A DNA stretch of 57,798 nt. Source: a virus. Location: the IMG/VR virus record IMGVR_UViG_3300032893_000052, positions 1-57,798 of that record; one strand, 5' to 3'. The notes beneath the pieces were generated by a model that worked only from the letters and a program-made list of their open reading frames with translations, did not search any database and was not told the DNA's origin. Below are positions 1 to 57,798 of this stretch, one piece after another (position 1 is the first letter of the stretch; each line of letters starts with the position of its first letter). The translations under genes were made by a program, and so were the position numbers.

Positions 1-64
1 CTACAGCATCAACTATACGTGGATACCCGTCACGCGTAAGAATTCGTGTATCACCACTCACACA
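1..64 (-). other. Intein 2 in nrdJ, N-terminal fragment only
   Basis: After extein CLEQSLESFELC the frame continues with CVSGDTRILTRDGYPRIVDA and runs off the window. This is a second splicing block A. It closely resembles the start of intein 1 (CVPAGTRILTRDGY), which suggests the two are related or once duplicated. The insertion is only 12 codons (100-65) from the end of intein 1. Its endonuclease content and C-terminal junction are outside the window. In class II reductases I would expect the reductase sequence to resume in the region after the catalytic cysteine. Confidence 0.8.
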
Positions 65-2371
65 ACATAGCTCAAACGACTCTAGACTCTGTTCTAAGCA
101 CTGTCCTGTGATTATGCCTTCAAAACAACCAGAGTGGTTCAGAGGTTCATCAAAGCAATACACAACATCCGCAACACCACACTTCTCAACACTCTCTACC
201 GTAACAAACCGGCGTGCGTCACGTTGAGGACATTTCGCCGGCAAATCCAAACGATGCGTACGCAAACCCAAAGACACCAATCTGTACGTGTCCTCGGCAT
301 TGACATTCAGTACCCAAGCCGTTTGACAAAAATAGTCCTGCATACCTCCATGACCATTCGGCATGCTACGCATACCTTCTTCTGCGCGTTTAGTAACTTT
401 AGCCTGTACGCCTAACGTAGTAAGCATTAAGCGCACATCCATAAGAAACGACAAATTCACACTACCCAACTGGATGCCGACGCTGTTTGGATTACGTACT
501 ACGCACCCATCCGCATCCAACAAACCAGCAAACCACTGAAGCTTAGACGTAACGTCCGCTTCATGTGGCACCGTAAACTTGTCAGGAATACTACAAGGAA
601 AGCCTTTCCAAACACGTCCATACTTGTCCGGTTCGCCGGAAGACTGTCCATCCAAATGAGGAAGCAAATCAATCTTCACACCGTACAACAGCGCGCCCTT
701 GTATCCACCAGCTGTAGTCTGTCCGTCACCACAAAAAAATCCATGCGTGTATGCATGTGGAAGTGGAATACCAGCCTCCACCACAGGCATGTCATACTTC
801 GACAATGCATCACCTGGTTTCAAATCTTGCGCGCGTACACGCACCTCGCCTGTGTTGCGCCGACCTGAAGCGATCAGCCATTCATGGTATTCAGTACACA
901 CAAGACTCGTATTGTCAGAGAGAACAACACGTACAAGCGGCTCATCCTTGCCTGTAACACGCGGACGAACTGTAGACCACTGATCTCCATTCCATACCAC
1001 AACATCCTGATCTACTAACGTATCAATAGCCTTGTAACCATCGCGTGTAAGAATACGTGTACCTGCTGGAACGCAAGGATTTCCCCCAGCAGCAGCATGG
1101 TCTTTGTGATCTGGTTGGTCTACCATACGCGAATACTCACGCGCATTGTCCAACCACATGTATCCAGGTTCACCGTTGGATGCTGTCCGTTCCGCAAATG
1201 ACGAGTAATCCATGCCGACCTTCGCAAAGATCGAGTTGTTGGATGCCCAACGGTGTGTGCGTAATGGATGCTCTTCAATACGCTGGTTCAGCGCGTGAAG
1301 CTCATCTGCCATTTGCTTCAAAGACTTACCACGATCACTGTCAACCACTGCAGTACCGTTGACAACCTCTTCACCGACCTGCATGTTCAGAATGGTTTGA
1401 CGTATCTGTGATTGACGAGCCTCCATAGCGTTAAGCTCAGTCGGATCTTTGAGCGCATTGAACTCAGTGTCATTCGGATCACCGAACCCAATCTCCGCAC
1501 TACGCCGAACGTTACCAGACACCACACACCGACCTTCTAGATTGAACAGATCAGCGATGGCAGTGGATGTAATCGGCTTACCGATCAATGGGCGCAGAAC
1601 TTTGTGGATCGACTCTACAAGCTCTTTGAGCGGACCAGGACCACTAGCAGTACCACCGAACGTACGTATAGGTGAACCAGCTGGACGTACTCTGCTGTAA
1701 TCTATCTGCTTAGGACACTTTGTGACACGTACATACGACTCCAGTACGTTGCGAACAAGGTCAACCCATCCCTCACGGCTGTCTTGTACTTCGAACACTT
1801 TGTCGCTGTATATCGGTTCTTGGATCGTGACCTTACCGGCGCCTTTAGTGTCCCAGCCAACGCCTACACCGAGCATTGACATGTCCATCAAAAAACAGAA
1901 TGGCGCAGAGAAACTGGCTTTTAGTTCAACCGTTGACACGAACGCACAATTATTGAGCGCTGCGCCGCCGATCTTGTCTACATAACCTGTTCCCATCATC
2001 CACAGCCCACGACCAGGAGGTGTGAACTTGAAATCCCATATACGCCTAAACATCTCCTGCGCGGACGCTTGCGCTTTGTCCGCATTCCACGGCAGTCGTA
2101 GAGTCTGACAGTGTGTCTGCTGTATGCGGTATGTGCCTTCTATTACACGCTGACAGGTCTGCCAAAACTCCTCATACGCTCCATTGTTTAGCCGTCTAGC
2201 GTATGTGCGCTTGTATGTGACGTAACCTAATGGTCCCCAGTTTGGTTGTCTGCCATGGTACTGTGCTAGAAACTTAGTGTCTAACGAGAATGGAGGATGT
2301 TGAGTCAGCCTCCCTGGCACAGACATAAGCAACCCATCACCAACAGGCAAACCTAGACCACGCAGATCCAT
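1..2371 (-). CDS. nrdJ: Class II (adenosylcobalamin-dependent) ribonucleoside-triphosphate reductase, intein-split, partial
   Basis: This frame is open from an ATG at 2371 to the left edge, so the C-terminal part is missing. The start follows an AAGGGGATA ribosome binding site. Landmarks match the Lactobacillus leichmannii type of monomeric B12-dependent RTPR: PPGRGLWMMGTG, then NNCAFVST with the first redox cysteine, then FLMDMSMLGVGVGWDTKG, then NGEPGYMWLDNAR, then NP-C. The last is the catalytic cysteine, extein residue 433 (Cys408 in the Lactobacillus enzyme). The product reduces ribonucleoside triphosphates to deoxy forms using a cobalamin-generated thiyl radical, supplying dNTPs for phage replication. 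The coding sequence is interrupted exactly before the catalytic cysteine by one intein (1075-101) and 12 extein residues later by a second (64 to the edge). Active enzyme therefore requires protein splicing. The helicase and J-domain genes lie upstream in the same direction. The family call is confident; the missing part cannot be judged. Confidence 0.93.
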   Translation of the reverse strand, partial: MDLRGLGLPVGDGLLMSVPGRLTQHPPFSLDTKFLAQYHGRQPNWGPLGYVTYKRTYARRLNNGAYEEFWQTCQRVIEGTYRIQQTHCQTLRLPWNADKAQASAQEMFRRIWDFKFTPPGRGLWMMGTGYVDKIGGAALNNCAFVSTVELKASFSAPFCFLMDMSMLGVGVGWDTKGAGKVTIQEPIYSDKVFEVQDSREGWVDLVRNVLESYVRVTKCPKQIDYSRVRPAGSPIRTFGGTASGPGPLKELVESIHKVLRPLIGKPITSTAIADLFNLEGRCVVSGNVRRSAEIGFGDPNDTEFNALKDPTELNAMEARQSQIRQTILNMQVGEEVVNGTAVVDSDRGKSLKQMADELHALNQRIEEHPLRTHRWASNNSIFAKVGMDYSSFAERTASNGEPGYMWLDNAREYSRMVDQPDHKDHAAAGGNPCVPAGTRILTRDGYKAIDTLVDQDVVVWNGDQWSTVRPRVTGKDEPLVRVVLSDNTSLVCTEYHEWLIASGRRNTGEVRVRAQDLKPGDALSKYDMPVVEAGIPLPHAYTHGFFCGDGQTTAGGYKGALLYGVKIDLLPHLDGQSSGEPDKYGRVWKGFPCSIPDKFTVPHEADVTSKLQWFAGLLDADGCVVRNPNSVGIQLGSVNLSFLMDVRLMLTTLGVQAKVTKRAEEGMRSMPNGHGGMQDYFCQTAWVLNVNAEDTYRLVSLGLRTHRLDLPAKCPQRDARRFVTVESVEKCGVADVVYCFDEPLNHSGCFEGIITGQCLEQSLESFELCCVSGDTRILTRDGYPRIVDAV
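101..1075 (-). other. Intein 1 in nrdJ with LAGLIDADG homing endonuclease (325 residues)
   Basis: The insertion sits between extein NP and extein CLEQSLESFELC. It begins with Cys in CVPAGTRILTRDGY (splicing block A). It has a TEYH block B motif (LVCTEYHEWL). It carries two dodecapeptide endonuclease motifs, HGFFCGDG near 730-750 and FAGLLDADG near 500-530. It ends YCFDEPLNHSGCFEGIITGQ before the +1 Cys. The terminal residue is Gln rather than the usual Asn, a variant known among inteins. The +1 residue is the reductase radical cysteine, so the unspliced protein should be inactive. A 325-residue length fits a splicing domain plus a LAGLIDADG nuclease. Both endonuclease motifs keep an acidic residue, so the homing activity may be intact. 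Confidence 0.9.
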
Positions 2372-2401
2372 AGCAAGTATCCCCTTTCGAAAACGAGACT
2401 G

Positions 2402-3916
2402 TTAGAGCCTGTTCTCTTTTCTCAGGCGCTGATACGTCTCGTTTTGTTTCAACCAGCTGCGATCGAAGTAGTGCTGTGCACTGCTTCCTTTAGCGAATGT
2501 GAGCAAAATCTGCTCTTCCGTAGCGTTGTGCACTTCCATCAATCGCTTTAACGTACGGTCTCCGTGTTGAAGAAGCACTGCCACTGGAATCTTAGGTGAC
2601 GTACGCGCGTGACCGTATATGTTACGCTGCGGATCCACTGTGCCTTTGGCAATCTCGCGTAGATATGCGCGTACACGCTCAGTAGCAGGCATCTTATGGT
2701 CAGCGTCATCTGACGACACAAGCTCCCACACGCGCGGCTCGCGATTGAACCATTTGTCAAACCAGTAGAACTGCGCTTTGACATACACATCATACGTTAC
2801 GCCTAGAGCTTCAGCGTTCGCTGCAGCTTTGAGCAAGCACGTGTACTCACGGTTACCAGGTCCAATCGCTGCTAGCTGCACAGGAGCGCCCCAATTACCG
2901 TGAATCTGACGTAGAGACGCAAACGTCTGCGCTACAGCAAATGCTCGCGCACGGTCTTCGCTATCTGTCACACGTGCATTGCGATTAGGCGCTTCGCGTG
3001 TAGCTCTAATCAAATCTGCAGCTGCCGCTTTGGCGTAAGAGTCGGCATTGAAATTGCTACGCGCGCGCGGATCTGGGATCTGAGATCTGATCTGATCTGG
3101 ATCCAGATCAGGAGATCTAGATACTGGGTATGAGTGGAATTCCAGACCCGCTTTTCCCTTCGGGAAATAGCTCTCTGGAATTCCACCGTCGCTGACGCGA
3201 CGAAGCAATCCCCCAGACCCGGACCCAGAGGCTGCAGTTAACGTAGCATTATCGTTGAGTTTTTCATGAACATTCTGCGTAGCATAATCGATGGAAACTG
3301 ATTCTGGCTTTCTAGAATCACGTAACGTAGCATTATCACGCGGCTTTTCTGTAGAATCATCAACCGGAGCGGCAGTCGTTACTGATTCTGGCTTTCTAGA
3401 ATCACCAGAGACGGACGACTCATTGACGCGTTGATTTTGTAGGCCCTGCGCAGCGTCAGAAGATTTTAGCTCTTGAATACGGGCTTTGCCTTGTCTGGTT
3501 AGCGTATACTCGGTGCCCCTCAATAGGAACCACATGCGCTGAACGCCACGGTCCACTACAGCAGCGACTAGTCTCGGGTGACACTGTATTAGCTGAGTGA
3601 CGTCACTGTGATTGAAAGGCCGTTGCCATTGTCTAATTCCAAAAACTCTAAGCAGTGATTCTAGGCGTGCTTCGATCGGATCTTGACACAGCTCTGCCAC
3701 TGATAATCCCTCCGAAGTCCTTGAAACCCTTAGGTTTCTGTCAAAGTACCAACAGTCGGAGCTGTCACAATACCGGGCAATTTTTGTAGGTGTCAACACA
3801 CTGTTGCATCTGTCGGAAACTTCACGATTTTTTCGTACCACCGTCGGAGCGTCGACTGAGAATCGCCTTGTATGCGGCACTGATCTCGCGGAAACGTTCC
3901 GGATTCCCACCAGCAA
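2402..3916 (-). CDS. Putative DNA-binding replication-associated protein with palindrome-rich linker
   Basis: Up to 504 residues; family not recognised. Residues ~70-150 look like a winged-helix segment (YTLTRQGKARIQEL at its end). Residues ~150-290 are a low-complexity linker rich in Ser, Asp, Pro and Lys with two 28-residue repeats (DSRKPES...DNATL). Residues ~300-504 form a helical, charged C-terminal domain containing a Trp/Phe-rich stretch (KAQFYWFDKWFNREP) and a basic tail. The layout is reminiscent of phage replication initiators or helicase loaders, but that is inference only. The upstream end overlaps the J-domain gene by 95 nt if the start at 3916 is used. Internal GTG or TTG codons just below 3830 would remove the overlap, so the true start is uncertain. 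The gene ends 30 nt before nrdJ, with which it is probably co-transcribed. Confidence 0.6.
   Translation of the reverse strand: MLVGIRNVSARSVPHTRRFSVDAPTVVRKNREVSDRCNSVLTPTKIARYCDSSDCWYFDRNLRVSRTSEGLSVAELCQDPIEARLESLLRVFGIRQWQRPFNHSDVTQLIQCHPRLVAAVVDRGVQRMWFLLRGTEYTLTRQGKARIQELKSSDAAQGLQNQRVNESSVSGDSRKPESVTTAAPVDDSTEKPRDNATLRDSRKPESVSIDYATQNVHEKLNDNATLTAASGSGSGGLLRRVSDGGIPESYFPKGKAGLEFHSYPVSRSPDLDPDQIRSQIPDPRARSNFNADSYAKAAAADLIRATREAPNRNARVTDSEDRARAFAVAQTFASLRQIHGNWGAPVQLAAIGPGNREYTCLLKAAANAEALGVTYDVYVKAQFYWFDKWFNREPRVWELVSSDDADHKMPATERVRAYLREIAKGTVDPQRNIYGHARTSPKIPVAVLLQHGDRTLKRLMEVHNATEEQILLTFAKGSSAQHYFDRSWLKQNETYQRLRKENRL
3092..3111. repeat. Perfect 20-bp palindrome inside a coding linker
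   Basis: The sequence CTGATCTGGATCCAGATCAG is its own reverse complement. It sits inside a GATCT-rich stretch (3070-3120) that encodes the Asp/Pro/Arg/Ser-rich linker of the 504-residue protein. Confidence 0.85.
3134..3186. repeat. Nested hairpin: 13-bp inverted repeat enclosing a 6-bp stem
   Basis: GTGGAATTCCAGA (3134-3146) is perfectly repeated in inverse at 3174-3186. Between them TTTCCC/GGGAAA (3053+100 to 3167, that is 3153-3158 and 3162-3167) forms a second stem with a 3-nt loop. The structure lies wholly in coding sequence and encodes a Gly/Phe/Pro-containing linker segment, so it may be a palindromic element that inserted in frame. Confidence 0.75.
3239..3405. repeat. Two-copy direct repeat, period 84 bp (28 codons)
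   Basis: TAACGTAGCATTATC occurs at 3239-3253 and 3323-3337, and ACTGATTCTGGCTTTCTAGA (continuing AATCAC) begins at 3297 and 3381. Both pairs are exactly 84 nt apart. The repeat therefore keeps the reading frame and gives two DSRKPES...DNATL units of 28 residues, with a diverged centre. It looks like an old tandem duplication in the linker. Confidence 0.85.
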
Positions 3917-4319
3917 TGTCAGGATGGTAGACCTTCGACAGTGCCCGGTAAGCGGCCTGCACTACAGTCAGTGGCGCGTCGTCAAGCAAAAACAGTTTCG
4001 CAAATGGGCTCTCGTCCAGTCCCTGCATGTCAGCTAACAGGTTCGCACCAGCTGCTAACAGCTGCCATTCCATCGGCAGCGCGCCGTAATTGACTTCATA
4101 TCCGTATGAGCGTGACAAATGAACCAACCACGACAACCACGACAAATGCACTGACCACACATGAGTCTTGGCGTTATACTCACGGTAGTTCGCTTTCACT
4201 CCATATCGAACTGCAGTGAGGAGTTTTCCGCCGAGACCGCCGATGTCCACCCAGGCTGGCGGGCGCGCAGTCAGCGTCAAAACCAGCGGCGCGGTGTGGG
4301 CATCACTGGCGGTGGACAT
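3822..4319 (-). CDS. Small J-domain (DnaJ-like) protein
   Basis: 165 residues with a C-terminal J domain. The segment VVQAAYRALSKVYHPDIAGG carries the diagnostic HPD tripeptide, followed by FREISAAYKAIL (helix IV). J domains stimulate the ATPase of Hsp70 chaperones; no Hsp70 gene is visible here, so the partner would be the host DnaK. The first ~100 residues (PPAWVDIGGLGGKLLTAVRY, then a Tyr/Trp-rich stretch) are unlike DnaJ. They may be a substrate- or DNA-binding domain. The start ATG at 4319 follows TAGGTGG. The gene sits between a UvsW-like helicase and a putative DNA-binding protein, so a role in assembling or disassembling replication complexes (as host DnaJ serves lambda) is a reasonable inference. 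Confidence 0.85.
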   Translation of the reverse strand: MSTASDAHTAPLVLTLTARPPAWVDIGGLGGKLLTAVRYGVKANYREYNAKTHVWSVHLSWLSWLVHLSRSYGYEVNYGALPMEWQLLAAGANLLADMQGLDESPFAKLFLLDDAPLTVVQAAYRALSKVYHPDIAGGNPERFREISAAYKAILSRRSDGGTKKS

Positions 4320-4355
4320 TGACCACCTACCATCCTACTCTCAGCTTGAGAAGCT

Positions 4356-5822
4356 TCAAGAGGAGCTTGTGATCAAAAAGCAAGCCTCATCTTTGTAGGT
4401 TTTCAGGCGCTCAAGTGAGTGCCGCAACAGCCACTTGTGGCAGAAGTTGGCAAAATCGTAGACCAACAGACGTTTTTTCCCTGTGTTGGTTCTCAGTCCA
4501 CGCCCTACCCGCTGCAGGAGTCGGATCTTGGCTTTCCCACCTGCACAGAGAATGAGTACGTCGATATTCGGTATGTCGACACCCTCGTCTAGAATTGGCG
4601 TCGCGACCAAAATGTTCACTTGGCATTCGGTGAACTGTTGGAGCACTTTCAACCGCTTCTCGCCCTTCTCTGAGCCTGTGAGGTACGCCCAAGGTTTGTC
4701 TGAGTGTTTCTCGAGTAACAGGCTGAGTGCTTTGCCTTGCGCCTTCTTGTCGACAAGCATAACCACTTGTTCGCCATTGCGTGCGTGTTGAATGGCAAGC
4801 GTAGCCGCTTTGGTGTTTAGGTGATTGTTAGTCACAATACCGAGTGTCTCTACGTCTCTGTATGTGAGCGCGCCTTTGTGCGGAATGATGGGAGTGTGGA
4901 TCTTCACCATCTCCACAGACGGAGGGACGGAGATACCGCGCTCGACAAGCAGCTTGTTCGAGACGTCGTACAGAACCGGGCCAGTCTGTGCGAGGAGGCG
5001 TAGATCAGCACCGTCTGAACGGTCGAGTGGTGTACCGCTCAACCCAAACCGAAAGTACGCGTGCACATGCGACAAAACATCGTAATGCGTATCACCAGCT
5101 ACGTGGTGACACTCGTCACTGATCACTACCTGAATCGTGGAAAGCAGCTTCTTGACGTCCGGCAGGTCGAGACGGTTGGTGAGAGACGCAGGGGTTGCCA
5201 CAGTGATCCATTTCCCCAGGCGGTACTCCCCGTCGCCTACAAAGCCGATGTCCTCCTCGCGCATTCCCAAGCGCTTGGCGAAGCGAGAAACGGTCTGGTA
5301 GACCAGGACCACCCGGTCCACCAGAAACAGCGTAGGGAGCGCGATATGCTTCGTGACCGCACACGCCACCTCAGTCTTCCCGCCATTTGTTGCGATGCGC
5401 AGTATGCCTTTCTTCCCCTCTACCATCGCCTTCGCAGCAGCAAGCTGGTAGTCGAACACACCTTTGCCGAACTCGATTCCCAGTAACGAAAAACCCTTGT
5501 TACCTATCGGAGGACAATTGGCAGCTGAGTCGTCAACCAAACGCACACTGCCTTGCGGATCGTAGACCTTCAGCTCTTCTATCACCAAAGGCACCAAGCC
5601 AGCAGGCATAGAGTTTGAGACTTGATCAAACAGATGCTTCTTACCGTCCCACACACGGCGTTTGTACGCTTTGGAGTATATGAAACCGTCAACATAGTAG
5701 GACGTAGCCTTACGTACCACTGCCAACGGAAACCGACCATCAATGTAGGCTCTATGCCCCACGATTGAGATCGTGCAGTCAGTCTGTCCAGCAGTGATGT
5801 GTTGAGGCTGAATCAATCCCAT
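4356..5822 (-). CDS. uvsW: UvsW-like superfamily 2 DNA helicase
   Basis: 488 residues, close to the ~500 of T4 UvsW. Helicase motifs appear in order: motif I ILRIATNGGKTEVA (Walker A), motif II ISDECHHV (DECH box), motif III GLSGTPLD, motif IV-V region NILVATPILDEGVDIPNIDV, motif VI QRVGRGLR. The N-terminal ~130 residues include a Gly/Tyr/Lys-rich segment (YSKAYKRRVWDGKKHLF) like the DNA-binding domain in this family. UvsW-type enzymes unwind branched DNA and R-loops and help switch from origin- to recombination-dependent replication. A GAGGGAAG ribosome binding site precedes the ATG, and the start overlaps the end of the upstream gene by 10 nt. The family is confident; the symbol is by analogy. 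Confidence 0.9.
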   Translation of the reverse strand: MGLIQPQHITAGQTDCTISIVGHRAYIDGRFPLAVVRKATSYYVDGFIYSKAYKRRVWDGKKHLFDQVSNSMPAGLVPLVIEELKVYDPQGSVRLVDDSAANCPPIGNKGFSLLGIEFGKGVFDYQLAAAKAMVEGKKGILRIATNGGKTEVACAVTKHIALPTLFLVDRVVLVYQTVSRFAKRLGMREEDIGFVGDGEYRLGKWITVATPASLTNRLDLPDVKKLLSTIQVVISDECHHVAGDTHYDVLSHVHAYFRFGLSGTPLDRSDGADLRLLAQTGPVLYDVSNKLLVERGISVPPSVEMVKIHTPIIPHKGALTYRDVETLGIVTNNHLNTKAATLAIQHARNGEQVVMLVDKKAQGKALSLLLEKHSDKPWAYLTGSEKGEKRLKVLQQFTECQVNILVATPILDEGVDIPNIDVLILCAGGKAKIRLLQRVGRGLRTNTGKKRLLVYDFANFCHKWLLRHSLERLKTYKDEACFLITSSS

Positions 5823-6343
5823 ACGTCAAACTTCCCTCGACGCTCCACAAGTGTAGGTGGTGGCGTATGGTTTTTCTTTGTATTGTCAGCATTCAATGCT
5901 TCCAATGCTTCTTGCTCATTATTCAGTGCGTTCACTGCTTTCAGCGCTTCTTGCTCAATGAACTTCTCTTTCTCTAGCTTCTGAACTACGTCAGTACCTA
6001 CACCGCGTGAATTGTCAACTATGTAGCCTGTTCCTGTGAGCTTTTCCCTTACCAAGCGTGTGTACAATGCGGTTATCTTCGCAGCGTCTGTTGTCGGCTT
6101 GTCTTGTACTTTGTAGCCTTCTATCCACTCGTTCTTGTTCTTGTCGAACCAACGCCACCGACTATGTATCTGCATGTGATGGTGAGCCAACACTATTTCG
6201 ATCCAGTAGGACGGTGTGCGTGCCCACGTCTTCCGAAACGCCACACTAGCAAGCACTGGCGCGTTTGGATCCGGGGCGATGTCCTCACCGAGCGCTGTTC
6301 GCGCAACCTGAATCTGGTTCAGATCAACTTTTCCAAGTGACAC
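5813..6343 (-). CDS. Hypothetical protein with C-terminal heptad repeats
   Basis: 176 residues from a GTG start; not recognised. The first ~95 residues are mixed, with a Trp/His-rich stretch (EIVLAHHHMQIHSRWRWFD). Residues ~125-155 repeat EQEALKAVNALNNEQEALEA and should form a coiled coil. The tail is Pro-rich. The gene overlaps the helicase start by 10 nt, so the two are probably translated together. A helicase accessory role is possible but only by position. No good Shine-Dalgarno sequence is visible before the GTG. Confidence 0.7.
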   Translation of the reverse strand: MSLGKVDLNQIQVARTALGEDIAPDPNAPVLASVAFRKTWARTPSYWIEIVLAHHHMQIHSRWRWFDKNKNEWIEGYKVQDKPTTDAAKITALYTRLVREKLTGTGYIVDNSRGVGTDVVQKLEKEKFIEQEALKAVNALNNEQEALEALNADNTKKNHTPPPTLVERRGKFDVWD

Positions 6344-6366
6344 AGTAGACTGAGACTACCCTCTTT

Positions 6367-6385
6367 CCACTTGACAGGTCAAGAA
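6367..6385. promoter_or_regulatory. 19-bp dyad, copy 1 (CCACTTGACAGGTCAAGAA)
   Basis: A near-perfect palindrome, CTTGAC-AG-GTCAAG. It lies over the stop codon of the 157-residue gene and just upstream of the next gene. It differs at one base from a site at 40380-40398. On the minus strand it contains TTGACC followed 18 nt later by TAGTCT, a weak promoter-like pair. An operator or phage promoter element is likely; the regulator is unknown. Confidence 0.5.
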
Positions 6386-6852
6386 GCGCGGAGGGTAACC
6401 AGCTGATTTGCCAGTGGGTTCGACTGCAGAAACACAGAATCAGGAATAGTCCAGGCATAGGCAGTGCCTACTGTCTTCATCTTCTCCCACACGGAACGGT
6501 TGAAAGTGATGAGGCGCGGCTCTGTCATATCTCGCCGAAAAACACCCGCTCTGTGTGAGTCAGGTTTGTCGTGATGTTTGAAGTAGAGCAGCAACACGAC
6601 CACATCAGGAAATGTGTCGAAAATGTACTTCGTACGCATCACCAATTTGTCCATGCACGATTGGTTACGCGGACACACATCGTGTGCTAGACAGAACAGC
6701 GGGTGCAGTTGAGGCGCATCCGATGTCAGCATAAGACACTCGGGGTACAGCTTGACGAGTTTGAGAAACAGGACAGCCTTGCCTGAACTGCCTGTCACCT
6801 TCAACGCCACAGCATCGTGAAACTCGTCTCTAAACCCGTCTGGCTGACTCAT
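6379..6852 (-). CDS. Hypothetical protein
   Basis: 157 residues, not recognised. There is a Cys-containing central segment (FCLAHDVCPRNQSCMDKL) and a hydrophobic strand (PDVVVLLLYFKHH). The pattern of alternating strands and helices suggests a small alpha/beta fold. A GSSGKA sequence near residue 22 resembles a P-loop but lacks the full GxxxxGK[ST] spacing, so I do not call it an ATPase. It lies between the tail-fibre genes and the replication genes and ends in the 19-bp dyad. Confidence 0.65.
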   Translation of the reverse strand: MSQPDGFRDEFHDAVALKVTGSSGKAVLFLKLVKLYPECLMLTSDAPQLHPLFCLAHDVCPRNQSCMDKLVMRTKYIFDTFPDVVVLLLYFKHHDKPDSHRAGVFRRDMTEPRLITFNRSVWEKMKTVGTAYAWTIPDSVFLQSNPLANQLVTLRAS

Positions 6853-6856
6853 ATTC

Positions 6857-7489
6857 TTAGCCCGTGAGTGGGAACGTAAAGCCTGACGTGAAGCCTTGGT
6901 TTGCTGCGGGTGAATCAGGCGGTGGCGGAGGAACTACGCTTCCTGTTCCACTGTCTACTGGCGCGACGAACAACGCTTTGTCTACCGACAGAATGTGTCC
7001 ACCAATCAGATGATCCGAACGTCCTAAAGCGTTGAGAATCTCTCTCATATAGGCGCCTGGACGATAGTCGTAGATTGGTGACCCCACGGACGTACGAATA
7101 TCAATCTTCGTACGATGTCCTCTGAAGTAGGCAAGGTCAGTTCCTATTGTCACATTGTCAGCTGTGACTAGCGTACCTACGATTGACACAGCATAGGCTG
7201 CTCCGTGCGACGGCTGCGTAATGTTCAAGTAGATCTTTGCAGTGGTAACTGAAGTGCCTGGACGTACTGCAGTTACTGTGACAGCTACTCCATTCACCAC
7301 ACCGTCTTCTATTGTGCGGTACACTTTGTAAGAAGCCACAGAGGACGCTGCTGCATCCACCTTGATGGGATTCGAGAAGATCAGCTCAAGCGTGTCTTTG
7401 GCCCACAAGTTGACCTTGATCAGCTTGGCAGAGGCTGTACTCGGATCGCCTCCAAGCGGAAAGACAAGCTCATGTACTAGATGGGCCAT
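6857..7489 (-). CDS. Probable tail or fibre-associated structural protein
   Basis: 210 residues beginning just after the 1775-residue spike gene. Residues ~20-115 have the strand pattern of an Ig-like domain of the kind found in surface proteins (LELIFSNPIKVD, ASYKVYRT, YLNITQPSHGAAYAVSIVG). The C-terminal third ends in a Pro-rich linker (VVPPPPPDSPAANQ) and a short Phe/Gly tail. It has no recognisable enzyme motif. Position at the end of the tail-fibre operon suggests a small virion protein, perhaps capping or decorating a fibre. That is inference. Confidence 0.65.
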   Translation of the reverse strand: MAHLVHELVFPLGGDPSTASAKLIKVNLWAKDTLELIFSNPIKVDAAASSVASYKVYRTIEDGVVNGVAVTVTAVRPGTSVTTAKIYLNITQPSHGAAYAVSIVGTLVTADNVTIGTDLAYFRGHRTKIDIRTSVGSPIYDYRPGAYMREILNALGRSDHLIGGHILSVDKALFVAPVDSGTGSVVPPPPPDSPAANQGFTSGFTFPLTG

Positions 7490-7495
7490 GTTCTA

Positions 7496-10400
7496 TCACA
7501 TCTGAAAGAACTGAGTGCCATCGTAGTAAAGCAACAATGGAGTGTTCGCCACCGAAGTCGTTAAATCACCGCCTGACTTCATGAAGATTTTGGCGCCAGC
7601 TCCTGTACCGTTGTTCTTCACCGTCAATCCAGACGAAACTAGAATCAGCGGAATCAGCCCAGGCTGCCAATTCGTTGCGATGATCGTATTTATTGTCGTG
7701 GTGCCAGTTATTTTGAAGGATGTGCCGTCTGTGCCGAGGGTCATGTCCCCAGCCGACGCAACATCTGCTCCTCTGGCAGCACCGAAGCGACCTTCGACGA
7801 ATAGTTTCACATTGGGGTCTGAAACGGTACCCCCAACCCGCATATTTCCATTGGTATCGTGGATGTAAGCACGCTGCGTATATGCACCGCCATCCCATGT
7901 AGATAATGTGAGGGGAACTGAGTTGTCAGACGTGAGATCGAACGCGCTAGGAAGTGCCCGCATGACACCGATGCGATTTGCCGTGCCCTCTTTACGTACC
8001 CACAACTCATTAGCTACTACACGCTGCGATGATGAGCCGTCACCACCAAAATCGAAGGTATTACCAGCCCCCTTCAGCACGTTACCATGATTGTCACGCA
8101 CAACGTAGGTTGCGAGAGCTGTATATGCTAGAAAGGTGCCGCCCGCGATGCGAATATCACCAGCACTCCCTGTCACCGTCACAGCACCAGAACCACCCTG
8201 ACCGATGGCAACATCCATTCCATATGCATCACGTACGTCAATCCCAAAGCATCCTGCGTTGAGTGACCCTATGCAGTCATCAATAGCAACTGGACAACCG
8301 TACACACCTGGATTGATTACTCCTGATTGACCGGTAAATGGTGTGCCGAGTGATATGGCAGCAGTACCTGTCAACAGGGTTGAGTATGCGGAAAAATCGA
8401 TGCCATTGATGGCTGTGGGTCCGAACACAATCAACCCACCGTGATTGCCGCTGTTCGGAACAAAGCGTGTTCTTCTCTGACTGGTTGATGCCTTGCCAAC
8501 TCCGTTGTTGTTCTGGAACCTGCAGTACAGTATTACTTGACCCTTGACGTATGATCCACCGGAGAACATAACTATAGGAGCGCCATCCCACTGTAATCCG
8601 CTCGCATCATCACATGTGTAGGCTATTGAATCTGCTTTGATCAAGTCAGCTTGTAGACGGGAAGCACCTGCCATCAAAGCGCCAACACCTACAGACCTTG
8701 CCGTTCCTGACTCATCGGGATAGCTCGGCTGAAGCGTAATGCGATGAGTGCCAGTGTATGACGAAGACACAATGTTGCTGGTCGCGCCTGTCTGGTGCAC
8801 GAAACTGTAAGTAGCGTTTCCGCCTGCTATGCCCAATGCTACTCGGTTAGCAGTAGTAGTATTGAAAGCAATTCCAGCTAATACAGGAGTCGAGAAATCC
8901 GATGTGCCAAGCGGACCGCCGCGGCCTGCATTTTCTTCTTTGAAGCCAGCAAACACAACACCTGGTTTCTCTATGTACACCGAATCTCCCGCAGCGGGCG
9001 CGGTTCCAAGGTCTGTGCCTATTGTTACGACAGTACCTGTGTTCGCGTTGATGAAACCACACACATTCGCAAGTGCGCCAGTTACGTCACCCTTGAACCG
9101 CACACGACAACCAACCACAGCATCGGTAGAACCAAGAGACCCGGAGCTGACGGTAAAACTACTGACTGTAGCACCGCCCGAGATCGGAAATGATCCGTCT
9201 CCGTTGGGACCCACTACTGCTTGAATTGCTCCAAGCGTAATATGGTCCGCAGCACTGTTTGTGAGATCGGTGCTGCCTCTGCGTAGCAGGTAACCATAAC
9301 CAGAGATTCCAGTGAAATCTAGGTCGTCGTCGGTGGTTGTGTCCTGTTTCTTGTATGTAGCTCCAGCACTACGAGGTTTGATCAAGATCACGCACTGACG
9401 CCCATTGCCGTATTTTGGCAATATCTGGAATAGGCGCTCTGCTGTCTTGATTGCAAGACCAGTTGGAGTGAGCGTGGCGCCAGCAGCAGCATCCACATAT
9501 CCGATGTGGGTATCATCACCTCCGTCGTAATCGAGGAGGTAGTAACGAACCAGGGTAGGATTCCACAAGGCGGTACCAGTATTTAACCCTCCCACGCCAA
9601 GATAGATATTGCCCGTCCGGTCAACGTAGCCTGCTTTGGCCAGGTAGGTATGGGCGAAAATGCTGCCAGCTGTCCGGACATCGCCGACGCTGCCAGTGAC
9701 GGTATTTACCGCACTGGTGCCTAGGCTAATCACCTTGCCGTATTGCCCAGATACGTCGATTCCAACATCAGTATTACCAGACGATCCAGTCACTCCATCT
9801 ATCGTGACCAGACCGCCATCGGTAAGAGTGAGCGCCGGTGTTGCACCTGCATTGGTAATATCGAATTTCTGAACAGTGGCAGGACCGGAGATGACCAAAC
9901 CGCCACTTACACAACGAGTAGACTGTGCAAAAGCACTGTTTGTACTCCAGATAACAACCCCACCTGTAGAAACCAGGGTAGGTGCTTTAGCGAAGTATGA
10001 GTTAGTAGCTACCTGTCCTGTCGATACAGAAATCGTAATAGGAGCAGAGCTGTTGATCGCAGCTATTGAGCTGATAGAGCCTGGCCCATTGAAATTGATG
10101 ATGATTCCACCAGCAATACGAAGGGTAGGCCCGACTCGCGTGAGATCCGTTCCAGTCTCATCCGTGTAATTACGGCCCATAACGAGGCTGCCTGCCTCGC
10201 TCGCCCCACCATTGGTGCCGGATGATCCAGCTACAAACGTGGCATTGGTAGTAGAGCCGATTCCCTCACAGAAGTGGATTCTAGCTTGACCAAGAGCGCG
10301 TAATGCACCAACAGATGTGGATGTGAATCCGATACCAGCTATAGTCATTAGCTGGTTTGCTGGAAGTGTCACTGTTGAGACAAGAACACCTGGACGGTCA

Positions 10401-12823
10401 ACGTAGATCGTGTCGCCGTGGTTAGGAGTTCCGCTCATGTTCGGACTCACCGTGAGCGAAGTAGAAGTGTTGGCAACGATGTGGTCGCCTTCAGTGGTTC
10501 CTAGACGCAGGCGGAAACCTACTGCTGTGTCTGTCGAACCAAACGAGCCGGAAGCGATTGTCACACCGGATGTGGTAGCCGTATCGACGGCAAAACTGCT
10601 TCCAGCGCCAGGGCCAGCAATCGCAATTCGTGCTCCTAAGACAATCTTATCTGTAGCACTGTTGGTAAGGTCGGAACCACGTACAAAGGGGAATCCAGAG
10701 GCGTATCCTGTTACCCCAGTGAAATCAAGATCATCATCTGTAATGGTGTCCTGTTTCTTGTATGTAGCGCCTCCTGATCGCGGCTTGATTAGAATCACAC
10801 ATTTACGTCCGTTGCCATGTCGAGGCAAGATCTGGAACAAGCGCTCAAGAGTCTTGAGTGATCCGGTAGTCGTTACCGTGGCTCCTGCAGTCGCATCAAC
10901 GTACCCAATGTTCCCATCCCCACCGCCATCGTAGTCTACAAAGTAGTACCGAACTAGGCTTGGATCCCAATCAGCGGCAGATGCAAATGACTTTCCAGTT
11001 CCTACAAACTGATTGCCCTGTGCATCGGCGCGTGTGTATTTCGTGAAGTAGCTGTGCGACAGAACTACGCTGTCCGCTATGATGATGTCGCCTAGTGACC
11101 CAGTGACAGTGTTGGCGACTTGTGTACCGAGACGCAGAGTGCAGTTGTAGACGGCGGTAGTGTCTATACCACAACGAGTGTTGCCGCTTGATCCGACAAC
11201 ATCGTCGATAGCCACACGCATAAACTGGTTGTTACCTATGTACGAACTAGCCCCCAGCGCAATTGCGGCGGAGGACCCGGCGCCGGTGATGTTTACGCCG
11301 TAGATGGACACCTCATTCATGTTGACTGCCAGGTTTCCGATCAACCTGGTACGGCGCTCCACTGACCCGGCCCCGAGGAAATCCAAATAGCCAAAGGTGG
11401 AAGCACCCCCCTCGACCTTGGCCGCGCCGCCCACGAGGCGGACTCCACCAGCGAAATAAGACCCTTTGCCACCGACTCCGATACTCGCTGCCTGAGTAAT
11501 CAGACTGACGTCACCTCCTGGCGCCCATAAGAATGCGGAGGAGTAGGCTACAAACGCTCCAAGCGTCTTGATTCCGACGCGTCCTGCTGATCGAAGTCCA
11601 GCACCAGTTACTACCACCGCTCCAGTCTCATCTTGATAGAAATCTTGAATCCAAACAGTTCCTAGAGCACCACCGTTGCCAACAACAGACGTTGCGGAGC
11701 CGTTGATAACTTCGACGAACGAATACGTGGCTTGGGCGCTCGCTCCTATGGTAAACGTCATTGACGAACTTGTGCCGGCAAACCCCACTGTGCTGAGTGT
11801 CCGCAAAAGGTCGTTAGCGTTGGTTGGTGCGTATGCAGTGAATTGAGCCAAAGGCCATGCGGTGGCGCTGTCTGCCTCCTTGAAGGAGGCGATTCTCACT
11901 CCCGGGCGTTCTATCCAGAACGTGTCACCATTGACGGGCGAGGTTCCTAGGTTACCGCCTATGGTTATTGTTCCTACCCCCGACGTCTGTGCGTTGATGA
12001 ATCCGCATACATTACGTAGCGCTGTAGTCGTGGTGGTGGGTGTGAAGCGAATGCGGTAGCCCACCAAACTATCCGTAGTTGGGAGGGTACCAGCATTTAT
12101 CGTAATACTCGAGGTGCTGCCTGACCCCACCGTCCAAGATGAATCACCGTTTGGACCCGTTGAGGCTATGATCGCGCCTAGAGAGATACGATCTGAAGCT
12201 GAGTTTGTAAGGTCTGTGCTTCCGCGGCGCAGTATGACTGCGTAACCATTAACTCCTGTGAAATTGAACCCATCATCAGTTACGCCATCTTGCTTCTTAT
12301 AAGTCGCTCCACCAGATCGTGGTTTGACCAAGACCGCAACCATACGTCCAGACCCGACTTTAGGAAAGATTTGGTGGAAGCGCTCAATGGTCTTGAGCGC
12401 CTTGCCAGTGGGTGTAATCGTTGATCCAGGAGCAGCATCAACATAACCAACGTTTCCGTCGTTGCCGCCGTCATAGTCAATCAGATAGTAGCGGCACACG
12501 CTGAGGGACCACGTAGCGTTATCGCCAGTGCTTGGCGGCGTGATAGGCGCGTATGCGCCTCCGTTCACGGAGGCTTCTAGGAAGTTGCCACTGTTGAAAC
12601 GAAGTCGCGCAGTGCCTGCTGTTGATAGACCTACAGAATCACCGACCGCGAATCCAAAATACTGGGCGTTGAGCAAGCCACCGCGCACATCCAACAGCGC
12701 TTGCATTGCCGTATTCCAGTCACCCGCAGCCAGATACTGGCCTGGGTCGCCTCCGGGCGGGACAGTGAAGAGATTGGTCTTCGGAAAGACCAGCGACGTG
12801 TTGTCGTACACGAAGTTGGACAT
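7496..12823 (-). CDS. Giant modular tail fibre/spike protein (three repeated receptor modules)
   Basis: 1775 residues. The N-terminal ~60 residues (MSNFVYDNTSLVFPKTNLF) are nearly the same as in the 1425-residue spike encoded at 14038-18315, which marks a common anchor to the baseplate. Three homologous modules follow at about residues 108, 623 and 1091. Each opens with RYY(L/F)xDYDGG...GYVDA, continues with ILIKPRSxGATYKKQD and DLTNSA, and then has a long Gly/Ser/Thr-rich region with the strand rhythm of a parallel beta-helix. From ~1593 on, a different C-terminal domain (ANELWVRKEGTANRIGV, then GDMTLGTDG) ends in LLLYYDGTQFFQM, resembling trimerised fibre tips. The role is host surface recognition, possibly glycan degradation, though no catalytic motif was identified. 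The start is preceded by GAGAGGT. Confidence 0.88.
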   Translation of the reverse strand: MSNFVYDNTSLVFPKTNLFTVPPGGDPGQYLAAGDWNTAMQALLDVRGGLLNAQYFGFAVGDSVGLSTAGTARLRFNSGNFLEASVNGGAYAPITPPSTGDNATWSLSVCRYYLIDYDGGNDGNVGYVDAAPGSTITPTGKALKTIERFHQIFPKVGSGRMVAVLVKPRSGGATYKKQDGVTDDGFNFTGVNGYAVILRRGSTDLTNSASDRISLGAIIASTGPNGDSSWTVGSGSTSSITINAGTLPTTDSLVGYRIRFTPTTTTTALRNVCGFINAQTSGVGTITIGGNLGTSPVNGDTFWIERPGVRIASFKEADSATAWPLAQFTAYAPTNANDLLRTLSTVGFAGTSSSMTFTIGASAQATYSFVEVINGSATSVVGNGGALGTVWIQDFYQDETGAVVVTGAGLRSAGRVGIKTLGAFVAYSSAFLWAPGGDVSLITQAASIGVGGKGSYFAGGVRLVGGAAKVEGGASTFGYLDFLGAGSVERRTRLIGNLAVNMNEVSIYGVNITGAGSSAAIALGASSYIGNNQFMRVAIDDVVGSSGNTRCGIDTTAVYNCTLRLGTQVANTVTGSLGDIIIADSVVLSHSYFTKYTRADAQGNQFVGTGKSFASAADWDPSLVRYYFVDYDGGGDGNIGYVDATAGATVTTTGSLKTLERLFQILPRHGNGRKCVILIKPRSGGATYKKQDTITDDDLDFTGVTGYASGFPFVRGSDLTNSATDKIVLGARIAIAGPGAGSSFAVDTATTSGVTIASGSFGSTDTAVGFRLRLGTTEGDHIVANTSTSLTVSPNMSGTPNHGDTIYVDRPGVLVSTVTLPANQLMTIAGIGFTSTSVGALRALGQARIHFCEGIGSTTNATFVAGSSGTNGGASEAGSLVMGRNYTDETGTDLTRVGPTLRIAGGIIINFNGPGSISSIAAINSSAPITISVSTGQVATNSYFAKAPTLVSTGGVVIWSTNSAFAQSTRCVSGGLVISGPATVQKFDITNAGATPALTLTDGGLVTIDGVTGSSGNTDVGIDVSGQYGKVISLGTSAVNTVTGSVGDVRTAGSIFAHTYLAKAGYVDRTGNIYLGVGGLNTGTALWNPTLVRYYLLDYDGGDDTHIGYVDAAAGATLTPTGLAIKTAERLFQILPKYGNGRQCVILIKPRSAGATYKKQDTTTDDDLDFTGISGYGYLLRRGSTDLTNSAADHITLGAIQAVVGPNGDGSFPISGGATVSSFTVSSGSLGSTDAVVGCRVRFKGDVTGALANVCGFINANTGTVVTIGTDLGTAPAAGDSVYIEKPGVVFAGFKEENAGRGGPLGTSDFSTPVLAGIAFNTTTANRVALGIAGGNATYSFVHQTGATSNIVSSSYTGTHRITLQPSYPDESGTARSVGVGALMAGASRLQADLIKADSIAYTCDDASGLQWDGAPIVMFSGGSYVKGQVILYCRFQNNNGVGKASTSQRRTRFVPNSGNHGGLIVFGPTAINGIDFSAYSTLLTGTAAISLGTPFTGQSGVINPGVYGCPVAIDDCIGSLNAGCFGIDVRDAYGMDVAIGQGGSGAVTVTGSAGDIRIAGGTFLAYTALATYVVRDNHGNVLKGAGNTFDFGGDGSSSQRVVANELWVRKEGTANRIGVMRALPSAFDLTSDNSVPLTLSTWDGGAYTQRAYIHDTNGNMRVGGTVSDPNVKLFVEGRFGAARGADVASAGDMTLGTDGTSFKITGTTTINTIIATNWQPGLIPLILVSSGLTVKNNGTGAGAKIFMKSGGDLTTSVANTPLLLYYDGTQFFQM

Positions 12824-12894
12824 GTCACATACCTCTCAGACTGAGAACCTACCGAAGGTGCACCAAAAGCAACAAGTACTGCTTATGCGTTCAA

Positions 12895-13335
12895 TTACTG
12901 CAATGAAGCAGGAGGAGGAGGAGGAGGCGTAGCCTCTTGCGGATCAGGGACTAGTGTGGCGTTGAAAATGGCGTCCAACATAGGAATAAGCTGCACACTC
13001 ACTTGCGGATGAAAACCGAATCCGACCACAACAACAGGTCCATTCGGCGTGACTATGATCTGCTTTGGAAACATAGCCGCTTCCGACAGCATTCTCCACG
13101 CATCTTCAGGCAGTACCAGCTCTTCACCGTCAAACAATGCATTCACAGCTGTAGAAATGACTGACGCGGCCTTGAGATTGGTGTACGTCTCTACCCATTT
13201 CGGGTTAGTCAACAAGTTGTTGATGAAACTACGAAAAGAAACCACCTCTTCCGGTGTTCCATCGTCTTTTCGCAGAACTTTCATTGTATGTGGGTTATGT
13301 AGCGTGATCGGAAACGGTACCTTGATGTGGCGCAT
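12895..13335 (-). CDS. Hypothetical protein in the tail-fibre cluster
   Basis: 146 residues, not recognised. The body is mixed alpha/beta (SFINNLLTNPKWVETYTNLK) and the tail is Pro-rich (ATPPPPPPASLQ). The start follows AGGAGAG and overlaps the end of the upstream glycosyltransferase-like gene by 41 nt. It lies between two spike genes, so a fibre chaperone or minor fibre protein is possible. A 71-nt gap with a short CTCAG/CTGAG inverted repeat separates it from the next spike gene. Confidence 0.65.
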   Translation of the reverse strand: MRHIKVPFPITLHNPHTMKVLRKDDGTPEEVVSFRSFINNLLTNPKWVETYTNLKAASVISTAVNALFDGEELVLPEDAWRMLSEAAMFPKQIIVTPNGPVVVVGFGFHPQVSVQLIPMLDAIFNATLVPDPQEATPPPPPPASLQ

Positions 13336-14041
13336 ACACTCTCTCCTCTGTTGCTAACGGGTCGAAGTCATCACCATAGTAATTAGTAGGAAGTCTAGCT
13401 ACTGATCCACGTAATGAAAGCTCTGGGTGAGCGGCGGATACCTCACCGATGTGTCTGACGAGAGCAGGAACACAGATCCCGTACTGAGGCCATGGAGAGG
13501 CCTCCAAAAGCTTTCCAAGCGCAGCATCGGCATGGTGGACAGGAGCGTAATCATACACAGGATCACGCTGCACGAGCCAGTCAATCGTCCTGCGTGGAAA
13601 CATCATGCACTGATTGCCAATATATTTGTGACGCAACAGTCCATCGAACCTACGGACATGCAAACCTCTTGAGGCACCACTTCGCAGTTCAACCATGTCG
13701 TGAAAGTCTACAAACGCACAATCTTCTGGGACGCGTGTTTGTAGTATGTGGCGTACAGCATTACGACAGGGAGTAATGTCGTCTTCACAGTACAGCAACA
13801 TGTCTACGTCACGTTGTTTTGCGTAACGAAACGCACGCCACATGACTGCGCGCACGCTACACACAAGCACATGCGATACGGTAGTCCAACCACGGGGCTT
13901 ATCGTCTAGCACACCGTCAACTATCACCGCCTTGTACGTACAGTGATCTGCTCCCTCACGTAACAACGCCTCAGCGGTCTCACGCAGGTATGAGACACCT
14001 CCCGGACGTGCACACGTAGTAATTGTGACTGCCGTTATCAT
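13295..14041 (-). CDS. Glycosyltransferase-like protein (GT-A fold)
   Basis: 248 residues. The start ITAVTITTCARPGGVSYLRE and the CEDDI motif near residue 85 (LLYCEDDITPCRNAV) fit a GT-A glycosyltransferase with an acidic metal-binding DxD-like triplet. A later IGNQCMMFPRRTIDWL segment and a conserved-looking His/Asp-containing stretch (APVHHADAALGKLLE) would form the acceptor side. The donor and acceptor are unknown. It sits between two spike genes (ATGA overlap with the upstream one), so candidate substrates are the spike proteins or a host surface glycan. DNA modification cannot be excluded. Confidence 0.7.
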   Translation of the reverse strand: MITAVTITTCARPGGVSYLRETAEALLREGADHCTYKAVIVDGVLDDKPRGWTTVSHVLVCSVRAVMWRAFRYAKQRDVDMLLYCEDDITPCRNAVRHILQTRVPEDCAFVDFHDMVELRSGASRGLHVRRFDGLLRHKYIGNQCMMFPRRTIDWLVQRDPVYDYAPVHHADAALGKLLEASPWPQYGICVPALVRHIGEVSAAHPELSLRGSVARLPTNYYGDDFDPLATEERVYAPHQGTVSDHAT

Positions 14042-17000
14042 GTGAATAACGATGGTCCCATCTGACCAGCCAAAGTTAGTCTTGGAACGTTCATGTTGTA
14101 CGCAACAGCATTAGCATGGGCTAGTTCAGATCCGCCTGAATCAAAGCTAGCAGCTGCTCTGATCTTGGCCCCGGCGTTAGAGGCAATAGGTATGATTCCT
14201 GCTGCCACTGAAATTATGTTTCCTGTTCCAGACAAACGTATGATTGTACCTTGGGCAGGACCGGCGTTACTATATCCAACCGTCAGTCCATTCTCGGGCT
14301 GCAACTCTAGGTGACAAACCTCATTCACATTTCCCATAGTTTGGTCAAACTGAGGAATGGCGAGTACGGCTGAAGACGGCGCAGGAGGGTTTTGTAGAGT
14401 CAAATCTAGCGTGTTTCCATCGCTAAAGGTGAGACCATTTGTGCCGTTCAATGGTTCACCGCAGCCGTAAACCCAATCACCTTGGTACGCGACATGTACC
14501 TTACGAGTCGTACCGCTATCGTTACGTGTGTAACCTATACCGATGTATGTACAGCCCATCCGGTTGATTGCTCCTCGTGCACCGAATGATGCAATGTTTA
14601 GAGCGGCACTCGCACAGCCCAAATTCATATCAGGTGTAGTGGTACTGAATACAACAGCAATGGCTGCAGGGTCAGTCACATATGAACCTGAGATATTGCC
14701 GTCACCTGACAATGGATTGTGCCTACCACCACACGCATAGATATAGAATGGCTTCAACAAAATTCCAGAGGTGTTGGTGGGCGGATGGATAGAATCATCT
14801 TCAGCACGCAGGATTCCGTTACCTTGCAATACTTCTCCATCAATTATGACAGAGTTAATCTCGCTTCGTGGACTCCAGGTTGCACTCTGTGTGAGCGTAG
14901 CAGCCGACCAGTTTGGATTACATCCCTGCAAAACTCCCCACATCTGGGACAACGGAAACGACACTCGCCGATTCAATCGACGGTAGAAAAACATACCATC
15001 TACAGTTGATGTCGATGGCGGCACATAGATCTCAAACAAAGCTGTCTTACCTGCGGGAACAGCAGGTGGTTGTGGTGTTGCTCCGGCTGTGCCTGTCAAG
15101 TAGTCAATCGTGGCTGGTTCAGTAGCGTTGTTCGCTAAGATCAGATCAATTCTGGGATTGCCACTTGTCGCCGTCAGTGTTTTGGGTGTGCTAGGCCAGG
15201 AAAATGCCTTGAAGTCAGAAGCGCCGATTGCAGCGTAGCCAGCTCCTGGACCGACTGTGATGTTAAGCGTACCCAACGACAGCGTAAGCTTGCCGGCCTT
15301 AGTCAATCCTGCAATGGGGCGAGGGTCCGCGTTCCAGTCACGGTCATATGTCGTTGTCCCATCTGTAAACAACGATGCATACGACTCGTTACGCGCGAAC
15401 GAATCTAGGTCTACAGCAGTACCAGAAGCCACTGCCGTGGCGCCAAGCGTAAGATGTACAAGCGCCGTATTGCCATCTGCTGGGTGGATAGCGACTATAG
15501 GCCCGAGTGGTACAACCTGAAGTGCTACGTTAGGCGCATCAGCTTGAGCTAAACCAGCAGTGTCCTGTGACAGGTAAGCAATGACAGGAGGTTCAGTCAC
15601 TGTCGGAGCGGGGTGTGCTCCTGAGCGATCGAATTTCACCCAGACAGGAGTTCCAACACAGCTGACAATAGCGGCAGCTTGTGTTGGTGTAGACGTGACT
15701 GTCACGCCAACAATCCCCGTCGCGTGTCCTGCCGTATCCGCTTGCGCAAGAACTACACGACGCTTACGACTATCAGCACGTTGTGTACCACGAACAATGC
15801 GATACGCAGACAACGCAGCAGGAGATGATGGATCATTAGCGTACATCTGTGTGTTGTTCAGAGCCGCACTGCCTCCAGTTACAGTCCCCGCAGCGAGCGA
15901 CACTGCTGCACCGTATGTAGTGACAGCGTTACCGTAAGCATCCTCTACACGTCCTACTGCCGCGAGATTGAACTCTGAGTACGGAAACCCGGAAGCATTG
16001 AAACCCAGGTCATTACCAAACTCAATGTCTCCAACCGCACCGCGCACTGAACAGACACTGTAATCACCTGCAGAGGATAGTGATGACTGCAGGTGCAGTC
16101 TATTGTTGCGTGATGGAGTCTGGAAACTAGAGGTTCCTAGGTCAACGCCAGTAACAAAGCCAATACCATACTGGTTTCCGTTGCTACCTGTCACTTGCAT
16201 TGCAGTGACGGAGCACCCATTTCCAGTGATAGCTACGGCAGGTGTCTGTGTGTTTAAAGACCCGTGTATGACATCAAGACCGTTGAGGATCACTGAACTA
16301 TATGCGATGGTCAGACCAGACGTAGCTATAGCTGTTCCAGAAGACTGTGACGGAAGACCTGTGATGCGGTTTGAATGAAAAGTGTTTCCAGGAGCATTGT
16401 TCGCTGATCCGATCAAAAATGCTCCATTAGACGTATACTGAATGTCTCCAGACGCACCAGTACCTCCACAGCCGATCAAGCGCAAGCCAGCATTGAAGAC
16501 ACAACCTGAGATTATGTCACCATAGCAGTGTGTAATGTCACACGAAGTGCCTGTGGTAGGGAGATGTGAAACAACGTTGAGCGACAGTCTTGATGTGTGC
16601 GCAAAAGTTAGGAAACCCAAAAAGCGGCAACCACCTACTGAAACCGACGTTCCTGTAGGAGCCGAGGAATCTGCGTAGCTACTGGCTAGCGTCAAAGAAC
16701 TACACGATGTTGACAAAAACGAATTACCAGCCTGAACGAATGCCAATACTGCAGAATCGATTCCTTCTACGTTGAGAGTAGTGCAGGTGAAGCCAGTCAG
16801 TCTAATACTGCCGCGCAACGCAGACGTGTGTGTCGAGCCATCTGCAAACCCGACGAAGTTAGAAGCAGCTGGACCGCTGAGTCCGATACGTGCAAGGGAT
16901 ACACCCGGACTCTCTATATAGAACACATCTGAACTTGACAAACCAGTCAGTTCAGTAGATGGAATTATGGTATCGACACCTAACGCAATGATATTGCTGA

Positions 17001-18315
17001 TTGTGTTGGGTATGCCAGATGAGGAGTCAAACCGCATACGGAGTCCATGCAGCGTTTTGGATGTTTCCTCATCTGTGAATCCAGGAGCAGTGTTGTCTGC
17101 CTTGACAATCTTCCAGCGCTTAGCTGTACCGGCGCTGGCTGAGTTGAACGCCAGCGATCCTGCACCAATGGAGTTGTTGAGCTGAAAGTTGTTTGAGTCT
17201 ACGACTGTAATCTTGTGGTAGCCATTGGCTGCATATACACCGCCAACACCATCAATCAACACCCAATCTCCTGTAGCGAACCCATGCGCTACACTTGTGA
17301 TGACGATTGGGTTAGCAGCAGTAGCACCTGACACAGTCTTACTAGAGAATGTCGCCTTGTATCCAGCTGAGTTGGTTCCTGCTGCGATCGTACCACCGCA
17401 TGACTTGTGATCAGCTGTGCTGCCGTCGAAAGCTGTGCACCCGGCAGAACTTACTGTGCGCGTTCCACGCCACAGAAACGAAGCAAATGAATTCAGCGAC
17501 AGAACAACATCAGCCGACGAGTACGTGGCAGCTTCAACAATGACTTCTATGTGGCGACCAAGACCCACGGTCGCGATAACCTGCATCGCACGCGCAATGG
17601 TCTTTACGGCAATCGTAGCGACAGAAGCAGTCAGATTTGTATTAGGAGCCGCATCAATGAATCCAGGATTTGCGTCATTGCCCTGTGTGTCACTCACCAA
17701 TATGTGGCGGACCGTAGAGGTACTCCATGCCGCCAGTTCCGGATAGGTTGTGCCACCACCGCCGCCAGATAGAGGAGCGTACGCACCACCGTTGACGGAT
17801 ACCTCAAATATCTGTGTTCCTGTGTTGTAGCGGATGCGTCCTTGGTTGGCATTCGATACGCCGACCGTATCACCTGAGCCTAGTTCAATGTAGTTTGTCG
17901 TTGTAGCGTTGGTTACGCTGACTACTTGAGATACGATCGTACTGATCGCGGCGCTGATCCAACGAAATGACGAGTTACCGATGCGGTATACATTGTCCAC
18001 ATCCGGCAGAAAATCTGAGTCCTTGTCTGCAAGTGACCGGCTAGACCCATCTGGACGCACGTGAATCAGTTGACCGTCGCTGTTACGAACCCAGATCCAT
18101 GACGTAGTAAATCCAGCAGGATCCGGATCAGACGATTGAGGTGAGAAACCAAAGAACTTGCCGTTAACAATAGCACCACGCAAGTCAACACTGGCTTGCA
18201 TGGCACTGTTCCAATCAGTGTCTATAATGTACTTGTTGTGGTCGGCTCCTCCCAGTGGGAAGAGATTGGTCTTTGGGTAAGCCAGACTTGTGTTGTCGTA
18301 TACGAAATTCGACAT
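14038..18315 (-). CDS. Giant tail fibre/spike protein, paralogue of the 1775-residue spike
   Basis: 1425 residues. It begins MSNFVYDNTSLAYPKTNLF, followed by a DWNSAMQASVDLRGAIVNGKFFGFS segment that matches the anchor of the other spike almost position for position. A NGGAYAPLSGGG hinge near residue 180 also has a counterpart in the paralogue. One receptor module (VRHILVSDTQGNDANPGFID) follows, then a long beta-helix-like region rich in Ser, Thr and Gly. A smaller C-terminal region has fewer repeats (RRLNRRVSFPLSQMWGVLQG). Its presence beside a paralogue suggests a branched receptor apparatus with two different tips on one attachment site. No lyase or esterase catalytic residues can be assigned. 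Confidence 0.87.
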   Translation of the reverse strand: MSNFVYDNTSLAYPKTNLFPLGGADHNKYIIDTDWNSAMQASVDLRGAIVNGKFFGFSPQSSDPDPAGFTTSWIWVRNSDGQLIHVRPDGSSRSLADKDSDFLPDVDNVYRIGNSSFRWISAAISTIVSQVVSVTNATTTNYIELGSGDTVGVSNANQGRIRYNTGTQIFEVSVNGGAYAPLSGGGGGTTYPELAAWSTSTVRHILVSDTQGNDANPGFIDAAPNTNLTASVATIAVKTIARAMQVIATVGLGRHIEVIVEAATYSSADVVLSLNSFASFLWRGTRTVSSAGCTAFDGSTADHKSCGGTIAAGTNSAGYKATFSSKTVSGATAANPIVITSVAHGFATGDWVLIDGVGGVYAANGYHKITVVDSNNFQLNNSIGAGSLAFNSASAGTAKRWKIVKADNTAPGFTDEETSKTLHGLRMRFDSSSGIPNTISNIIALGVDTIIPSTELTGLSSSDVFYIESPGVSLARIGLSGPAASNFVGFADGSTHTSALRGSIRLTGFTCTTLNVEGIDSAVLAFVQAGNSFLSTSCSSLTLASSYADSSAPTGTSVSVGGCRFLGFLTFAHTSRLSLNVVSHLPTTGTSCDITHCYGDIISGCVFNAGLRLIGCGGTGASGDIQYTSNGAFLIGSANNAPGNTFHSNRITGLPSQSSGTAIATSGLTIAYSSVILNGLDVIHGSLNTQTPAVAITGNGCSVTAMQVTGSNGNQYGIGFVTGVDLGTSSFQTPSRNNRLHLQSSLSSAGDYSVCSVRGAVGDIEFGNDLGFNASGFPYSEFNLAAVGRVEDAYGNAVTTYGAAVSLAAGTVTGGSAALNNTQMYANDPSSPAALSAYRIVRGTQRADSRKRRVVLAQADTAGHATGIVGVTVTSTPTQAAAIVSCVGTPVWVKFDRSGAHPAPTVTEPPVIAYLSQDTAGLAQADAPNVALQVVPLGPIVAIHPADGNTALVHLTLGATAVASGTAVDLDSFARNESYASLFTDGTTTYDRDWNADPRPIAGLTKAGKLTLSLGTLNITVGPGAGYAAIGASDFKAFSWPSTPKTLTATSGNPRIDLILANNATEPATIDYLTGTAGATPQPPAVPAGKTALFEIYVPPSTSTVDGMFFYRRLNRRVSFPLSQMWGVLQGCNPNWSAATLTQSATWSPRSEINSVIIDGEVLQGNGILRAEDDSIHPPTNTSGILLKPFYIYACGGRHNPLSGDGNISGSYVTDPAAIAVVFSTTTPDMNLGCASAALNIASFGARGAINRMGCTYIGIGYTRNDSGTTRKVHVAYQGDWVYGCGEPLNGTNGLTFSDGNTLDLTLQNPPAPSSAVLAIPQFDQTMGNVNEVCHLELQPENGLTVGYSNAGPAQGTIIRLSGTGNIISVAAGIIPIASNAGAKIRAAASFDSGGSELAHANAVAYNMNVPRLTLAGQMGPSLFT

Positions 18316-18326
18316 GACTCAACTCC

Positions 18327-21300
18327 TCAGATCTTTCGGATATTCAAGCCTATGTCAGCTGCAAGAGCACCTAGTGAGCCTGTAGCGGGAGTGGAAGGAG
18401 CACCAGCGGAAGTACTCTCTGTCAGAGAGTAAGCCCGCGTCCATTCCGTGGCAGCAGCAGACCCAAGCTTTCTAATGGCAACGCCTGCAGGGCTCGAGGT
18501 ACCTACTGGTACGTTGGATGCACACACGTTACCCACGCAGTAGATATTAGCATCCACAGTGGGCAGTACAATACCATCGGATGACAGTGAGTTTGTAGTG
18601 GAACCGAAACTGCACATGTTTCCTGTGACAGCTCCAGAAAAACTCTGTGACTGACTGACATCTATGCAGTTGGCGCCTACAGTATCAGATGCGATCCACA
18701 CACTGTTTCCACTCAAAGCGAATCTCAGACAATTGGTAATCAGTATACCGTTTTGTACACCTGTACCAGACAGGACAACAGCATTGCCTGTGATCGAGCA
18801 TGCAATGGCAGCAAACGCCCATATACCAATTGCAGCTCCGCTGGCGAAACAGCTATTGCCAGAGATCGTACATGCAGGCACACGGAACGTGACTCCAAGA
18901 CCACTAACAAAAATGCCGCGTACAGTGTAGTTAGAGATCACATTACCAGTAATGGCTACGCGACCACCACCGTACGTGATGTTTCTGTTCCATTGAGTCC
19001 AGATACCTGTACTTGTAGCTGACCCACCACAGTCAATCGTATTGCCATTGATGGTCACGTCTGTGACTTCAGGTGTGTCGGTGCCTGTATCGAAGTCAAA
19101 TATAGCGATACCAGTGAAGGTATCCGGTGCTAGAGCAATTGAGTTGTTGTTGATGCAGGTGAACTTACCTACATCAGTGACCATGATCGCAGCACCTGTA
19201 CTGTTCTTTACTGTCCTGATTATGTTGCCTGTAATGGTCAAGCTGTTGTGATTTACAGTAGTGTTGGTTGGAGATCGTGTGACTAGTATGGCTCCTCTGT
19301 TGAGAGCTGCAGTACCGCTGACGCCTACGTTGTCAATTACGTTGTTACTGATAACTACGCCGTCGCAGTCCTCTGTACGGATGGCACCGTAGTATGTCTG
19401 CGTGCCTCCGTTGAATGCTATGAACGCGAAGTTGTTGTCAATAATCTGGATGTCGTTCCCATTACGTACAGACACAGGAAGTACAATGTTTGGCGCTGTG
19501 ATCAGTTCAAATATGTTTCGAGCAATGATGGTGTCGCGAACTGTGGACGCGTCCAAGAAACGGAACCCAAACACATCGCTGCTTGCACCACCGAGCTTTC
19601 CCATACCGCTGAAAATATTGTCACTGAAAACACAGTCGATGATTGCAACGGTGTCAGTCTCATTGACAATGTCAAACCCAGCTATCAGACCACGATCACC
19701 TTTATAGTTGATGAACTTGTTGTGAGTGAATACAGAGTTCTCGACATTGATGGCTGACGTGTTGCCGACAAATGTAATCGCCGTGCGACCATTGCCTGTG
19801 CCATCAAACGTGTTGTGCTCAATCACACAACCAGAGCAGGCACCGAGCCGTATACCTTCGTCGAAGTTGGTAAACAGACAACCGCGTACAACACAGTCTA
19901 CCGGAGACACGAAACTCATCGCAAGTTGCGTATGCGAATCATTGTTACCGCTTTGCGTGATAGCGCAGTTGACAAACGATACGCGTGTGCAGTCAGTGGC
20001 ATTCACGAATGTCTGGTTTGTTCCAGGAGCAACCGACAGACCAGCGCTAAACAGCTTGTCAAACTCCACATCCGTGCAGTCAGACAACTCTATTTGGTTG
20101 TCACCTACCTGCATCTCACTATTCAGGAACGTGCCATTACTGCTTCCAGTCAATTGTAGACTGCCTAATGTGACTTCACCAAAGAAGCCACAGCTGTCTG
20201 CTGTGAAATTCGTGCAGTTCTCTAGAATGCACGCGTACAGTAAGGGAGCTTGTGTTGTGAACGTACACGCAGAGAAACTGAATGAGTTACCGCCGGTAAT
20301 GTGGCAAGCAGCATCGGTAGCACTAGTGGATCGTGACGCAAACTTGCAGCTAATGAACTTGTACAGCTCAACAGAAGCGTTCCAGCCATTAACACGACCG
20401 TTGAACTGAGTGTTAATAGCACAACCACTAAACACGTTACCTGTAACGCCGTCGATGATGCAGTTACGGAAGCACAAAGAGGCTGACTGACTCTGGATAA
20501 CAGAAGAGTCAGTGTGTACGGTAGTCAGTGAAATCGCGATACTATCAAACGTATAGTCAGAGTCACCGATGAAAACAGTCGTAGGACTGTTGATTGTTGT
20601 GTTTCCAGCGCCCTCACCCATGATCACGCAGTTAGCTGCAAGAAACGGTAACGGAGCAGTGAGCGTATAGTTACCTTTCTTGACCAACAACGAACCTCCG
20701 CCGCGGGAGACAATGAAATTGACAGCAGCAGTCAAAGCCGCATCGTCAGAGCCGAGCTGTTGAGAGTTGAAATCACCCCAGCTTTCACGTCCGGTACCCA
20801 CAGTTACCGTGGGAAGGCGTGACGGCAGCACGCCACCGGCTGGATCGTAGTAACGGTTTGCCCTAGCAAATGAGGTAGCGAGCGCTGGATTGGCGTCACC
20901 AACCGGCGGCGAGTTGTTGCCTATTGCGGTACTGCGAGCTGCGCCGAACTTCAATTCTCGTAGCTGGGCAGACAGCCAATCCACCTCACGTTTGAGTGAC
21001 GTGATGTTGACGTCTGAGCGCGCATCGCCAGTCTGTGTGGGATCGAGACCGATGTAGTACCCAGCGTCTGAGTCCGCTTGGAAGAATCGCGGACGTTTGT
21101 CAGACGCATCTCCATATGGAATGAACAATGACGGAGACACACCCACAATGATCACACGTGTGCCCGCAGCGTACGTACTGACTGGAGGTGTGCTGACATT
21201 TAGTATGTTGTTTGCACGATCATTGGATGTGATAGCCAGTGTCTCACCCGAATTAGCCGGATCGAGTTGCACAGACCCAGTGTCTGGCATGTCTCTCGTA

Positions 21301-21935
21301 TCCAACAGCTTGAGCTGCGCGATTCCAGGACCAACAACCGCACGAAGGACGTCCGTCCTAGCAGCAGCTGCTATGCCTGTGATTACTCCACCAAACACTG
21401 TTACGTTAGCTACTGGAATCTTTGTGCTGTTAGGATTCGAGTCAACCTCAAACCCTGTTGTCGACACAGGGGAAACGATCTGCCAATCAGGCGTAAGCCG
21501 CGTCGCTACAGGTTCCACAAACTCGCGTCCCTTAGGACGCTGGTCACCAGAAGGATCTGATCCGTTATCGAAAGACGGATCCCAGAACCCACGAGCATCT
21601 GTGTCTGACGCTGACTCTACGAACACCACTTCTAGAGAGTATGTGGCGGCGCTGTTAGGCAGTGTAATAGAGCGTTGGGCGTCTAGATCGTCTTCGTTTG
21701 TGACCAACTGACCGGAGCGGTCAAATGCCACACCATTGTGAATAGTCAACAGACGTGCACTGGTGACTTGGTTTGCGATTGCCACACGAAATCCAGCTAT
21801 GACAGCTGGCATGTTGTTGAGGATGAAATCCTGCAGCTCTTGCTTCTGTCCGCCGCGCGACAGCCCTGTTGTCTGTTGCTCAAAATCGTCAATGTCAAGA
21901 CGCTCATTAGGCAGCGTGTTCATTCTCTTTGGCAC
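18327..21935 (-). CDS. Right-handed parallel beta-helix tail spike/baseplate protein
   Basis: 1202 residues. The N-terminal ~150 residues (LPNERLDIDDFEQQTTGLSR) differ from the two other spikes and probably mount directly on the baseplate. Residues ~215-275 carry a beta-module also seen in the baseplate proteins (PDTGSVQLDPANSGETLAIT). From ~390 to 1140 there are many Asn-terminated coils such as ISNNVIDNVGVSG and LTITGNIIRT, the hallmark of PbH1-type pectate-lyase-like beta-helices. The central NCVIMGEGAGNTTINSP segment resembles the start of such domains. It probably binds or degrades a surface polysaccharide. It lies directly after the baseplate gene cluster. Confidence 0.85.
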   Translation of the reverse strand: MPKRMNTLPNERLDIDDFEQQTTGLSRGGQKQELQDFILNNMPAVIAGFRVAIANQVTSARLLTIHNGVAFDRSGQLVTNEDDLDAQRSITLPNSAATYSLEVVFVESASDTDARGFWDPSFDNGSDPSGDQRPKGREFVEPVATRLTPDWQIVSPVSTTGFEVDSNPNSTKIPVANVTVFGGVITGIAAAARTDVLRAVVGPGIAQLKLLDTRDMPDTGSVQLDPANSGETLAITSNDRANNILNVSTPPVSTYAAGTRVIIVGVSPSLFIPYGDASDKRPRFFQADSDAGYYIGLDPTQTGDARSDVNITSLKREVDWLSAQLRELKFGAARSTAIGNNSPPVGDANPALATSFARANRYYDPAGGVLPSRLPTVTVGTGRESWGDFNSQQLGSDDAALTAAVNFIVSRGGGSLLVKKGNYTLTAPLPFLAANCVIMGEGAGNTTINSPTTVFIGDSDYTFDSIAISLTTVHTDSSVIQSQSASLCFRNCIIDGVTGNVFSGCAINTQFNGRVNGWNASVELYKFISCKFASRSTSATDAACHITGGNSFSFSACTFTTQAPLLYACILENCTNFTADSCGFFGEVTLGSLQLTGSSNGTFLNSEMQVGDNQIELSDCTDVEFDKLFSAGLSVAPGTNQTFVNATDCTRVSFVNCAITQSGNNDSHTQLAMSFVSPVDCVVRGCLFTNFDEGIRLGACSGCVIEHNTFDGTGNGRTAITFVGNTSAINVENSVFTHNKFINYKGDRGLIAGFDIVNETDTVAIIDCVFSDNIFSGMGKLGGASSDVFGFRFLDASTVRDTIIARNIFELITAPNIVLPVSVRNGNDIQIIDNNFAFIAFNGGTQTYYGAIRTEDCDGVVISNNVIDNVGVSGTAALNRGAILVTRSPTNTTVNHNSLTITGNIIRTVKNSTGAAIMVTDVGKFTCINNNSIALAPDTFTGIAIFDFDTGTDTPEVTDVTINGNTIDCGGSATSTGIWTQWNRNITYGGGRVAITGNVISNYTVRGIFVSGLGVTFRVPACTISGNSCFASGAAIGIWAFAAIACSITGNAVVLSGTGVQNGILITNCLRFALSGNSVWIASDTVGANCIDVSQSQSFSGAVTGNMCSFGSTTNSLSSDGIVLPTVDANIYCVGNVCASNVPVGTSSPAGVAIRKLGSAAATEWTRAYSLTESTSAGAPSTPATGSLGALAADIGLNIRKI

Positions 21936-21948
21936 GGCAGAACTCCTT

Positions 21949-24465
21949 TCACGGACGCAAGCAAGTCTTGAGTAACTGTACTTCTACGCCAGCAGCGCGG
22001 ACCAGGTCCACCAAACTCGCCACACAAGACACAGGTGACGGTGGCATTCGAAGGGGATAATCGAACCCATCGGCGGACGGGACACTAGATCCAGGGCTCC
22101 AGATCACTGATTCACCAACTGTGTACCCATTGAGAAACACGCTGGGCTCATCTAGTGTAAACGTACCCGCATCGCGGCTCTTATAGTCAACTGTAGTTGG
22201 AACACCAGCATAGAACTCAATATAGTCACCAACGCTAAAGGTTCCAGCCATCGGCGCAGTGAGTGTTAAGGTGTCAGTAACAGTGTTGTTAGCACTGACC
22301 AACGCCCATTCTTGAGTAGGAAGGCCTTGCCCAATCAGAATTGGATAAGGAAAGCTGAGAGGAAAATCCGAACTATCAGCAAACGTCAACTGTGAAGATG
22401 ATGGTATACCAGTAATACGACGTCGTATCGTCAATCTGTTTGCACCAAAGTTCAGCCATAGTGTCCCAGACGATGGAAACACGGTCGCAGAACCTGGGTT
22501 GACTACCAGTTGCGTTACAAGGATTTCCACAGGGTGTCCTACACGCGTAGGAGTGTATCGATCACCAAAATGGGTCAATGTCAACGTATCAAAAGTCATC
22601 ACGTCATTCAGCAGTTCTACTGTCGCGCCGATGCTGTGAGGTGCAGTGACTGCAAACTGTAAGGTCAGTGTGCCTGGGGCCATGTTGTTGTTTTGATCTA
22701 CAAACAACACTTCCTCCTGCGGCAGGCCTCTGCTGACAACGATCCGGTACCTCGCAGGATGAGAACCGTCGGAGGAAACAGGAAGCCCTGTCGTATCCAT
22801 GCAGGTCAGCGTGGTGTCTCCGATCAAAGCACCAACCGACAGCGTTGTCTTTCCGTTTCGCGCAAGATGAATCGCTGTTAGGTGATTGTCTTCCTGGTAT
22901 CCTGTGTCGCGCCCTATGCGCACGACATACGGAGCAACGGGTGTAGGCCAATCAAACGCATTCCGCACTTCCAGACACGTACAACCGAGTGTCTGTGTGA
23001 ATGCAACAGACGTGGGATTTGGAATGGCTACCGGATTACTACCTATGCGCGAAAACGTAGTACGCAACAGTGATGGTGCGTTTCTGAACTCATCATACAG
23101 ATACGGACCCGACCACTCCGGTCTAGGGTTGACGTCTCCAGAGCTTGTCCTTAGATTGCCCTCTTCCAGATCCGTACCAGAGTAATTTTGCGACGCAGCT
23201 AAGACTACATCACCAATGTTGAATGTAGTTCCTGCTGCGTACGTCAGTGTGATAGAAGTAGCGTTGAACGCGGAGTACTGCAAATATGTTGTACCAGCTA
23301 CTAGGATGGCTCCTGTGGGGTACCGCAAGCCTGACGTGGTTACGACATGCAAAACCGTATCAACAGCAGATACAGGCGCTGTGAGTGTCGTGTTGAACGC
23401 GCTCGGAGATGCAGCATGTAGGAATGAGGCATCAGTTAGACGCAGACTGACAGTGTTCTGATCGAAGCAAATCTTTACCTTCTGTGGCTCTGTCTCATAC
23501 AACTCCCACGGCACACCAAACTGAACCACTTGCACAGTGCTGACGACGGCTCCTGGCGTTACTAGCTCTACGTACTCAGGAGTTGTGCCGCCACCCACGT
23601 GCGCGTGAGCCAGTGGTGTACGCAATGTAAGTACATTGTTGACAACATCATTGGCCGTGAACTCTACGACTTCCGCTGTCCCACCACCAGTGTTGATCCG
23701 CACAAAGCCCGTGTTAGGAAATGATCTTGTTGCATCCTCGTCGAACTGAAAGAACGTGGCTCCAGCAGCTACACTGACGAACAGTGGGCGAACCAAGAAA
23801 TCTTTCGGTGTAGGACCAGTATGTGCCTGCGTGGTGTTGCCAATCAGCGTAAGTGTGTCTGTGCTTGTGTTGTTGCCCGAAACAACCAGCAACTCTTCTG
23901 TAGAAAGACCTTTGTCTACAATGATTGCAAATTGCCCACTGGTTGGAAACGCATCTGTAGACTTCAGCACCAATGTGTGTGAGCCTGCTGGTGTATTGTT
24001 GACTACGTACGATGACACCTCAACTACAACAGGATGTGCTTTGGTTAGGGTAGTGCTGAGAAACACCTTGCCATTCACTAAGTCGCGATAGCAGAAATCC
24101 ACTGTTTCTTCTGACGCGAGACCAGGATCAATGACTATACGACCAACTTGAACCAAGTCTTGTGACGACAGCACCTGTATGTACGGGTCACTAATCGCAG
24201 CGTCTTCAGCAAGGAATGCTGTACGTGTGTGTTGTGGACCTAAACACACCTCAAGCAGCTTGAAGAACACGTTACGCACCTGCTTGAAGTCAAGCATTAC
24301 GCTCTTCGCGAGCGCGCGCCATTCATCGTCATCTATGCCCGCCAACGGTCTGTCAAGACCGAGGTTGGATGTGACAACGTTCAGACGGACGTCATCAGCT
24401 GTGTCCAGAAACAGCTGATCGCGTACCTCTTGAATCGCGCTCTGTTCTTTCTCTCTACAAGCCAT
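21949..24465 (-). CDS. Large repeat-rich baseplate protein
   Basis: 838 residues. The first ~80 residues are helical (DDEWRALAKSVMLDFKQVRN). Most of the rest consists of about six copies of a ~60-residue beta-module with the pattern FPxSGxxxIxxGLxTEExLxVSxNNxxTxTLTL...AHxxG. Clear copies sit near residues 158-222 and 232-302, with others in the C-terminal half (e.g. LPQEEVLFVDQNNN, LPTQEWALVSANNT). The same module occurs in the adjacent baseplate J-like protein and the 1202-residue spike. The ATG at 24465 overlaps the stop of the upstream gene by one base. Its position next to gpJ suggests a wedge component or spike-attachment protein; it was not assigned to a named family. Confidence 0.75.
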   Translation of the reverse strand: MACREKEQSAIQEVRDQLFLDTADDVRLNVVTSNLGLDRPLAGIDDDEWRALAKSVMLDFKQVRNVFFKLLEVCLGPQHTRTAFLAEDAAISDPYIQVLSSQDLVQVGRIVIDPGLASEETVDFCYRDLVNGKVFLSTTLTKAHPVVVEVSSYVVNNTPAGSHTLVLKSTDAFPTSGQFAIIVDKGLSTEELLVVSGNNTSTDTLTLIGNTTQAHTGPTPKDFLVRPLFVSVAAGATFFQFDEDATRSFPNTGFVRINTGGGTAEVVEFTANDVVNNVLTLRTPLAHAHVGGGTTPEYVELVTPGAVVSTVQVVQFGVPWELYETEPQKVKICFDQNTVSLRLTDASFLHAASPSAFNTTLTAPVSAVDTVLHVVTTSGLRYPTGAILVAGTTYLQYSAFNATSITLTYAAGTTFNIGDVVLAASQNYSGTDLEEGNLRTSSGDVNPRPEWSGPYLYDEFRNAPSLLRTTFSRIGSNPVAIPNPTSVAFTQTLGCTCLEVRNAFDWPTPVAPYVVRIGRDTGYQEDNHLTAIHLARNGKTTLSVGALIGDTTLTCMDTTGLPVSSDGSHPARYRIVVSRGLPQEEVLFVDQNNNMAPGTLTLQFAVTAPHSIGATVELLNDVMTFDTLTLTHFGDRYTPTRVGHPVEILVTQLVVNPGSATVFPSSGTLWLNFGANRLTIRRRITGIPSSSQLTFADSSDFPLSFPYPILIGQGLPTQEWALVSANNTVTDTLTLTAPMAGTFSVGDYIEFYAGVPTTVDYKSRDAGTFTLDEPSVFLNGYTVGESVIWSPGSSVPSADGFDYPLRMPPSPVSCVASLVDLVRAAGVEVQLLKTCLRP

Positions 24466-26297
24466 CAGTTGACGCTCACCAATGAAGTACCTGCAGCATC
24501 GATAGGTCTAGGCAATTCATTCTCAAGCACGACAACATTTGACGTAGGCAACGATACAACCACATCTGCTACACCAGTGACTGACATGACTCTGCGAATG
24601 ATCTCAGCCAGTACCACATCCGCGCCTATACCAAGTCCATTGATGTAGGCCTCCACAGTCTCACGAACAGATGGAACGAGGTCTTGCTCCTGAAAACCAT
24701 GCTTCGCTGATATTGCCAAACGCACACTCACTCTTCGTATGACTGGAGTATCTGCTATGACTCTCACGCCACCGGCGCGAAGCCCGGGATAATTAGTGGG
24801 ATCAGTCGGATCTCCGTTGATGACCTTCTGAACTTGAGCAATCAAACCTGTATAGTATGAGTAGCTCGCAATCACAGCTGAGCCAGCTGCGACACCGGAG
24901 CCTATGAACTCAATCTGACCTACTCCTCTGTTGAGGAAATAGTCGGTGTCTTCTGTCATCAGTTGAGGATTCTGTGAAGGCGGCTTGACCCACAACCGGA
25001 ACGAAGCACGCACGACAGGAGATTTGCTCAAGTCGAAAAACGACTCACCCGACTCGGCATTAGATGTCAGTTGGTCAACAACAGATACCTCAACACCAGC
25101 TATGTGTGCATGGGCGGTAATAGTCGCCAACGTCACCGTATTGGTAGCGTAGTTCACTGCTGTGAATGCTATGATCTCCATCTTGGACAAGTCACTAGGT
25201 TCAATGATCAGTACACCCTGCGACGGGTAGTTCGACACGTCATCGAGCACAACGCTCGATGCTGCTATGCCTATGTTTGTGTGCAAAAACGTACGTGCAA
25301 GCTCAACCTCATCCGGCGTGAAGCCTGTACCGTCATCCACGTATACAGTTACCTCATTCGTTACGAACGACTCGAGTACGTTGGACGTGGTCACGCGTTG
25401 ACTGGTAACAGGATCCTCTACCCCCAAAACACCCTGTTGCAGTGTCAATACTGTACCGCGGGACAAAGACTGAATGGAAGCAAATGCACGGTCTCTCAGC
25501 TCGTCATCACTCTCAATGTCACGACCACCTGAAGTGTTTGACTGATTAGTCAGTGCCGCGCCATCGAACGGAGGGCTAGATACGAATTGCGTTATTTGCG
25601 CCGTACCAACATTCCCGGCCGTACCAGGGATCTCTGCCCGTACTTTGATTGGCGTAGAACTGAGATTACCTGCTACCAGTGTGCCTGTATCTACAGACAC
25701 AAACACAACAGCAGGACTAGTAGATGTTGCAGGAACCTGTCCACGTATGCCTGGCACAAGTTGAATGTTTGTGCCTGACACAACGGACACTCTGTCACCG
25801 ACGCTGTGGCTATTATTGAGAGCTGATCCAAAAGTCAATTGTCCTGTCGTGGTGTTGTTGCCTGTGATGGTGTTGTCTTCAACCAACGTGGTACCTTCAC
25901 CAATCCTCACATTCACAGGGAATCCAGACGTAGGAAACTTAGTAGAGTTTCCTACCAACACTGTCGTCGCGCCAGGAATCGTGTTGAATGACAGCGTAGA
26001 AGTGACAAGGTTACCATTCTGAATGACAATGTATCCAGTGGCAGACTGAGGCTGCAGTCTCACTATGTTGAAGTCAGCGACACGATCATCAAGATCCTGT
26101 CCAGTCGATGATGACAGTCTGAAGGCGTCAAGCAGTTGCACCATCTGGAAGTACTGCTCATCGTCTTCTAGCGCAGCCGCTTCAATGATGGTTCGAATGA
26201 CTGATCCTACCTCGAAGTCAGTCAAGTCTGTCTGCATACGCACGTATGCAATTGCGTCATCACGGATTTCTTCAAACGTGCGTGGAGTGAACGACAT
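24465..26297 (-). CDS. Baseplate J-like (gp47-family) protein
   Basis: 610 residues. The N-terminus (FEEIRDDAIAYVRMQTDLTD, then FEVGSVIRTIIEAAALEDDE) and the following LSSSTGQDLDDRVADF are typical of baseplate J/gp47 proteins. The central region has GTAGNVGTAQITQFVSSPP and SGGRDIESDDELRDRAFASI, again characteristic. The C-terminus (VRETVEAYINGLGIGADVVL) matches the conserved end. Two repeat modules like those of the 838-residue protein are inserted (residues ~110-170 and ~330-400). The product forms the wedge of the contractile-tail baseplate. Confidence 0.92.
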   Translation of the reverse strand: MSFTPRTFEEIRDDAIAYVRMQTDLTDFEVGSVIRTIIEAAALEDDEQYFQMVQLLDAFRLSSSTGQDLDDRVADFNIVRLQPQSATGYIVIQNGNLVTSTLSFNTIPGATTVLVGNSTKFPTSGFPVNVRIGEGTTLVEDNTITGNNTTTGQLTFGSALNNSHSVGDRVSVVSGTNIQLVPGIRGQVPATSTSPAVVFVSVDTGTLVAGNLSSTPIKVRAEIPGTAGNVGTAQITQFVSSPPFDGAALTNQSNTSGGRDIESDDELRDRAFASIQSLSRGTVLTLQQGVLGVEDPVTSQRVTTSNVLESFVTNEVTVYVDDGTGFTPDEVELARTFLHTNIGIAASSVVLDDVSNYPSQGVLIIEPSDLSKMEIIAFTAVNYATNTVTLATITAHAHIAGVEVSVVDQLTSNAESGESFFDLSKSPVVRASFRLWVKPPSQNPQLMTEDTDYFLNRGVGQIEFIGSGVAAGSAVIASYSYYTGLIAQVQKVINGDPTDPTNYPGLRAGGVRVIADTPVIRRVSVRLAISAKHGFQEQDLVPSVRETVEAYINGLGIGADVVLAEIIRRVMSVTGVADVVVSLPTSNVVVLENELPRPIDAAGTSLVSVN

Positions 26298-26299
26298 GG

Positions 26300-28123
26300 T
26301 TATCGCCTTGCATCAAAGGATATGCTGACAGTCTGGTCCATTCCTGCCAAAACAAGATCAGCTGTAGTAGTGAACACATTTCCATCTACGTGGAATGACA
26401 GATTCTCCACACTACCAATGCGTGTGTCGGCTAAAAGGCTTGTGCGCGCATTCAACTGGAAACCAACAATGCTACGAATCAATGCCTTTGTACCGAGTGG
26501 GTACTGAAGACCGAACTCCGGGTGCGTAGGAAGTGTGTTCTGTTCAGTCGAAAACTTGATTTCTATGGCTTGCTCCATGTTCGGCACGCCTTCAATCCGA
26601 TCTACGTCACCGCGCTGATTGCGTGCGATGTCGAACACTGATTGTGCACCACCGACGGAATTAGCGATGAGCAAGAGATCACGACCCAGACGAGCTACAA
26701 AGTCGTCTTCAGGTTGCTTTGACACCGCCACACCAGAAAGTGGCGCGCTTCCACCTGTGACCGGTACAAGGATAGTGTCACCTGGCCTAAGAACAGAGGA
26801 TCCATCTCCTGTAGGGTCTATGTAAGGGGGTTTCAGATCGTTGGTTATGACAAGCTCTTTCCACCGTGCCTTATCACCCAGCAAACGCTGTGCAGCTGTG
26901 AATATATTCTCACTCCCCATTATGGTTGCGTTCACTGTAGCGTTGCCGGCCGATACGTTCTGTAAGTCAGTCGGACTGCCTCCAGTGTATGGAGGTCGGC
27001 TGTTGTTGTCTGTGTTGCGGTACGCAGAGGAGCGTGTGTTTAGCTTTTGTGATAGTGGCTGTGAGAACAAGCTATCTTCCGCTACGACACGTGAAACAGC
27101 GCGTTGGATGCGTTTTGCAGCTTCCCTAGCAATGATCAACTGACTCGAAATGCCGTGCTCACGGTACAGATCCATTTCTGTCGTAAAGTTGCCTAGCGAC
27201 TCATACATAGACAAGCTGTTTATAGCCAGCTGTACGAGAGACGTTCTAGGTGACGTAATCAACAATCGAGAGGTTGAAGACGTAGGAACGCTAGTCAGCG
27301 CATTGAGCAGTGTGCGCGTAGGGATCAGTATGTTGTTGATTGTTGCTTGCGCTATACCTGTAATGCGGTCACCAATAGCATTGAATGTATTCAGAGCAGC
27401 CGACAACTCTCGTACAGCTTGAGCCATACGCCCATTGAACGTCTGCAACGCGTTCCGGGTGAGCATGACATCGGTCTTAGGCTCTGACCTGAATGACAGT
27501 TTGCTGATCGTTCGCAGCTGAATATCGTATGCAAACGTCAACGGACTCGATGACTCTCTGCGAGTTTTGAACGAGATAGGCTCTACGAGATAGAACTCAC
27601 CTTCTTTGCCGTTCTGCCACACCATTATGGTGTCCGCTGACGTAGTCAGGTCTTGTACAGCGTCAAAGTACGCACGGAAGAGATTACGCAGGTCAATGAA
27701 GTCTTGGAATCCGCTTGACTCACCTCGCGGCAATAACGTCCTGGGATCAGACAACAGATTGAATGGATTAGGAGCGCTAGGAAGCGGAACACCAACAATC
27801 GGTATGATCAATGGACCTGCTTTGTTGGGGCGCAGTCCAGTAGTACCTGTGATGTTGACATTCTTGTAGATAGACCCCTGACGCTCAACAAACTGACCGC
27901 CATCTTGTGTGGGGGTGATTGTGACTGCAGCTGGTTCTTCCAAGTCAATCGTCTTTGGGTTGACCTTGAACACGAACTCCTGCGTAGCCACCTGCTGTAG
28001 CGTTGCTTGGCTTGACGTAGCGAACTTCTTGTTGAGCACAGCCAGCGCATACAATCCATCGCTGTCTGATCGTGAAGAAATCAGCCAGTTGCGTAGGTCT
28101 GCAAGCGAGCGTGTGTCAGCCAT
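26300..28123 (-). CDS. Tail/baseplate protein with LysM-like and gp25/gpW-like domains
   Basis: 607 residues. The N-terminal part (EFVFKVNPKTIDLEEPAAVT, then KNVNITGTTGLRPNK) looks like a tail-tube or baseplate domain. Around residues 390-450 is a LysM-type segment (AAQRLLGDKARWKELVITND followed by LRPGDTILVP). The last ~110 residues (YPLGTKALIRSIVGFQLNAR, then GSVENLSFHVDGNVF) have the pattern of the gp25/gpW baseplate wedge family (R-x-x-NLS-x-x-x-DG). A separate gp25 gene is not visible in the window, so this fusion may fill that slot. It lies between gpJ and the OB-fold spike. Confidence 0.78.
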   Translation of the reverse strand: MADTRSLADLRNWLISSRSDSDGLYALAVLNKKFATSSQATLQQVATQEFVFKVNPKTIDLEEPAAVTITPTQDGGQFVERQGSIYKNVNITGTTGLRPNKAGPLIIPIVGVPLPSAPNPFNLLSDPRTLLPRGESSGFQDFIDLRNLFRAYFDAVQDLTTSADTIMVWQNGKEGEFYLVEPISFKTRRESSSPLTFAYDIQLRTISKLSFRSEPKTDVMLTRNALQTFNGRMAQAVRELSAALNTFNAIGDRITGIAQATINNILIPTRTLLNALTSVPTSSTSRLLITSPRTSLVQLAINSLSMYESLGNFTTEMDLYREHGISSQLIIAREAAKRIQRAVSRVVAEDSLFSQPLSQKLNTRSSAYRNTDNNSRPPYTGGSPTDLQNVSAGNATVNATIMGSENIFTAAQRLLGDKARWKELVITNDLKPPYIDPTGDGSSVLRPGDTILVPVTGGSAPLSGVAVSKQPEDDFVARLGRDLLLIANSVGGAQSVFDIARNQRGDVDRIEGVPNMEQAIEIKFSTEQNTLPTHPEFGLQYPLGTKALIRSIVGFQLNARTSLLADTRIGSVENLSFHVDGNVFTTTADLVLAGMDQTVSISFDARR

Positions 28124-28125
28124 GA

Positions 28126-29250
28126 TTACTTCGTCTTCACAGCCTGACTCAGGTGTGAGTTAGGGTTGAACGATGTGATTGCTGAACTGAGAGTTGGGGT
28201 AGCGCTCGCAACAGCAGCCTGCAGTGATGGAGGCGTAATAGGAGCCGCTGCAATAGCTGCAGCAACCGCTGTGACCCATGTGCCGAGAGCAGACAACAGC
28301 GTCGCCGACGCAGCCGCCCAACCTGTGCCTTTGATGACCGCCTCCACCGCGTCAGCTGCCCCGAGCAAAGTCTGCGTCGCAGCGATGATTGCGTTGTTCT
28401 TGGCGGTAAGCGTCATGTCTCCTTGCTGCGCTGTGACTTTGACGTCTTTTCCCGCAGAGGCATCGATCAAGTCTTTGGTCACCATGATCTTGGTGTTGGC
28501 GACCGCCCTCTGCTGATTTGGCTGTGCGTTAGGTGGCCACAAAAAGTCCGGCTCGTCAGGGTCCCCCAGCACTGCCGGATTCCAGTTCAGCTCAAGCTGA
28601 GCGCTGTCCTTGACGGTCACACGCACATGGCCACCAGACGCACTAGGAGCGCGCTGGCCGTTACGAAACGGCTGGTCTGCCTCACTGGTATCCAGGAGCA
28701 CGGTACCGCTTGAGGTGACTGCCATGCGCGTACCTTGAAACCTCCGCACAAGACGACGTGCTTGCTTCAAACTGCCGTTGACACCACTAGTTAAGTTGTC
28801 ACGTGTGTTAGCTGCATGAGGCCACCAACAAGTCATGAATGGCTGGTTGATGGACCCTCCAATGAACGACACAACGCACCAATCGCCATCTAACTTCGTA
28901 ACTGAAATATCTTGCAAAGAACTCTTGACAAGCGACTCATCTATAGATCCTGTGACACCTTTTGGAATCTCTTCGGAGAAGTTATCGAATCCGCTGCTTC
29001 CCCTCGGTGTGACCACCACGCTAGGCAAGATCCATGGGCTATCACTACCGTCGTTTACGACAAGCACACGTGCTTCTACTTGAGTTCCTCGTCCGTCGTA
29101 AGCAACGTTCGATGATCGGTTGAGATCGTCATCCGACGCGTACACATTCAGCACAATACCCAACACAGGATAGTATATGTGCTTGTCGGCATAGTCGCTT
29201 GCCTGGAAACGCAAAGCGCCTTGCGAAATAGTGCCTGAACGCGTACGCAT
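28126..29250 (-). CDS. Baseplate central spike / gpV-like OB-fold protein
   Basis: 374 residues. Residues ~15-160 contain the OB-fold pattern of phage needle and spike proteins: a strand with KHIYYPVLGIVLNVYASDDD, ending with CVVSFIGGSINQPFMTCWWP. The middle has a long repetitive acid/polar stretch (KDVKVTAQQGDMTLTAKNNA), typical of a beta-helical spike stem. The C-terminal ~80 residues are Ala-rich and helical (GTWVTAVAAAIAAAPITPPS), unlike T4 gp5, and no lysozyme domain is present. The product should form the cell-puncturing tip under the hub. It overlaps the hub gene by one base. Confidence 0.8.
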   Translation of the reverse strand: MRTRSGTISQGALRFQASDYADKHIYYPVLGIVLNVYASDDDLNRSSNVAYDGRGTQVEARVLVVNDGSDSPWILPSVVVTPRGSSGFDNFSEEIPKGVTGSIDESLVKSSLQDISVTKLDGDWCVVSFIGGSINQPFMTCWWPHAANTRDNLTSGVNGSLKQARRLVRRFQGTRMAVTSSGTVLLDTSEADQPFRNGQRAPSASGGHVRVTVKDSAQLELNWNPAVLGDPDEPDFLWPPNAQPNQQRAVANTKIMVTKDLIDASAGKDVKVTAQQGDMTLTAKNNAIIAATQTLLGAADAVEAVIKGTGWAAASATLLSALGTWVTAVAAAIAAAPITPPSLQAAVASATPTLSSAITSFNPNSHLSQAVKTK

Positions 29251-31469
29251 TAGTCGTTTGCCTCCTCTTCAGGAGTCTTGATCTGTTCAGGCACGATCGT
29301 CTTTGAACCCTCACTATCCACGTACGCCGTGATGGATTTGCCACCCTTCTTCACAAGGTTCGACTCTACGTCCACGAGGTTGTGTGCACCGACGTTAGTC
29401 GGATCTGTGCGCGTTGTAGCTCCGATCGTTGACCGCGTATCCTGCACAGTGAAGTACTGTGCGAGTCTCCCATCTCGGCTACGGTTACCAGAGGACACCT
29501 GTAACGTCAGGTTTTGGTCATTCAGAAAGACAGGTGGAATGTAGGCTGGAAACGGATCATTCCTCTGTCCGCGTGACACTTCGACTGTTGTCGTAAATGC
29601 GCCCGGATACGCCCACTGGTGTTGTACAGACTCGACGTAGTAGCTTTCATGCCTGTCGAACCAATCCAACCGGTACCCAACCCGTATCTCAGGCATGCCA
29701 CGAAGAGTGATACTGCCTGTGAGGAACTCCTGGTTGTGTAGAAACCAATGGTCCATGAGAATCGTCCACCGAATGAGATTCTTGCGCGGGAAACGATTGC
29801 CTTGCTGACCGTCGTTGGTTGAGTTTGCATAGTTCGCAAACTCTGTGGACAACTCACGCAAACGTAGCCCGTGCCTAGATATGCTGACTTGGTTGACGAT
29901 AGGGTTGAAATTGCTTAGCAGATCCCTATAGCCGTCTACAGGTACAGGTGACGTAGCGAACAGGTGAAAGACGTTAACAATGTCTTCATCACTACGCCCT
30001 ACTGAAGCTTCTTTGACATCTGTGTTGTATATGGTGATGCTGTCTATATGCTTCGTCGCCTCGGCGTCTTTGAGGTACGCAGGAGGACTCGGAGACAGAA
30101 TCTCAGGATATGTGTAAATGTGTCGCCCAGGTGTGTTTGGATTGACCGCAAACACTGGCCCCATCCACACATCACCGGCAGTGATTTCCGTGCTGTTAGG
30201 GCCACCAGGAGCTACGACTAGCTCATCCAAGTTCAAGTGCTCTACAACAGAATACGGATACTCTCGAAACAACACTGCTGGAACGTATTGCACAGCAGGT
30301 ACTGTAGCTGGCATTGAGCCAAATCCGTCAGTGTTGATTCCAAGCTCATCCGCCTCGATTGAGTATGGACCAGACACGAGTCCTGCTTGTTGTACAGGGC
30401 GAAGATCGAAGATCAGCTCATTGACCATCTCATTGCAGTGACCATACAAGAACTGAGAGAGCGTCTGGTTGCCAGCAGACCACACACCTTGACTCATATT
30501 GAACCCATCTACTGTAAGGGATTCAATGAAATCCAAGTTGAGCAAGTCATGTATACCGATCGGTAATGACGGATCCTGCACAGCTTGTACTAACGTCTGA
30601 AACGCAAGCAAATCTGCATTCGCACGAAGTGTAATAGCTGCTTGGCGTTTGGCATCGATAGCAGCAAGGTCCTCGTCGGCGTCAGTCTGCTGCGCTTGCA
30701 ACGCGGCTTCCTGCAGGATGGCGCTCACATTGTTCTCTAGATCATTTGGATTGAACCCAAGCGTAGAGATCAGCTGAATCACGTTGGTAGGTAACCGAGC
30801 TTTCGCACGCTGAACAGCACGCTTACGCACATTCTGGAGATCGGAACGCATGGGTGTATAGCTATCAGGCAGGACCCATTGCTGTTGAAAGCCGAGAAGA
30901 ATGCGAAGGAAGTTCTCAACAAAGTCAGCTGGCGTACCTGTGATGGTGACTCCAGCATTGCGCATAGCAATGCCAGCGAAATTCGTTTGAGTAGGGCGAC
31001 TAGTCCCTGAGTTAGTGCGTACAAAGCGCTCGTCTAGATTCGTACGCATGTAGTTGTTGAAGTATATGAAGGTCTTGTCAATCGCCTTCTGGAAGTCGGA
31101 CCCAATGATCACAAAGCGTGTAGTAGAGTTGCCGTTCTCATCCACACTCTCTTGGCGTTCAACCCGGTCCACATAGCCCATCATCACGCGCACCAAGCCA
31201 CGCTGGCCATCGCATGGGTCTATGTAGATGTTAACCACATCATTTGGAAACACGAGATTACTGTAGTCACGTCTCGGAACCAGCTGCATCTGAAACTTAC
31301 CCATCGCCTTTGTGTTCTTGCTAGTCGACAAGCTGATCACATCTAGCGACAGGTCTATAGCTTGTCCGTGAGAGACATCTGTGCCTGTTGTATGAGAATC
31401 TACACGCACAAGCACACGGGTGCGCATGCGTACAGTTTTCTCATCAGCAACAGAAGTCTTGATCGGCAT
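29250..31469 (-). CDS. Baseplate hub protein (gpD/gp27-like)
   Basis: 739 residues. The N-terminal domain (ISLSTSKNTKAMGKFQMQLV, then VVNIYIDPCDGQRGLVRVMM) has the first-barrel pattern of hub proteins that extend the tail tube (late control gpD/gp27 family). There follows GYVDRVERQESVDENGNS and a helical insertion at ~250-310 (AALQAQQTDADEDLAAIDAK). The second barrel contains LRGMPEIRVGYRLDWFDRHE and YYVESVQHQWAYPGAFTTTV. The C-terminal ~70 residues are charged. Placement between the tape measure and the spike gene fits a hub. The ATG overlaps the tape-measure stop. Confidence 0.85.
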   Translation of the reverse strand: MPIKTSVADEKTVRMRTRVLVRVDSHTTGTDVSHGQAIDLSLDVISLSTSKNTKAMGKFQMQLVPRRDYSNLVFPNDVVNIYIDPCDGQRGLVRVMMGYVDRVERQESVDENGNSTTRFVIIGSDFQKAIDKTFIYFNNYMRTNLDERFVRTNSGTSRPTQTNFAGIAMRNAGVTITGTPADFVENFLRILLGFQQQWVLPDSYTPMRSDLQNVRKRAVQRAKARLPTNVIQLISTLGFNPNDLENNVSAILQEAALQAQQTDADEDLAAIDAKRQAAITLRANADLLAFQTLVQAVQDPSLPIGIHDLLNLDFIESLTVDGFNMSQGVWSAGNQTLSQFLYGHCNEMVNELIFDLRPVQQAGLVSGPYSIEADELGINTDGFGSMPATVPAVQYVPAVLFREYPYSVVEHLNLDELVVAPGGPNSTEITAGDVWMGPVFAVNPNTPGRHIYTYPEILSPSPPAYLKDAEATKHIDSITIYNTDVKEASVGRSDEDIVNVFHLFATSPVPVDGYRDLLSNFNPIVNQVSISRHGLRLRELSTEFANYANSTNDGQQGNRFPRKNLIRWTILMDHWFLHNQEFLTGSITLRGMPEIRVGYRLDWFDRHESYYVESVQHQWAYPGAFTTTVEVSRGQRNDPFPAYIPPVFLNDQNLTLQVSSGNRSRDGRLAQYFTVQDTRSTIGATTRTDPTNVGAHNLVDVESNLVKKGGKSITAYVDSEGSKTIVPEQIKTPEEEAND

Positions 31470-33475
31470 CAGTGTCCTGTGGAATCCTTACGACCAGCTG
31501 CAGTGGGTGCCGAGGAACTGCTTACACGCATCGGCACACCAGGGTCTGCGGGTGCTTGTGTTCTTGGCTTGTGCCTTGTTGCTTTCGCATCTGCGGCATG
31601 GTTGACCATTTCTTTGGAATTTTTAACCAGTTCCGTCAATGCAGGCACAAGCTCCGGCGGCCATTGTGACTTATCCATTTTAGTCGGGTCTAGGAACGAA
31701 GCTGTCTGTCCAGGAAGAGGATTCTTGTAGCCCCACTTGAAAAACTCAGAACCAATCTGTGCTCCAAACTTCTTCTCAATGAAGTCTCGTTGCTGCGAAA
31801 ACCGTAAACTTTCAGAGACTGTACTGCCTGCCCCGCCAGCTCCTTCGACAGGTGTTTTCATCCCTCTGTGCCAAGCGGCTTGAATACGCTTTGACAAGGC
31901 CTCATTCTTCTCTTCCCTTTCAACATCTATTCCCAAAAAGTTAGCAAACTTACGCTGTGAGTCCTTGCCGCCGATCAGCTCTTTGATCCACTTAGCCAAG
32001 TCCAACACAGCAAGTACTAGCGCACGTTGTAAGTCTTCCACAGATTCCATGATGTCTTTGATCTTGGCGCCTAGAGCTGCAGACTCGTCGAACTTGGCTG
32101 CAATACGTGCCAAGTCAGTGCGAGCTTCTTTCATCGCAATGAAGCCTTGCTCTTCGATCGGCTTGGTCTTGTCCAACTCCTCTTGCAGTTTCTTCTGTAT
32201 GTCTGTACCGTCTTTGGACTCTTCGTAGATCTTCTGAAGCGCGTCCATGTCTTGCATAGACGACGCAATACCTAGTTGCTTACCTAGATACGCACGCTCA
32301 TCGCGGTTACCACCTGACATGCGGTTCAGGTATTCCATCACGTCTCTGAACGTGTTCTGGTCCTGTAAACCTTTCTCCTGTCTGCGCGTGGCTTGGAAGA
32401 ACCCAACACCTGAGCCCGGCCGACCGAACCCTAGCGCCTGCATGATGATGGCTTGTCCTTCGTCGCCACCACCAGGTGCAGTCACGCCTTGCTCAAACTT
32501 CGCGAGCTTCGCCAGCCCGCGTTGGCCCTTGAAGCCTTCACCACCTGCGCGCCCGAACAGAGCAGCGAGTTTTGTATAGCCTGTGGCGTCTACTATCCCA
32601 GCTGCAGTAGTACCTGCTCTACGAATGAGCTGTGAGATACCTTCCGCAAACTCGGGAAAGCGTGCCTTCTCCAAACCAGAGAAGAGCGCACCTGCTTGCA
32701 CTCTCTCGAACTCACGTACACCGAGAGAGAAGACTTGCTTTTTCCCGCCTATAGTCTGTTGTTGCTTTGCGAACGAAGTACCGCCTTGACGAATGGCTCC
32801 GAACAGATCACCGACTTCACCTGCCTCCATGCCTGTGGCTCTGGTGGCAGCCATGAGAGCCCGCGCAGCCTCTGGCGTGGATTGACCTGTGGCGCGTGCT
32901 GTAAGGGGCATGAATCCCGATACATCACCAACGTTGTATCCGTAGCGAGCACCGCCAGACTTGAAAGCATTGCCGAGGATCCCACCCTTGTAACCAAGCC
33001 CGATACTTGACCCAAGTTGCTTCTGCAGCCCTAGGTAAGTTTCGTATCCCTTGAACGCAGCTCCGATCAGAATCCCACCAATAGCACCTACACCAAAGCC
33101 TATAGCACCCAGGCCGAAGCCACCTAGCTTCTTGAGAAAGCTAGTCTGCTGTTTGTTGTGGTCGTTTTCTTTCTTTTGCTCTACAGCACGGTTACGCTTT
33201 GTAAGCTGCTGGCTGCGCAACTGAATGCCAGCCATGCGCGTGTGTGCTTGTGTTTGTTGTTTGAGATGCTGCTCGTCTTTCTTTCGTTCTTGGTCTTTGA
33301 GCTTGAACAGCTCCCGAGCACGCTTCATCTCGTCTTTGTGAGCACGCTCGTCAAGCTTACGGAAACTGGCTCGTCCCTTCTCATGACGCTTCGTAAGCTT
33401 GTCCAGTTCCGCGAACGACTTTCGCAGATCCTTGAGGTCACTAGTCCATTTGATCTGGAATTTGGCTTCAGCCAT
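31469..33475 (-). CDS. Tail tape measure protein
   Basis: 668 residues. The N-terminal ~115 residues form a long highly charged coiled coil (KLDERAHKDEMKRARELFKL). Then comes a Gly-rich hydrophobic stretch at ~120-150 (GFGLGAIGFGVGAIGGILIG) able to cross a membrane. A globular helical region follows (ARALMAATRATGMEAGEVGD), similar to other tape measures. A second helical region ends with a disordered Pro/Ala/Ser tail. At 1.5 Å per residue the tail would be about 100 nm. It follows the two overlapping chaperone ORFs, the canonical position. Confidence 0.88.
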   Translation of the reverse strand: MAEAKFQIKWTSDLKDLRKSFAELDKLTKRHEKGRASFRKLDERAHKDEMKRARELFKLKDQERKKDEQHLKQQTQAHTRMAGIQLRSQQLTKRNRAVEQKKENDHNKQQTSFLKKLGGFGLGAIGFGVGAIGGILIGAAFKGYETYLGLQKQLGSSIGLGYKGGILGNAFKSGGARYGYNVGDVSGFMPLTARATGQSTPEAARALMAATRATGMEAGEVGDLFGAIRQGGTSFAKQQQTIGGKKQVFSLGVREFERVQAGALFSGLEKARFPEFAEGISQLIRRAGTTAAGIVDATGYTKLAALFGRAGGEGFKGQRGLAKLAKFEQGVTAPGGGDEGQAIIMQALGFGRPGSGVGFFQATRRQEKGLQDQNTFRDVMEYLNRMSGGNRDERAYLGKQLGIASSMQDMDALQKIYEESKDGTDIQKKLQEELDKTKPIEEQGFIAMKEARTDLARIAAKFDESAALGAKIKDIMESVEDLQRALVLAVLDLAKWIKELIGGKDSQRKFANFLGIDVEREEKNEALSKRIQAAWHRGMKTPVEGAGGAGSTVSESLRFSQQRDFIEKKFGAQIGSEFFKWGYKNPLPGQTASFLDPTKMDKSQWPPELVPALTELVKNSKEMVNHAADAKATRHKPRTQAPADPGVPMRVSSSSAPTAAGRKDSTGH

Positions 33476-33477
33476 TG

Positions 33478-34068
33478 TCAGCCTTTGTGACCTAACAACA
33501 ATTCAGTCCAGTCCTCACCTACATCTTGCAGACCACTGCCAAGCACTTTCTTCCCTAGCAAAGCACGCTCATCCGCAGATCCTGGTCTAACGAACTTGCT
33601 AGCCATTCTAGGGTCATGTAGTGGTCTAGTTCTTTGTCGTGGTCCCCGCTTCTCACGCTCCTGTTTGAGGCGTTCCTTCTCTTTTGGAGACATGCCTTCT
33701 TCAAGGTCAGGCGTCAGCCCTTGCGCAAGTTCACGCTCCCACTTGTCGATCAACTCATCGCCTGTTTCCTCGAAGTAGAATTCACCGTCTTTTGCGAATA
33801 CACGACGGGCTTCCTCCGGATGCTCAGCGAAGTAATCCTCGTAGAATTCAACGAGGAGATCAGGAATCGTGGACGCTTGAGCTAACTCATGCGTCCAGGG
33901 CAGCTGATACTTTTTGACCCACCACCGCCGTAGGAGTGTTTCCAGTGACGGTTTGCGTATGTTGAGTGCCGCTGTCTTGCGAGCGTACTCCGTCAGATCC
34001 GTTGTCTGCTGTTGGTTGTCTACTTTTGAAGCTGGCTTCGAACTTCGCCACCTCCGCATATACAGCAC
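33478..34068 (-). CDS. Tail assembly chaperone T segment, probably made by ribosomal frameshift
   Basis: This 196-codon frame overlaps the upstream chaperone ORF (33887-34375) by 182 nt and lies directly before the tape measure gene. It contains a Trp-rich start (LLRRWWVKKYQLPWTHELAQ), an acidic helix and a very basic C-terminal half (MSPKEKERLKQEREKRGPRQ). This is the geometry of lambda G/GT-type genes, where a frameshift adds a T domain that binds the tape measure. The only in-frame starts in the overlap, GTG 34068 and ATG 34059, lack a Shine-Dalgarno sequence. The T frame is +1 (equivalently -2) to the G frame. Slippery A-runs are at 34024-34027 (TTC-AAA-A) and 33911-33915 (CAA-AAA-G). Separate translation cannot be ruled out. 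Confidence 0.72.
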   Translation of the reverse strand: MLYMRRWRSSKPASKVDNQQQTTDLTEYARKTAALNIRKPSLETLLRRWWVKKYQLPWTHELAQASTIPDLLVEFYEDYFAEHPEEARRVFAKDGEFYFEETGDELIDKWERELAQGLTPDLEEGMSPKEKERLKQEREKRGPRQRTRPLHDPRMASKFVRPGSADERALLGKKVLGSGLQDVGEDWTELLLGHKG

Positions 34069-34375
34069 GCACCAACTTCAGATTGGAGATTTCCTCCAAC
34101 TTAAACCACACTGGTTTCTGTACGATGCACACAGATAGGTGTGCAATCATACCATTGATCCAGTCAGTTTCTTCGTCTATGCCTTGACCGGTAGGATTAC
34201 CGTTTTCATCCTTCACACAATACATCCCGCCGCTCAGCTGTGCTTTCTTCACACCGACAGCACCAAAGTCCATAACAGACAGACGCTTGACAGTAAACAC
34301 ACCCTGCAAACGTTCATTATCGTCTTCATTGGTGAAATCGATGTTGAACGTATGAATGTTCTTTGGATTTGGCAT
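33887..34375 (-). CDS. Tail assembly chaperone G-like protein
   Basis: 162 residues from ATG 34375 (MPNPKNIHTFNIDFTNEDDN). This start lies 2 nt beyond the tube gene stop, so I prefer it to a longer form that begins 11 codons upstream inside that gene. The protein has an N-terminal beta-rich half (GVFTVKRLSVMDFGAVGVKK) and a helical C-terminal half (ISNLKLVRAVYAEVAKFEAS), followed by a polar Ser/Thr/Gln tail inside the overlap with the T frame. Small acidic proteins with this pattern between tube and tape measure are usually assembly chaperones that are absent from the finished virion. Confidence 0.75.
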   Translation of the reverse strand: MPNPKNIHTFNIDFTNEDDNERLQGVFTVKRLSVMDFGAVGVKKAQLSGGMYCVKDENGNPTGQGIDEETDWINGMIAHLSVCIVQKPVWFKLEEISNLKLVRAVYAEVAKFEASFKSRQPTADNGSDGVRSQDSGTQHTQTVTGNTPTAVVGQKVSAALDA

Positions 34376-34376
34376 C

Positions 34377-34808
34377 TTAGCCACCAGCAGGGCGCTCGAA
34401 TTCGTCACGAAGACGAATCGTCACGAATGTGATGTTTTCGGACACCAAGCCACGTGCTGTGATGTCAAACGAGTGTTCCTGTGTCTTACAGTTCTCGAAT
34501 TGAGCGACAGTCTCACCTGTAATGTTGTCTTCAACCGAGCAAGTGAGATCTCCACTAGTGAGGATGTTCTCCTCAGTAGGAAAGATGCCAAGCGCTTTCA
34601 GTGATTGACCGACCACACGGAATACCTGCGCATTCAACGTGCAACGATACGCTACAGGCACGTATTCACGCACCTCAAGCAAATCGAGCACATCTACAGG
34701 CTCGTAGTCAATCGACTCAGTACCAGACACACCACCAGCAAAACCAACAACAGCACCGTCGATCTTGAAACGTGATCGCGCACCGCTAAACACAAAAGGA
34801 GCAGGCAT
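34377..34808 (-). CDS. Tail tube protein
   Basis: 143 residues, the usual size for a myovirus tube. The whole protein is beta-rich (FSGARSRFKIDGAVVGFAGG, then FENCKTQEHSFDITARGLVS), matching the tube fold, in which six copies form a hexameric ring. It is preceded by a strong ATAGGAGG site. The neighbours are sheath and a small structural protein upstream and the chaperone pair downstream. It has its own leader region with a putative promoter and terminator-like hairpin (34857-34954), consistent with the need for many copies. Confidence 0.82.
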   Translation of the reverse strand: MPAPFVFSGARSRFKIDGAVVGFAGGVSGTESIDYEPVDVLDLLEVREYVPVAYRCTLNAQVFRVVGQSLKALGIFPTEENILTSGDLTCSVEDNITGETVAQFENCKTQEHSFDITARGLVSENITFVTIRLRDEFERPAGG

Positions 34809-34856
34809 AGCAAACCTCCTATCTGAGCGGAACCCAACAGGGCTCTACGGACTTCG

Positions 34857-34886
34857 AAAAAACGACTCGTGATGGAGGTCGCGAGT
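34857..34886 (-). terminator. Terminator-like hairpin with U6 tract in the tube leader
   Basis: On the minus strand ACTCG (34886-34882) pairs with CGAGT (34869-34865), enclosing a mismatch and a further GA/TC pair. It is followed by CG and six T residues (34862-34857). It lies 49 nt upstream of the tube start codon. The stem is short, so it may act as an attenuator or as the end of a small RNA. Confidence 0.5.
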
Positions 34887-34925
34887 GCTGCGGTTGCTGG
34901 CGCCTATGGGCGCACAGCAAACTGA

Positions 34926-34954
34926 ACGCTAGCTGATTATGGCCTTCTCGTCAA
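34926..34954 (-). promoter_or_regulatory. Putative sigma-70-like promoter upstream of the tail tube gene
   Basis: On the minus strand TTGACG (34954-34949) and TAGCGT (34931-34926) are 17 nt apart. It lies in the only gene-free stretch longer than 200 nt and between two terminator-like structures. Between it and the tube gene is also a compact hairpin, GCTG-T-GCGCC-CATA-GGCGC-CAGC. The -10 is a poor match to consensus, and the phage could use another sigma factor. Confidence 0.45.
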
Positions 34955-34986
34955 CCTCTCAGAATGGTAGGCTATGGTCTCACCCC

Positions 34987-35044
34987 AAAAACACAGCGGC
35001 GGTGTCTTCCCACTCACCATGGTACCCCCGACCCCGCCGCTGTG
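34987..35044 (-). terminator. Rho-independent terminator after the 126-residue structural gene
   Basis: On the minus strand CACAGCGGCGG (35044-35034) pairs perfectly with CCGCCGCTGTG (35002-34992), followed by five T residues (34991-34987). The intervening ~31 nt contains a smaller ACCATGGT palindrome. It is 9 nt beyond the upstream stop codon. The 11-bp GC-rich stem and T-run make termination likely. Confidence 0.75.
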
Positions 35045-35053
35045 CCCGGAACT

Positions 35054-35434
35054 TTACGCCACTGTTACGCCTGCGTTGGCCCCTAGGAACCAAGCCGCAC
35101 CGTCCCAGATGAATTCGCAGGCGTCACCGATTGCTCCGATAGCGGAGACAGTCGCGAATCCAGTCGGATGAGCAGGTGTGATCGTTCCAGCAGGTGTGCT
35201 TGCGCCTGCTACACAAATGATGGACTTCCTTTGTCCAACGAAAGTGCCATCAGCAAGCGTATAAGCTGTAGTGCCTGTTACATTGAGCTTAGAAAACCTC
35301 TTCGTAACAGACAAAGCACCAGCGGCTGAGATTGTCTCAATCCCAGCTTCATACGCTGCGTGATCAAACTGAGCTTGCAGAGCAGTGATCTGCTCTGGCG
35401 TTACTGCACCCTTGAGAAAACTTGCTATGTCCAT
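35054..35434 (-). CDS. Small structural protein (unassigned)
   Basis: 126 residues. A helical N-terminus (FLKGAVTPEQITALQAQFDH) is followed by a beta-rich domain (TGTTAYTLADGTFVGQRKSI, then CEFIWDGAAWFLGANAGVTV). The second half is like small capsid-decoration or tail-tip beta-sandwich proteins that often share this GTxxY(T)LADG motif. It is positioned between sheath and tube. The start follows AAGGAG. A strong terminator follows, so it ends the sheath transcript. Confidence 0.65.
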   Translation of the reverse strand: MDIASFLKGAVTPEQITALQAQFDHAAYEAGIETISAAGALSVTKRFSKLNVTGTTAYTLADGTFVGQRKSIICVAGASTPAGTITPAHPTGFATVSAIGAIGDACEFIWDGAAWFLGANAGVTVA

Positions 35435-35472
35435 TTACGTGTCTCCTTTTGTCCTTCTTCGTTTCGATCAAA

Positions 35473-37794
35473 CTACGCAGCTAGACGAGGTAGCTGCAGA
35501 CTGATTTCATTCAACTCAAACACAACGCCAGGAGCAGGGAACACCTCTACGCGTATAGTAGCAATGTTGCCGTCCAAGAACACGCGTAGGTGACGGAAGC
35601 CCGGCACAATTGTACTCAATGTTTCTGGATCGAGTGAATTGGTGATGATGTTCTGCTCGCGATACGCCTGCAGTTTAGCTGCAGCGAAGTCACGCATAGA
35701 TGCCACACTTGCAGGTGTTCCTTTGTCCCCTGTGAACTGGTCCTCCAGACTCTGGCGAAGGTCGAATGCAATGAAGCGCACCTCTTCCTTCATGTTTCCG
35801 TCTGTGAAGACAATCAGGTCATCCTGAATGTGCGTTGTCAGATCGCGCACAAAACGGATACCACCAGAAGCCTCCTCCGCAAACATCACACCACCCTGGA
35901 TGAGCTGGTTGACGTTTGTACGATCCGTTGGACTCCATGACGTATCATTGGCGATTTCGGTTGTCTTGATGAACTTGTACGTCAGTGGAGTACCAACCTC
36001 ATCAGCGCCTGAACGCATGGACGCTGCGGCTACCGCCATAGCCCACTCAGGCATGAGTGTCAACGTACCTGAGACGTTCAAGAAAGTCATCTGTTGTGGG
36101 AACAGCTGAACGTCTTGGTCATTCAGCGCAGCTGCCTGAGCTAGGATAGCAGTGAGCGTGCCTTTATAGCCAAGGTAGCCACCCATCTCGTTCTTGCCTA
36201 TGCCACGTCCAAGCTGAACGTGAGCCAGCAACTGCTGTGCGACTGAGGCGACCGTCGCAGTTGACCCGTTTCCTTCATTCGTCAGATCTTGTGAGATCAG
36301 TGGAACACAGTGGTTAGCTCGCTTCTGAATAAGAGCGTCAAAACCACTCTGGAAAGACGAGTTGCTTGAAGTACCGCGCGTTCCTCCGATGAAGTACACA
36401 GGTACATCACGCACAACACTAGAGACACCGCCAGTAAACGCAGGCAGTCCTGCCCCCTCTTGCGTGCCTGCTGTTGCCTTAACAGCTGTTGCGAGTGTGG
36501 AAAATTCGTTCACCCAATCAACAAGCGCTTGCAGGTCACGTCTGAATGTTCCTTTGGTGTTGAACGAGATCTCATGGTCAAACCTAACGTCAACGCTAGT
36601 GTTCCGTGAGTCGAAGTCAAAAGTGGACATCAACACGGTGTCACCATTCACACCGTCAGGAATCACTGCAATGTAGTTTGTATTTCCGTTTACATAGTCC
36701 ACCAACTGCTGCAGCGTCTGACCAGCTGGGAACGTAATGCTCAGATTGTCAGCAGTAGGTGATACGGTGCTTGTGAGTGTTGTTGCAACACCGTTAGCTC
36801 CGGCGATTGATGCCGTCGCCGCAGTAACATTGACAATACTGGCTGTGGTTCCGACCAAAGCAGCACCCTCAGCAGTGGTCAGGTCATGACCGGCAGCCAA
36901 AGTCACTGTGATGGTAAACGGACCCGACGTGTCAGCTGTGTTGCTGAGAATCAAACGCTGCAGACCATTCGAGAATCGCAGGATCTTACCAGCGTGAAGA
37001 TCTGCTGTTGTCGATTGAGTGACAGTCAACCCTACAGTCACACCAGATGCAGACGTGACTAGACCGGTGTCAGACACTGGCCCGCCGCCATACATAATGT
37101 TCAGCGCGCTGGTTCCACCGATCTCAGGTGAACGATTTACTGTATCACCAAAAGACACAGTAGTGACGAACCCAGTGCCGACGCCAGGCTCAACTTCAAC
37201 AGCCACCTGGTTTGTGTGTACACCCCAATCTTTTGAACTGAGAGTCACAGCTGAAGCCAAAATAACGACAGGCGTAGTCCCTGCTGGAGCGGAGGGGAAT
37301 CCAGGAGAGACAGTCACAGTTGAAGCATCGTTAGCGACAATACGACGCTTGATGTTGCTGATTTGCAGCCAACGCCCAACATGTGCGCTAGGAGTCAACG
37401 CACCTGTGGTAAGTGTGATCACTGTAGTAGTTGCGCTAGCAACAGTATCCGAGATGAGAGTAGTAGCACTCGGTAGCTGTGTACCCGACTTAGTGCTGTT
37501 GTTTGTCTTGTATGCTAAGACGCGAAACGCACCACCTGTTATACGTCTGTCACCAGACGCTGAAAATGCGATCCTAATCGCATCGGCAAGAGGACCACTC
37601 CTGAATGTTGTCTTTGCAAGTGACGGATCATCGATCTGAATAATCTGTGCTGGCTGCCCACCGTCAGCCTCACCCAGCAACTGAATTATGCCTGTCGATG
37701 TGAGTCCAATAGATGTCAGACCATCCGTGTTTATGCTGGTGAGACCACCAGGGTGAAACAGCGTCTGGCCACCCAAGGTAACTGAACGACTCAT
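35473..37794 (-). CDS. Tail sheath protein
   Basis: 773 residues. The C-terminal domain (FVRDLTTHIQDDLIVFTDGN, then EEVRFIAFDLRQSLEDQFTG, ending LDGNIATIRVEVFPAPGVVF) is characteristic of contractile sheath proteins, whose N- and C-terminal arms lace subunits together. The conserved N-terminal start is LGGQTLFHPGGLTSINTDG. A mid-region (~130-440) holds variable inserted beta domains (VITLTTGALTPSAHVGRWLQ, then NLSITFPAGQTLQQLVDYVN). It is longer than T4 gp18 (~660), mainly because of these insertions. With the tube gene just downstream, it identifies the phage as a myovirus. Confidence 0.92.
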   Translation of the reverse strand: MSRSVTLGGQTLFHPGGLTSINTDGLTSIGLTSTGIIQLLGEADGGQPAQIIQIDDPSLAKTTFRSGPLADAIRIAFSASGDRRITGGAFRVLAYKTNNSTKSGTQLPSATTLISDTVASATTTVITLTTGALTPSAHVGRWLQISNIKRRIVANDASTVTVSPGFPSAPAGTTPVVILASAVTLSSKDWGVHTNQVAVEVEPGVGTGFVTTVSFGDTVNRSPEIGGTSALNIMYGGGPVSDTGLVTSASGVTVGLTVTQSTTADLHAGKILRFSNGLQRLILSNTADTSGPFTITVTLAAGHDLTTAEGAALVGTTASIVNVTAATASIAGANGVATTLTSTVSPTADNLSITFPAGQTLQQLVDYVNGNTNYIAVIPDGVNGDTVLMSTFDFDSRNTSVDVRFDHEISFNTKGTFRRDLQALVDWVNEFSTLATAVKATAGTQEGAGLPAFTGGVSSVVRDVPVYFIGGTRGTSSNSSFQSGFDALIQKRANHCVPLISQDLTNEGNGSTATVASVAQQLLAHVQLGRGIGKNEMGGYLGYKGTLTAILAQAAALNDQDVQLFPQQMTFLNVSGTLTLMPEWAMAVAAASMRSGADEVGTPLTYKFIKTTEIANDTSWSPTDRTNVNQLIQGGVMFAEEASGGIRFVRDLTTHIQDDLIVFTDGNMKEEVRFIAFDLRQSLEDQFTGDKGTPASVASMRDFAAAKLQAYREQNIITNSLDPETLSTIVPGFRHLRVFLDGNIATIRVEVFPAPGVVFELNEISLQLPRLAA

Positions 37795-37803
37795 GGTGCC
37801 TCC

Positions 37804-38019
37804 TTAGTAGCCTTTGAACATTTCATCCCACGAGGACTTTGTACGCTTGCCTGTGGAACGTCCTTTGATAAATGCGAGCATGCCTAGCTTATGGTGAGCA
37901 GGCTTGCCTGTAGTTGCGAACCAACGATCGAATGACAACATCGGTTCCACGACTAGCGGCTGAGCTGGCTTCTCCGTGACCACTGTAGCCATGGATTCGT
38001 CAGATTTTTGCTTACTCAT
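37804..38019 (-). CDS. Small hypothetical protein near the sheath gene
   Basis: 71 residues from ATG 38019, which is preceded by GGTGGAG; a GTG at 38031 abutting the upstream stop lacks such a site. The sequence is Ser/Lys-rich at the start, with a conserved-looking SFDRWFATTGKPAHHKLGML then a basic helical end (GRSTGKRTKSSWDEMFKGY). This Trp/His/Lys pattern recalls small conserved phage tail proteins of unknown function. No catalytic motif is seen. Confidence 0.65.
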   Translation of the reverse strand: MSKQKSDESMATVVTEKPAQPLVVEPMLSFDRWFATTGKPAHHKLGMLAFIKGRSTGKRTKSSWDEMFKGY

Positions 38020-38031
38020 TGTGTTCTCCAC

Positions 38032-39030
38032 CTAGGCCACGTTTGTATCACTGAGAATGTATGCGCCTCCGTCAGAGGCGATAGCTTCAAGTACCACACG
38101 TAGACCACTAGCCAGGTCCTGTGGTTGCGTAAATACGTCAAACGGATACTGGAACTCCGCGGTCATCGCACGCATATACGTAAAATCTGGCTGATAGTCA
38201 GGTCGAGGTACGAAGTCTGTTGCTGACAACTTCATTGTGATGACGCCTTGACTCTCTAGGAACGTCCTAGCAATGGTCAAAATACTCTTCACAATGGCAT
38301 GTAGGTATATTGTGAACTCAGGGTTTGGACCAATGATCTGTATCTGGTACGACACACCGTACATTGCACCTAAGCGCTGTACGAAATTCGCATTTTCACG
38401 TGAGTACAAACTGCGGGGCTCACCAACAATCTCTTGCGCTTCTCCACGAACAGTGAACACAGACGTGGAGTCAGGTACTGCTGACCAACCAGGGCTGACC
38501 ATCAATGTGTCCTGACCGTTGGCAGTAATTCCACGCTGCTGTCCGAGTCCTTTTCCACCTACGATCTGAACTGTGTGTGAACCAACACGCCATTGATCGA
38601 TTGCCCATACGCGCGAATCGATCTTCAGTGTGTTGGATGTAGCTGACAGCACACGGTATGGACCGAACTTCAGTGGTCCTTCACCGCTCAATGTCGACAC
38701 AGACGCTGCACCACCTACAACAGCATCATCACTAGACAGATCGTCATATGACAACGAGTCAGGCACTGAGCCGTACCCCATACTATCTCCGAGATACGTT
38801 GTCTGCTCATCCTCACTCTTCAAAAGTATGACAATGGCAGGGACCTTCAGTGTTTCGCGCGGATAGTTAATGTCGATGTATATCTGTTGCTTCTGGAAGA
38901 ACTCACGCATCTCCTGAGCGGATTGTCTGTCCAGATTACGAAACAACTGGTCCAGCAAATGACTATCACCACGGAAGGCACGTATTCCGCGTACAATGAC
39001 AGTACGGAATATAAACTCAGGCAGAACCAT
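38032..39030 (-). CDS. Neck/tail completion-like protein
   Basis: 332 residues. It begins FIFRTVIVRGIRAFRGDSHL, followed by a helical segment (QSAQEMREFFQKQQIYIDIN) and a beta-rich middle (RVLSATSNTLKIDSRVWAID). The C-terminal ~100 residues contain a conserved-looking IQIIGPNPEFTIYLHAIVKS. The layout resembles tail-terminator or neck proteins that join the head to the sheath. It is placed directly between the sheath and two smaller completion genes. The exact family is not certain. Confidence 0.7.
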   Translation of the reverse strand: MVLPEFIFRTVIVRGIRAFRGDSHLLDQLFRNLDRQSAQEMREFFQKQQIYIDINYPRETLKVPAIVILLKSEDEQTTYLGDSMGYGSVPDSLSYDDLSSDDAVVGGAASVSTLSGEGPLKFGPYRVLSATSNTLKIDSRVWAIDQWRVGSHTVQIVGGKGLGQQRGITANGQDTLMVSPGWSAVPDSTSVFTVRGEAQEIVGEPRSLYSRENANFVQRLGAMYGVSYQIQIIGPNPEFTIYLHAIVKSILTIARTFLESQGVITMKLSATDFVPRPDYQPDFTYMRAMTAEFQYPFDVFTQPQDLASGLRVVLEAIASDGGAYILSDTNVA

Positions 39031-39507
39031 CTAGACCTTTACACGATTGAACACAGGTGCCAGTGTTCGCTGGAGGATCTTGTCTGTCTGATCAAACACA
39101 TCCTCATGGATGTTTCTGGCTTCAAAACCAGGGTGCCACCAGCTAGAGGCAGGAGAACGCACAGACACTGTGCGAAAATCTCCGTCATGCATAGGAATCA
39201 CGCGGCTCTGTCGTTTCCTTAGGAGTCCAGGCTTCATGTCAAAGCGCTTGGCTCCTGCCTCCAACGCGACAGGCAGCCAACCTGACAATGTGGCTTCAAC
39301 ACCGTCGTTAGAGACACGCACACTGAGGCCGCTCATGTATGCGGCGAATGTGGAATTCAGTTCACTAGAGGCCTTGTCGCGCCATACACGCTCCAGCTCC
39401 TTGCCGAACGCAGTGAGACCTTGTCTGTATGCATCAACCATCGCTCTCTCACACTGAGAGGACGATGGCCCTTGCAACTTTGCACGAAAGCTTATCCGCG
39501 GGGTCAT
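39031..39507 (-). CDS. Neck/head-tail completion-like protein
   Basis: 158 residues from ATG 39507, which overlaps the upstream stop as TGATG. An in-frame GTG at 39510 is an alternative. It is a mixed alpha/beta protein with a Trp-rich middle (FGKELERVWRDKASSELNST) and a SSWWHPGFEARNIHEDVFDQ segment. The latter resembles HK97 gp10-like or minor tail protein families, which have a conserved W-HPG motif. It probably joins the portal side to the tail. Confidence 0.7.
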   Translation of the reverse strand: MTPRISFRAKLQGPSSSQCERAMVDAYRQGLTAFGKELERVWRDKASSELNSTFAAYMSGLSVRVSNDGVEATLSGWLPVALEAGAKRFDMKPGLLRKRQSRVIPMHDGDFRTVSVRSPASSWWHPGFEARNIHEDVFDQTDKILQRTLAPVFNRVKV

Positions 39508-40328
39508 CACACGCTCAACCGTTTACCAAGCGGAATACGATCCGCACTGGTAATAAACAAGCCATCATTGACGTACGAGATGTGACGTTTCCGTAAGAAC
39601 ACTAGCGGACCGAGATCAACATTATCTCTGTCAACGCGTTCCTGAGGTGGCGCCCAAACGATCCACTCAAAGAACGCTGTGTATTTGATGACGTACTTCT
39701 TTCCTGTGATAGGTCTGTTGCCTATCCAATGAATCACACGTCCAGGTCCGAACGTGAAATCACCCTTCTCGAAGTACTGCTTACCATCTTCGTCCTCACA
39801 CCACAGTGAGTATGCTGGCTCATACCACAAGCGATCTTCATCAGCTGACACAGCAGGGTCTAACCGAATGTTCTCATCCATAGTAGCTGCGCCACGCACT
39901 ATGGTTTGTCCCTCATTTAACGGCTGCGCCCAGGTGGCAGTGAATTTGTCAGCTTCAGCGACACGACGCTGAGGTGCTCCGTTGTGATTGCAACCAAAGA
40001 ATCCAGGCGCAATACTAAACTGCATGTCACCTGGTTGAATCACACCAGCATCGATGACGTTGTTCTGCTGCCGGATGGCAGTCGCCAGTCCACGTACAAT
40101 CTGCGCGTCACGGTACAGCCATCCATCTCCACCACATCTACGACAATTGGGGAGACGCGTACCGGCTTGGCCGTCACGCAACATGTTAGCTGACACGTCC
40201 GAGGTGCGACACTTCGGGCAAGCGATCCCAATCTCGTGGATCATGTCCGAACCACGCTCTTGGACGAATCCCTCCTGCAGCCCTGGCTGGAACTCCACGC
40301 CAAGACCGGGCGACAAAATGCTTGCCAC
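39507..40328 (-). CDS. Neck protein with N-terminal zinc ribbon
   Basis: 273 residues. Residues ~36-66 contain a zinc-ribbon-like pattern CPKC...CRRC (C-x2-C-x20-C-x2-C). The rest is mixed beta (IHWIGNRPITGKKYVIKYTA), with VFLRKRHISYVNDGL near the end. The ribbon is odd for a structural component and may hold the protein together or bind DNA at the portal exit. The GTG start at 40328 has no clear Shine-Dalgarno sequence, and ATG 40244 before IHEIGIACPKC is an alternative. It lies 87 nt beyond the previous gene, behind the second copy of the 19-bp dyad. Confidence 0.65.
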   Translation of the reverse strand: MASILSPGLGVEFQPGLQEGFVQERGSDMIHEIGIACPKCRTSDVSANMLRDGQAGTRLPNCRRCGGDGWLYRDAQIVRGLATAIRQQNNVIDAGVIQPGDMQFSIAPGFFGCNHNGAPQRRVAEADKFTATWAQPLNEGQTIVRGAATMDENIRLDPAVSADEDRLWYEPAYSLWCEDEDGKQYFEKGDFTFGPGRVIHWIGNRPITGKKYVIKYTAFFEWIVWAPPQERVDRDNVDLGPLVFLRKRHISYVNDGLFITSADRIPLGKRLSV

Positions 40329-40379
40329 GGACTACAGAATCAACAGTGCGCGCGTGATAGTCAAGGAGAGACTAGCACG

Positions 40380-40398
40380 CCACTTGACATGTCAAGAA
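40380..40398. promoter_or_regulatory. 19-bp dyad, copy 2 (CCACTTGACATGTCAAGAA)
   Basis: A perfect 14-bp palindrome, CTTGACATGTCAAG (40383-40396), inside an 87-nt gene gap. It matches copy 1 at 6367-6385 in 18 of 19 positions. Two further CTTGAC half-sites lie within about 30 nt on the minus strand (40415-40420 and 40360-40365). On that strand the palindrome contains a consensus -35 TTGACA. An operator plus promoter upstream of the neck and tail genes is the simplest reading. Confidence 0.55.
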
Positions 40399-40415
40399 CA
40401 ACCTGCCTTGCACTG

Positions 40416-42146
40416 TCAAGCTACCACCATATTTGGCCCGCGGAACGCTCCACGTAGTGACACAAGATTGTCTTTGATCCAATCGTTGTACTCTTTGATG
40501 GTCGCGCCGAATATACCTGCTTGAGCACTCTGTGTATACGACACAGACTCAGACACACCATCACGAGAGACAGACTGTGACGCAAATCCTGGACGAAATG
40601 CTTGACCTGCGATCGTCAAGATCGTCACAGCAGCTTTCTTAGCAATCAGCTCCAACAGTACTTGTGGTGTCTTACGGAAACCAACAAGTGCCTCGAAGTT
40701 CCAAAAGTTAGGCAGTGGAACTGGTCCTCTGAGGCTCTCTACCCATACGAGACCAATGAAGTTGAACACAACACCTTGGTTGAACGGTACCAGTTCCACC
40801 CAACCGGAAGCCGCATGCGTCTCTACCCACTCAAGCGCTATGTTCACGATACGTACGTTAGACAACTTACCGTACAGCTGGTCAAATCTAAGCACTGGCA
40901 AGTACGGAAACTTGAAGTTCAGCCAGTGCTTAGCTGTAGGAGCGGTATAGGTAAGTGCATCTACTACCTTGTCCCAAGTAGCCCCTACAAACTCTGTTAC
41001 GTCGCTGCCGGACTCAGACGTGACAGCGTCCGGGTTCACTTCTGTGACGATACGCGTAGGCTCAACGTAGACGCTCAGGGCGTTGTCTTCCACCCAGGAG
41101 ATAGCCTCCTCTATCAACTGCCTCATTCGTGCGTCTGTGAGCGGCGTACGCGTAACCAGCAGCTGTTCCGCATGGCTCTGAAGTGGAAGCGCAGCCAGAG
41201 ATTGAATACGTACGCGGATGTACTCCGCAGTGTCTCCACGACGCAGCGTGTACATCTTCACACCGGGCTCAATGGCTTGTGATGCACCGCCGCACCACGA
41301 AAGCAACCGAGTGATGGGAGGAGCGTCCACCTGGTTCAACAGCCCAAGCATCGTGGTAGCGGTGCCTGCCGGATCCACCAGCAGAGAATAGCTGCCACCT
41401 GTGACGCGCACATGCCCACCTTCCACAGTACCTGTCAGACCTACTCCTGCCGTCGTAATCGCTGCAGCTACTTCAGCTGCAGTCGCGGCTGCGATGTCCA
41501 CGAATGACGACGAATTGAACGTCACAATCGTCGGCGTACCTCCGTCCAAGCGCACTACCAAAGTCTGGTTGTTGGCCAGTGAGAACGGCTCAGACGTCAC
41601 GCCAAGAACAGTTGGCACATGTTCAGCACTGAAATTGTATGACAGCTCCGACCAGCTTTGCGGATGCTTAAGCGACACCTCTTCCACTGTGACACCTGTG
41701 ATAAGCACAGGCTGTTCAAGCACTGTCAATACGTTAGTCGCAAACTGATCCGTGCCGTGTAGATAGTCGGCTTTAAGGCGCGCGACAGTAATCAACGAGA
41801 TGAAGAAGTCCGATGACTCTGCGTCTACCACCGAATTGGATGAGGACACAGCATGGATGAAGTACTTACCACGCCGGATCAGTGGTATGTCGTCACTGTC
41901 TACAAGGGCAGTGAGGTCAAACGCTAATTGGTATGACTTCGCTATACTGTCCGTCAGCGTGAGTGTTTTCGTGGCTACTATCTCGTCACGTGCACGCCGA
42001 GCCTTACGCAACTCAAGCGTGACCTTCTCACCGCTCAAGTTCTGTCCTGTAGGCGTGACAGTAGCGTAGACAGTACTGCGTTCTTCCTCGAACCTGCTGT
42101 ACTCGTCTCTGTCAACCTCTACAGCGAGTGTAATAGGTGCCGACAA
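40416..42146 (-). CDS. Structural protein of the head/neck module
   Basis: 576 residues from a TTG start that follows GAGGTG. The N-terminal ~190 residues have an Ig-like pattern (VYATVTPTGQNLSGEKVTLE). Residues ~190-260 carry a phage structural motif (SLANNQTLVVRLDGGTPTIV, then AAEVAAAITTAGVGLTGTVE), also seen in other phages' sheath or tail proteins. The C-terminus is Trp- and Phe-rich (GWVELVPFNQGVVFNFIGLV, then LRGPVPLPNFWNFEALVGFR). It is located between the small head proteins and the neck genes. No enzymatic motif was found. Confidence 0.68.
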   Translation of the reverse strand: MSAPITLAVEVDRDEYSRFEEERSTVYATVTPTGQNLSGEKVTLELRKARRARDEIVATKTLTLTDSIAKSYQLAFDLTALVDSDDIPLIRRGKYFIHAVSSSNSVVDAESSDFFISLITVARLKADYLHGTDQFATNVLTVLEQPVLITGVTVEEVSLKHPQSWSELSYNFSAEHVPTVLGVTSEPFSLANNQTLVVRLDGGTPTIVTFNSSSFVDIAAATAAEVAAAITTAGVGLTGTVEGGHVRVTGGSYSLLVDPAGTATTMLGLLNQVDAPPITRLLSWCGGASQAIEPGVKMYTLRRGDTAEYIRVRIQSLAALPLQSHAEQLLVTRTPLTDARMRQLIEEAISWVEDNALSVYVEPTRIVTEVNPDAVTSESGSDVTEFVGATWDKVVDALTYTAPTAKHWLNFKFPYLPVLRFDQLYGKLSNVRIVNIALEWVETHAASGWVELVPFNQGVVFNFIGLVWVESLRGPVPLPNFWNFEALVGFRKTPQVLLELIAKKAAVTILTIAGQAFRPGFASQSVSRDGVSESVSYTQSAQAGIFGATIKEYNDWIKDNLVSLRGAFRGPNMVVA

Positions 42147-42155
42147 GCAACACCT

Positions 42156-42752
42156 CTATGGAATGCCGTTGAACAAATCTGCGCTTGCTGCATTCGGAAC
42201 AACAAGGCGTCTGCGATAGTTAGTAGCAGGAATGGTAATCTCCACATCCACTAGCCTTGCTAGCGGTAAGAAAAACGCACCATTCGCGTCCGTGAGAACA
42301 GATACCAAGTCATCCGTTAATGCAACCTGGTTCTGCTCTATCGAAGGCATGCCAAGCACTTGTGCTGACACAGCGATGCCTTGCTTAGGCGTTCCCTGCA
42401 TATCGGTTACATGTCCAGTGATTACGCACATTTCCAGAGATACAGCGGTACTTGCTTGAGCCGCAGCAACGACTGACGCAACAGTAGTTGACTGATCGAT
42501 GGTTGCGCCTGTGACAATCACAACGAAGCTGCCTAGCGTGTTCAGCTCGGTTGTAGTGAACCCAATAGTGTATACGCCTAGACCAACCTCAGTGAAATTC
42601 CCACTGCTTAATGTCTTGGACGCGAAGGCACCACCGTTCTTGGAGAACTGCGTCGTAACATCCGTGTACAGTAATCCTGTGACTGCTACTGAGTTTTTAC
42701 TCAGCAGCACAATCACATTAGCAGCTACAGATTGCGTGAACTCTTGACTCAT
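42156..42752 (-). CDS. Structural protein with carboxypeptidase-regulatory-like domain
   Basis: 198 residues. The first half is beta-rich (KNSVAVTGLLYTDVTTQFSK), resembling an Ig-like fold. The second half contains GHVTDMQGTPKQGIAVSAQV, then TDANGAFFLPLARLVDVEIT, and ends in LVVPNAASADLFNGIP. This is the G-V-D...P-L-x-G...TD-x-x-G-x-F pattern of carboxypeptidase-regulatory (prealbumin-like) domains, which phages use as surface-exposed or decoration modules. The start forms TAATG with the upstream stop. Confidence 0.7.
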   Translation of the reverse strand: MSQEFTQSVAANVIVLLSKNSVAVTGLLYTDVTTQFSKNGGAFASKTLSSGNFTEVGLGVYTIGFTTTELNTLGSFVVIVTGATIDQSTTVASVVAAAQASTAVSLEMCVITGHVTDMQGTPKQGIAVSAQVLGMPSIEQNQVALTDDLVSVLTDANGAFFLPLARLVDVEITIPATNYRRRLVVPNAASADLFNGIP

Positions 42753-42982
42753 TACCGCACAGTCGTTGTGCGACCTTTGACATTACGTATGTCGGTCACA
42801 AGAGTATCTGATACACGCATGAGACAAGGAACACCGTCGGAGCTGTTGATCACCTCAGCCAGCACAGCCAAGCGGTATGTGATGTCTTCCATAGAGGCAT
42901 AGCACTCTGCGCTTTTACGGTCAGTTTTAATGAACTGCCTTTCGAGCTGCTCCGGCAATCTCGCACGCTGTGGATTGATCAT
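42752..42982 (-). CDS. Small hypothetical protein
   Basis: 76 residues, not recognised. It is mostly helical and charged (KTDRKSAECYASMEDITYRL). Its start overlaps the end of the membrane protein gene (GGGAGATGATC) and its end overlaps the next start, so it is translationally coupled to both. It might be a small virion or assembly protein. Confidence 0.65.
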   Translation of the reverse strand: MINPQRARLPEQLERQFIKTDRKSAECYASMEDITYRLAVLAEVINSSDGVPCLMRVSDTLVTDIRNVKGRTTTVR

Positions 42983-43287
42983 CTCCCGCCTCCTCGACGT
43001 ACATTGGTCTCAATGAAGCGTTTTTCTAGTGACTCCACAACAGCATTGAACTGACCTGCCATTTGACTGTACTTGTCATTCCAGCTGTCGCTCTTGGCAA
43101 TGTGGCGCTCCATCATCACCTTCAACTCCTCTCTGTGTGCCTCTTGGAGTTGACGAATCTCTGCTTGATACTCCCTCTCACGCTTGTCTTTATTTAAGTA
43201 CAAATACACACATGCCCCCAAAAGCACCACACAAAGGATGCCAAGAGGACCGTGCAAGAACAGTTGAGATGAGATTTGGTCAACCAC
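42979..43287 (-). CDS. Single-pass membrane protein with cytoplasmic coiled coil (BhlA-like)
   Basis: 102 residues. A short N-terminus (MVDQISSQLFLHGP) is followed by one membrane helix (LGILCVVLLGACVYLYL) and a positive boundary (NKDKREREYQ). A coiled coil follows (EIRQLQEAHREELKVMMERH). The layout is that of the BhlA/UviB family of small phage holin-like proteins. However, it sits in the head gene cluster rather than beside an endolysin, and I see no lysin in the window. Another possible role is a membrane-anchored factor for phage entry or assembly. Confidence 0.65.
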   Translation of the reverse strand: MVDQISSQLFLHGPLGILCVVLLGACVYLYLNKDKREREYQAEIRQLQEAHREELKVMMERHIAKSDSWNDKYSQMAGQFNAVVESLEKRFIETNVRRGGGR

Positions 43288-43560
43288 TCATCCCTCAAAC
43301 AACAACGCAGTGTAGGTAGTGTCTCCACTGCTTGCGATGAGATAGAAGTAGTGAAACACTATGTCCTCAGCAAACTCAGCACCAGCTGAGATTGTGTAGA
43401 ACGTGTTGCCAGAGTCAAAACTGATTCCCAACGGATTAGAACCAGTGTTCTTGACACGAACGCGAAATCCGCGTCCCTTCCTTGTCTGAACTTTGACAGG
43501 GGAACTTGAGATCGTGCCAGCTGAATGCGTGGCACGAAACGTTGAAGGTGCCTGGGGCAT
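43288..43560 (-). CDS. Small beta-sandwich structural protein
   Basis: 90 residues. It is Ser/Thr-rich and nearly all beta (GRGFRVRVKNTGSNPLGISF, then ISAGAEFAEDIVFHYFYLIA). The pattern of a GNTGSNPLGIS(F)DSG loop is common in small head decoration or fibre-fitting proteins. Position among the head genes supports a decoration role, but the call is by pattern only. Confidence 0.62.
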   Translation of the reverse strand: MPQAPSTFRATHSAGTISSSPVKVQTRKGRGFRVRVKNTGSNPLGISFDSGNTFYTISAGAEFAEDIVFHYFYLIASSGDTTYTALLFEG

Positions 43561-43589
43561 ACCGCTCTCCAGTTATGTGGTGACGAAGA

Positions 43590-43811
43590 TCAGTGCGATG
43601 GGTGAGGAGCAGGCGGCAAGTGATCAAACGAAGTGATCACCTGTACGGACAACTGCAGAGCCGTAACAATCTGCGCTGCAGTCGCAGTACTGCTGTCCAA
43701 TGCAGCAACGTTAGCGACAAACGCATTCCACTGCTTGCGAATCTCACCGACAACAGCGCTAGGCGTATCAGCAACAATTGGATTAGATGTCAAAGCGGTA
43801 ATGGCGGCCAT
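43590..43811 (-). CDS. Small hypothetical protein
   Basis: 73 residues. It is Ala/Thr-rich and helical (SAVVGEIRKQWNAFVANVAA) with a His-rich C-terminal end (DHLPPAPHPSH). No family was recognised. It follows directly after the 175-residue gene and its end is 29 nt before the next start. Confidence 0.62.
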   Translation of the reverse strand: MAAITALTSNPIVADTPSAVVGEIRKQWNAFVANVAALDSSTATAAQIVTALQLSVQVITSFDHLPPAPHPSH

Positions 43812-43814
43812 TGG

Positions 43815-44342
43815 TCATTCCTCCGTTTTTTGCACAGCAGCTCTACGCCGCTTAGCTGTTTTGGGTGTGGGCGTTTCTTCCGCCACATTTTCCGAACTCT
43901 CTACGTCACTGTCAGTTGCCCAATCAGGCAATCCAACAGGTGCTTCTTCCGTGCTCGTAACTACCTCTGTTGCTTTCACAGACGTGTCTTCTGTTGAAAT
44001 AACAGGAGGAAGCGGCAGTGGCAATCGATCCCATACATGCTCTGTTGGAATCTCTTCCACACCACTCATCTTCAACAACATGTTGAAGTCTGATCGTTCG
44101 GTAGCACGACCACGCGGCTTAACTGCGCAAATGCCTTGCTTGTCGAACGCAAATGCTGTGTTTCCAACAACAACCGTACGACCAGCAAGACGCTTGCAAC
44201 GTGCCTTCATCGTGTCTCCCGAGAACACTGACGTGTCTGTCTTAAACTGCGCTGCCGTTAGTGGGGAAATCGCGGCCATCAATGACTTTGGAGCTGTGTT
44301 ACGTCGCTTTTCGAAACGACGACGCAAATGCTCTTCATCCAT
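43815..44342 (-). CDS. Hypothetical protein with disordered acidic tail
   Basis: 175 residues. The N-terminal ~95 residues are basic (EEHLRRRFEKRRNTAPKSLM) and contain a small beta fold (AGRTVVVGNTAFAFDKQGIC). The last ~70 residues are acidic and Thr/Pro/Glu-rich (SSENVAEETPTPKTAKRRRA), probably disordered. No function is assigned. It follows the HNH gene by 10 nt, so before that gene inserted it was probably next to the major capsid gene. Confidence 0.65.
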   Translation of the reverse strand: MDEEHLRRRFEKRRNTAPKSLMAAISPLTAAQFKTDTSVFSGDTMKARCKRLAGRTVVVGNTAFAFDKQGICAVKPRGRATERSDFNMLLKMSGVEEIPTEHVWDRLPLPLPPVISTEDTSVKATEVVTSTEEAPVGLPDWATDSDVESSENVAEETPTPKTAKRRRAAVQKTEE

Positions 44343-44352
44343 TGGTACCGGC

Positions 44353-45006
44353 CTACTGTACCGCCTCTTGGGATGAGAGGTCCACTAGCTTCGCCTTGAA
44401 CGCGTCGAAGGTCTGGAAATCACCTACATCTTTCATGACCTGGTCCAGCAGTAACGTCCGTCTGTAAAGTTCACGGACTGTCTCCCATTCGGTCTTAAGA
44501 TGACAACGATCACACAACGTAACTAGATTCTCTAGCCGGTGTGCTTCTTCAGGTGAATCGAAGCATCGTTCTGGAACGACGTGATGTACATGCGCGCGCT
44601 TACCTCTGACTGGAGTCATGCAGCGCCGACAAGTGTACTTATCACGCTCACGCGCCAAAATTTTCTGTGCCTTACCAATTGAGTACCAACCACCATCGAA
44701 CTTATGGTTGCCGCGGCCTGCTTGCTCATTCCTTCCATTCTTGGACATACGATGTGACATAGCACAGACACGAGAACAGTATATGTTCCAAGATTGTGCA
44801 GCAGTATTCGCACATCCTGGTTTAGCACATTGTGGACGATTCACATGGTGACGTGACTCCACAATGCGCACATGCATATCCTCATCATAAAGTAACGCAC
44901 CAGGATTATTAGCCAGATATGTTTCTGGCGTAATCCCATGCGTTCTCTGTAGATGAGAATTGGTAATCATTTTGAATGAACGCGTACAAAGTTTACATTG
45001 AACCAT
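44353..45006 (-). CDS. HNH homing endonuclease with N-terminal zinc finger
   Basis: 217 residues. The N-terminus (CKLCTRSFKMITNSHLQRTH, then GITPETYLANNPG) has a C2H2-like finger, similar to the MucR/Ros-type fingers seen in phage homing nucleases. A second Cys pair region follows (CAKPGCANTAAQSWNIYC). The HNH core is KYTCRRCMTPVRGKRAHVHH, then an N in RLENLVTLCDRCHLK, with zinc-binding CxxC pairs. It is a free-standing selfish element inserted between the major capsid gene and the next head gene. The start (45006) follows AGGAGG with 7-nt spacing, but that site is buried in a hairpin (45014-45052). Confidence 0.88.
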   Translation of the reverse strand: MVQCKLCTRSFKMITNSHLQRTHGITPETYLANNPGALLYDEDMHVRIVESRHHVNRPQCAKPGCANTAAQSWNIYCSRVCAMSHRMSKNGRNEQAGRGNHKFDGGWYSIGKAQKILARERDKYTCRRCMTPVRGKRAHVHHVVPERCFDSPEEAHRLENLVTLCDRCHLKTEWETVRELYRRTLLLDQVMKDVGDFQTFDAFKAKLVDLSSQEAVQ

Positions 45007-45013
45007 TAAGAAG

Positions 45014-45052
45014 CCTCCTAGGCACCTGGTCTACTACCAAGCACCTAGGAGG
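45014..45052 (-). promoter_or_regulatory. RBS-sequestering hairpin of the HNH endonuclease gene
   Basis: On the minus strand CCUCCUAGGUGCUUGG (45052-45037) pairs over 16 bp with CCAGGUGCCUAGGAGG (45029-45014), with a 7-nt loop. Three of the pairs are G-U wobbles that would be mismatches on the plus strand, so the minus-strand RNA is the selected form. The AGGAGG Shine-Dalgarno is inside the 3' arm and the AUG is 7 nt after it. Translation from readthrough mRNA should be blocked. This is comparable to hairpins that silence homing endonucleases in T4-like phages. It might also act as a weak terminator. Confidence 0.85.
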
Positions 45053-45063
45053 TCAAGTGGATT

Positions 45064-45088
45064 ATCCAGCTACTTGAGCAAGCTGGAT
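45064..45088 (-). terminator. Stem-loop just after the major capsid gene
   Basis: ATCCAGCT (45064-45071) and AGCTGGAT (45081-45088) form a perfect 8-bp stem with a 9-nt loop, 14 nt beyond the capsid stop. No T-run follows on the minus strand. It might protect the capsid mRNA end or be part of a terminator with the next hairpin. Confidence 0.45.
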
Positions 45089-45101
45089 TTATTCACTTCA
45101 A

Positions 45102-46553
45102 TCAACGTGTCAAACGACCTACGTTGATGAATCTTAACCATTTTTTAGGGGCAAACAGGATCGGGGTCCCGTAGAGCAACACCATCCAGCGGAACGCAGG
45201 AGCCAACACCGCAAGATCCATCCGCAGCATAGGAAGCAGCTGACGGAAAGTGAGAACTGACTGTGTCATTTCACCCATGTACGCAATCTCCGTGAACGGC
45301 AGCAGGAAGTTCACATCATTGACTACCGTAGTAGCCGATGCTGCCTGGCTGGTCACAGGAACCTGCAGAATGAGCGAGTACTGCGTTACATCCGTCGGAT
45401 GTGCTGTACCGGAGGCCTGCGGCTCGGTACGGTAGATGCGCAGATACTCTGGAGGAAACGCGCCAATTGAACCAGGGTTGGTTGTGGTAAGCGCGATATG
45501 GTTTCCGTTGTTCTTCTGCGTTGCTGTGATGTCCTGCCCGTTACCGGCGATGAGAGTCGGGGCAGACTCACCAAAGCGATTAGCAGCAGTGACAGCATAT
45601 GCGTAGTTGTTTGTACCAGACGGCGCGCCCTTGTTGAAATCACCGTCTGTACCCGAACCAGTAGACGCTGTGATCGAAGCAGGCGAAGCCGGTGCGTTTG
45701 GTGAAGTAGCTGCAGACGGAGGAGTCGGCAGACGCTTCAAGAACACGTCTGGATTCAGCTCCATCACACCCGCCTGGGTCATGACAGAGTTGACGCTGAG
45801 ACCGACCATCCCGTTCTGTGGAGCTGGAAGCTGGATGCGCTCCTTCGGGTAGAAGGTCTTCACGAGGTCAGAACCTACGCGAGTACCCAACCACAGATCG
45901 GTTGGATAAGCGAAGTTCTCCACCAACTGGTTCGCACCCTCCTCAACGTCAGCTTCCTGGATCGGCTGTCCTTCCAGGTCAATGAACGAGGTTGGGTCGA
46001 TCAGAGCATCGAGACCATCCCACTGCTCAGCCTCACCGTCGAACGCAAGACTGCTGTCACCCTTGAACAATGATGACTCAATCCGCTCAAGCAACCAGAG
46101 AATGCCGTTCTGATTCTCGAGCGCGATCACGTCACCGTGTGCTGGGTGCACAACCGTCATCTGGTGAGTCACCTCACGTGTAGTTCCAATGAACTTCACG
46201 AGTGAAGTGCGACGGGCGTAGCTGGTATCCTGGGTTGGAGGCAACTCACCCTCTTGCACGAAGGCGAATGCATCCGAACCGTAGTCAATCAGCTGGTTGT
46301 ACTCTTCGACAGTGGAGTACGCTGGGCTCTTGGGAATCTTCTTCCACATCTTGATGTGGTGTGCGGTGTAAGTCAGCACCTTGAGGCTGCCTTCCAACGA
46401 CTCCACACGAAGTGAAGAGCCACCAGTCTGGTTAGTGATCTGGTAGCCAGCTTCGAGCGCCTTAGCCAAGTCTCCAATGGACTGACCTTGGTCGATACCG
46501 AAGCCGTTGAGATTCCCCGCTGCGTACGGAGAGTAGTTAGACAAACCGATCAT
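45102..46553 (-). CDS. Major capsid protein with a fibronectin-like inserted domain
   Basis: 483 residues. The N-terminal arm has LRVESLEGSLKVLTYTAHHI, then WKKIPKSPAYSTVEEYNQL, a pattern characteristic of the major capsid proteins of large phages. HK97-fold signatures follow (TSLVKFIGTTREVTHQMTVV, then DGLDALIDPTSFIDLEGQP). Residues ~285-410 are an insertion with fibronectin-III-like strands (NYAYAVTAANRFGESAPTLI, then PEYLRIYRTEPQA), probably exposed on the capsid surface. The last ~60 residues return to the capsid fold. It has a strong AAGGAG site and is preceded by the scaffold and protease. The N-terminal arm shares a motif with the protease tail, suggesting cleavage or docking there. 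Confidence 0.9.
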   Translation of the reverse strand: MIGLSNYSPYAAGNLNGFGIDQGQSIGDLAKALEAGYQITNQTGGSSLRVESLEGSLKVLTYTAHHIKMWKKIPKSPAYSTVEEYNQLIDYGSDAFAFVQEGELPPTQDTSYARRTSLVKFIGTTREVTHQMTVVHPAHGDVIALENQNGILWLLERIESSLFKGDSSLAFDGEAEQWDGLDALIDPTSFIDLEGQPIQEADVEEGANQLVENFAYPTDLWLGTRVGSDLVKTFYPKERIQLPAPQNGMVGLSVNSVMTQAGVMELNPDVFLKRLPTPPSAATSPNAPASPASITASTGSGTDGDFNKGAPSGTNNYAYAVTAANRFGESAPTLIAGNGQDITATQKNNGNHIALTTTNPGSIGAFPPEYLRIYRTEPQASGTAHPTDVTQYSLILQVPVTSQAASATTVVNDVNFLLPFTEIAYMGEMTQSVLTFRQLLPMLRMDLAVLAPAFRWMVLLYGTPILFAPKKWLRFINVGRLTR

Positions 46554-46583
46554 GGTTGTTCTCCTTCTTTCCTTGGCTTCGGG

Positions 46584-47693
46584 TTACTGCGCGCCGCCCA
46601 TTGCCTGAGCGACGAGACCGCGGACCGCTGGAGACATCTCCCCAGTCGAGTCGAACTTGACCAAATCGAGTTGGTTCATTTGGCCCTTCTTAACCAACTC
46701 GAACATGGTATTTGTGATCTGTGCTTTGTTGATTTGGTCGCTAGATACGTCGAGCCCGCCAGGACCAAATGACTTCTGCATCACCTGTGGCTGTCCAGGC
46801 TGCTGTTGGCCACCTGGAAGCGCGCGAAGATGCGACTTAGGACCACCGACAGGTGCGCTAGCCGCAGCCGCGTTCACTTCAACACCGCCAGCAAGCTGCT
46901 GACCGATGCCAATGACTGCTTCAGCAAACCCCTTATTGAAGGTGTCTTGGTGATTTGCGAATCCACCAAAGCTCTTCTCCAGCGCTTCCACGCGAGCAAC
47001 CAGCGAACCCACTGTGTTGTTGATTGCCTTGTTTACAGCCTGGATAGTGCGTGCCTCAGCTCCTTCGAGAGCAACACCGATCGCACGAGTCATCTCGTAC
47101 AGAATTGGTGACATCTCGATCCCCTTGCGGAGATTCGGCTGTGTCTGAGTTGCAGCGTGAAGCGACTTCTTAGCATCAGGCTCAATGTCCTCTTGCTTTG
47201 AAGTACCAGCATTGGTCTCCGGAGCCTTAGGAGCATCGTCCTCTGTACCAGACGCAGGAGCCTTACCAGGAGTCGTGGACGCCTTCGCAGTACCACTCTT
47301 CTTGGTCTTGTCCATGTCGTCCTTGTCATCGTCGTCATCGTCTTTGTCGAAGGGAAAACCCTTCTTCACCGCCCAGGACTCAGCTTGCGTAAGCTTGCCG
47401 CCCTTAGCGATCTTGTCAGCGATTGCACGACGAGGATCCTCACCCTTAACGATCAACACCTCGGCAGGTGTGAGCGCCTTGGACTTGGAAACCTTGTTTG
47501 CCAACGCCTTCTTCACGCCGTTGTAATCAGTGCCGTTGTCGTCGATTCCATCCTCATGCTCGTTCTGGTCAGTCTGGCCTGTGCCAGCCCACGAGCCCGG
47601 ATTCGAGTCGGACGGCGTGTGGTAGAGCTGGCCTTTCGCCAACCCTTCCAGCCTCGACAGGGCTGCGTGGAACTCGTCTCGATTGATAGACAT
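46584..47693 (-). CDS. Capsid scaffold-like protein
   Basis: 369 residues. The layout is charged and helical: a start like DEFHAALSRLEGLAKGQLYH, then a poly-Asp/Lys stretch (DKDDDDDDKDDMDKTKK), then disordered Pro/Ala/Thr. A central helix (TIQAVNKAINNTVGSLVARV, then EALEKSFGGF) looks coiled-coil, and the C-terminal end is helical (FELVKKGQMNQLDLVKFDST). Low-complexity charged helical proteins between protease and capsid are usually scaffolds, lost or cleaved during maturation. A TAGGAGG site precedes the start, indicating high expression. Confidence 0.72.
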   Translation of the reverse strand: MSINRDEFHAALSRLEGLAKGQLYHTPSDSNPGSWAGTGQTDQNEHEDGIDDNGTDYNGVKKALANKVSKSKALTPAEVLIVKGEDPRRAIADKIAKGGKLTQAESWAVKKGFPFDKDDDDDDKDDMDKTKKSGTAKASTTPGKAPASGTEDDAPKAPETNAGTSKQEDIEPDAKKSLHAATQTQPNLRKGIEMSPILYEMTRAIGVALEGAEARTIQAVNKAINNTVGSLVARVEALEKSFGGFANHQDTFNKGFAEAVIGIGQQLAGGVEVNAAAASAPVGGPKSHLRALPGGQQQPGQPQVMQKSFGPGGLDVSSDQINKAQITNTMFELVKKGQMNQLDLVKFDSTGEMSPAVRGLVAQAMGGAQ

Positions 47694-47702
47694 GTATGCC
47701 TC

Positions 47703-48551
47703 CTACTGAGTTCCTACTGTTGTGAAAATGGCATCAGCCAGCGCCTTAGCCAACGGAAAGCTGTAACCTCTACGTGCTTGCAAATACCCCACAGCCTCTT
47801 GATATGAGATCTTGTCTGACTTGTGGACATGACCTGGCATCGTCTGCACTTTGGCAGAGCCTTCAAGCGATTGAACGCGAAGCACTCCACCCATACCGCC
47901 AACAGACAGAGCCTTTTCTTCGTCCTCTTTCTTCTTATCCTTGAGCTCTACACTCATGCTCTTGAGTGCAGGACCACATGTGCAGCAGCCGCCTTTGCAC
48001 ACGTCATCCCAAGGATGGAGACACCATTTCTGACTGCCGAGAGACTTTACAATCTCAGCCCACGTGTTTGTGTTGACTGGCGAAGCAGTGATTGCTACGT
48101 CTTGCAGCCAGCACTTAGCAATGGTGTTGCCTTCGCGGCGAAGCACCTTGCCTTGAATGGAGAAACCTACCTTACGGCTAGAGTTGTTCTCTGCGAGAGT
48201 AGTGATGTGTTCCCACCAATACTCGCTACGCTCTTTGCCCTTGTAGAGAAAACCCTTGAGCCACAAACCAGCCGGTGTCATACGGCACTCAGCAGGTTCA
48301 CCAACCTTGTGCTCAGGTCCCTCTTTGTGATCGTCGTTGATGTAGCCGTATTTCAGGAAATAGCCGTAGTCGATACCGTTCTGTCGTACAACCTCACCTT
48401 GAAGGTCACGATCATCGGTAGACGCTATCCCCTGAACCCAGCGCTTCCCATCCTTCGCCTCTGCCTTTGAAAGCTTCTCGACAGGCACGAAGAAATGGAA
48501 AGTGTCTCCATCTCCTAAGAGCTTGTCGGTAGGTGTGTCGTCGAGGCGCAT
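47703..48551 (-). CDS. Prohead protease
   Basis: 282 residues. The N-terminal half has the prohead-protease pattern: KRWVQGIASTDDRDLQGEVV, then YGYINDDHKEG with the probable catalytic His, then KVGFSIQGKVLRR with the probable catalytic Ser, then VAITASPVNTNTWAEIVKSL. A Cys cluster (CLHPWDDVCKGGCCTCGP) suggests a metal or disulfide element not typical of the family. The C-terminal ~70 residues end in an unusual tail whose LRVQSLEGSAKVQT segment copies the capsid protein's N-terminal arm. It would cleave scaffold and capsid arms inside the prohead. It is followed by the scaffold gene. Confidence 0.85.
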   Translation of the reverse strand: MRLDDTPTDKLLGDGDTFHFFVPVEKLSKAEAKDGKRWVQGIASTDDRDLQGEVVRQNGIDYGYFLKYGYINDDHKEGPEHKVGEPAECRMTPAGLWLKGFLYKGKERSEYWWEHITTLAENNSSRKVGFSIQGKVLRREGNTIAKCWLQDVAITASPVNTNTWAEIVKSLGSQKWCLHPWDDVCKGGCCTCGPALKSMSVELKDKKKEDEEKALSVGGMGGVLRVQSLEGSAKVQTMPGHVHKSDKISYQEAVGYLQARRGYSFPLAKALADAIFTTVGTQ

Positions 48552-48613
48552 CGTCGAAAGGGAGTAGGCTCACAGGCCACATCCTCCCTTTACTGGAGCG
48601 ATGCTGTTCAACG

Positions 48614-48643
48614 ACGGTATGACGGCTGTATCTGAGCCGTCAA
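48614..48643 (-). promoter_or_regulatory. Putative promoter with dyad upstream of the protease gene
   Basis: On the minus strand TTGACG (48643-48638) is followed 18 nt later by TACCGT (48619-48614). A perfect 7-bp inverted repeat GACGGCT-N7-AGCCGTC (48621-48641) lies between and over the -35. It is in the 119-nt gap that precedes the protease, scaffold and capsid genes. Promoter strength and regulator are unknown. Confidence 0.45.
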
Positions 48644-48670
48644 GAATAATCTCAAGCTGAGAGTCGAAAA

Positions 48671-48916
48671 CTACTTGGCTAGGTACAGCGGCGGGCCAAG
48701 GTCGCGCGTCCATACCAATGGCAAGCGCACTTCAGAGTCACAGCTCTTACACACCGCGTACACCCCATCATGCTTCAACAGTATGATCTTGCTGCCGCGC
48801 ACTTTACCGCCGCCGTCTGACGTGCTTTTGATTATCACTTCAGAGCAGTGTGCACACGTCAAGACAGCCGATATACCGGCGTCACCACTTGTCTCGAGTG
48901 TGAGATGTACTGCCAC
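48671..48916 (-). CDS. Small zinc-ribbon-like protein
   Basis: 81 residues from a GTG whose TAGTG overlaps the previous stop. Two CxxC pairs, CAHC and CKSC, 34 residues apart, suggest a zinc ribbon. The remainder is beta-rich (KIILLKHDGVYAVCKSCDSE). It may bind nucleic acid or stabilise a virion component. No family was recognised. Confidence 0.62.
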   Translation of the reverse strand: MAVHLTLETSGDAGISAVLTCAHCSEVIIKSTSDGGGKVRGSKIILLKHDGVYAVCKSCDSEVRLPLVWTRDLGPPLYLAK

Positions 48917-49113
48917 TAATCATCCAAATGGTCATCGGTAAGGATTTCCTCACCGATGTGTGAATAGTCGGGATCCTCATCAGGATCATACTTGAACGCA
49001 CGCTGCGCCCACGCAATCGTGGCGTCTAGGTCAGTAGACGGAGGTAGCTCGTCAGGTGTTTCCTGACCTTGTGCAGGCACTTGTGGCGCTGGTGCGTCGT
49101 CTCTGTCCGGCAT
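48916..49113 (-). CDS. Small acidic protein
   Basis: 65 residues, strongly acidic and Pro-rich (APQVPAQGQETPDELPPSTD, then YDPDEDPDYSHIGEEILTDD). It lies immediately after the Zeta-type kinase gene. A helical DLDATIAWAQRAFKYD is the only ordered part. Its position could suit an inhibitor of the kinase, but the sequence does not look like an epsilon antitoxin. It is unassigned. Confidence 0.6.
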   Translation of the reverse strand: MPDRDDAPAPQVPAQGQETPDELPPSTDLDATIAWAQRAFKYDPDEDPDYSHIGEEILTDDHLDD

Positions 49114-49149
49114 AGGTAGTATTTATCCTTCCATACTATACAAGTCGGA

Positions 49150-50223
49150 TCACACGGATTGTCCACCAGAAAGATACCCCGAGTACCTCTCAGGTTCATG
49201 GATCGTCGGCTCTTCGCCGTATTTTCGAGAGTACAGCTTCCGTGGTTCCTCTCCCGGCGGTACGTTGTTGTCAAATGCTACAGCGTCATGCGTTAGTTGG
49301 GCTAACCTATCAAAATTGCCTGGAATTTTGCTGTAGGCGTCCTCGGCAAAGTCCAACGGAACCCAACGACCTGTGTTGAGTGCGCGCTCTGCGACGCGGC
49401 GTTTTCCTTCCTGAATGGGAAGATGTACGCCGACCAAGCGCACGTGGTAGCCCTTGGCCTTTAGATCCTCGACGCGCTTAGCCATCTTGTCATAGTCCGC
49501 ACCCACGCCGTCCAGCAAAACATTCTTGCGCTGAGCTAATGCTGTCTCGCGTATGTTTTTCGCTATGTCGGATGACTCTTCGTGAGTCATGCGTGCAGCA
49601 TTGAGCGCACGTCCCTTCACAGCCTCCTGATACTCAGGCAACTGAGCTTTGATTCCGTCTGGATCCACAGGAACAAAGTCGCTTATGTCCCAACCTTTGG
49701 TAGCGGATGACTTGCCCGAACCTGGGCCGCCCATCATCATGATCGCTACAGGTTTCTTGTCCGGCGGTACTGGTTTGGCTTGACTTAAGAAGTGGTCTGC
49801 GATCTGAGCGTGCAGCTGTGCGCGTTCTGGCGTGTATTGTCCGTTAGCTTGCTTGTACACACTCTGTGTGTCGGACGGAAGGTTATCGAGCTTGTCAACG
49901 AAACCCTGACTGACTAAGTGACTATACAAAGCACCGCTGTCTAGTGGCATATCCGGCGGAATCTTCATCCGCTTGGAATGCTTCTTAGACGGACCAGGCT
50001 CGGACGCAGGGTCATACGGTTTGGCTGTTGGGCTGGCGGCGGCGTTCTCTTCAGTTTGAGCTTCGCCTGGACTAACGTAGTAAGTTTCTTCAAACGTCTG
50101 ACCGTTACGCGTAACCTGACGCTTCATTGGCACGAGACTCTCAGAGCCACCGTGCTTACAGATCAGATCTAGAATCGGGTCTGACTGACCTTTCATTAGG
50201 TTAAATAGACGTTCAACTGACAT
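49150..50223 (-). CDS. Zeta-toxin-type kinase
   Basis: 357 residues. The N-terminal ~150 residues are mainly disordered, with one helical stretch (GALYSHLVSQGFVDKLDNLP). The kinase domain contains IMMMGGPGSGKSS (Walker A, residue ~165), VDPDGIKAQLPEYQEA (substrate pocket Asp) and MTHEESSDIAKNIRETAL, followed by NVLLDGVGADYDKMAKRVED. These are the landmarks of Zeta and related UDP-N-acetylglucosamine kinases, which block cell-wall synthesis. The long N-terminal region is not found in plasmid Zeta toxins (about 290 residues) and could be a virion or docking tail. The ATG forms TAATG with the preceding synthetase gene. No antitoxin is evident. Confidence 0.85.
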   Translation of the reverse strand: MSVERLFNLMKGQSDPILDLICKHGGSESLVPMKRQVTRNGQTFEETYYVSPGEAQTEENAAASPTAKPYDPASEPGPSKKHSKRMKIPPDMPLDSGALYSHLVSQGFVDKLDNLPSDTQSVYKQANGQYTPERAQLHAQIADHFLSQAKPVPPDKKPVAIMMMGGPGSGKSSATKGWDISDFVPVDPDGIKAQLPEYQEAVKGRALNAARMTHEESSDIAKNIRETALAQRKNVLLDGVGADYDKMAKRVEDLKAKGYHVRLVGVHLPIQEGKRRVAERALNTGRWVPLDFAEDAYSKIPGNFDRLAQLTHDAVAFDNNVPPGEEPRKLYSRKYGEEPTIHEPERYSGYLSGGQSV

Positions 50224-51020
50224 TACAAGCCTCCGATAGCCAACCTCACCACTGCTGGCAGTTCAGGCTTCTTGCCAACGGCTGCATTGTCGTCTAATGC
50301 TGCGTAGTAATCAGATAACTGCACTACGTACGAATCGATGGTGTCACGGTTTCTACGTAGCAGTTCTTTCTGTGCCAACGTACGTGGCTTGTATACGTCG
50401 TGTCTCCAGTTAGCCAGTTTCAACTGGTTGTTGGTGAGGATTTGTACTTCCTTCACCAATCCGTCTGTATCCTTGATTGCTAGATGATAGGCGCGATAGC
50501 CAGCACGCGGCGTTTCGATATAGTCGTCGTCAGACAGTACTTGGTAACGTGCCTTCACACGCTCAGCTGTACGCATAACCTCCTCGGTAGTGTCTACAAC
50601 CAACCGTACACCTGTCAAATCCTGTAGGTCTGCAGCTGATTTGTAATGTGGCTTATCATGAAGCTTCGCCACAATACTCTCAAGTGTCTTGACACGGCCT
50701 TCTACACGCGTACCTGGCAACGACAGTTTCCGCATGTCTGCGATGAAACGTCCATAGTTAGCTCTATGCTTTGGTAGCTCGTCACTAGCAATCGCAACGT
50801 GCTCTTCGAATGATCGTCCACCTGGCATTTTGCCAGCATACTGATCACGCAGCGACTGAAGCCTGGGCGTAGTATCAACGATGTCAGTGCCGCGTGAGTC
50901 TAGCGCAGCCTCCACAGTCTTCACAACGACACTGCTTTTGGGCGAGTACCCTCGGCTTTCATCATACCAACGTCCGTAGGAATCTCTGCGTAATCGTGAA
51001 GCGAAATACCGTGTATCCAC
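50223..51020 (-). CDS. RelA/SpoT-type (p)ppGpp synthetase-like protein
   Basis: Up to 265 residues. The nucleotidyltransferase core runs ~105-215 and has the family's key landmarks: GRVKTLESIVAKLHDKPHYK, then DLTGVRLVVDTT (metal-binding Asp), then DDDYIETPRAGYRAYHLAI, then LVKEVQILTNNQLKLANWRH with the catalytic Glu. No hydrolase HD domain is present, so this is a synthetase-only, small-alarmone-synthetase-like protein. It could deplete GTP/ATP or raise alarmone in the host on entry. The ORF overlaps the 981-residue gene by 100 nt. A GTG at 50924 overlapping that gene's stop (GTGA) gives a 233-residue version and may be the true start. It is followed directly by the Zeta-type kinase. Confidence 0.85.
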   Translation of the reverse strand: MDTRYFASRLRRDSYGRWYDESRGYSPKSSVVVKTVEAALDSRGTDIVDTTPRLQSLRDQYAGKMPGGRSFEEHVAIASDELPKHRANYGRFIADMRKLSLPGTRVEGRVKTLESIVAKLHDKPHYKSAADLQDLTGVRLVVDTTEEVMRTAERVKARYQVLSDDDYIETPRAGYRAYHLAIKDTDGLVKEVQILTNNQLKLANWRHDVYKPRTLAQKELLRRNRDTIDSYVVQLSDYYAALDDNAAVGKKPELPAVVRLAIGGL

Positions 51021-53866
51021 TGACTAAACTCTGCTTCATCAGCGGTTCTGTCAGTCAGATCGATTGTTACGTATGGGACTGGGATAGTAGGTGCAGGAAG
51101 TTCAGCAGCGCCTGCACTGCCTATTACACCACGTGCTTTCGCGTTCTGTTGCAGTACCTGCACAACGACAGGGTCAACCAGCACTTCCTGTACTAGTTGC
51201 AGAACACGCAACGGATCGGGTTCGGTGGAAAAATCGTGTCCCCACTCCAATGCTACAGTCATAAGCGCTTGATTGACTGCTTGGTCCCAGGACGCGTGAT
51301 AGTAGCTGAGAAGACGTTCTACCTCACGCGCAAACGTACCGCTAGCATGGTAGGTCTGAAGACCGAGCAAAGACACTCCCTGCATGTCCAACACACGAGA
51401 CAGGTAGTGCGGTCCCATCATCCGACGTACATTCGGATCAATCTTCTCCCGTCCTTGAGAAGCGACAGAGAACAGAGGCATGCTAGAAGGTGTGGTGTTC
51501 TTCATCACCACAAACGCAGTCAGCATCTTAGCGTCCACGTACACCTTACGTGAGCCAAGAGACACGAGCGATCCATCGATCACTACCTGGTCTGGTGTCA
51601 AAGCCGCCAGCTCAACTGCACGCACCTTGCCCTGATCGAGCAAAGCCAGTGCAACTGCAGTCATCTGGTCTTTGAGCTTGTCGGACTTGTTGAACAAATC
51701 GCTGTAATACGTACGCAGACCAGGAAGCCTGGAATCAACCAAAGCGTTCTGTTGGTTGATCGCCAGCTTAGGCAGTTGCCTTATGTCGGCATGTACGTAC
51801 GTGAACCTAAACTCACCTGTGTTTGGATCACGCCAACGACCAACCCACAAGTTCTTTGGGTCGTAGCGATTGTACTTTGAATTCCACTCAACCTGTGACG
51901 GATCGCAGTCTGGACAGCGTGTAAGCTTACGTCCGTCTGGCGTGAAATACTCCGGATTCTTATCATACAACGGTTCTGACTGGTGGAGCTTGGCATCTCC
52001 GTAGAAGTCAGCGCGATCTGGATCTCCTGTAGGCGCGTTGGTATATCGCAGGAGATTTCCTGACTGGTCTTTGTAGTAGAACCGTGGATTGTCGTCATCC
52101 CCCTCACGATGATCATACTCGTGTGTAGGATCAACGTTCTTGTCCCTTGTGAGAAACTGCAGTGCTTTGCGAAGCACACTTTGTTGCTCCGCTAGCGTAA
52201 TAATCCAGTGAGTCTCCCAGGACTTCACTAAGCCGAGATCCTTGCCCATGCCAGCGTCGGATAGCTTCTCCAAAAGCTGTGACACCATGTCAGCACGGTC
52301 ATGTTCCGGAGCTGTACGAATCGCGCGCATAGCTGTCTTGGCTTGCGCAATGATGGCAGCTTTCTCGGGTTTGGTCTGTTCCCAGCGCATCAGCACTTGT
52401 GTGAGACGAGGAAGCACGACCTTCGGATCTAGGTGCTGCTGAGACTCGGCTCGCTCTTCAGGAGTTTGGAGGTGTGCACTCTGTTCTCTCTCTTCTTCCG
52501 TAGCACCTCTCCGTGAAATCTGATCTACACCTTCATCATCATCGCTACTTCCGCTGATACGACTCTGCTTGTCTGTAGCTGCACGTTGTGCGTCTAGAAA
52601 GTAGTTGTTGATCTTGCCGTTCTTACCTGCAAGGTAGCCTGTGAAGTTTACACCAGCCTTGTTTGGATCGAAATTGTCAAGCGCAGACTCTATCGCTTTG
52701 TAGCCAACAGAGTCAGGCATCAGGAACACGTGGTCTGGTGTAGTGCCACGTGAATCAGGCAAGTCTTGCCCAATCCACTCACTCATCACCTCGCGCTTGT
52801 TGCCTTCAAAGAACGGCGTATTGGTCATACGGTCGGCTGCTTGAACCAGCTTCGGCCAATACTGTTTCGCTGCGTGCTGAACTAGTGCTGTCTTCTGTTG
52901 TGGTGTTACATCCAGCTCACGATCACGTGTAGCGTAGTTGTACTTCCACTTCATGGACGAGTGACTAAGCACATCGTCCATAGGTGGGAGCTTGTTGAAG
53001 TCAAGCGGAGGTTTCGTCTCCGTCTTTTCAGGCTCTGGTTTTGGTTTCGGCGTATCCGAACCTTCCGAAGGAACTACGGCAAGCTTTCCACGTGTTGGCG
53101 TACGTCCTAAGGTTTCTTCAATCGCGCCGTACTCATCGTCTAGCAGCTTCTTTGCGTGCGCTAGCGACACTGCGCGGGACACGCCGCCGTCCTTCTTTTG
53201 TAGTTCCTCCGGAAACGACGGGTGATAAACTACCTTGTATTGACGCTCAGGATCTGTTGACCAATCAATCTTGTTGTCTTTGGTGTTGACTTTACCAATT
53301 ACAGGAATGATGTTGAACCACGGACGTCCTTCGGGATCATTGATCGTCTGTGTGTTGGACGTCTGTAGAAACCAGTGCTCATACGCAGCATAGCTGGAAA
53401 AACTCTTCTTGCTCGCACCTTCTCCGTTCTTGCTAAACAGTGACTCAGATGCGTTGTCGTTACGCCGTAGCGTAAGCTTACCGTCACCTTCAGACACCAG
53501 GGTACAATCGGCACCCATGCGGGAGTGACGTACTGGAATAGCAGTACCAGGCTGACTTAGCGCTGTGATGCACGCCTGTCTGTATGCCTTCTCTGGCTCA
53601 ACACCTTCTGTAGCGCCCGCTACCTCTACAGTGTGAGATTTTGGAACGACCTGGAATGCTGCGCGCTCTGTCGTCTCGCCTGTACGAGGGTTTGTGATCT
53701 CTACCTTGTACGGCTTCTCATATATCTCAGGCACAGCACCAGCACCGTGTGCTTCTGCCTTCTCGCCAGTATAATCATACTGCCATTTGCCATTATCCCA
53801 CCAACGCCGGACATATTTGTGCCCCGGGCGTTCGGTGGAACCTTGTGGCGCGCCGCTGTCATTCAT
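50921..53866 (-). CDS. Multidomain polyvalent-type protein with sigma-like and topoisomerase IB-like segments
   Basis: 981 residues. The N-terminal ~300 residues include a Gly/Lys-rich start (KYVRRWWDNGKWQYDYTGEK) and a Pro/Lys/Glu linker. Near 385-450 a sigma-region-2-like stretch reads ALDNFDPNKAGVNFTGYLA, then LDAQRAATDKQSR. The C-terminal third resembles topoisomerase IB: LWVGRWRDPNTGEFRFTYVH, then MTAVALALLDQGKVRAVELA, then LQTYHASGTFAREVERLLSY. Human enzyme equivalents are TWLVSW, AVALYFIDKLALRAGNE and FRTYNASITL. The first catalytic Arg appears conserved; the second (RTY) is Gln here. It lies next to InPase, RelA and Zeta genes and could be injected with the DNA. The domain calls are by eye. 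Confidence 0.7.
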   Translation of the reverse strand: MNDSGAPQGSTERPGHKYVRRWWDNGKWQYDYTGEKAEAHGAGAVPEIYEKPYKVEITNPRTGETTERAAFQVVPKSHTVEVAGATEGVEPEKAYRQACITALSQPGTAIPVRHSRMGADCTLVSEGDGKLTLRRNDNASESLFSKNGEGASKKSFSSYAAYEHWFLQTSNTQTINDPEGRPWFNIIPVIGKVNTKDNKIDWSTDPERQYKVVYHPSFPEELQKKDGGVSRAVSLAHAKKLLDDEYGAIEETLGRTPTRGKLAVVPSEGSDTPKPKPEPEKTETKPPLDFNKLPPMDDVLSHSSMKWKYNYATRDRELDVTPQQKTALVQHAAKQYWPKLVQAADRMTNTPFFEGNKREVMSEWIGQDLPDSRGTTPDHVFLMPDSVGYKAIESALDNFDPNKAGVNFTGYLAGKNGKINNYFLDAQRAATDKQSRISGSSDDDEGVDQISRRGATEEEREQSAHLQTPEERAESQQHLDPKVVLPRLTQVLMRWEQTKPEKAAIIAQAKTAMRAIRTAPEHDRADMVSQLLEKLSDAGMGKDLGLVKSWETHWIITLAEQQSVLRKALQFLTRDKNVDPTHEYDHREGDDDNPRFYYKDQSGNLLRYTNAPTGDPDRADFYGDAKLHQSEPLYDKNPEYFTPDGRKLTRCPDCDPSQVEWNSKYNRYDPKNLWVGRWRDPNTGEFRFTYVHADIRQLPKLAINQQNALVDSRLPGLRTYYSDLFNKSDKLKDQMTAVALALLDQGKVRAVELAALTPDQVVIDGSLVSLGSRKVYVDAKMLTAFVVMKNTTPSSMPLFSVASQGREKIDPNVRRMMGPHYLSRVLDMQGVSLLGLQTYHASGTFAREVERLLSYYHASWDQAVNQALMTVALEWGHDFSTEPDPLRVLQLVQEVLVDPVVVQVLQQNAKARGVIGSAGAAELPAPTIPVPYVTIDLTDRTADEAEFSQWIHGISLHDYAEIPTDVGMMKAEGTRPKAVSL

Positions 53867-53867
53867 C

Positions 53868-54006
53868 TCAGTCAGAGAGTACTACGTCTTCATTGGAAAT
53901 TTCGTACCGTCTCAACCCACCTTCTGACGTTTCGGTCAGAAGGCCTGCTCGAACCAGTTCATCAATGACTGGTCCGGTAAACCCGCGACGGAGGAGTTCC
54001 CCCCTT
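53868..54006 (-). other. Candidate -1 frameshift extension with winged-helix-like sequence
   Basis: The frame -1 to the InPase gene stays open beyond that gene's stop and reads RPATRGELLRRGFTGPVIDE, then LVRAGLLTETSEGGLRRYEI, ending at 53868, two nt before the next start. It looks like a winged-helix domain and is conserved-looking rather than random. There is no start codon with a ribosome binding site, but a G6 run (54004-53999, CAA-GGG-GGG-AAC) at its start would allow a -1 slip from the InPase frame. Confidence 0.5.
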
Positions 54007-55018
54007 GTGGCTGGCCTCCGCTTGTGATCGGTGTGGTCCTTGATACGAGAGAGTAGTCCGTGGACCCAGATGGCGCCTTGACCGGCAAGCTTGGCGATGG
54101 CTGCAAGTTGGGCTGCTCTGGCGCGACTCCCAAGAGATCCTGTTGATCGAGCAAGAATCCTATGATCTCCTGCCGTGCCTGCTCTGGCGGTTGCCCCTGA
54201 AATGTGTATGCGTTGCCCCATATCTTACTCGCGATCTCCATCAACTGTGGGTCGGGCGCAGAACCAATACGTCCTAGCAGTTGTTGTACACCTTCAAGCG
54301 TCTCTACGTCGATGGGAGGTGGACCCATTCCCATCATGGGCATCATGCCAGGTATCATGCCGGGCATCACTGGCTGCATAGGCATTCCAGGAGCCTCGGT
54401 TCCTGGAACCGTTGGACCTATATCGTTGGGAAGTATTGCTTTGGAAGTGACGAACATCCGCTTGAACGCTTCGACAGTAGTCTCAGTCATACTGTCGAAG
54501 AAACGCGGATTGTCGTAGTGCATAAGATAGGCTGCTTTAGCTTCGCGTGGACTCTCAAAACCGAGCATGACCTTATCTTCATCATACGTCTTGAAGTCAG
54601 GCTTACGCACTTGGTGTACAATGAAAACCTTGTCTGACTTCTCGTTTGGACCAAGGAACACATCCACTTGGTCACCGTCAGCACCTTCTGTACGCCGAAT
54701 GTACCCATATGGATACGACATCTTCGTCTTGCCACTCTCTCTAGAGTGTGGGTCATACCAATCACGGTATTGTCCCTTGTCGTTCTCAATCGAGATGTCC
54801 AGTCCCTGGAAGTTCACACGACGAACGACCTTGCGTCCGCTGGACTTCTTCCAACTGACTGAACGGGTGGTGTCTACATCAAACACGTCAAAGTGACATG
54901 CCATCTCAAGCACGTCACTGGAGTGGTCGTGATCGTGCGCGGTAGTGGACTTCTTTACGGAACAAGCTCCGCTGTTACACGGCTTGCCTGTCGCGCATGA
55001 GTCACAACAAGCACCCAC
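53936..55018 (-). CDS. InPase-domain polyvalent-type protein
   Basis: 360 residues. It begins with a Cys-rich segment (MGACCDSCATGKPCNSGACS). Residues ~65-195 resemble the InPase (inorganic pyrophosphatase-like) domain of phage polyvalent proteins: FQGLDISIENDKGQYRDWYD, then MSYPYGYIRRTEGADGDQVD, then VFLGPNEKSDKVFIVHQVRK, then ESPREAKAAYLMHYDNPRFF. A Met/Pro/Gly-rich stretch (GMIPGMMPMMGMGPPP) follows, then a helical domain. The C-terminal 23 codons beyond a G6 run may be replaced by the -1 frame extension. The protein may travel with the DNA, as polyvalent proteins are thought to do. The family call rests on pattern recognition. Confidence 0.78.
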   Translation of the reverse strand: MGACCDSCATGKPCNSGACSVKKSTTAHDHDHSSDVLEMACHFDVFDVDTTRSVSWKKSSGRKVVRRVNFQGLDISIENDKGQYRDWYDPHSRESGKTKMSYPYGYIRRTEGADGDQVDVFLGPNEKSDKVFIVHQVRKPDFKTYDEDKVMLGFESPREAKAAYLMHYDNPRFFDSMTETTVEAFKRMFVTSKAILPNDIGPTVPGTEAPGMPMQPVMPGMIPGMMPMMGMGPPPIDVETLEGVQQLLGRIGSAPDPQLMEIASKIWGNAYTFQGQPPEQARQEIIGFLLDQQDLLGVAPEQPNLQPSPSLPVKAPSGSTDYSLVSRTTPITSGGQPQGGNSSVAGLPDQSLMNWFEQAF

Positions 55019-55020
55019 AC

Positions 55021-55293
55021 TTACCCCTCATCTGTAAGAGACTTTAGCTTAAGACTGTGCTGCAATCGACTGTCAGCGTCTTTGCGAACTTCTTCAGCAA
55101 TGCGCTGAATGATCAATGGACCAACAGGCTGATCCGCTGCTTGAATAGCTTTTGCAAGTTCTTTCAGTGCACGCTGGTGTTCAATGCTGTCTGCAATCAG
55201 ATCACACACTACTGCAAACACACCCCTATTCTTAGGATGTGATAAACGATTCACCCCTGGTGACGTAACCTCGTCATCTTCAACAGCGCTCAT
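55021..55293 (-). CDS. Small helical hypothetical protein
   Basis: 90 residues. It is charged and helical (HQRALKELAKAIQAADQPVG, then IAEEVRKDADSRLQHSLKLK). No family was recognised. It sits between a small acidic ORF and the InPase gene in the same operon. Confidence 0.68.
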   Translation of the reverse strand: MSAVEDDEVTSPGVNRLSHPKNRGVFAVVCDLIADSIEHQRALKELAKAIQAADQPVGPLIIQRIAEEVRKDADSRLQHSLKLKSLTDEG

Positions 55294-55298
55294 GAGTG

Positions 55299-55430
55299 TT
55301 ACTCGTCATCGTCGGAATCGTCGTCGTCTTCAGGGTCAAACCAAAACGGATCCGGGTGATACCACGCACCTGGCTCTTTGGCGGATTCGTCTCCCTCGTT
55401 GGGGAGTTGCTGTTGCGTATCTTCAGGCAC
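55299..55430 (-). CDS. Small acidic ORF (43 residues)
   Basis: From GTG 55430, 3 nt after the stop of the 540-residue gene, to TAA 55301-55299. The protein is acidic with a Trp/Pro/His-rich centre (PGAWYHPDPFWFDPEDDDDS) and ends DSDDDE. It fills an otherwise empty gap and is tightly spaced with both neighbours. It is short, so support is by position only. Confidence 0.6.
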   Translation of the reverse strand: MPEDTQQQLPNEGDESAKEPGAWYHPDPFWFDPEDDDDSDDDE

Positions 55431-55432
55431 AG

Positions 55433-57055
55433 CTACACTAGCTTAAGGAACGACTCCAACGCCTTGTAAGCAGTCGGTTCCACATACGTACTCTGACTGC
55501 CTGCATTCGTTGGAGGCGACAACGGACCAGCAGCTTGTGGTCGTGGCATACCTTGCGGTGCTTGCATTGTGTTTGAACCAGCAGCGGGCTGCACTTGCGT
55601 CATACCAGGAACAGGCCCTTGCCTCAGCGGCATCGGATTACCCATGATAGGCTTTCCCTGATCCGGTGACAGCAATGCCTGCAGGCTCGCTAATGGATCG
55701 CGTGGCGCTCCACCTGGCGGTGAACCACCAGGTACACCAGGAGGACCACCAGGACCGCCACCTTGCTGCGTTCCCATGGGCGGTTGACCTTGTGGCGTTC
55801 CCATAGGCGGTTGACCTTGGCTTGCAACAGGTGGCTGTGCTGCAGGGGGCGGTGGTTTAGGCAGCGTCATACCCGGCAGACCTGTAGCAGGACTCTGTTG
55901 TTGTCCGCCACCCATGCCCATACCTGGCTGCATCATTGGTGGTTGTGGACGCGGTTGCGGCGGTGCCCCCATACCGGGAGGGGACACACCCATTCCTTGA
56001 CCGCCACCCATCCCCATGCTGGGCGGTGGTTGCTGTGGCGGACGCATTGGTGGCTGTATCTGTGGTGGCTGCTGTGGCGGTACTTGTCCAAACGGACTAC
56101 CGGAACCTGTAGGCGACGGCGGCATGCCTCCAGGGCCAGGCATTTGAGGTGGACGCACTTGCCCAGGAGGAGGTTGACCCGTACCCATCGCGCCTTGACC
56201 AGGTAGCATGCCACCCATCATAGGCGGCGGTGCTGGTTTGGCAAGCGTCGGCATGCCTCCACCCGCTTGTGGTGTAGGAGAAGGCGCACCCATTCCTGCT
56301 GAACCTGCGGGCGGAGGAGCGCCCGGCGTTCCCATTCCCTGTCCTGGTGTCTGTGGCATTCCCATTCCAGGTGGTTTTGGTGCTTGTGCCATAGGCATTC
56401 CCGCACCCGGACCTTGTAGATTGGGTTGCGGCTGTCCTGGCATAAGCGTACGTCCACCTTGCGGCGTACTGTTCATCGGACCTTGTGGCGGACCACCAGG
56501 AGCTTGACCAAACTTGGCAGCGAACCGCTCCATTGGAGACTGACTGTCGTTGCCCATCTGCTTGTGTGCAGCAGCTGCTTGCAGATGTTGTGATGTCTCT
56601 TGTGGACTAGACGCACCTGCAGCTAGACGCTCGTGATGAGCAGCAGCGGCTTCATGGTCATCTTTGCCGAAGTCTTTGTGCGCAGGGTGGAACGGATCAC
56701 CATAGATAGGGATTCCAGATGGTGCCATACCAATCGGATTACTCTGACTATTGGGCATTGCACGCGGCTGCGAAGCACCTGTCATTCCACCACCAGGGAT
56801 CTGCGGTGCACCTTGCTGTAGAGGTACGTCTGGTGTGCCGAGTGCTTTGAGCACAAGTTCCGGACTCAGCTCTGGTACAAAGGCATTCGGACGGTAAGCA
56901 GATGGATAACCGTGAAACGCACCACGAGTAGTGATTGGCGTACCCATTCTGTGGTGCACTTCCGTCCTCTCAGCATGAGAACTCGACTTTGTGATGGGTT
57001 CCGCAAACGTCGGATCAACCCAGTTGAGAGGCCGCTTAGCGCCGTGGTTTGTCAT
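55433..57055 (-). CDS. Pro/Gly/Met-rich low-complexity protein
   Basis: 540 residues. The first ~65 residues look folded (NWVDPTFAEPITKSSSHAER), then a His/Ala-rich helix (KDDHEAAAAHHERLAAGASS) at ~130. Residues ~180-500 are a long disordered stretch dominated by Pro, Gly, Met and Gln (MGMGGGQGMGVSPPGMGAPP). A short helical end (YVEPTAYKALESFLKLV) closes the protein. The Met/Pro motif also occurs in the adjacent InPase protein. It may be a packaged, flexible injected protein or an unusual scaffold; there is no catalytic motif. A short gene overlaps its start as ATGA. Confidence 0.78.
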   Translation of the reverse strand: MTNHGAKRPLNWVDPTFAEPITKSSSHAERTEVHHRMGTPITTRGAFHGYPSAYRPNAFVPELSPELVLKALGTPDVPLQQGAPQIPGGGMTGASQPRAMPNSQSNPIGMAPSGIPIYGDPFHPAHKDFGKDDHEAAAAHHERLAAGASSPQETSQHLQAAAAHKQMGNDSQSPMERFAAKFGQAPGGPPQGPMNSTPQGGRTLMPGQPQPNLQGPGAGMPMAQAPKPPGMGMPQTPGQGMGTPGAPPPAGSAGMGAPSPTPQAGGGMPTLAKPAPPPMMGGMLPGQGAMGTGQPPPGQVRPPQMPGPGGMPPSPTGSGSPFGQVPPQQPPQIQPPMRPPQQPPPSMGMGGGQGMGVSPPGMGAPPQPRPQPPMMQPGMGMGGGQQQSPATGLPGMTLPKPPPPAAQPPVASQGQPPMGTPQGQPPMGTQQGGGPGGPPGVPGGSPPGGAPRDPLASLQALLSPDQGKPIMGNPMPLRQGPVPGMTQVQPAAGSNTMQAPQGMPRPQAAGPLSPPTNAGSQSTYVEPTAYKALESFLKLV

Positions 57056-57222
57056 GTAATGTCCTTCACCTTCGCCGGAATCGCTGCATGCGGAAAGTAG
57101 AGCGCGATCTCTTGATCAGTCAGCTCTAATACAGTGTCGTTTGACAGAAGCAGTTGCGTTCTTGGTCCATGCTTCGTCAGTACTTCTACAACACGAACAA
57201 CAGTCCTTGACAACAAAGACAC
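57052..57222 (-). CDS. Small hypothetical protein (56 residues)
   Basis: From GTG 57222 (VSLLSRTVVRVVEVLTKHGP) through LLLSNDTVLELTDQEIALYF to a TGA that overlaps the next start as ATGA. It follows the upstream stop by 3 nt. The protein is mixed alpha/beta and basic at its N-terminus. It is short, but the tight coupling on both sides supports a real gene. Confidence 0.68.
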   Translation of the reverse strand: MSLLSRTVVRVVEVLTKHGPRTQLLLSNDTVLELTDQEIALYFPHAAIPAKVKDIT

Positions 57223-57225
57223 AAC

Positions 57226-57699
57226 TCACCCCACTGGGTTCCGAGTAACATGACGTCCATCCACGGACCCACCACCACGACCTGCGTTGTAGTTCTCCTC
57301 TTCCTTCAACTGAGCGGATACCAACTCGCGTACTTTGCTCTTCTCAGAGTCTGAGAACTGCGTGAGGATCTCTGCTTGTTGCGGCTCCATTGTACGGAAC
57401 CGTTGTGGGAAGATCACTGTAAGCAGTGCGAGCTGTGTCGGCAGCATTCCCACAGGTGAAGCACTACGGTGAACAGCGTCAATCACCATGTTCTTTGCCC
57501 ACTCATAATCGAGTGTACCATCAGGATTACGGCGGATGACTGACATAGCGTGTGTGCTAGGTCGGTTCTCCATCTCCTTGTATTGAGCGCCGAACCGTTG
57601 GTGCGGAGCGAACGACTCATACGACGGATTGACCTGTTGTCCTGTCGCCTTTACTAGTCGCGGATCTTGGATGTGCAACGGAATTCGCGGTAAGTTCAT
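57226..57699 (-). CDS. Hypothetical protein
   Basis: 157 residues. It begins LPRIPLHIQDPRLVKATGQQ, has a helical middle (LDYEWAKNMVIDAVHRSASP) and a charged Gly-rich end (NAGRGGGSVDGRHVTRNPVG). Its ATG overlaps the end of the partial upstream gene (CCATGA). It was not recognised; proximity to the portal end of the head operon is the only clue. Confidence 0.68.
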   Translation of the reverse strand: MNLPRIPLHIQDPRLVKATGQQVNPSYESFAPHQRFGAQYKEMENRPSTHAMSVIRRNPDGTLDYEWAKNMVIDAVHRSASPVGMLPTQLALLTVIFPQRFRTMEPQQAEILTQFSDSEKSKVRELVSAQLKEEENYNAGRGGGSVDGRHVTRNPVG

Positions 57700-57797
57700 G
57701 GCGTGCCCTTCTTCTCAGCGGCTGCAGGAGCATCAGGTACGACAGCAATCGGCGGCGCTGCCGGAGGTACAACACCTGTCTTGTACAGAAAAGCCTG
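57696..57797 (-). CDS. C-terminal end of a head-operon protein, possibly the portal (partial)
   Basis: Only 33 residues of the C-terminus are visible: FLYKTGVVPPAAPPIAVVPD, then an Ala/Lys tail ending KKGTP. The frame is open from the right edge to the TGA that overlaps the start of the next gene. A disordered Pro/Ala tail is common at the end of portal proteins, and the neighbouring capsid genes make portal or terminase the natural guess. This cannot be tested here. Confidence 0.5.
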   Translation of the reverse strand, partial: QAFLYKTGVVPPAAPPIAVVPDAPAAAEKKGTP

Positions 57798-57798
57798 A

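What the first reader, a model, noticed from the sequence alone, without database searches (positions are those of the whole stretch)
1..1075. Two inteins 12 codons apart in the active site of a B12-dependent reductase
Intein 1 (325 residues) is followed after exactly 12 extein residues (CLEQSLESFELC) by a second splicing start that closely resembles its own (CVPAGTRILTRDGY and CVSGDTRILTRDGY). The catalytic cysteine is the +1 nucleophile of intein 1, so dNTP synthesis depends on splicing. Intein 1 ends in Gln instead of Asn. Two related inteins this close imply either a duplication or competing homing in the same conserved motif.
Basis: partly seen in the sequence, partly recalled or inferred. 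Interest (0 to 1): 0.8.

Follow-up and report, generated by a model that had tools for sequence, protein, structure and literature searches.

The report
Double intein at phage reductase active site
A phage gene for the enzyme that makes DNA building blocks is interrupted by two self-splicing protein parasites only 12 amino acids apart, each placed against a catalytic cysteine; the same paired arrangement turns up in several other viruses and in one archaeon, so it is a recurrent hot spot rather than a one-off duplication.

Summary
The minus-strand ORF 2..2371 is a monomeric B12-dependent ribonucleotide reductase (NrdJ). It carries a complete 325-residue LAGLIDADG intein (101..1075), a 12-residue extein (65..100) and the first 21 residues of a second intein before the record ends. 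By alignment to solved RTPR (1L1L), the +1 Cys of intein 1 is C408, the radical cysteine. The last spacer residue is C419, a redox cysteine, which becomes the -1 residue of intein 2. Terminal Gln is a family trait, not a defect.

The two inteins belong to two sister families, one per site, separated by a 100/100 branch. They share deep ancestry, but each is allelic with inteins at the same site in other viruses. Their shared stretch differs at most synonymous sites. This rejects a recent duplication and favours separate homing.

Doubles with an 11-12 residue spacer occur in six other viral records and one Lokiarchaeota MAG. Intein 1's family also occupies the radical cysteine of class I phage reductases. 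Related inteins also differ by one codon in insertion point around both cysteines.

This is a new member of a known kind, with a well-resolved history. Splicing and homing activity remain inferred.

The parts
1076..2371 (-). N-terminal extein of monomeric class II (B12-dependent) ribonucleotide reductase NrdJ, residues 1-432; C119-equivalent in ALNNCAF at 1940..1960
   Evidence: PF17975 3.3e-30, PF21995 1.9e-11, TIGR02505 5.6e-51, phrog_367 3.8e-65; motif position
101..1075 (-). Intein 1 (site A, inserted NP|C408), 325 aa, LAGLIDADG-type, C1 ... Q325
   Evidence: TIGR01445 and PF14528; AlphaFold pLDDT 95.5 with PI-SceI/PI-PfuI fold; tree
884..895 (-). Intein 1 block B TxxH (T61-E-Y-H64)
   Evidence: sequence; both residues invariant in A5 and A6
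722..745 (-). Intein 1 first LAGLIDADG-like motif HGFFCGDG (block C)
   Evidence: sequence
506..535 (-). Intein 1 second LAGLIDADG motif WFAGLLDADG (block E)
   Evidence: PF14528 match to residues 611-671
146..160 (-). Intein 1 block F YCFDE with Cys at position F:4 (C307)
   Evidence: invariant in A5 and A6
65..100 (-). Inter-intein extein CLEQSLESFELC: first residue = C408 (radical Cys, +1 of intein 1, codon 98..100), last residue = C419 (redox Cys, -1 of intein 2, codon 65..67)
   Evidence: alignment of intein-free viral relative L019 to 1L1L
2..64 (-). Start of intein 2 (site B, inserted C419|residue 420), first 21 residues; remainder lies beyond the record
   Evidence: TIGR01445 E 0.0012; best match is site-B intein L128, L005 third

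Best explanation
The NrdJ gene of this uncultured tailed phage carries two allelic, independently mobile inteins at neighbouring sites. Site A is immediately before the radical cysteine C408. Site B is immediately after the redox cysteine C419. The single translated precursor should splice twice: Cys1 of each intein forms a thioester with the preceding extein residue, the +1 Cys (C408 for intein 1, the residue at 420 for intein 2) takes over the extein, the terminal Gln cyclises, and the 12-residue exon is joined on both sides to restore ...NP-CLEQSLESFELC-C.... At the DNA level each intein's LAGLIDADG endonuclease cuts the empty site in a co-infecting or resident NrdJ gene, and repair copies the intein in. 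Shown here: sequence anatomy, intact reading frame, conserved splicing and endonuclease motifs of intein 1, site homology, allelism with other loci, and deep sister relationship of the two families. Inferred: that both splice, that the endonucleases are active, the direction of the ancient move (A to B), and the completeness of intein 2.
For: Frame and motifs; Hint and endonuclease fold; C408/C419 mapping; uninterrupted NPC-x10-C motif in 60 viral NrdJ lacking inteins at both sites; L002 has intein A only and L005 has intein B only; intein 1 is 57% identical in L169 although its N-extein is only 22% identical, which shows transfer between divergent reductases; intein 1 clusters with L002, L168 and L169 (100/100) and all site-B inteins form one clade (100/100); same-site relatives in class Ia NrdA of cultured phages, e.g. 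ICP1, Barba, Bestia, phiTE-like; A+B doubles with an 11-12 residue spacer in L129, L130, L134, L136, L141, L157 and the Lokiarchaeota contig L245.
Against: Only 21 residues of intein 2 are in the record, so its splicing blocks and C-extein are unseen. No splicing or cleavage was measured. The residue at -1 of intein 1 is proline, which slows many inteins (own knowledge), although it is the rule for this family at class II sites.
Confidence: 0.87

Rival explanations
1. Recent tandem duplication: intein 2 is a copy of intein 1 that moved 12 codons downstream within this phage lineage.
For: Starts share TRILTRDGY; the two families are sisters over full length.
Against: Intein 2's start is closest to another virus's site-B intein, with intein 1 35th of 105; 27 of 63 nucleotides differ between the two starts, including synonymous changes in 6 of the 9 shared codons. 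Families are about 30% identical and split by a 100/100 branch.
Confidence: 0.04
2. Assembly artefact: the last 64 bases of the contig are a chimeric join.
For: The junction lies at the very end of the record; no other viral contig held here overlaps the end exactly.
Against: The joined sequence is not a copy of intein 1, keeps frame, and lands at the exact position and register used by site-B inteins elsewhere (ELC|C..., 11 loci), with the same 12-residue spacer as L129, L130 and L245.
Confidence: 0.05
3. The inteins are retained as a regulatory lock: the spacer's two redox-sensitive cysteines at the splice junctions make maturation of NrdJ conditional on redox state.
For: C408 is +1 of intein 1 and C419 is -1 of intein 2; conditional splicing is documented for other inteins (e.g. 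DnaB, PMC6195587, abstract seen).
Against: Most viral NrdJ sampled lack inteins; patchy distribution and transfer between divergent reductases fit selfish spread. No direct evidence for regulation.
Confidence: 0.07
4. Cross-splicing between the two related inteins (N-half of intein 1 with C-half of intein 2) sometimes skips the 12-residue exon and yields a dead reductase.
For: The two families share block A, B, F and G motifs.
Against: About 30% identity and intervening domains make mispairing unlikely; purely inferred.
Confidence: 0.03

Closest known systems
Class Ia RNR alpha-subunit inteins of cultured phages (ICP1 nrdA, Rheinheimera Barba phages, Acinetobacter Bestia, Pectobacterium phages, Corynebacterium phage Stickynote; P1201 nrdE intein reported in PMC3653736)
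   Same: Homologous intein over the full length (38-44% identity in these), inserted before the cysteine of SNL|C, read here as the class I radical cysteine, Gln or Asn end, mostly Gly at the penultimate position
   Different: Host is class I reductase; those fetched here were seen with an intein at this site and were not searched for a second one; class I site-A inteins form their own clade
Haloarchaeal MCM-a and MCM-d neighbouring inteins (PMC10643990)
   Same: Two homing inteins at close sites in one essential gene, each able to occur alone
   Different: Different gene and intein families; homing measured there, not here; the passages read do not state the spacing
Trichodesmium erythraeum ribonucleotide reductase with four inteins (Liu et al. 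2003, cited in PMC1635734)
   Same: Several inteins in one RNR gene
   Different: Cellular gene that also has group II introns; its insertion sites were not compared here
Chilo iridescent virus RNR intein (described in PMC4031507)
   Same: RNR intein with C-terminal Gln that splices
   Different: Its sequence and insertion site were not compared here

Membership tests
Intein (intein 1) | In-frame insertion at a conserved site of a host protein, flanks continuous in intein-free homologues | tested here: met
   Open frame; 60 viral NrdJ with uninterrupted NPC-x10-C
Intein (intein 1) | Block A nucleophile and N-terminal splicing region | tested here: met
   C1; TIGR01445 32.1 bits, cut-off 24.5
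Intein (intein 1) | Block B TxxH | tested here: met
   T61, H64, invariant in A5 and A6
Intein (intein 1) | Blocks F and G with terminal Asn or Gln and +1 Cys/Ser/Thr | tested here: met
   YCF C307...TGQ|C408; Gln and non-His penultimate residue are accepted variants (PMC4031507)
Intein (intein 1) | Hint fold | tested here: met
   pLDDT 95.5; best PDB matches are inteins
Intein (intein 1) | Homing endonuclease domain | tested here: met
   PF14528 39.2 bits, cut-off 22.5; two acidic motifs present; activity not measured
Intein (intein 1) | Autocatalytic splicing | not testable with these tools
   needs expression
Intein (intein 2) | Block A | tested here: inconclusive
   21 residues match TIGR01445 at E 0.0012 but 19.8 bits is below the cut-off; site and register match 11 other inteins
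Intein (intein 2) | Blocks B, F, G and C-extein | not testable with these tools
   beyond the end of the record
Monomeric class II RNR (TIGR02505 RTPR) | Family model score above cut-off | tested here: inconclusive
   173.6 bits against 340; the C-terminal part of the protein is missing
Monomeric class II RNR (TIGR02505 RTPR) | RNR-II insertion domain and catalytic cysteines C119, C408, C419 | tested here: met
   PF21995; positions by alignment of relative L019 to 1L1L and motifs in the window

The most novel reading that the evidence does not exclude
One intein superfamily has specialised on the catalytic cysteines of ribonucleotide reductases: one branch on the radical cysteine of class I and class II enzymes (plus a small branch at a His|Ser site in R2-like genes) and a sister branch on the redox cysteine 11-12 residues away in NrdJ. 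It moved once between the two sites and can later slide by one codon around each cysteine, so that doubly occupied active sites arise again and again by sequential homing.
Probability: 0.55. Interest if true: 0.6.

Novelty: new member of a known kind. Interest (0 to 1): 0.47.

Why it matters
Inteins in RNR genes and genes with several inteins are known. What is added is a worked example in which two related inteins flank a 12-residue exon that holds two catalytic cysteines, with relatives in every needed state (none, A only, B only, both). That makes the stepwise build-up of double inteins, which was studied in haloarchaeal MCM (PMC10643990), testable in phages. The one-codon differences in insertion point around both cysteines, including within identical mature motifs (L243 vs L247; L180 vs L236), bear on how intein sites are defined and how homing tolerates register changes.

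Tried and rejected
Right end of the window as the continuation of the gene: not there, and no terminal overlap. Overlapping viral contig by exact match to the left edge: none. Near-identical phages in the annotated collection: none. Recent duplication: rejected. Gln end as a sign of decay: rejected, family trait. Extra loci through L130: only four, no change to the picture. A search of papers for one-residue shifts of intein insertion points gave no precedent that I recognised in titles and abstracts; this is weak evidence of absence. The test that the hand-picked A and B rows alone form one clade gave p-AU 0.126 (not rejected); in the free tree L131's intein also falls among them.

Full report
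WHAT IS THERE. The window is an entire virus record of 57,798 bp, linear, without end repeats. Its left edge cuts a minus-strand gene, ORF 2..2371, whose N-terminal 432 residues are a monomeric B12-dependent ribonucleoside-triphosphate reductase. Residues 433-757 are a complete LAGLIDADG intein (window 1075..101). Residues 758-769 (100..65) are extein CLEQSLESFELC. Residue 770 begins a second intein start, CVSGDTRILTRDGYPRIVDAV, of which 21 residues are present. The right end of the record does not contain the rest of the gene and no overlapping viral contig was found.

POSITION IN THE ENZYME. An intein-free viral relative (L019) aligned to Lactobacillus leichmannii RTPR (1L1L) puts the Cys of NPC at C408 and the Cys of FELC at C419; the next residue is Asn420 in 1L1L. 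C408 is the radical cysteine and C119/C419 the redox pair (established knowledge of RTPR). So C408 is the +1 nucleophile of intein 1, and C419 is the -1 residue of intein 2, whose +1 would be residue 420. Both catalytic cysteines of this stretch are splice-junction residues. Sixty viral NrdJ that lack inteins at these two sites keep NPC-x10-C at exactly this spacing, with residue 420 Cys in 28, Asn in 24 and Thr in 8.

INTEIN 1. It has C1, TxxH at 61-64, two LAGLIDADG motifs, a Cys in block F and Gln at its end. AlphaFold gives pLDDT 95.5, and the best solved matches are PI-SceI, TliVMA and PI-PfuI. Terminal Gln with Gly before it is the norm in its family: 55 of 71 relatives end in Gln. The review PMC4031507 records that inteins can splice with Gln, that position F:4 is often Cys, and that some functional inteins lack the penultimate His. 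The Gln end is therefore not a sign of damage.

RELATIVES AND HOMING. Intein 1 is about 63% identical to inteins at the same site in L002 and L168, and 57% to L169, whose reductase N-extein is only 22% identical to the window's. That contrast requires transfer of the intein between divergent reductases. More distant relatives sit before the cysteine of SNL|C in class Ia NrdA of cultured phages, including ICP1 and Rheinheimera, Acinetobacter and Pectobacterium phages; I read this as the class I radical cysteine (C439 of E. coli NrdA, own knowledge). They also occur in other class II genes (NP|C and NA|C), and in loci at an ENIH|SETYS site that I read as the metal site of the R2 subunit (my reading of the motif, not tested with a family model). 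In the tree of 105 inteins, class I and class II site-A inteins separate (99/94), and the window's intein lies with L002, L168 and L169 (100/100).

THE SECOND SITE. Site-B inteins were found in viral contigs, in six Lokiarchaeota MAG contigs, a Clostridiales MAG and Prochloron. Thirty-four distinct ones form one clade (100/100). With other NrdJ inteins as outgroups, the site-A family of the window and the site-B family are sisters (100/99), and the next branch (L029, L141) is again at site A (99/92), which suggests one ancient move from A to B. The direction is inferred. The 21 residues of the window's intein 2 match best a site-B intein (L128), with L005 third; intein 1 itself ranks 35th of 105. 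In the shared TRILTRDGY, 6 of 9 codons differ synonymously. A recent duplication in this phage is therefore rejected.

DOUBLES ARE RECURRENT. Single occupancy of each site exists (L002 A only; L005 B only). Thirteen of 34 distinct site-B inteins (two of them near-copies) lie in genes with a site-A intein as well. The spacer is 11-12 residues in L129, L130, L134, L136, L141, L157 and the Lokiarchaeota contig L245, and longer in L131/L133, L148, L152, L154 and L155. The site-A partner belongs to several separate lineages: VHN-ended, HNH-like, Ser1-type, the L029/L141 type, and the window's own family in L131. The natural reading is repeated, sequential homing. In haloarchaeal MCM, co-homing of two neighbouring inteins into an empty gene is inefficient and doubles arise from singly occupied alleles (PMC10643990). 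Whether the same holds here is untested.

ONE-CODON SHIFTS. Site-B inteins use two registers, C419|420 (11 inteins, always with Cys420) and 418|C419 (23 inteins), and the tree needs 6 changes between them, of which well-supported branches force fewer. The Lokiarchaeota genes L243 and L247 share the mature motif ELCCLV but have the intein one codon apart. At site A, L180 (NP|CSEII) and L179/L236 (NPC|SEII) show the same. Neighbouring Cys codons and the Cys1 codon may allow slippage during repair; this mechanism is inference.

LIMITS. Intein 2 is seen only at its start. No splicing, cleavage or homing was measured. Counts come from pattern-based scans and are not unbiased frequencies. MAG assignments, such as those to Lokiarchaeota, may include contigs of viruses.

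Noticed in passing
window 49150..50223 (-) and 50223..51020 (-): Adjacent genes with a Zeta_toxin kinase domain (PF06414, 3.7e-31) and a RelA_SpoT domain (PF04607, 7.3e-16); the first also matches a phage minor-head PHROG, which hints at head-associated effector-like domains.
   Followed up: partly
window 7496..12823 (-): 1,775-aa protein with three internal repeats about 470-515 residues apart (KPRS[AG]GATYKKQD at 166, 679, 1148), without a Pfam match.
   Followed up: partly
window 55433..57055 (-): 540-aa Pro/Gly/Gln/Met-rich low-complexity protein.
   Followed up: no
L243, L244, L245, L247, L249: Site-B inteins in NrdJ of Lokiarchaeota MAG contigs, one (L245) with both sites occupied and one (L247) in the other register; contamination of MAGs by viral contigs not excluded.
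   Followed up: partly
L136/L080, L062, L141, L130: Viral NrdJ genes with three or more inteins; in L136 the +1 residues of neighbouring inteins are C408 and C419 themselves.
   Followed up: partly
L206, L217, L229: Relatives of intein 1 inserted at ENIH|SETYS, which looks like the metal site of an RNR R2 subunit, another catalytic position.
   Followed up: no
L130, L134, L157: Site-A inteins that start with Ser instead of Cys (NP|SLxAGT...TGN|C), not close kin of the window's intein 1.
   Followed up: partly
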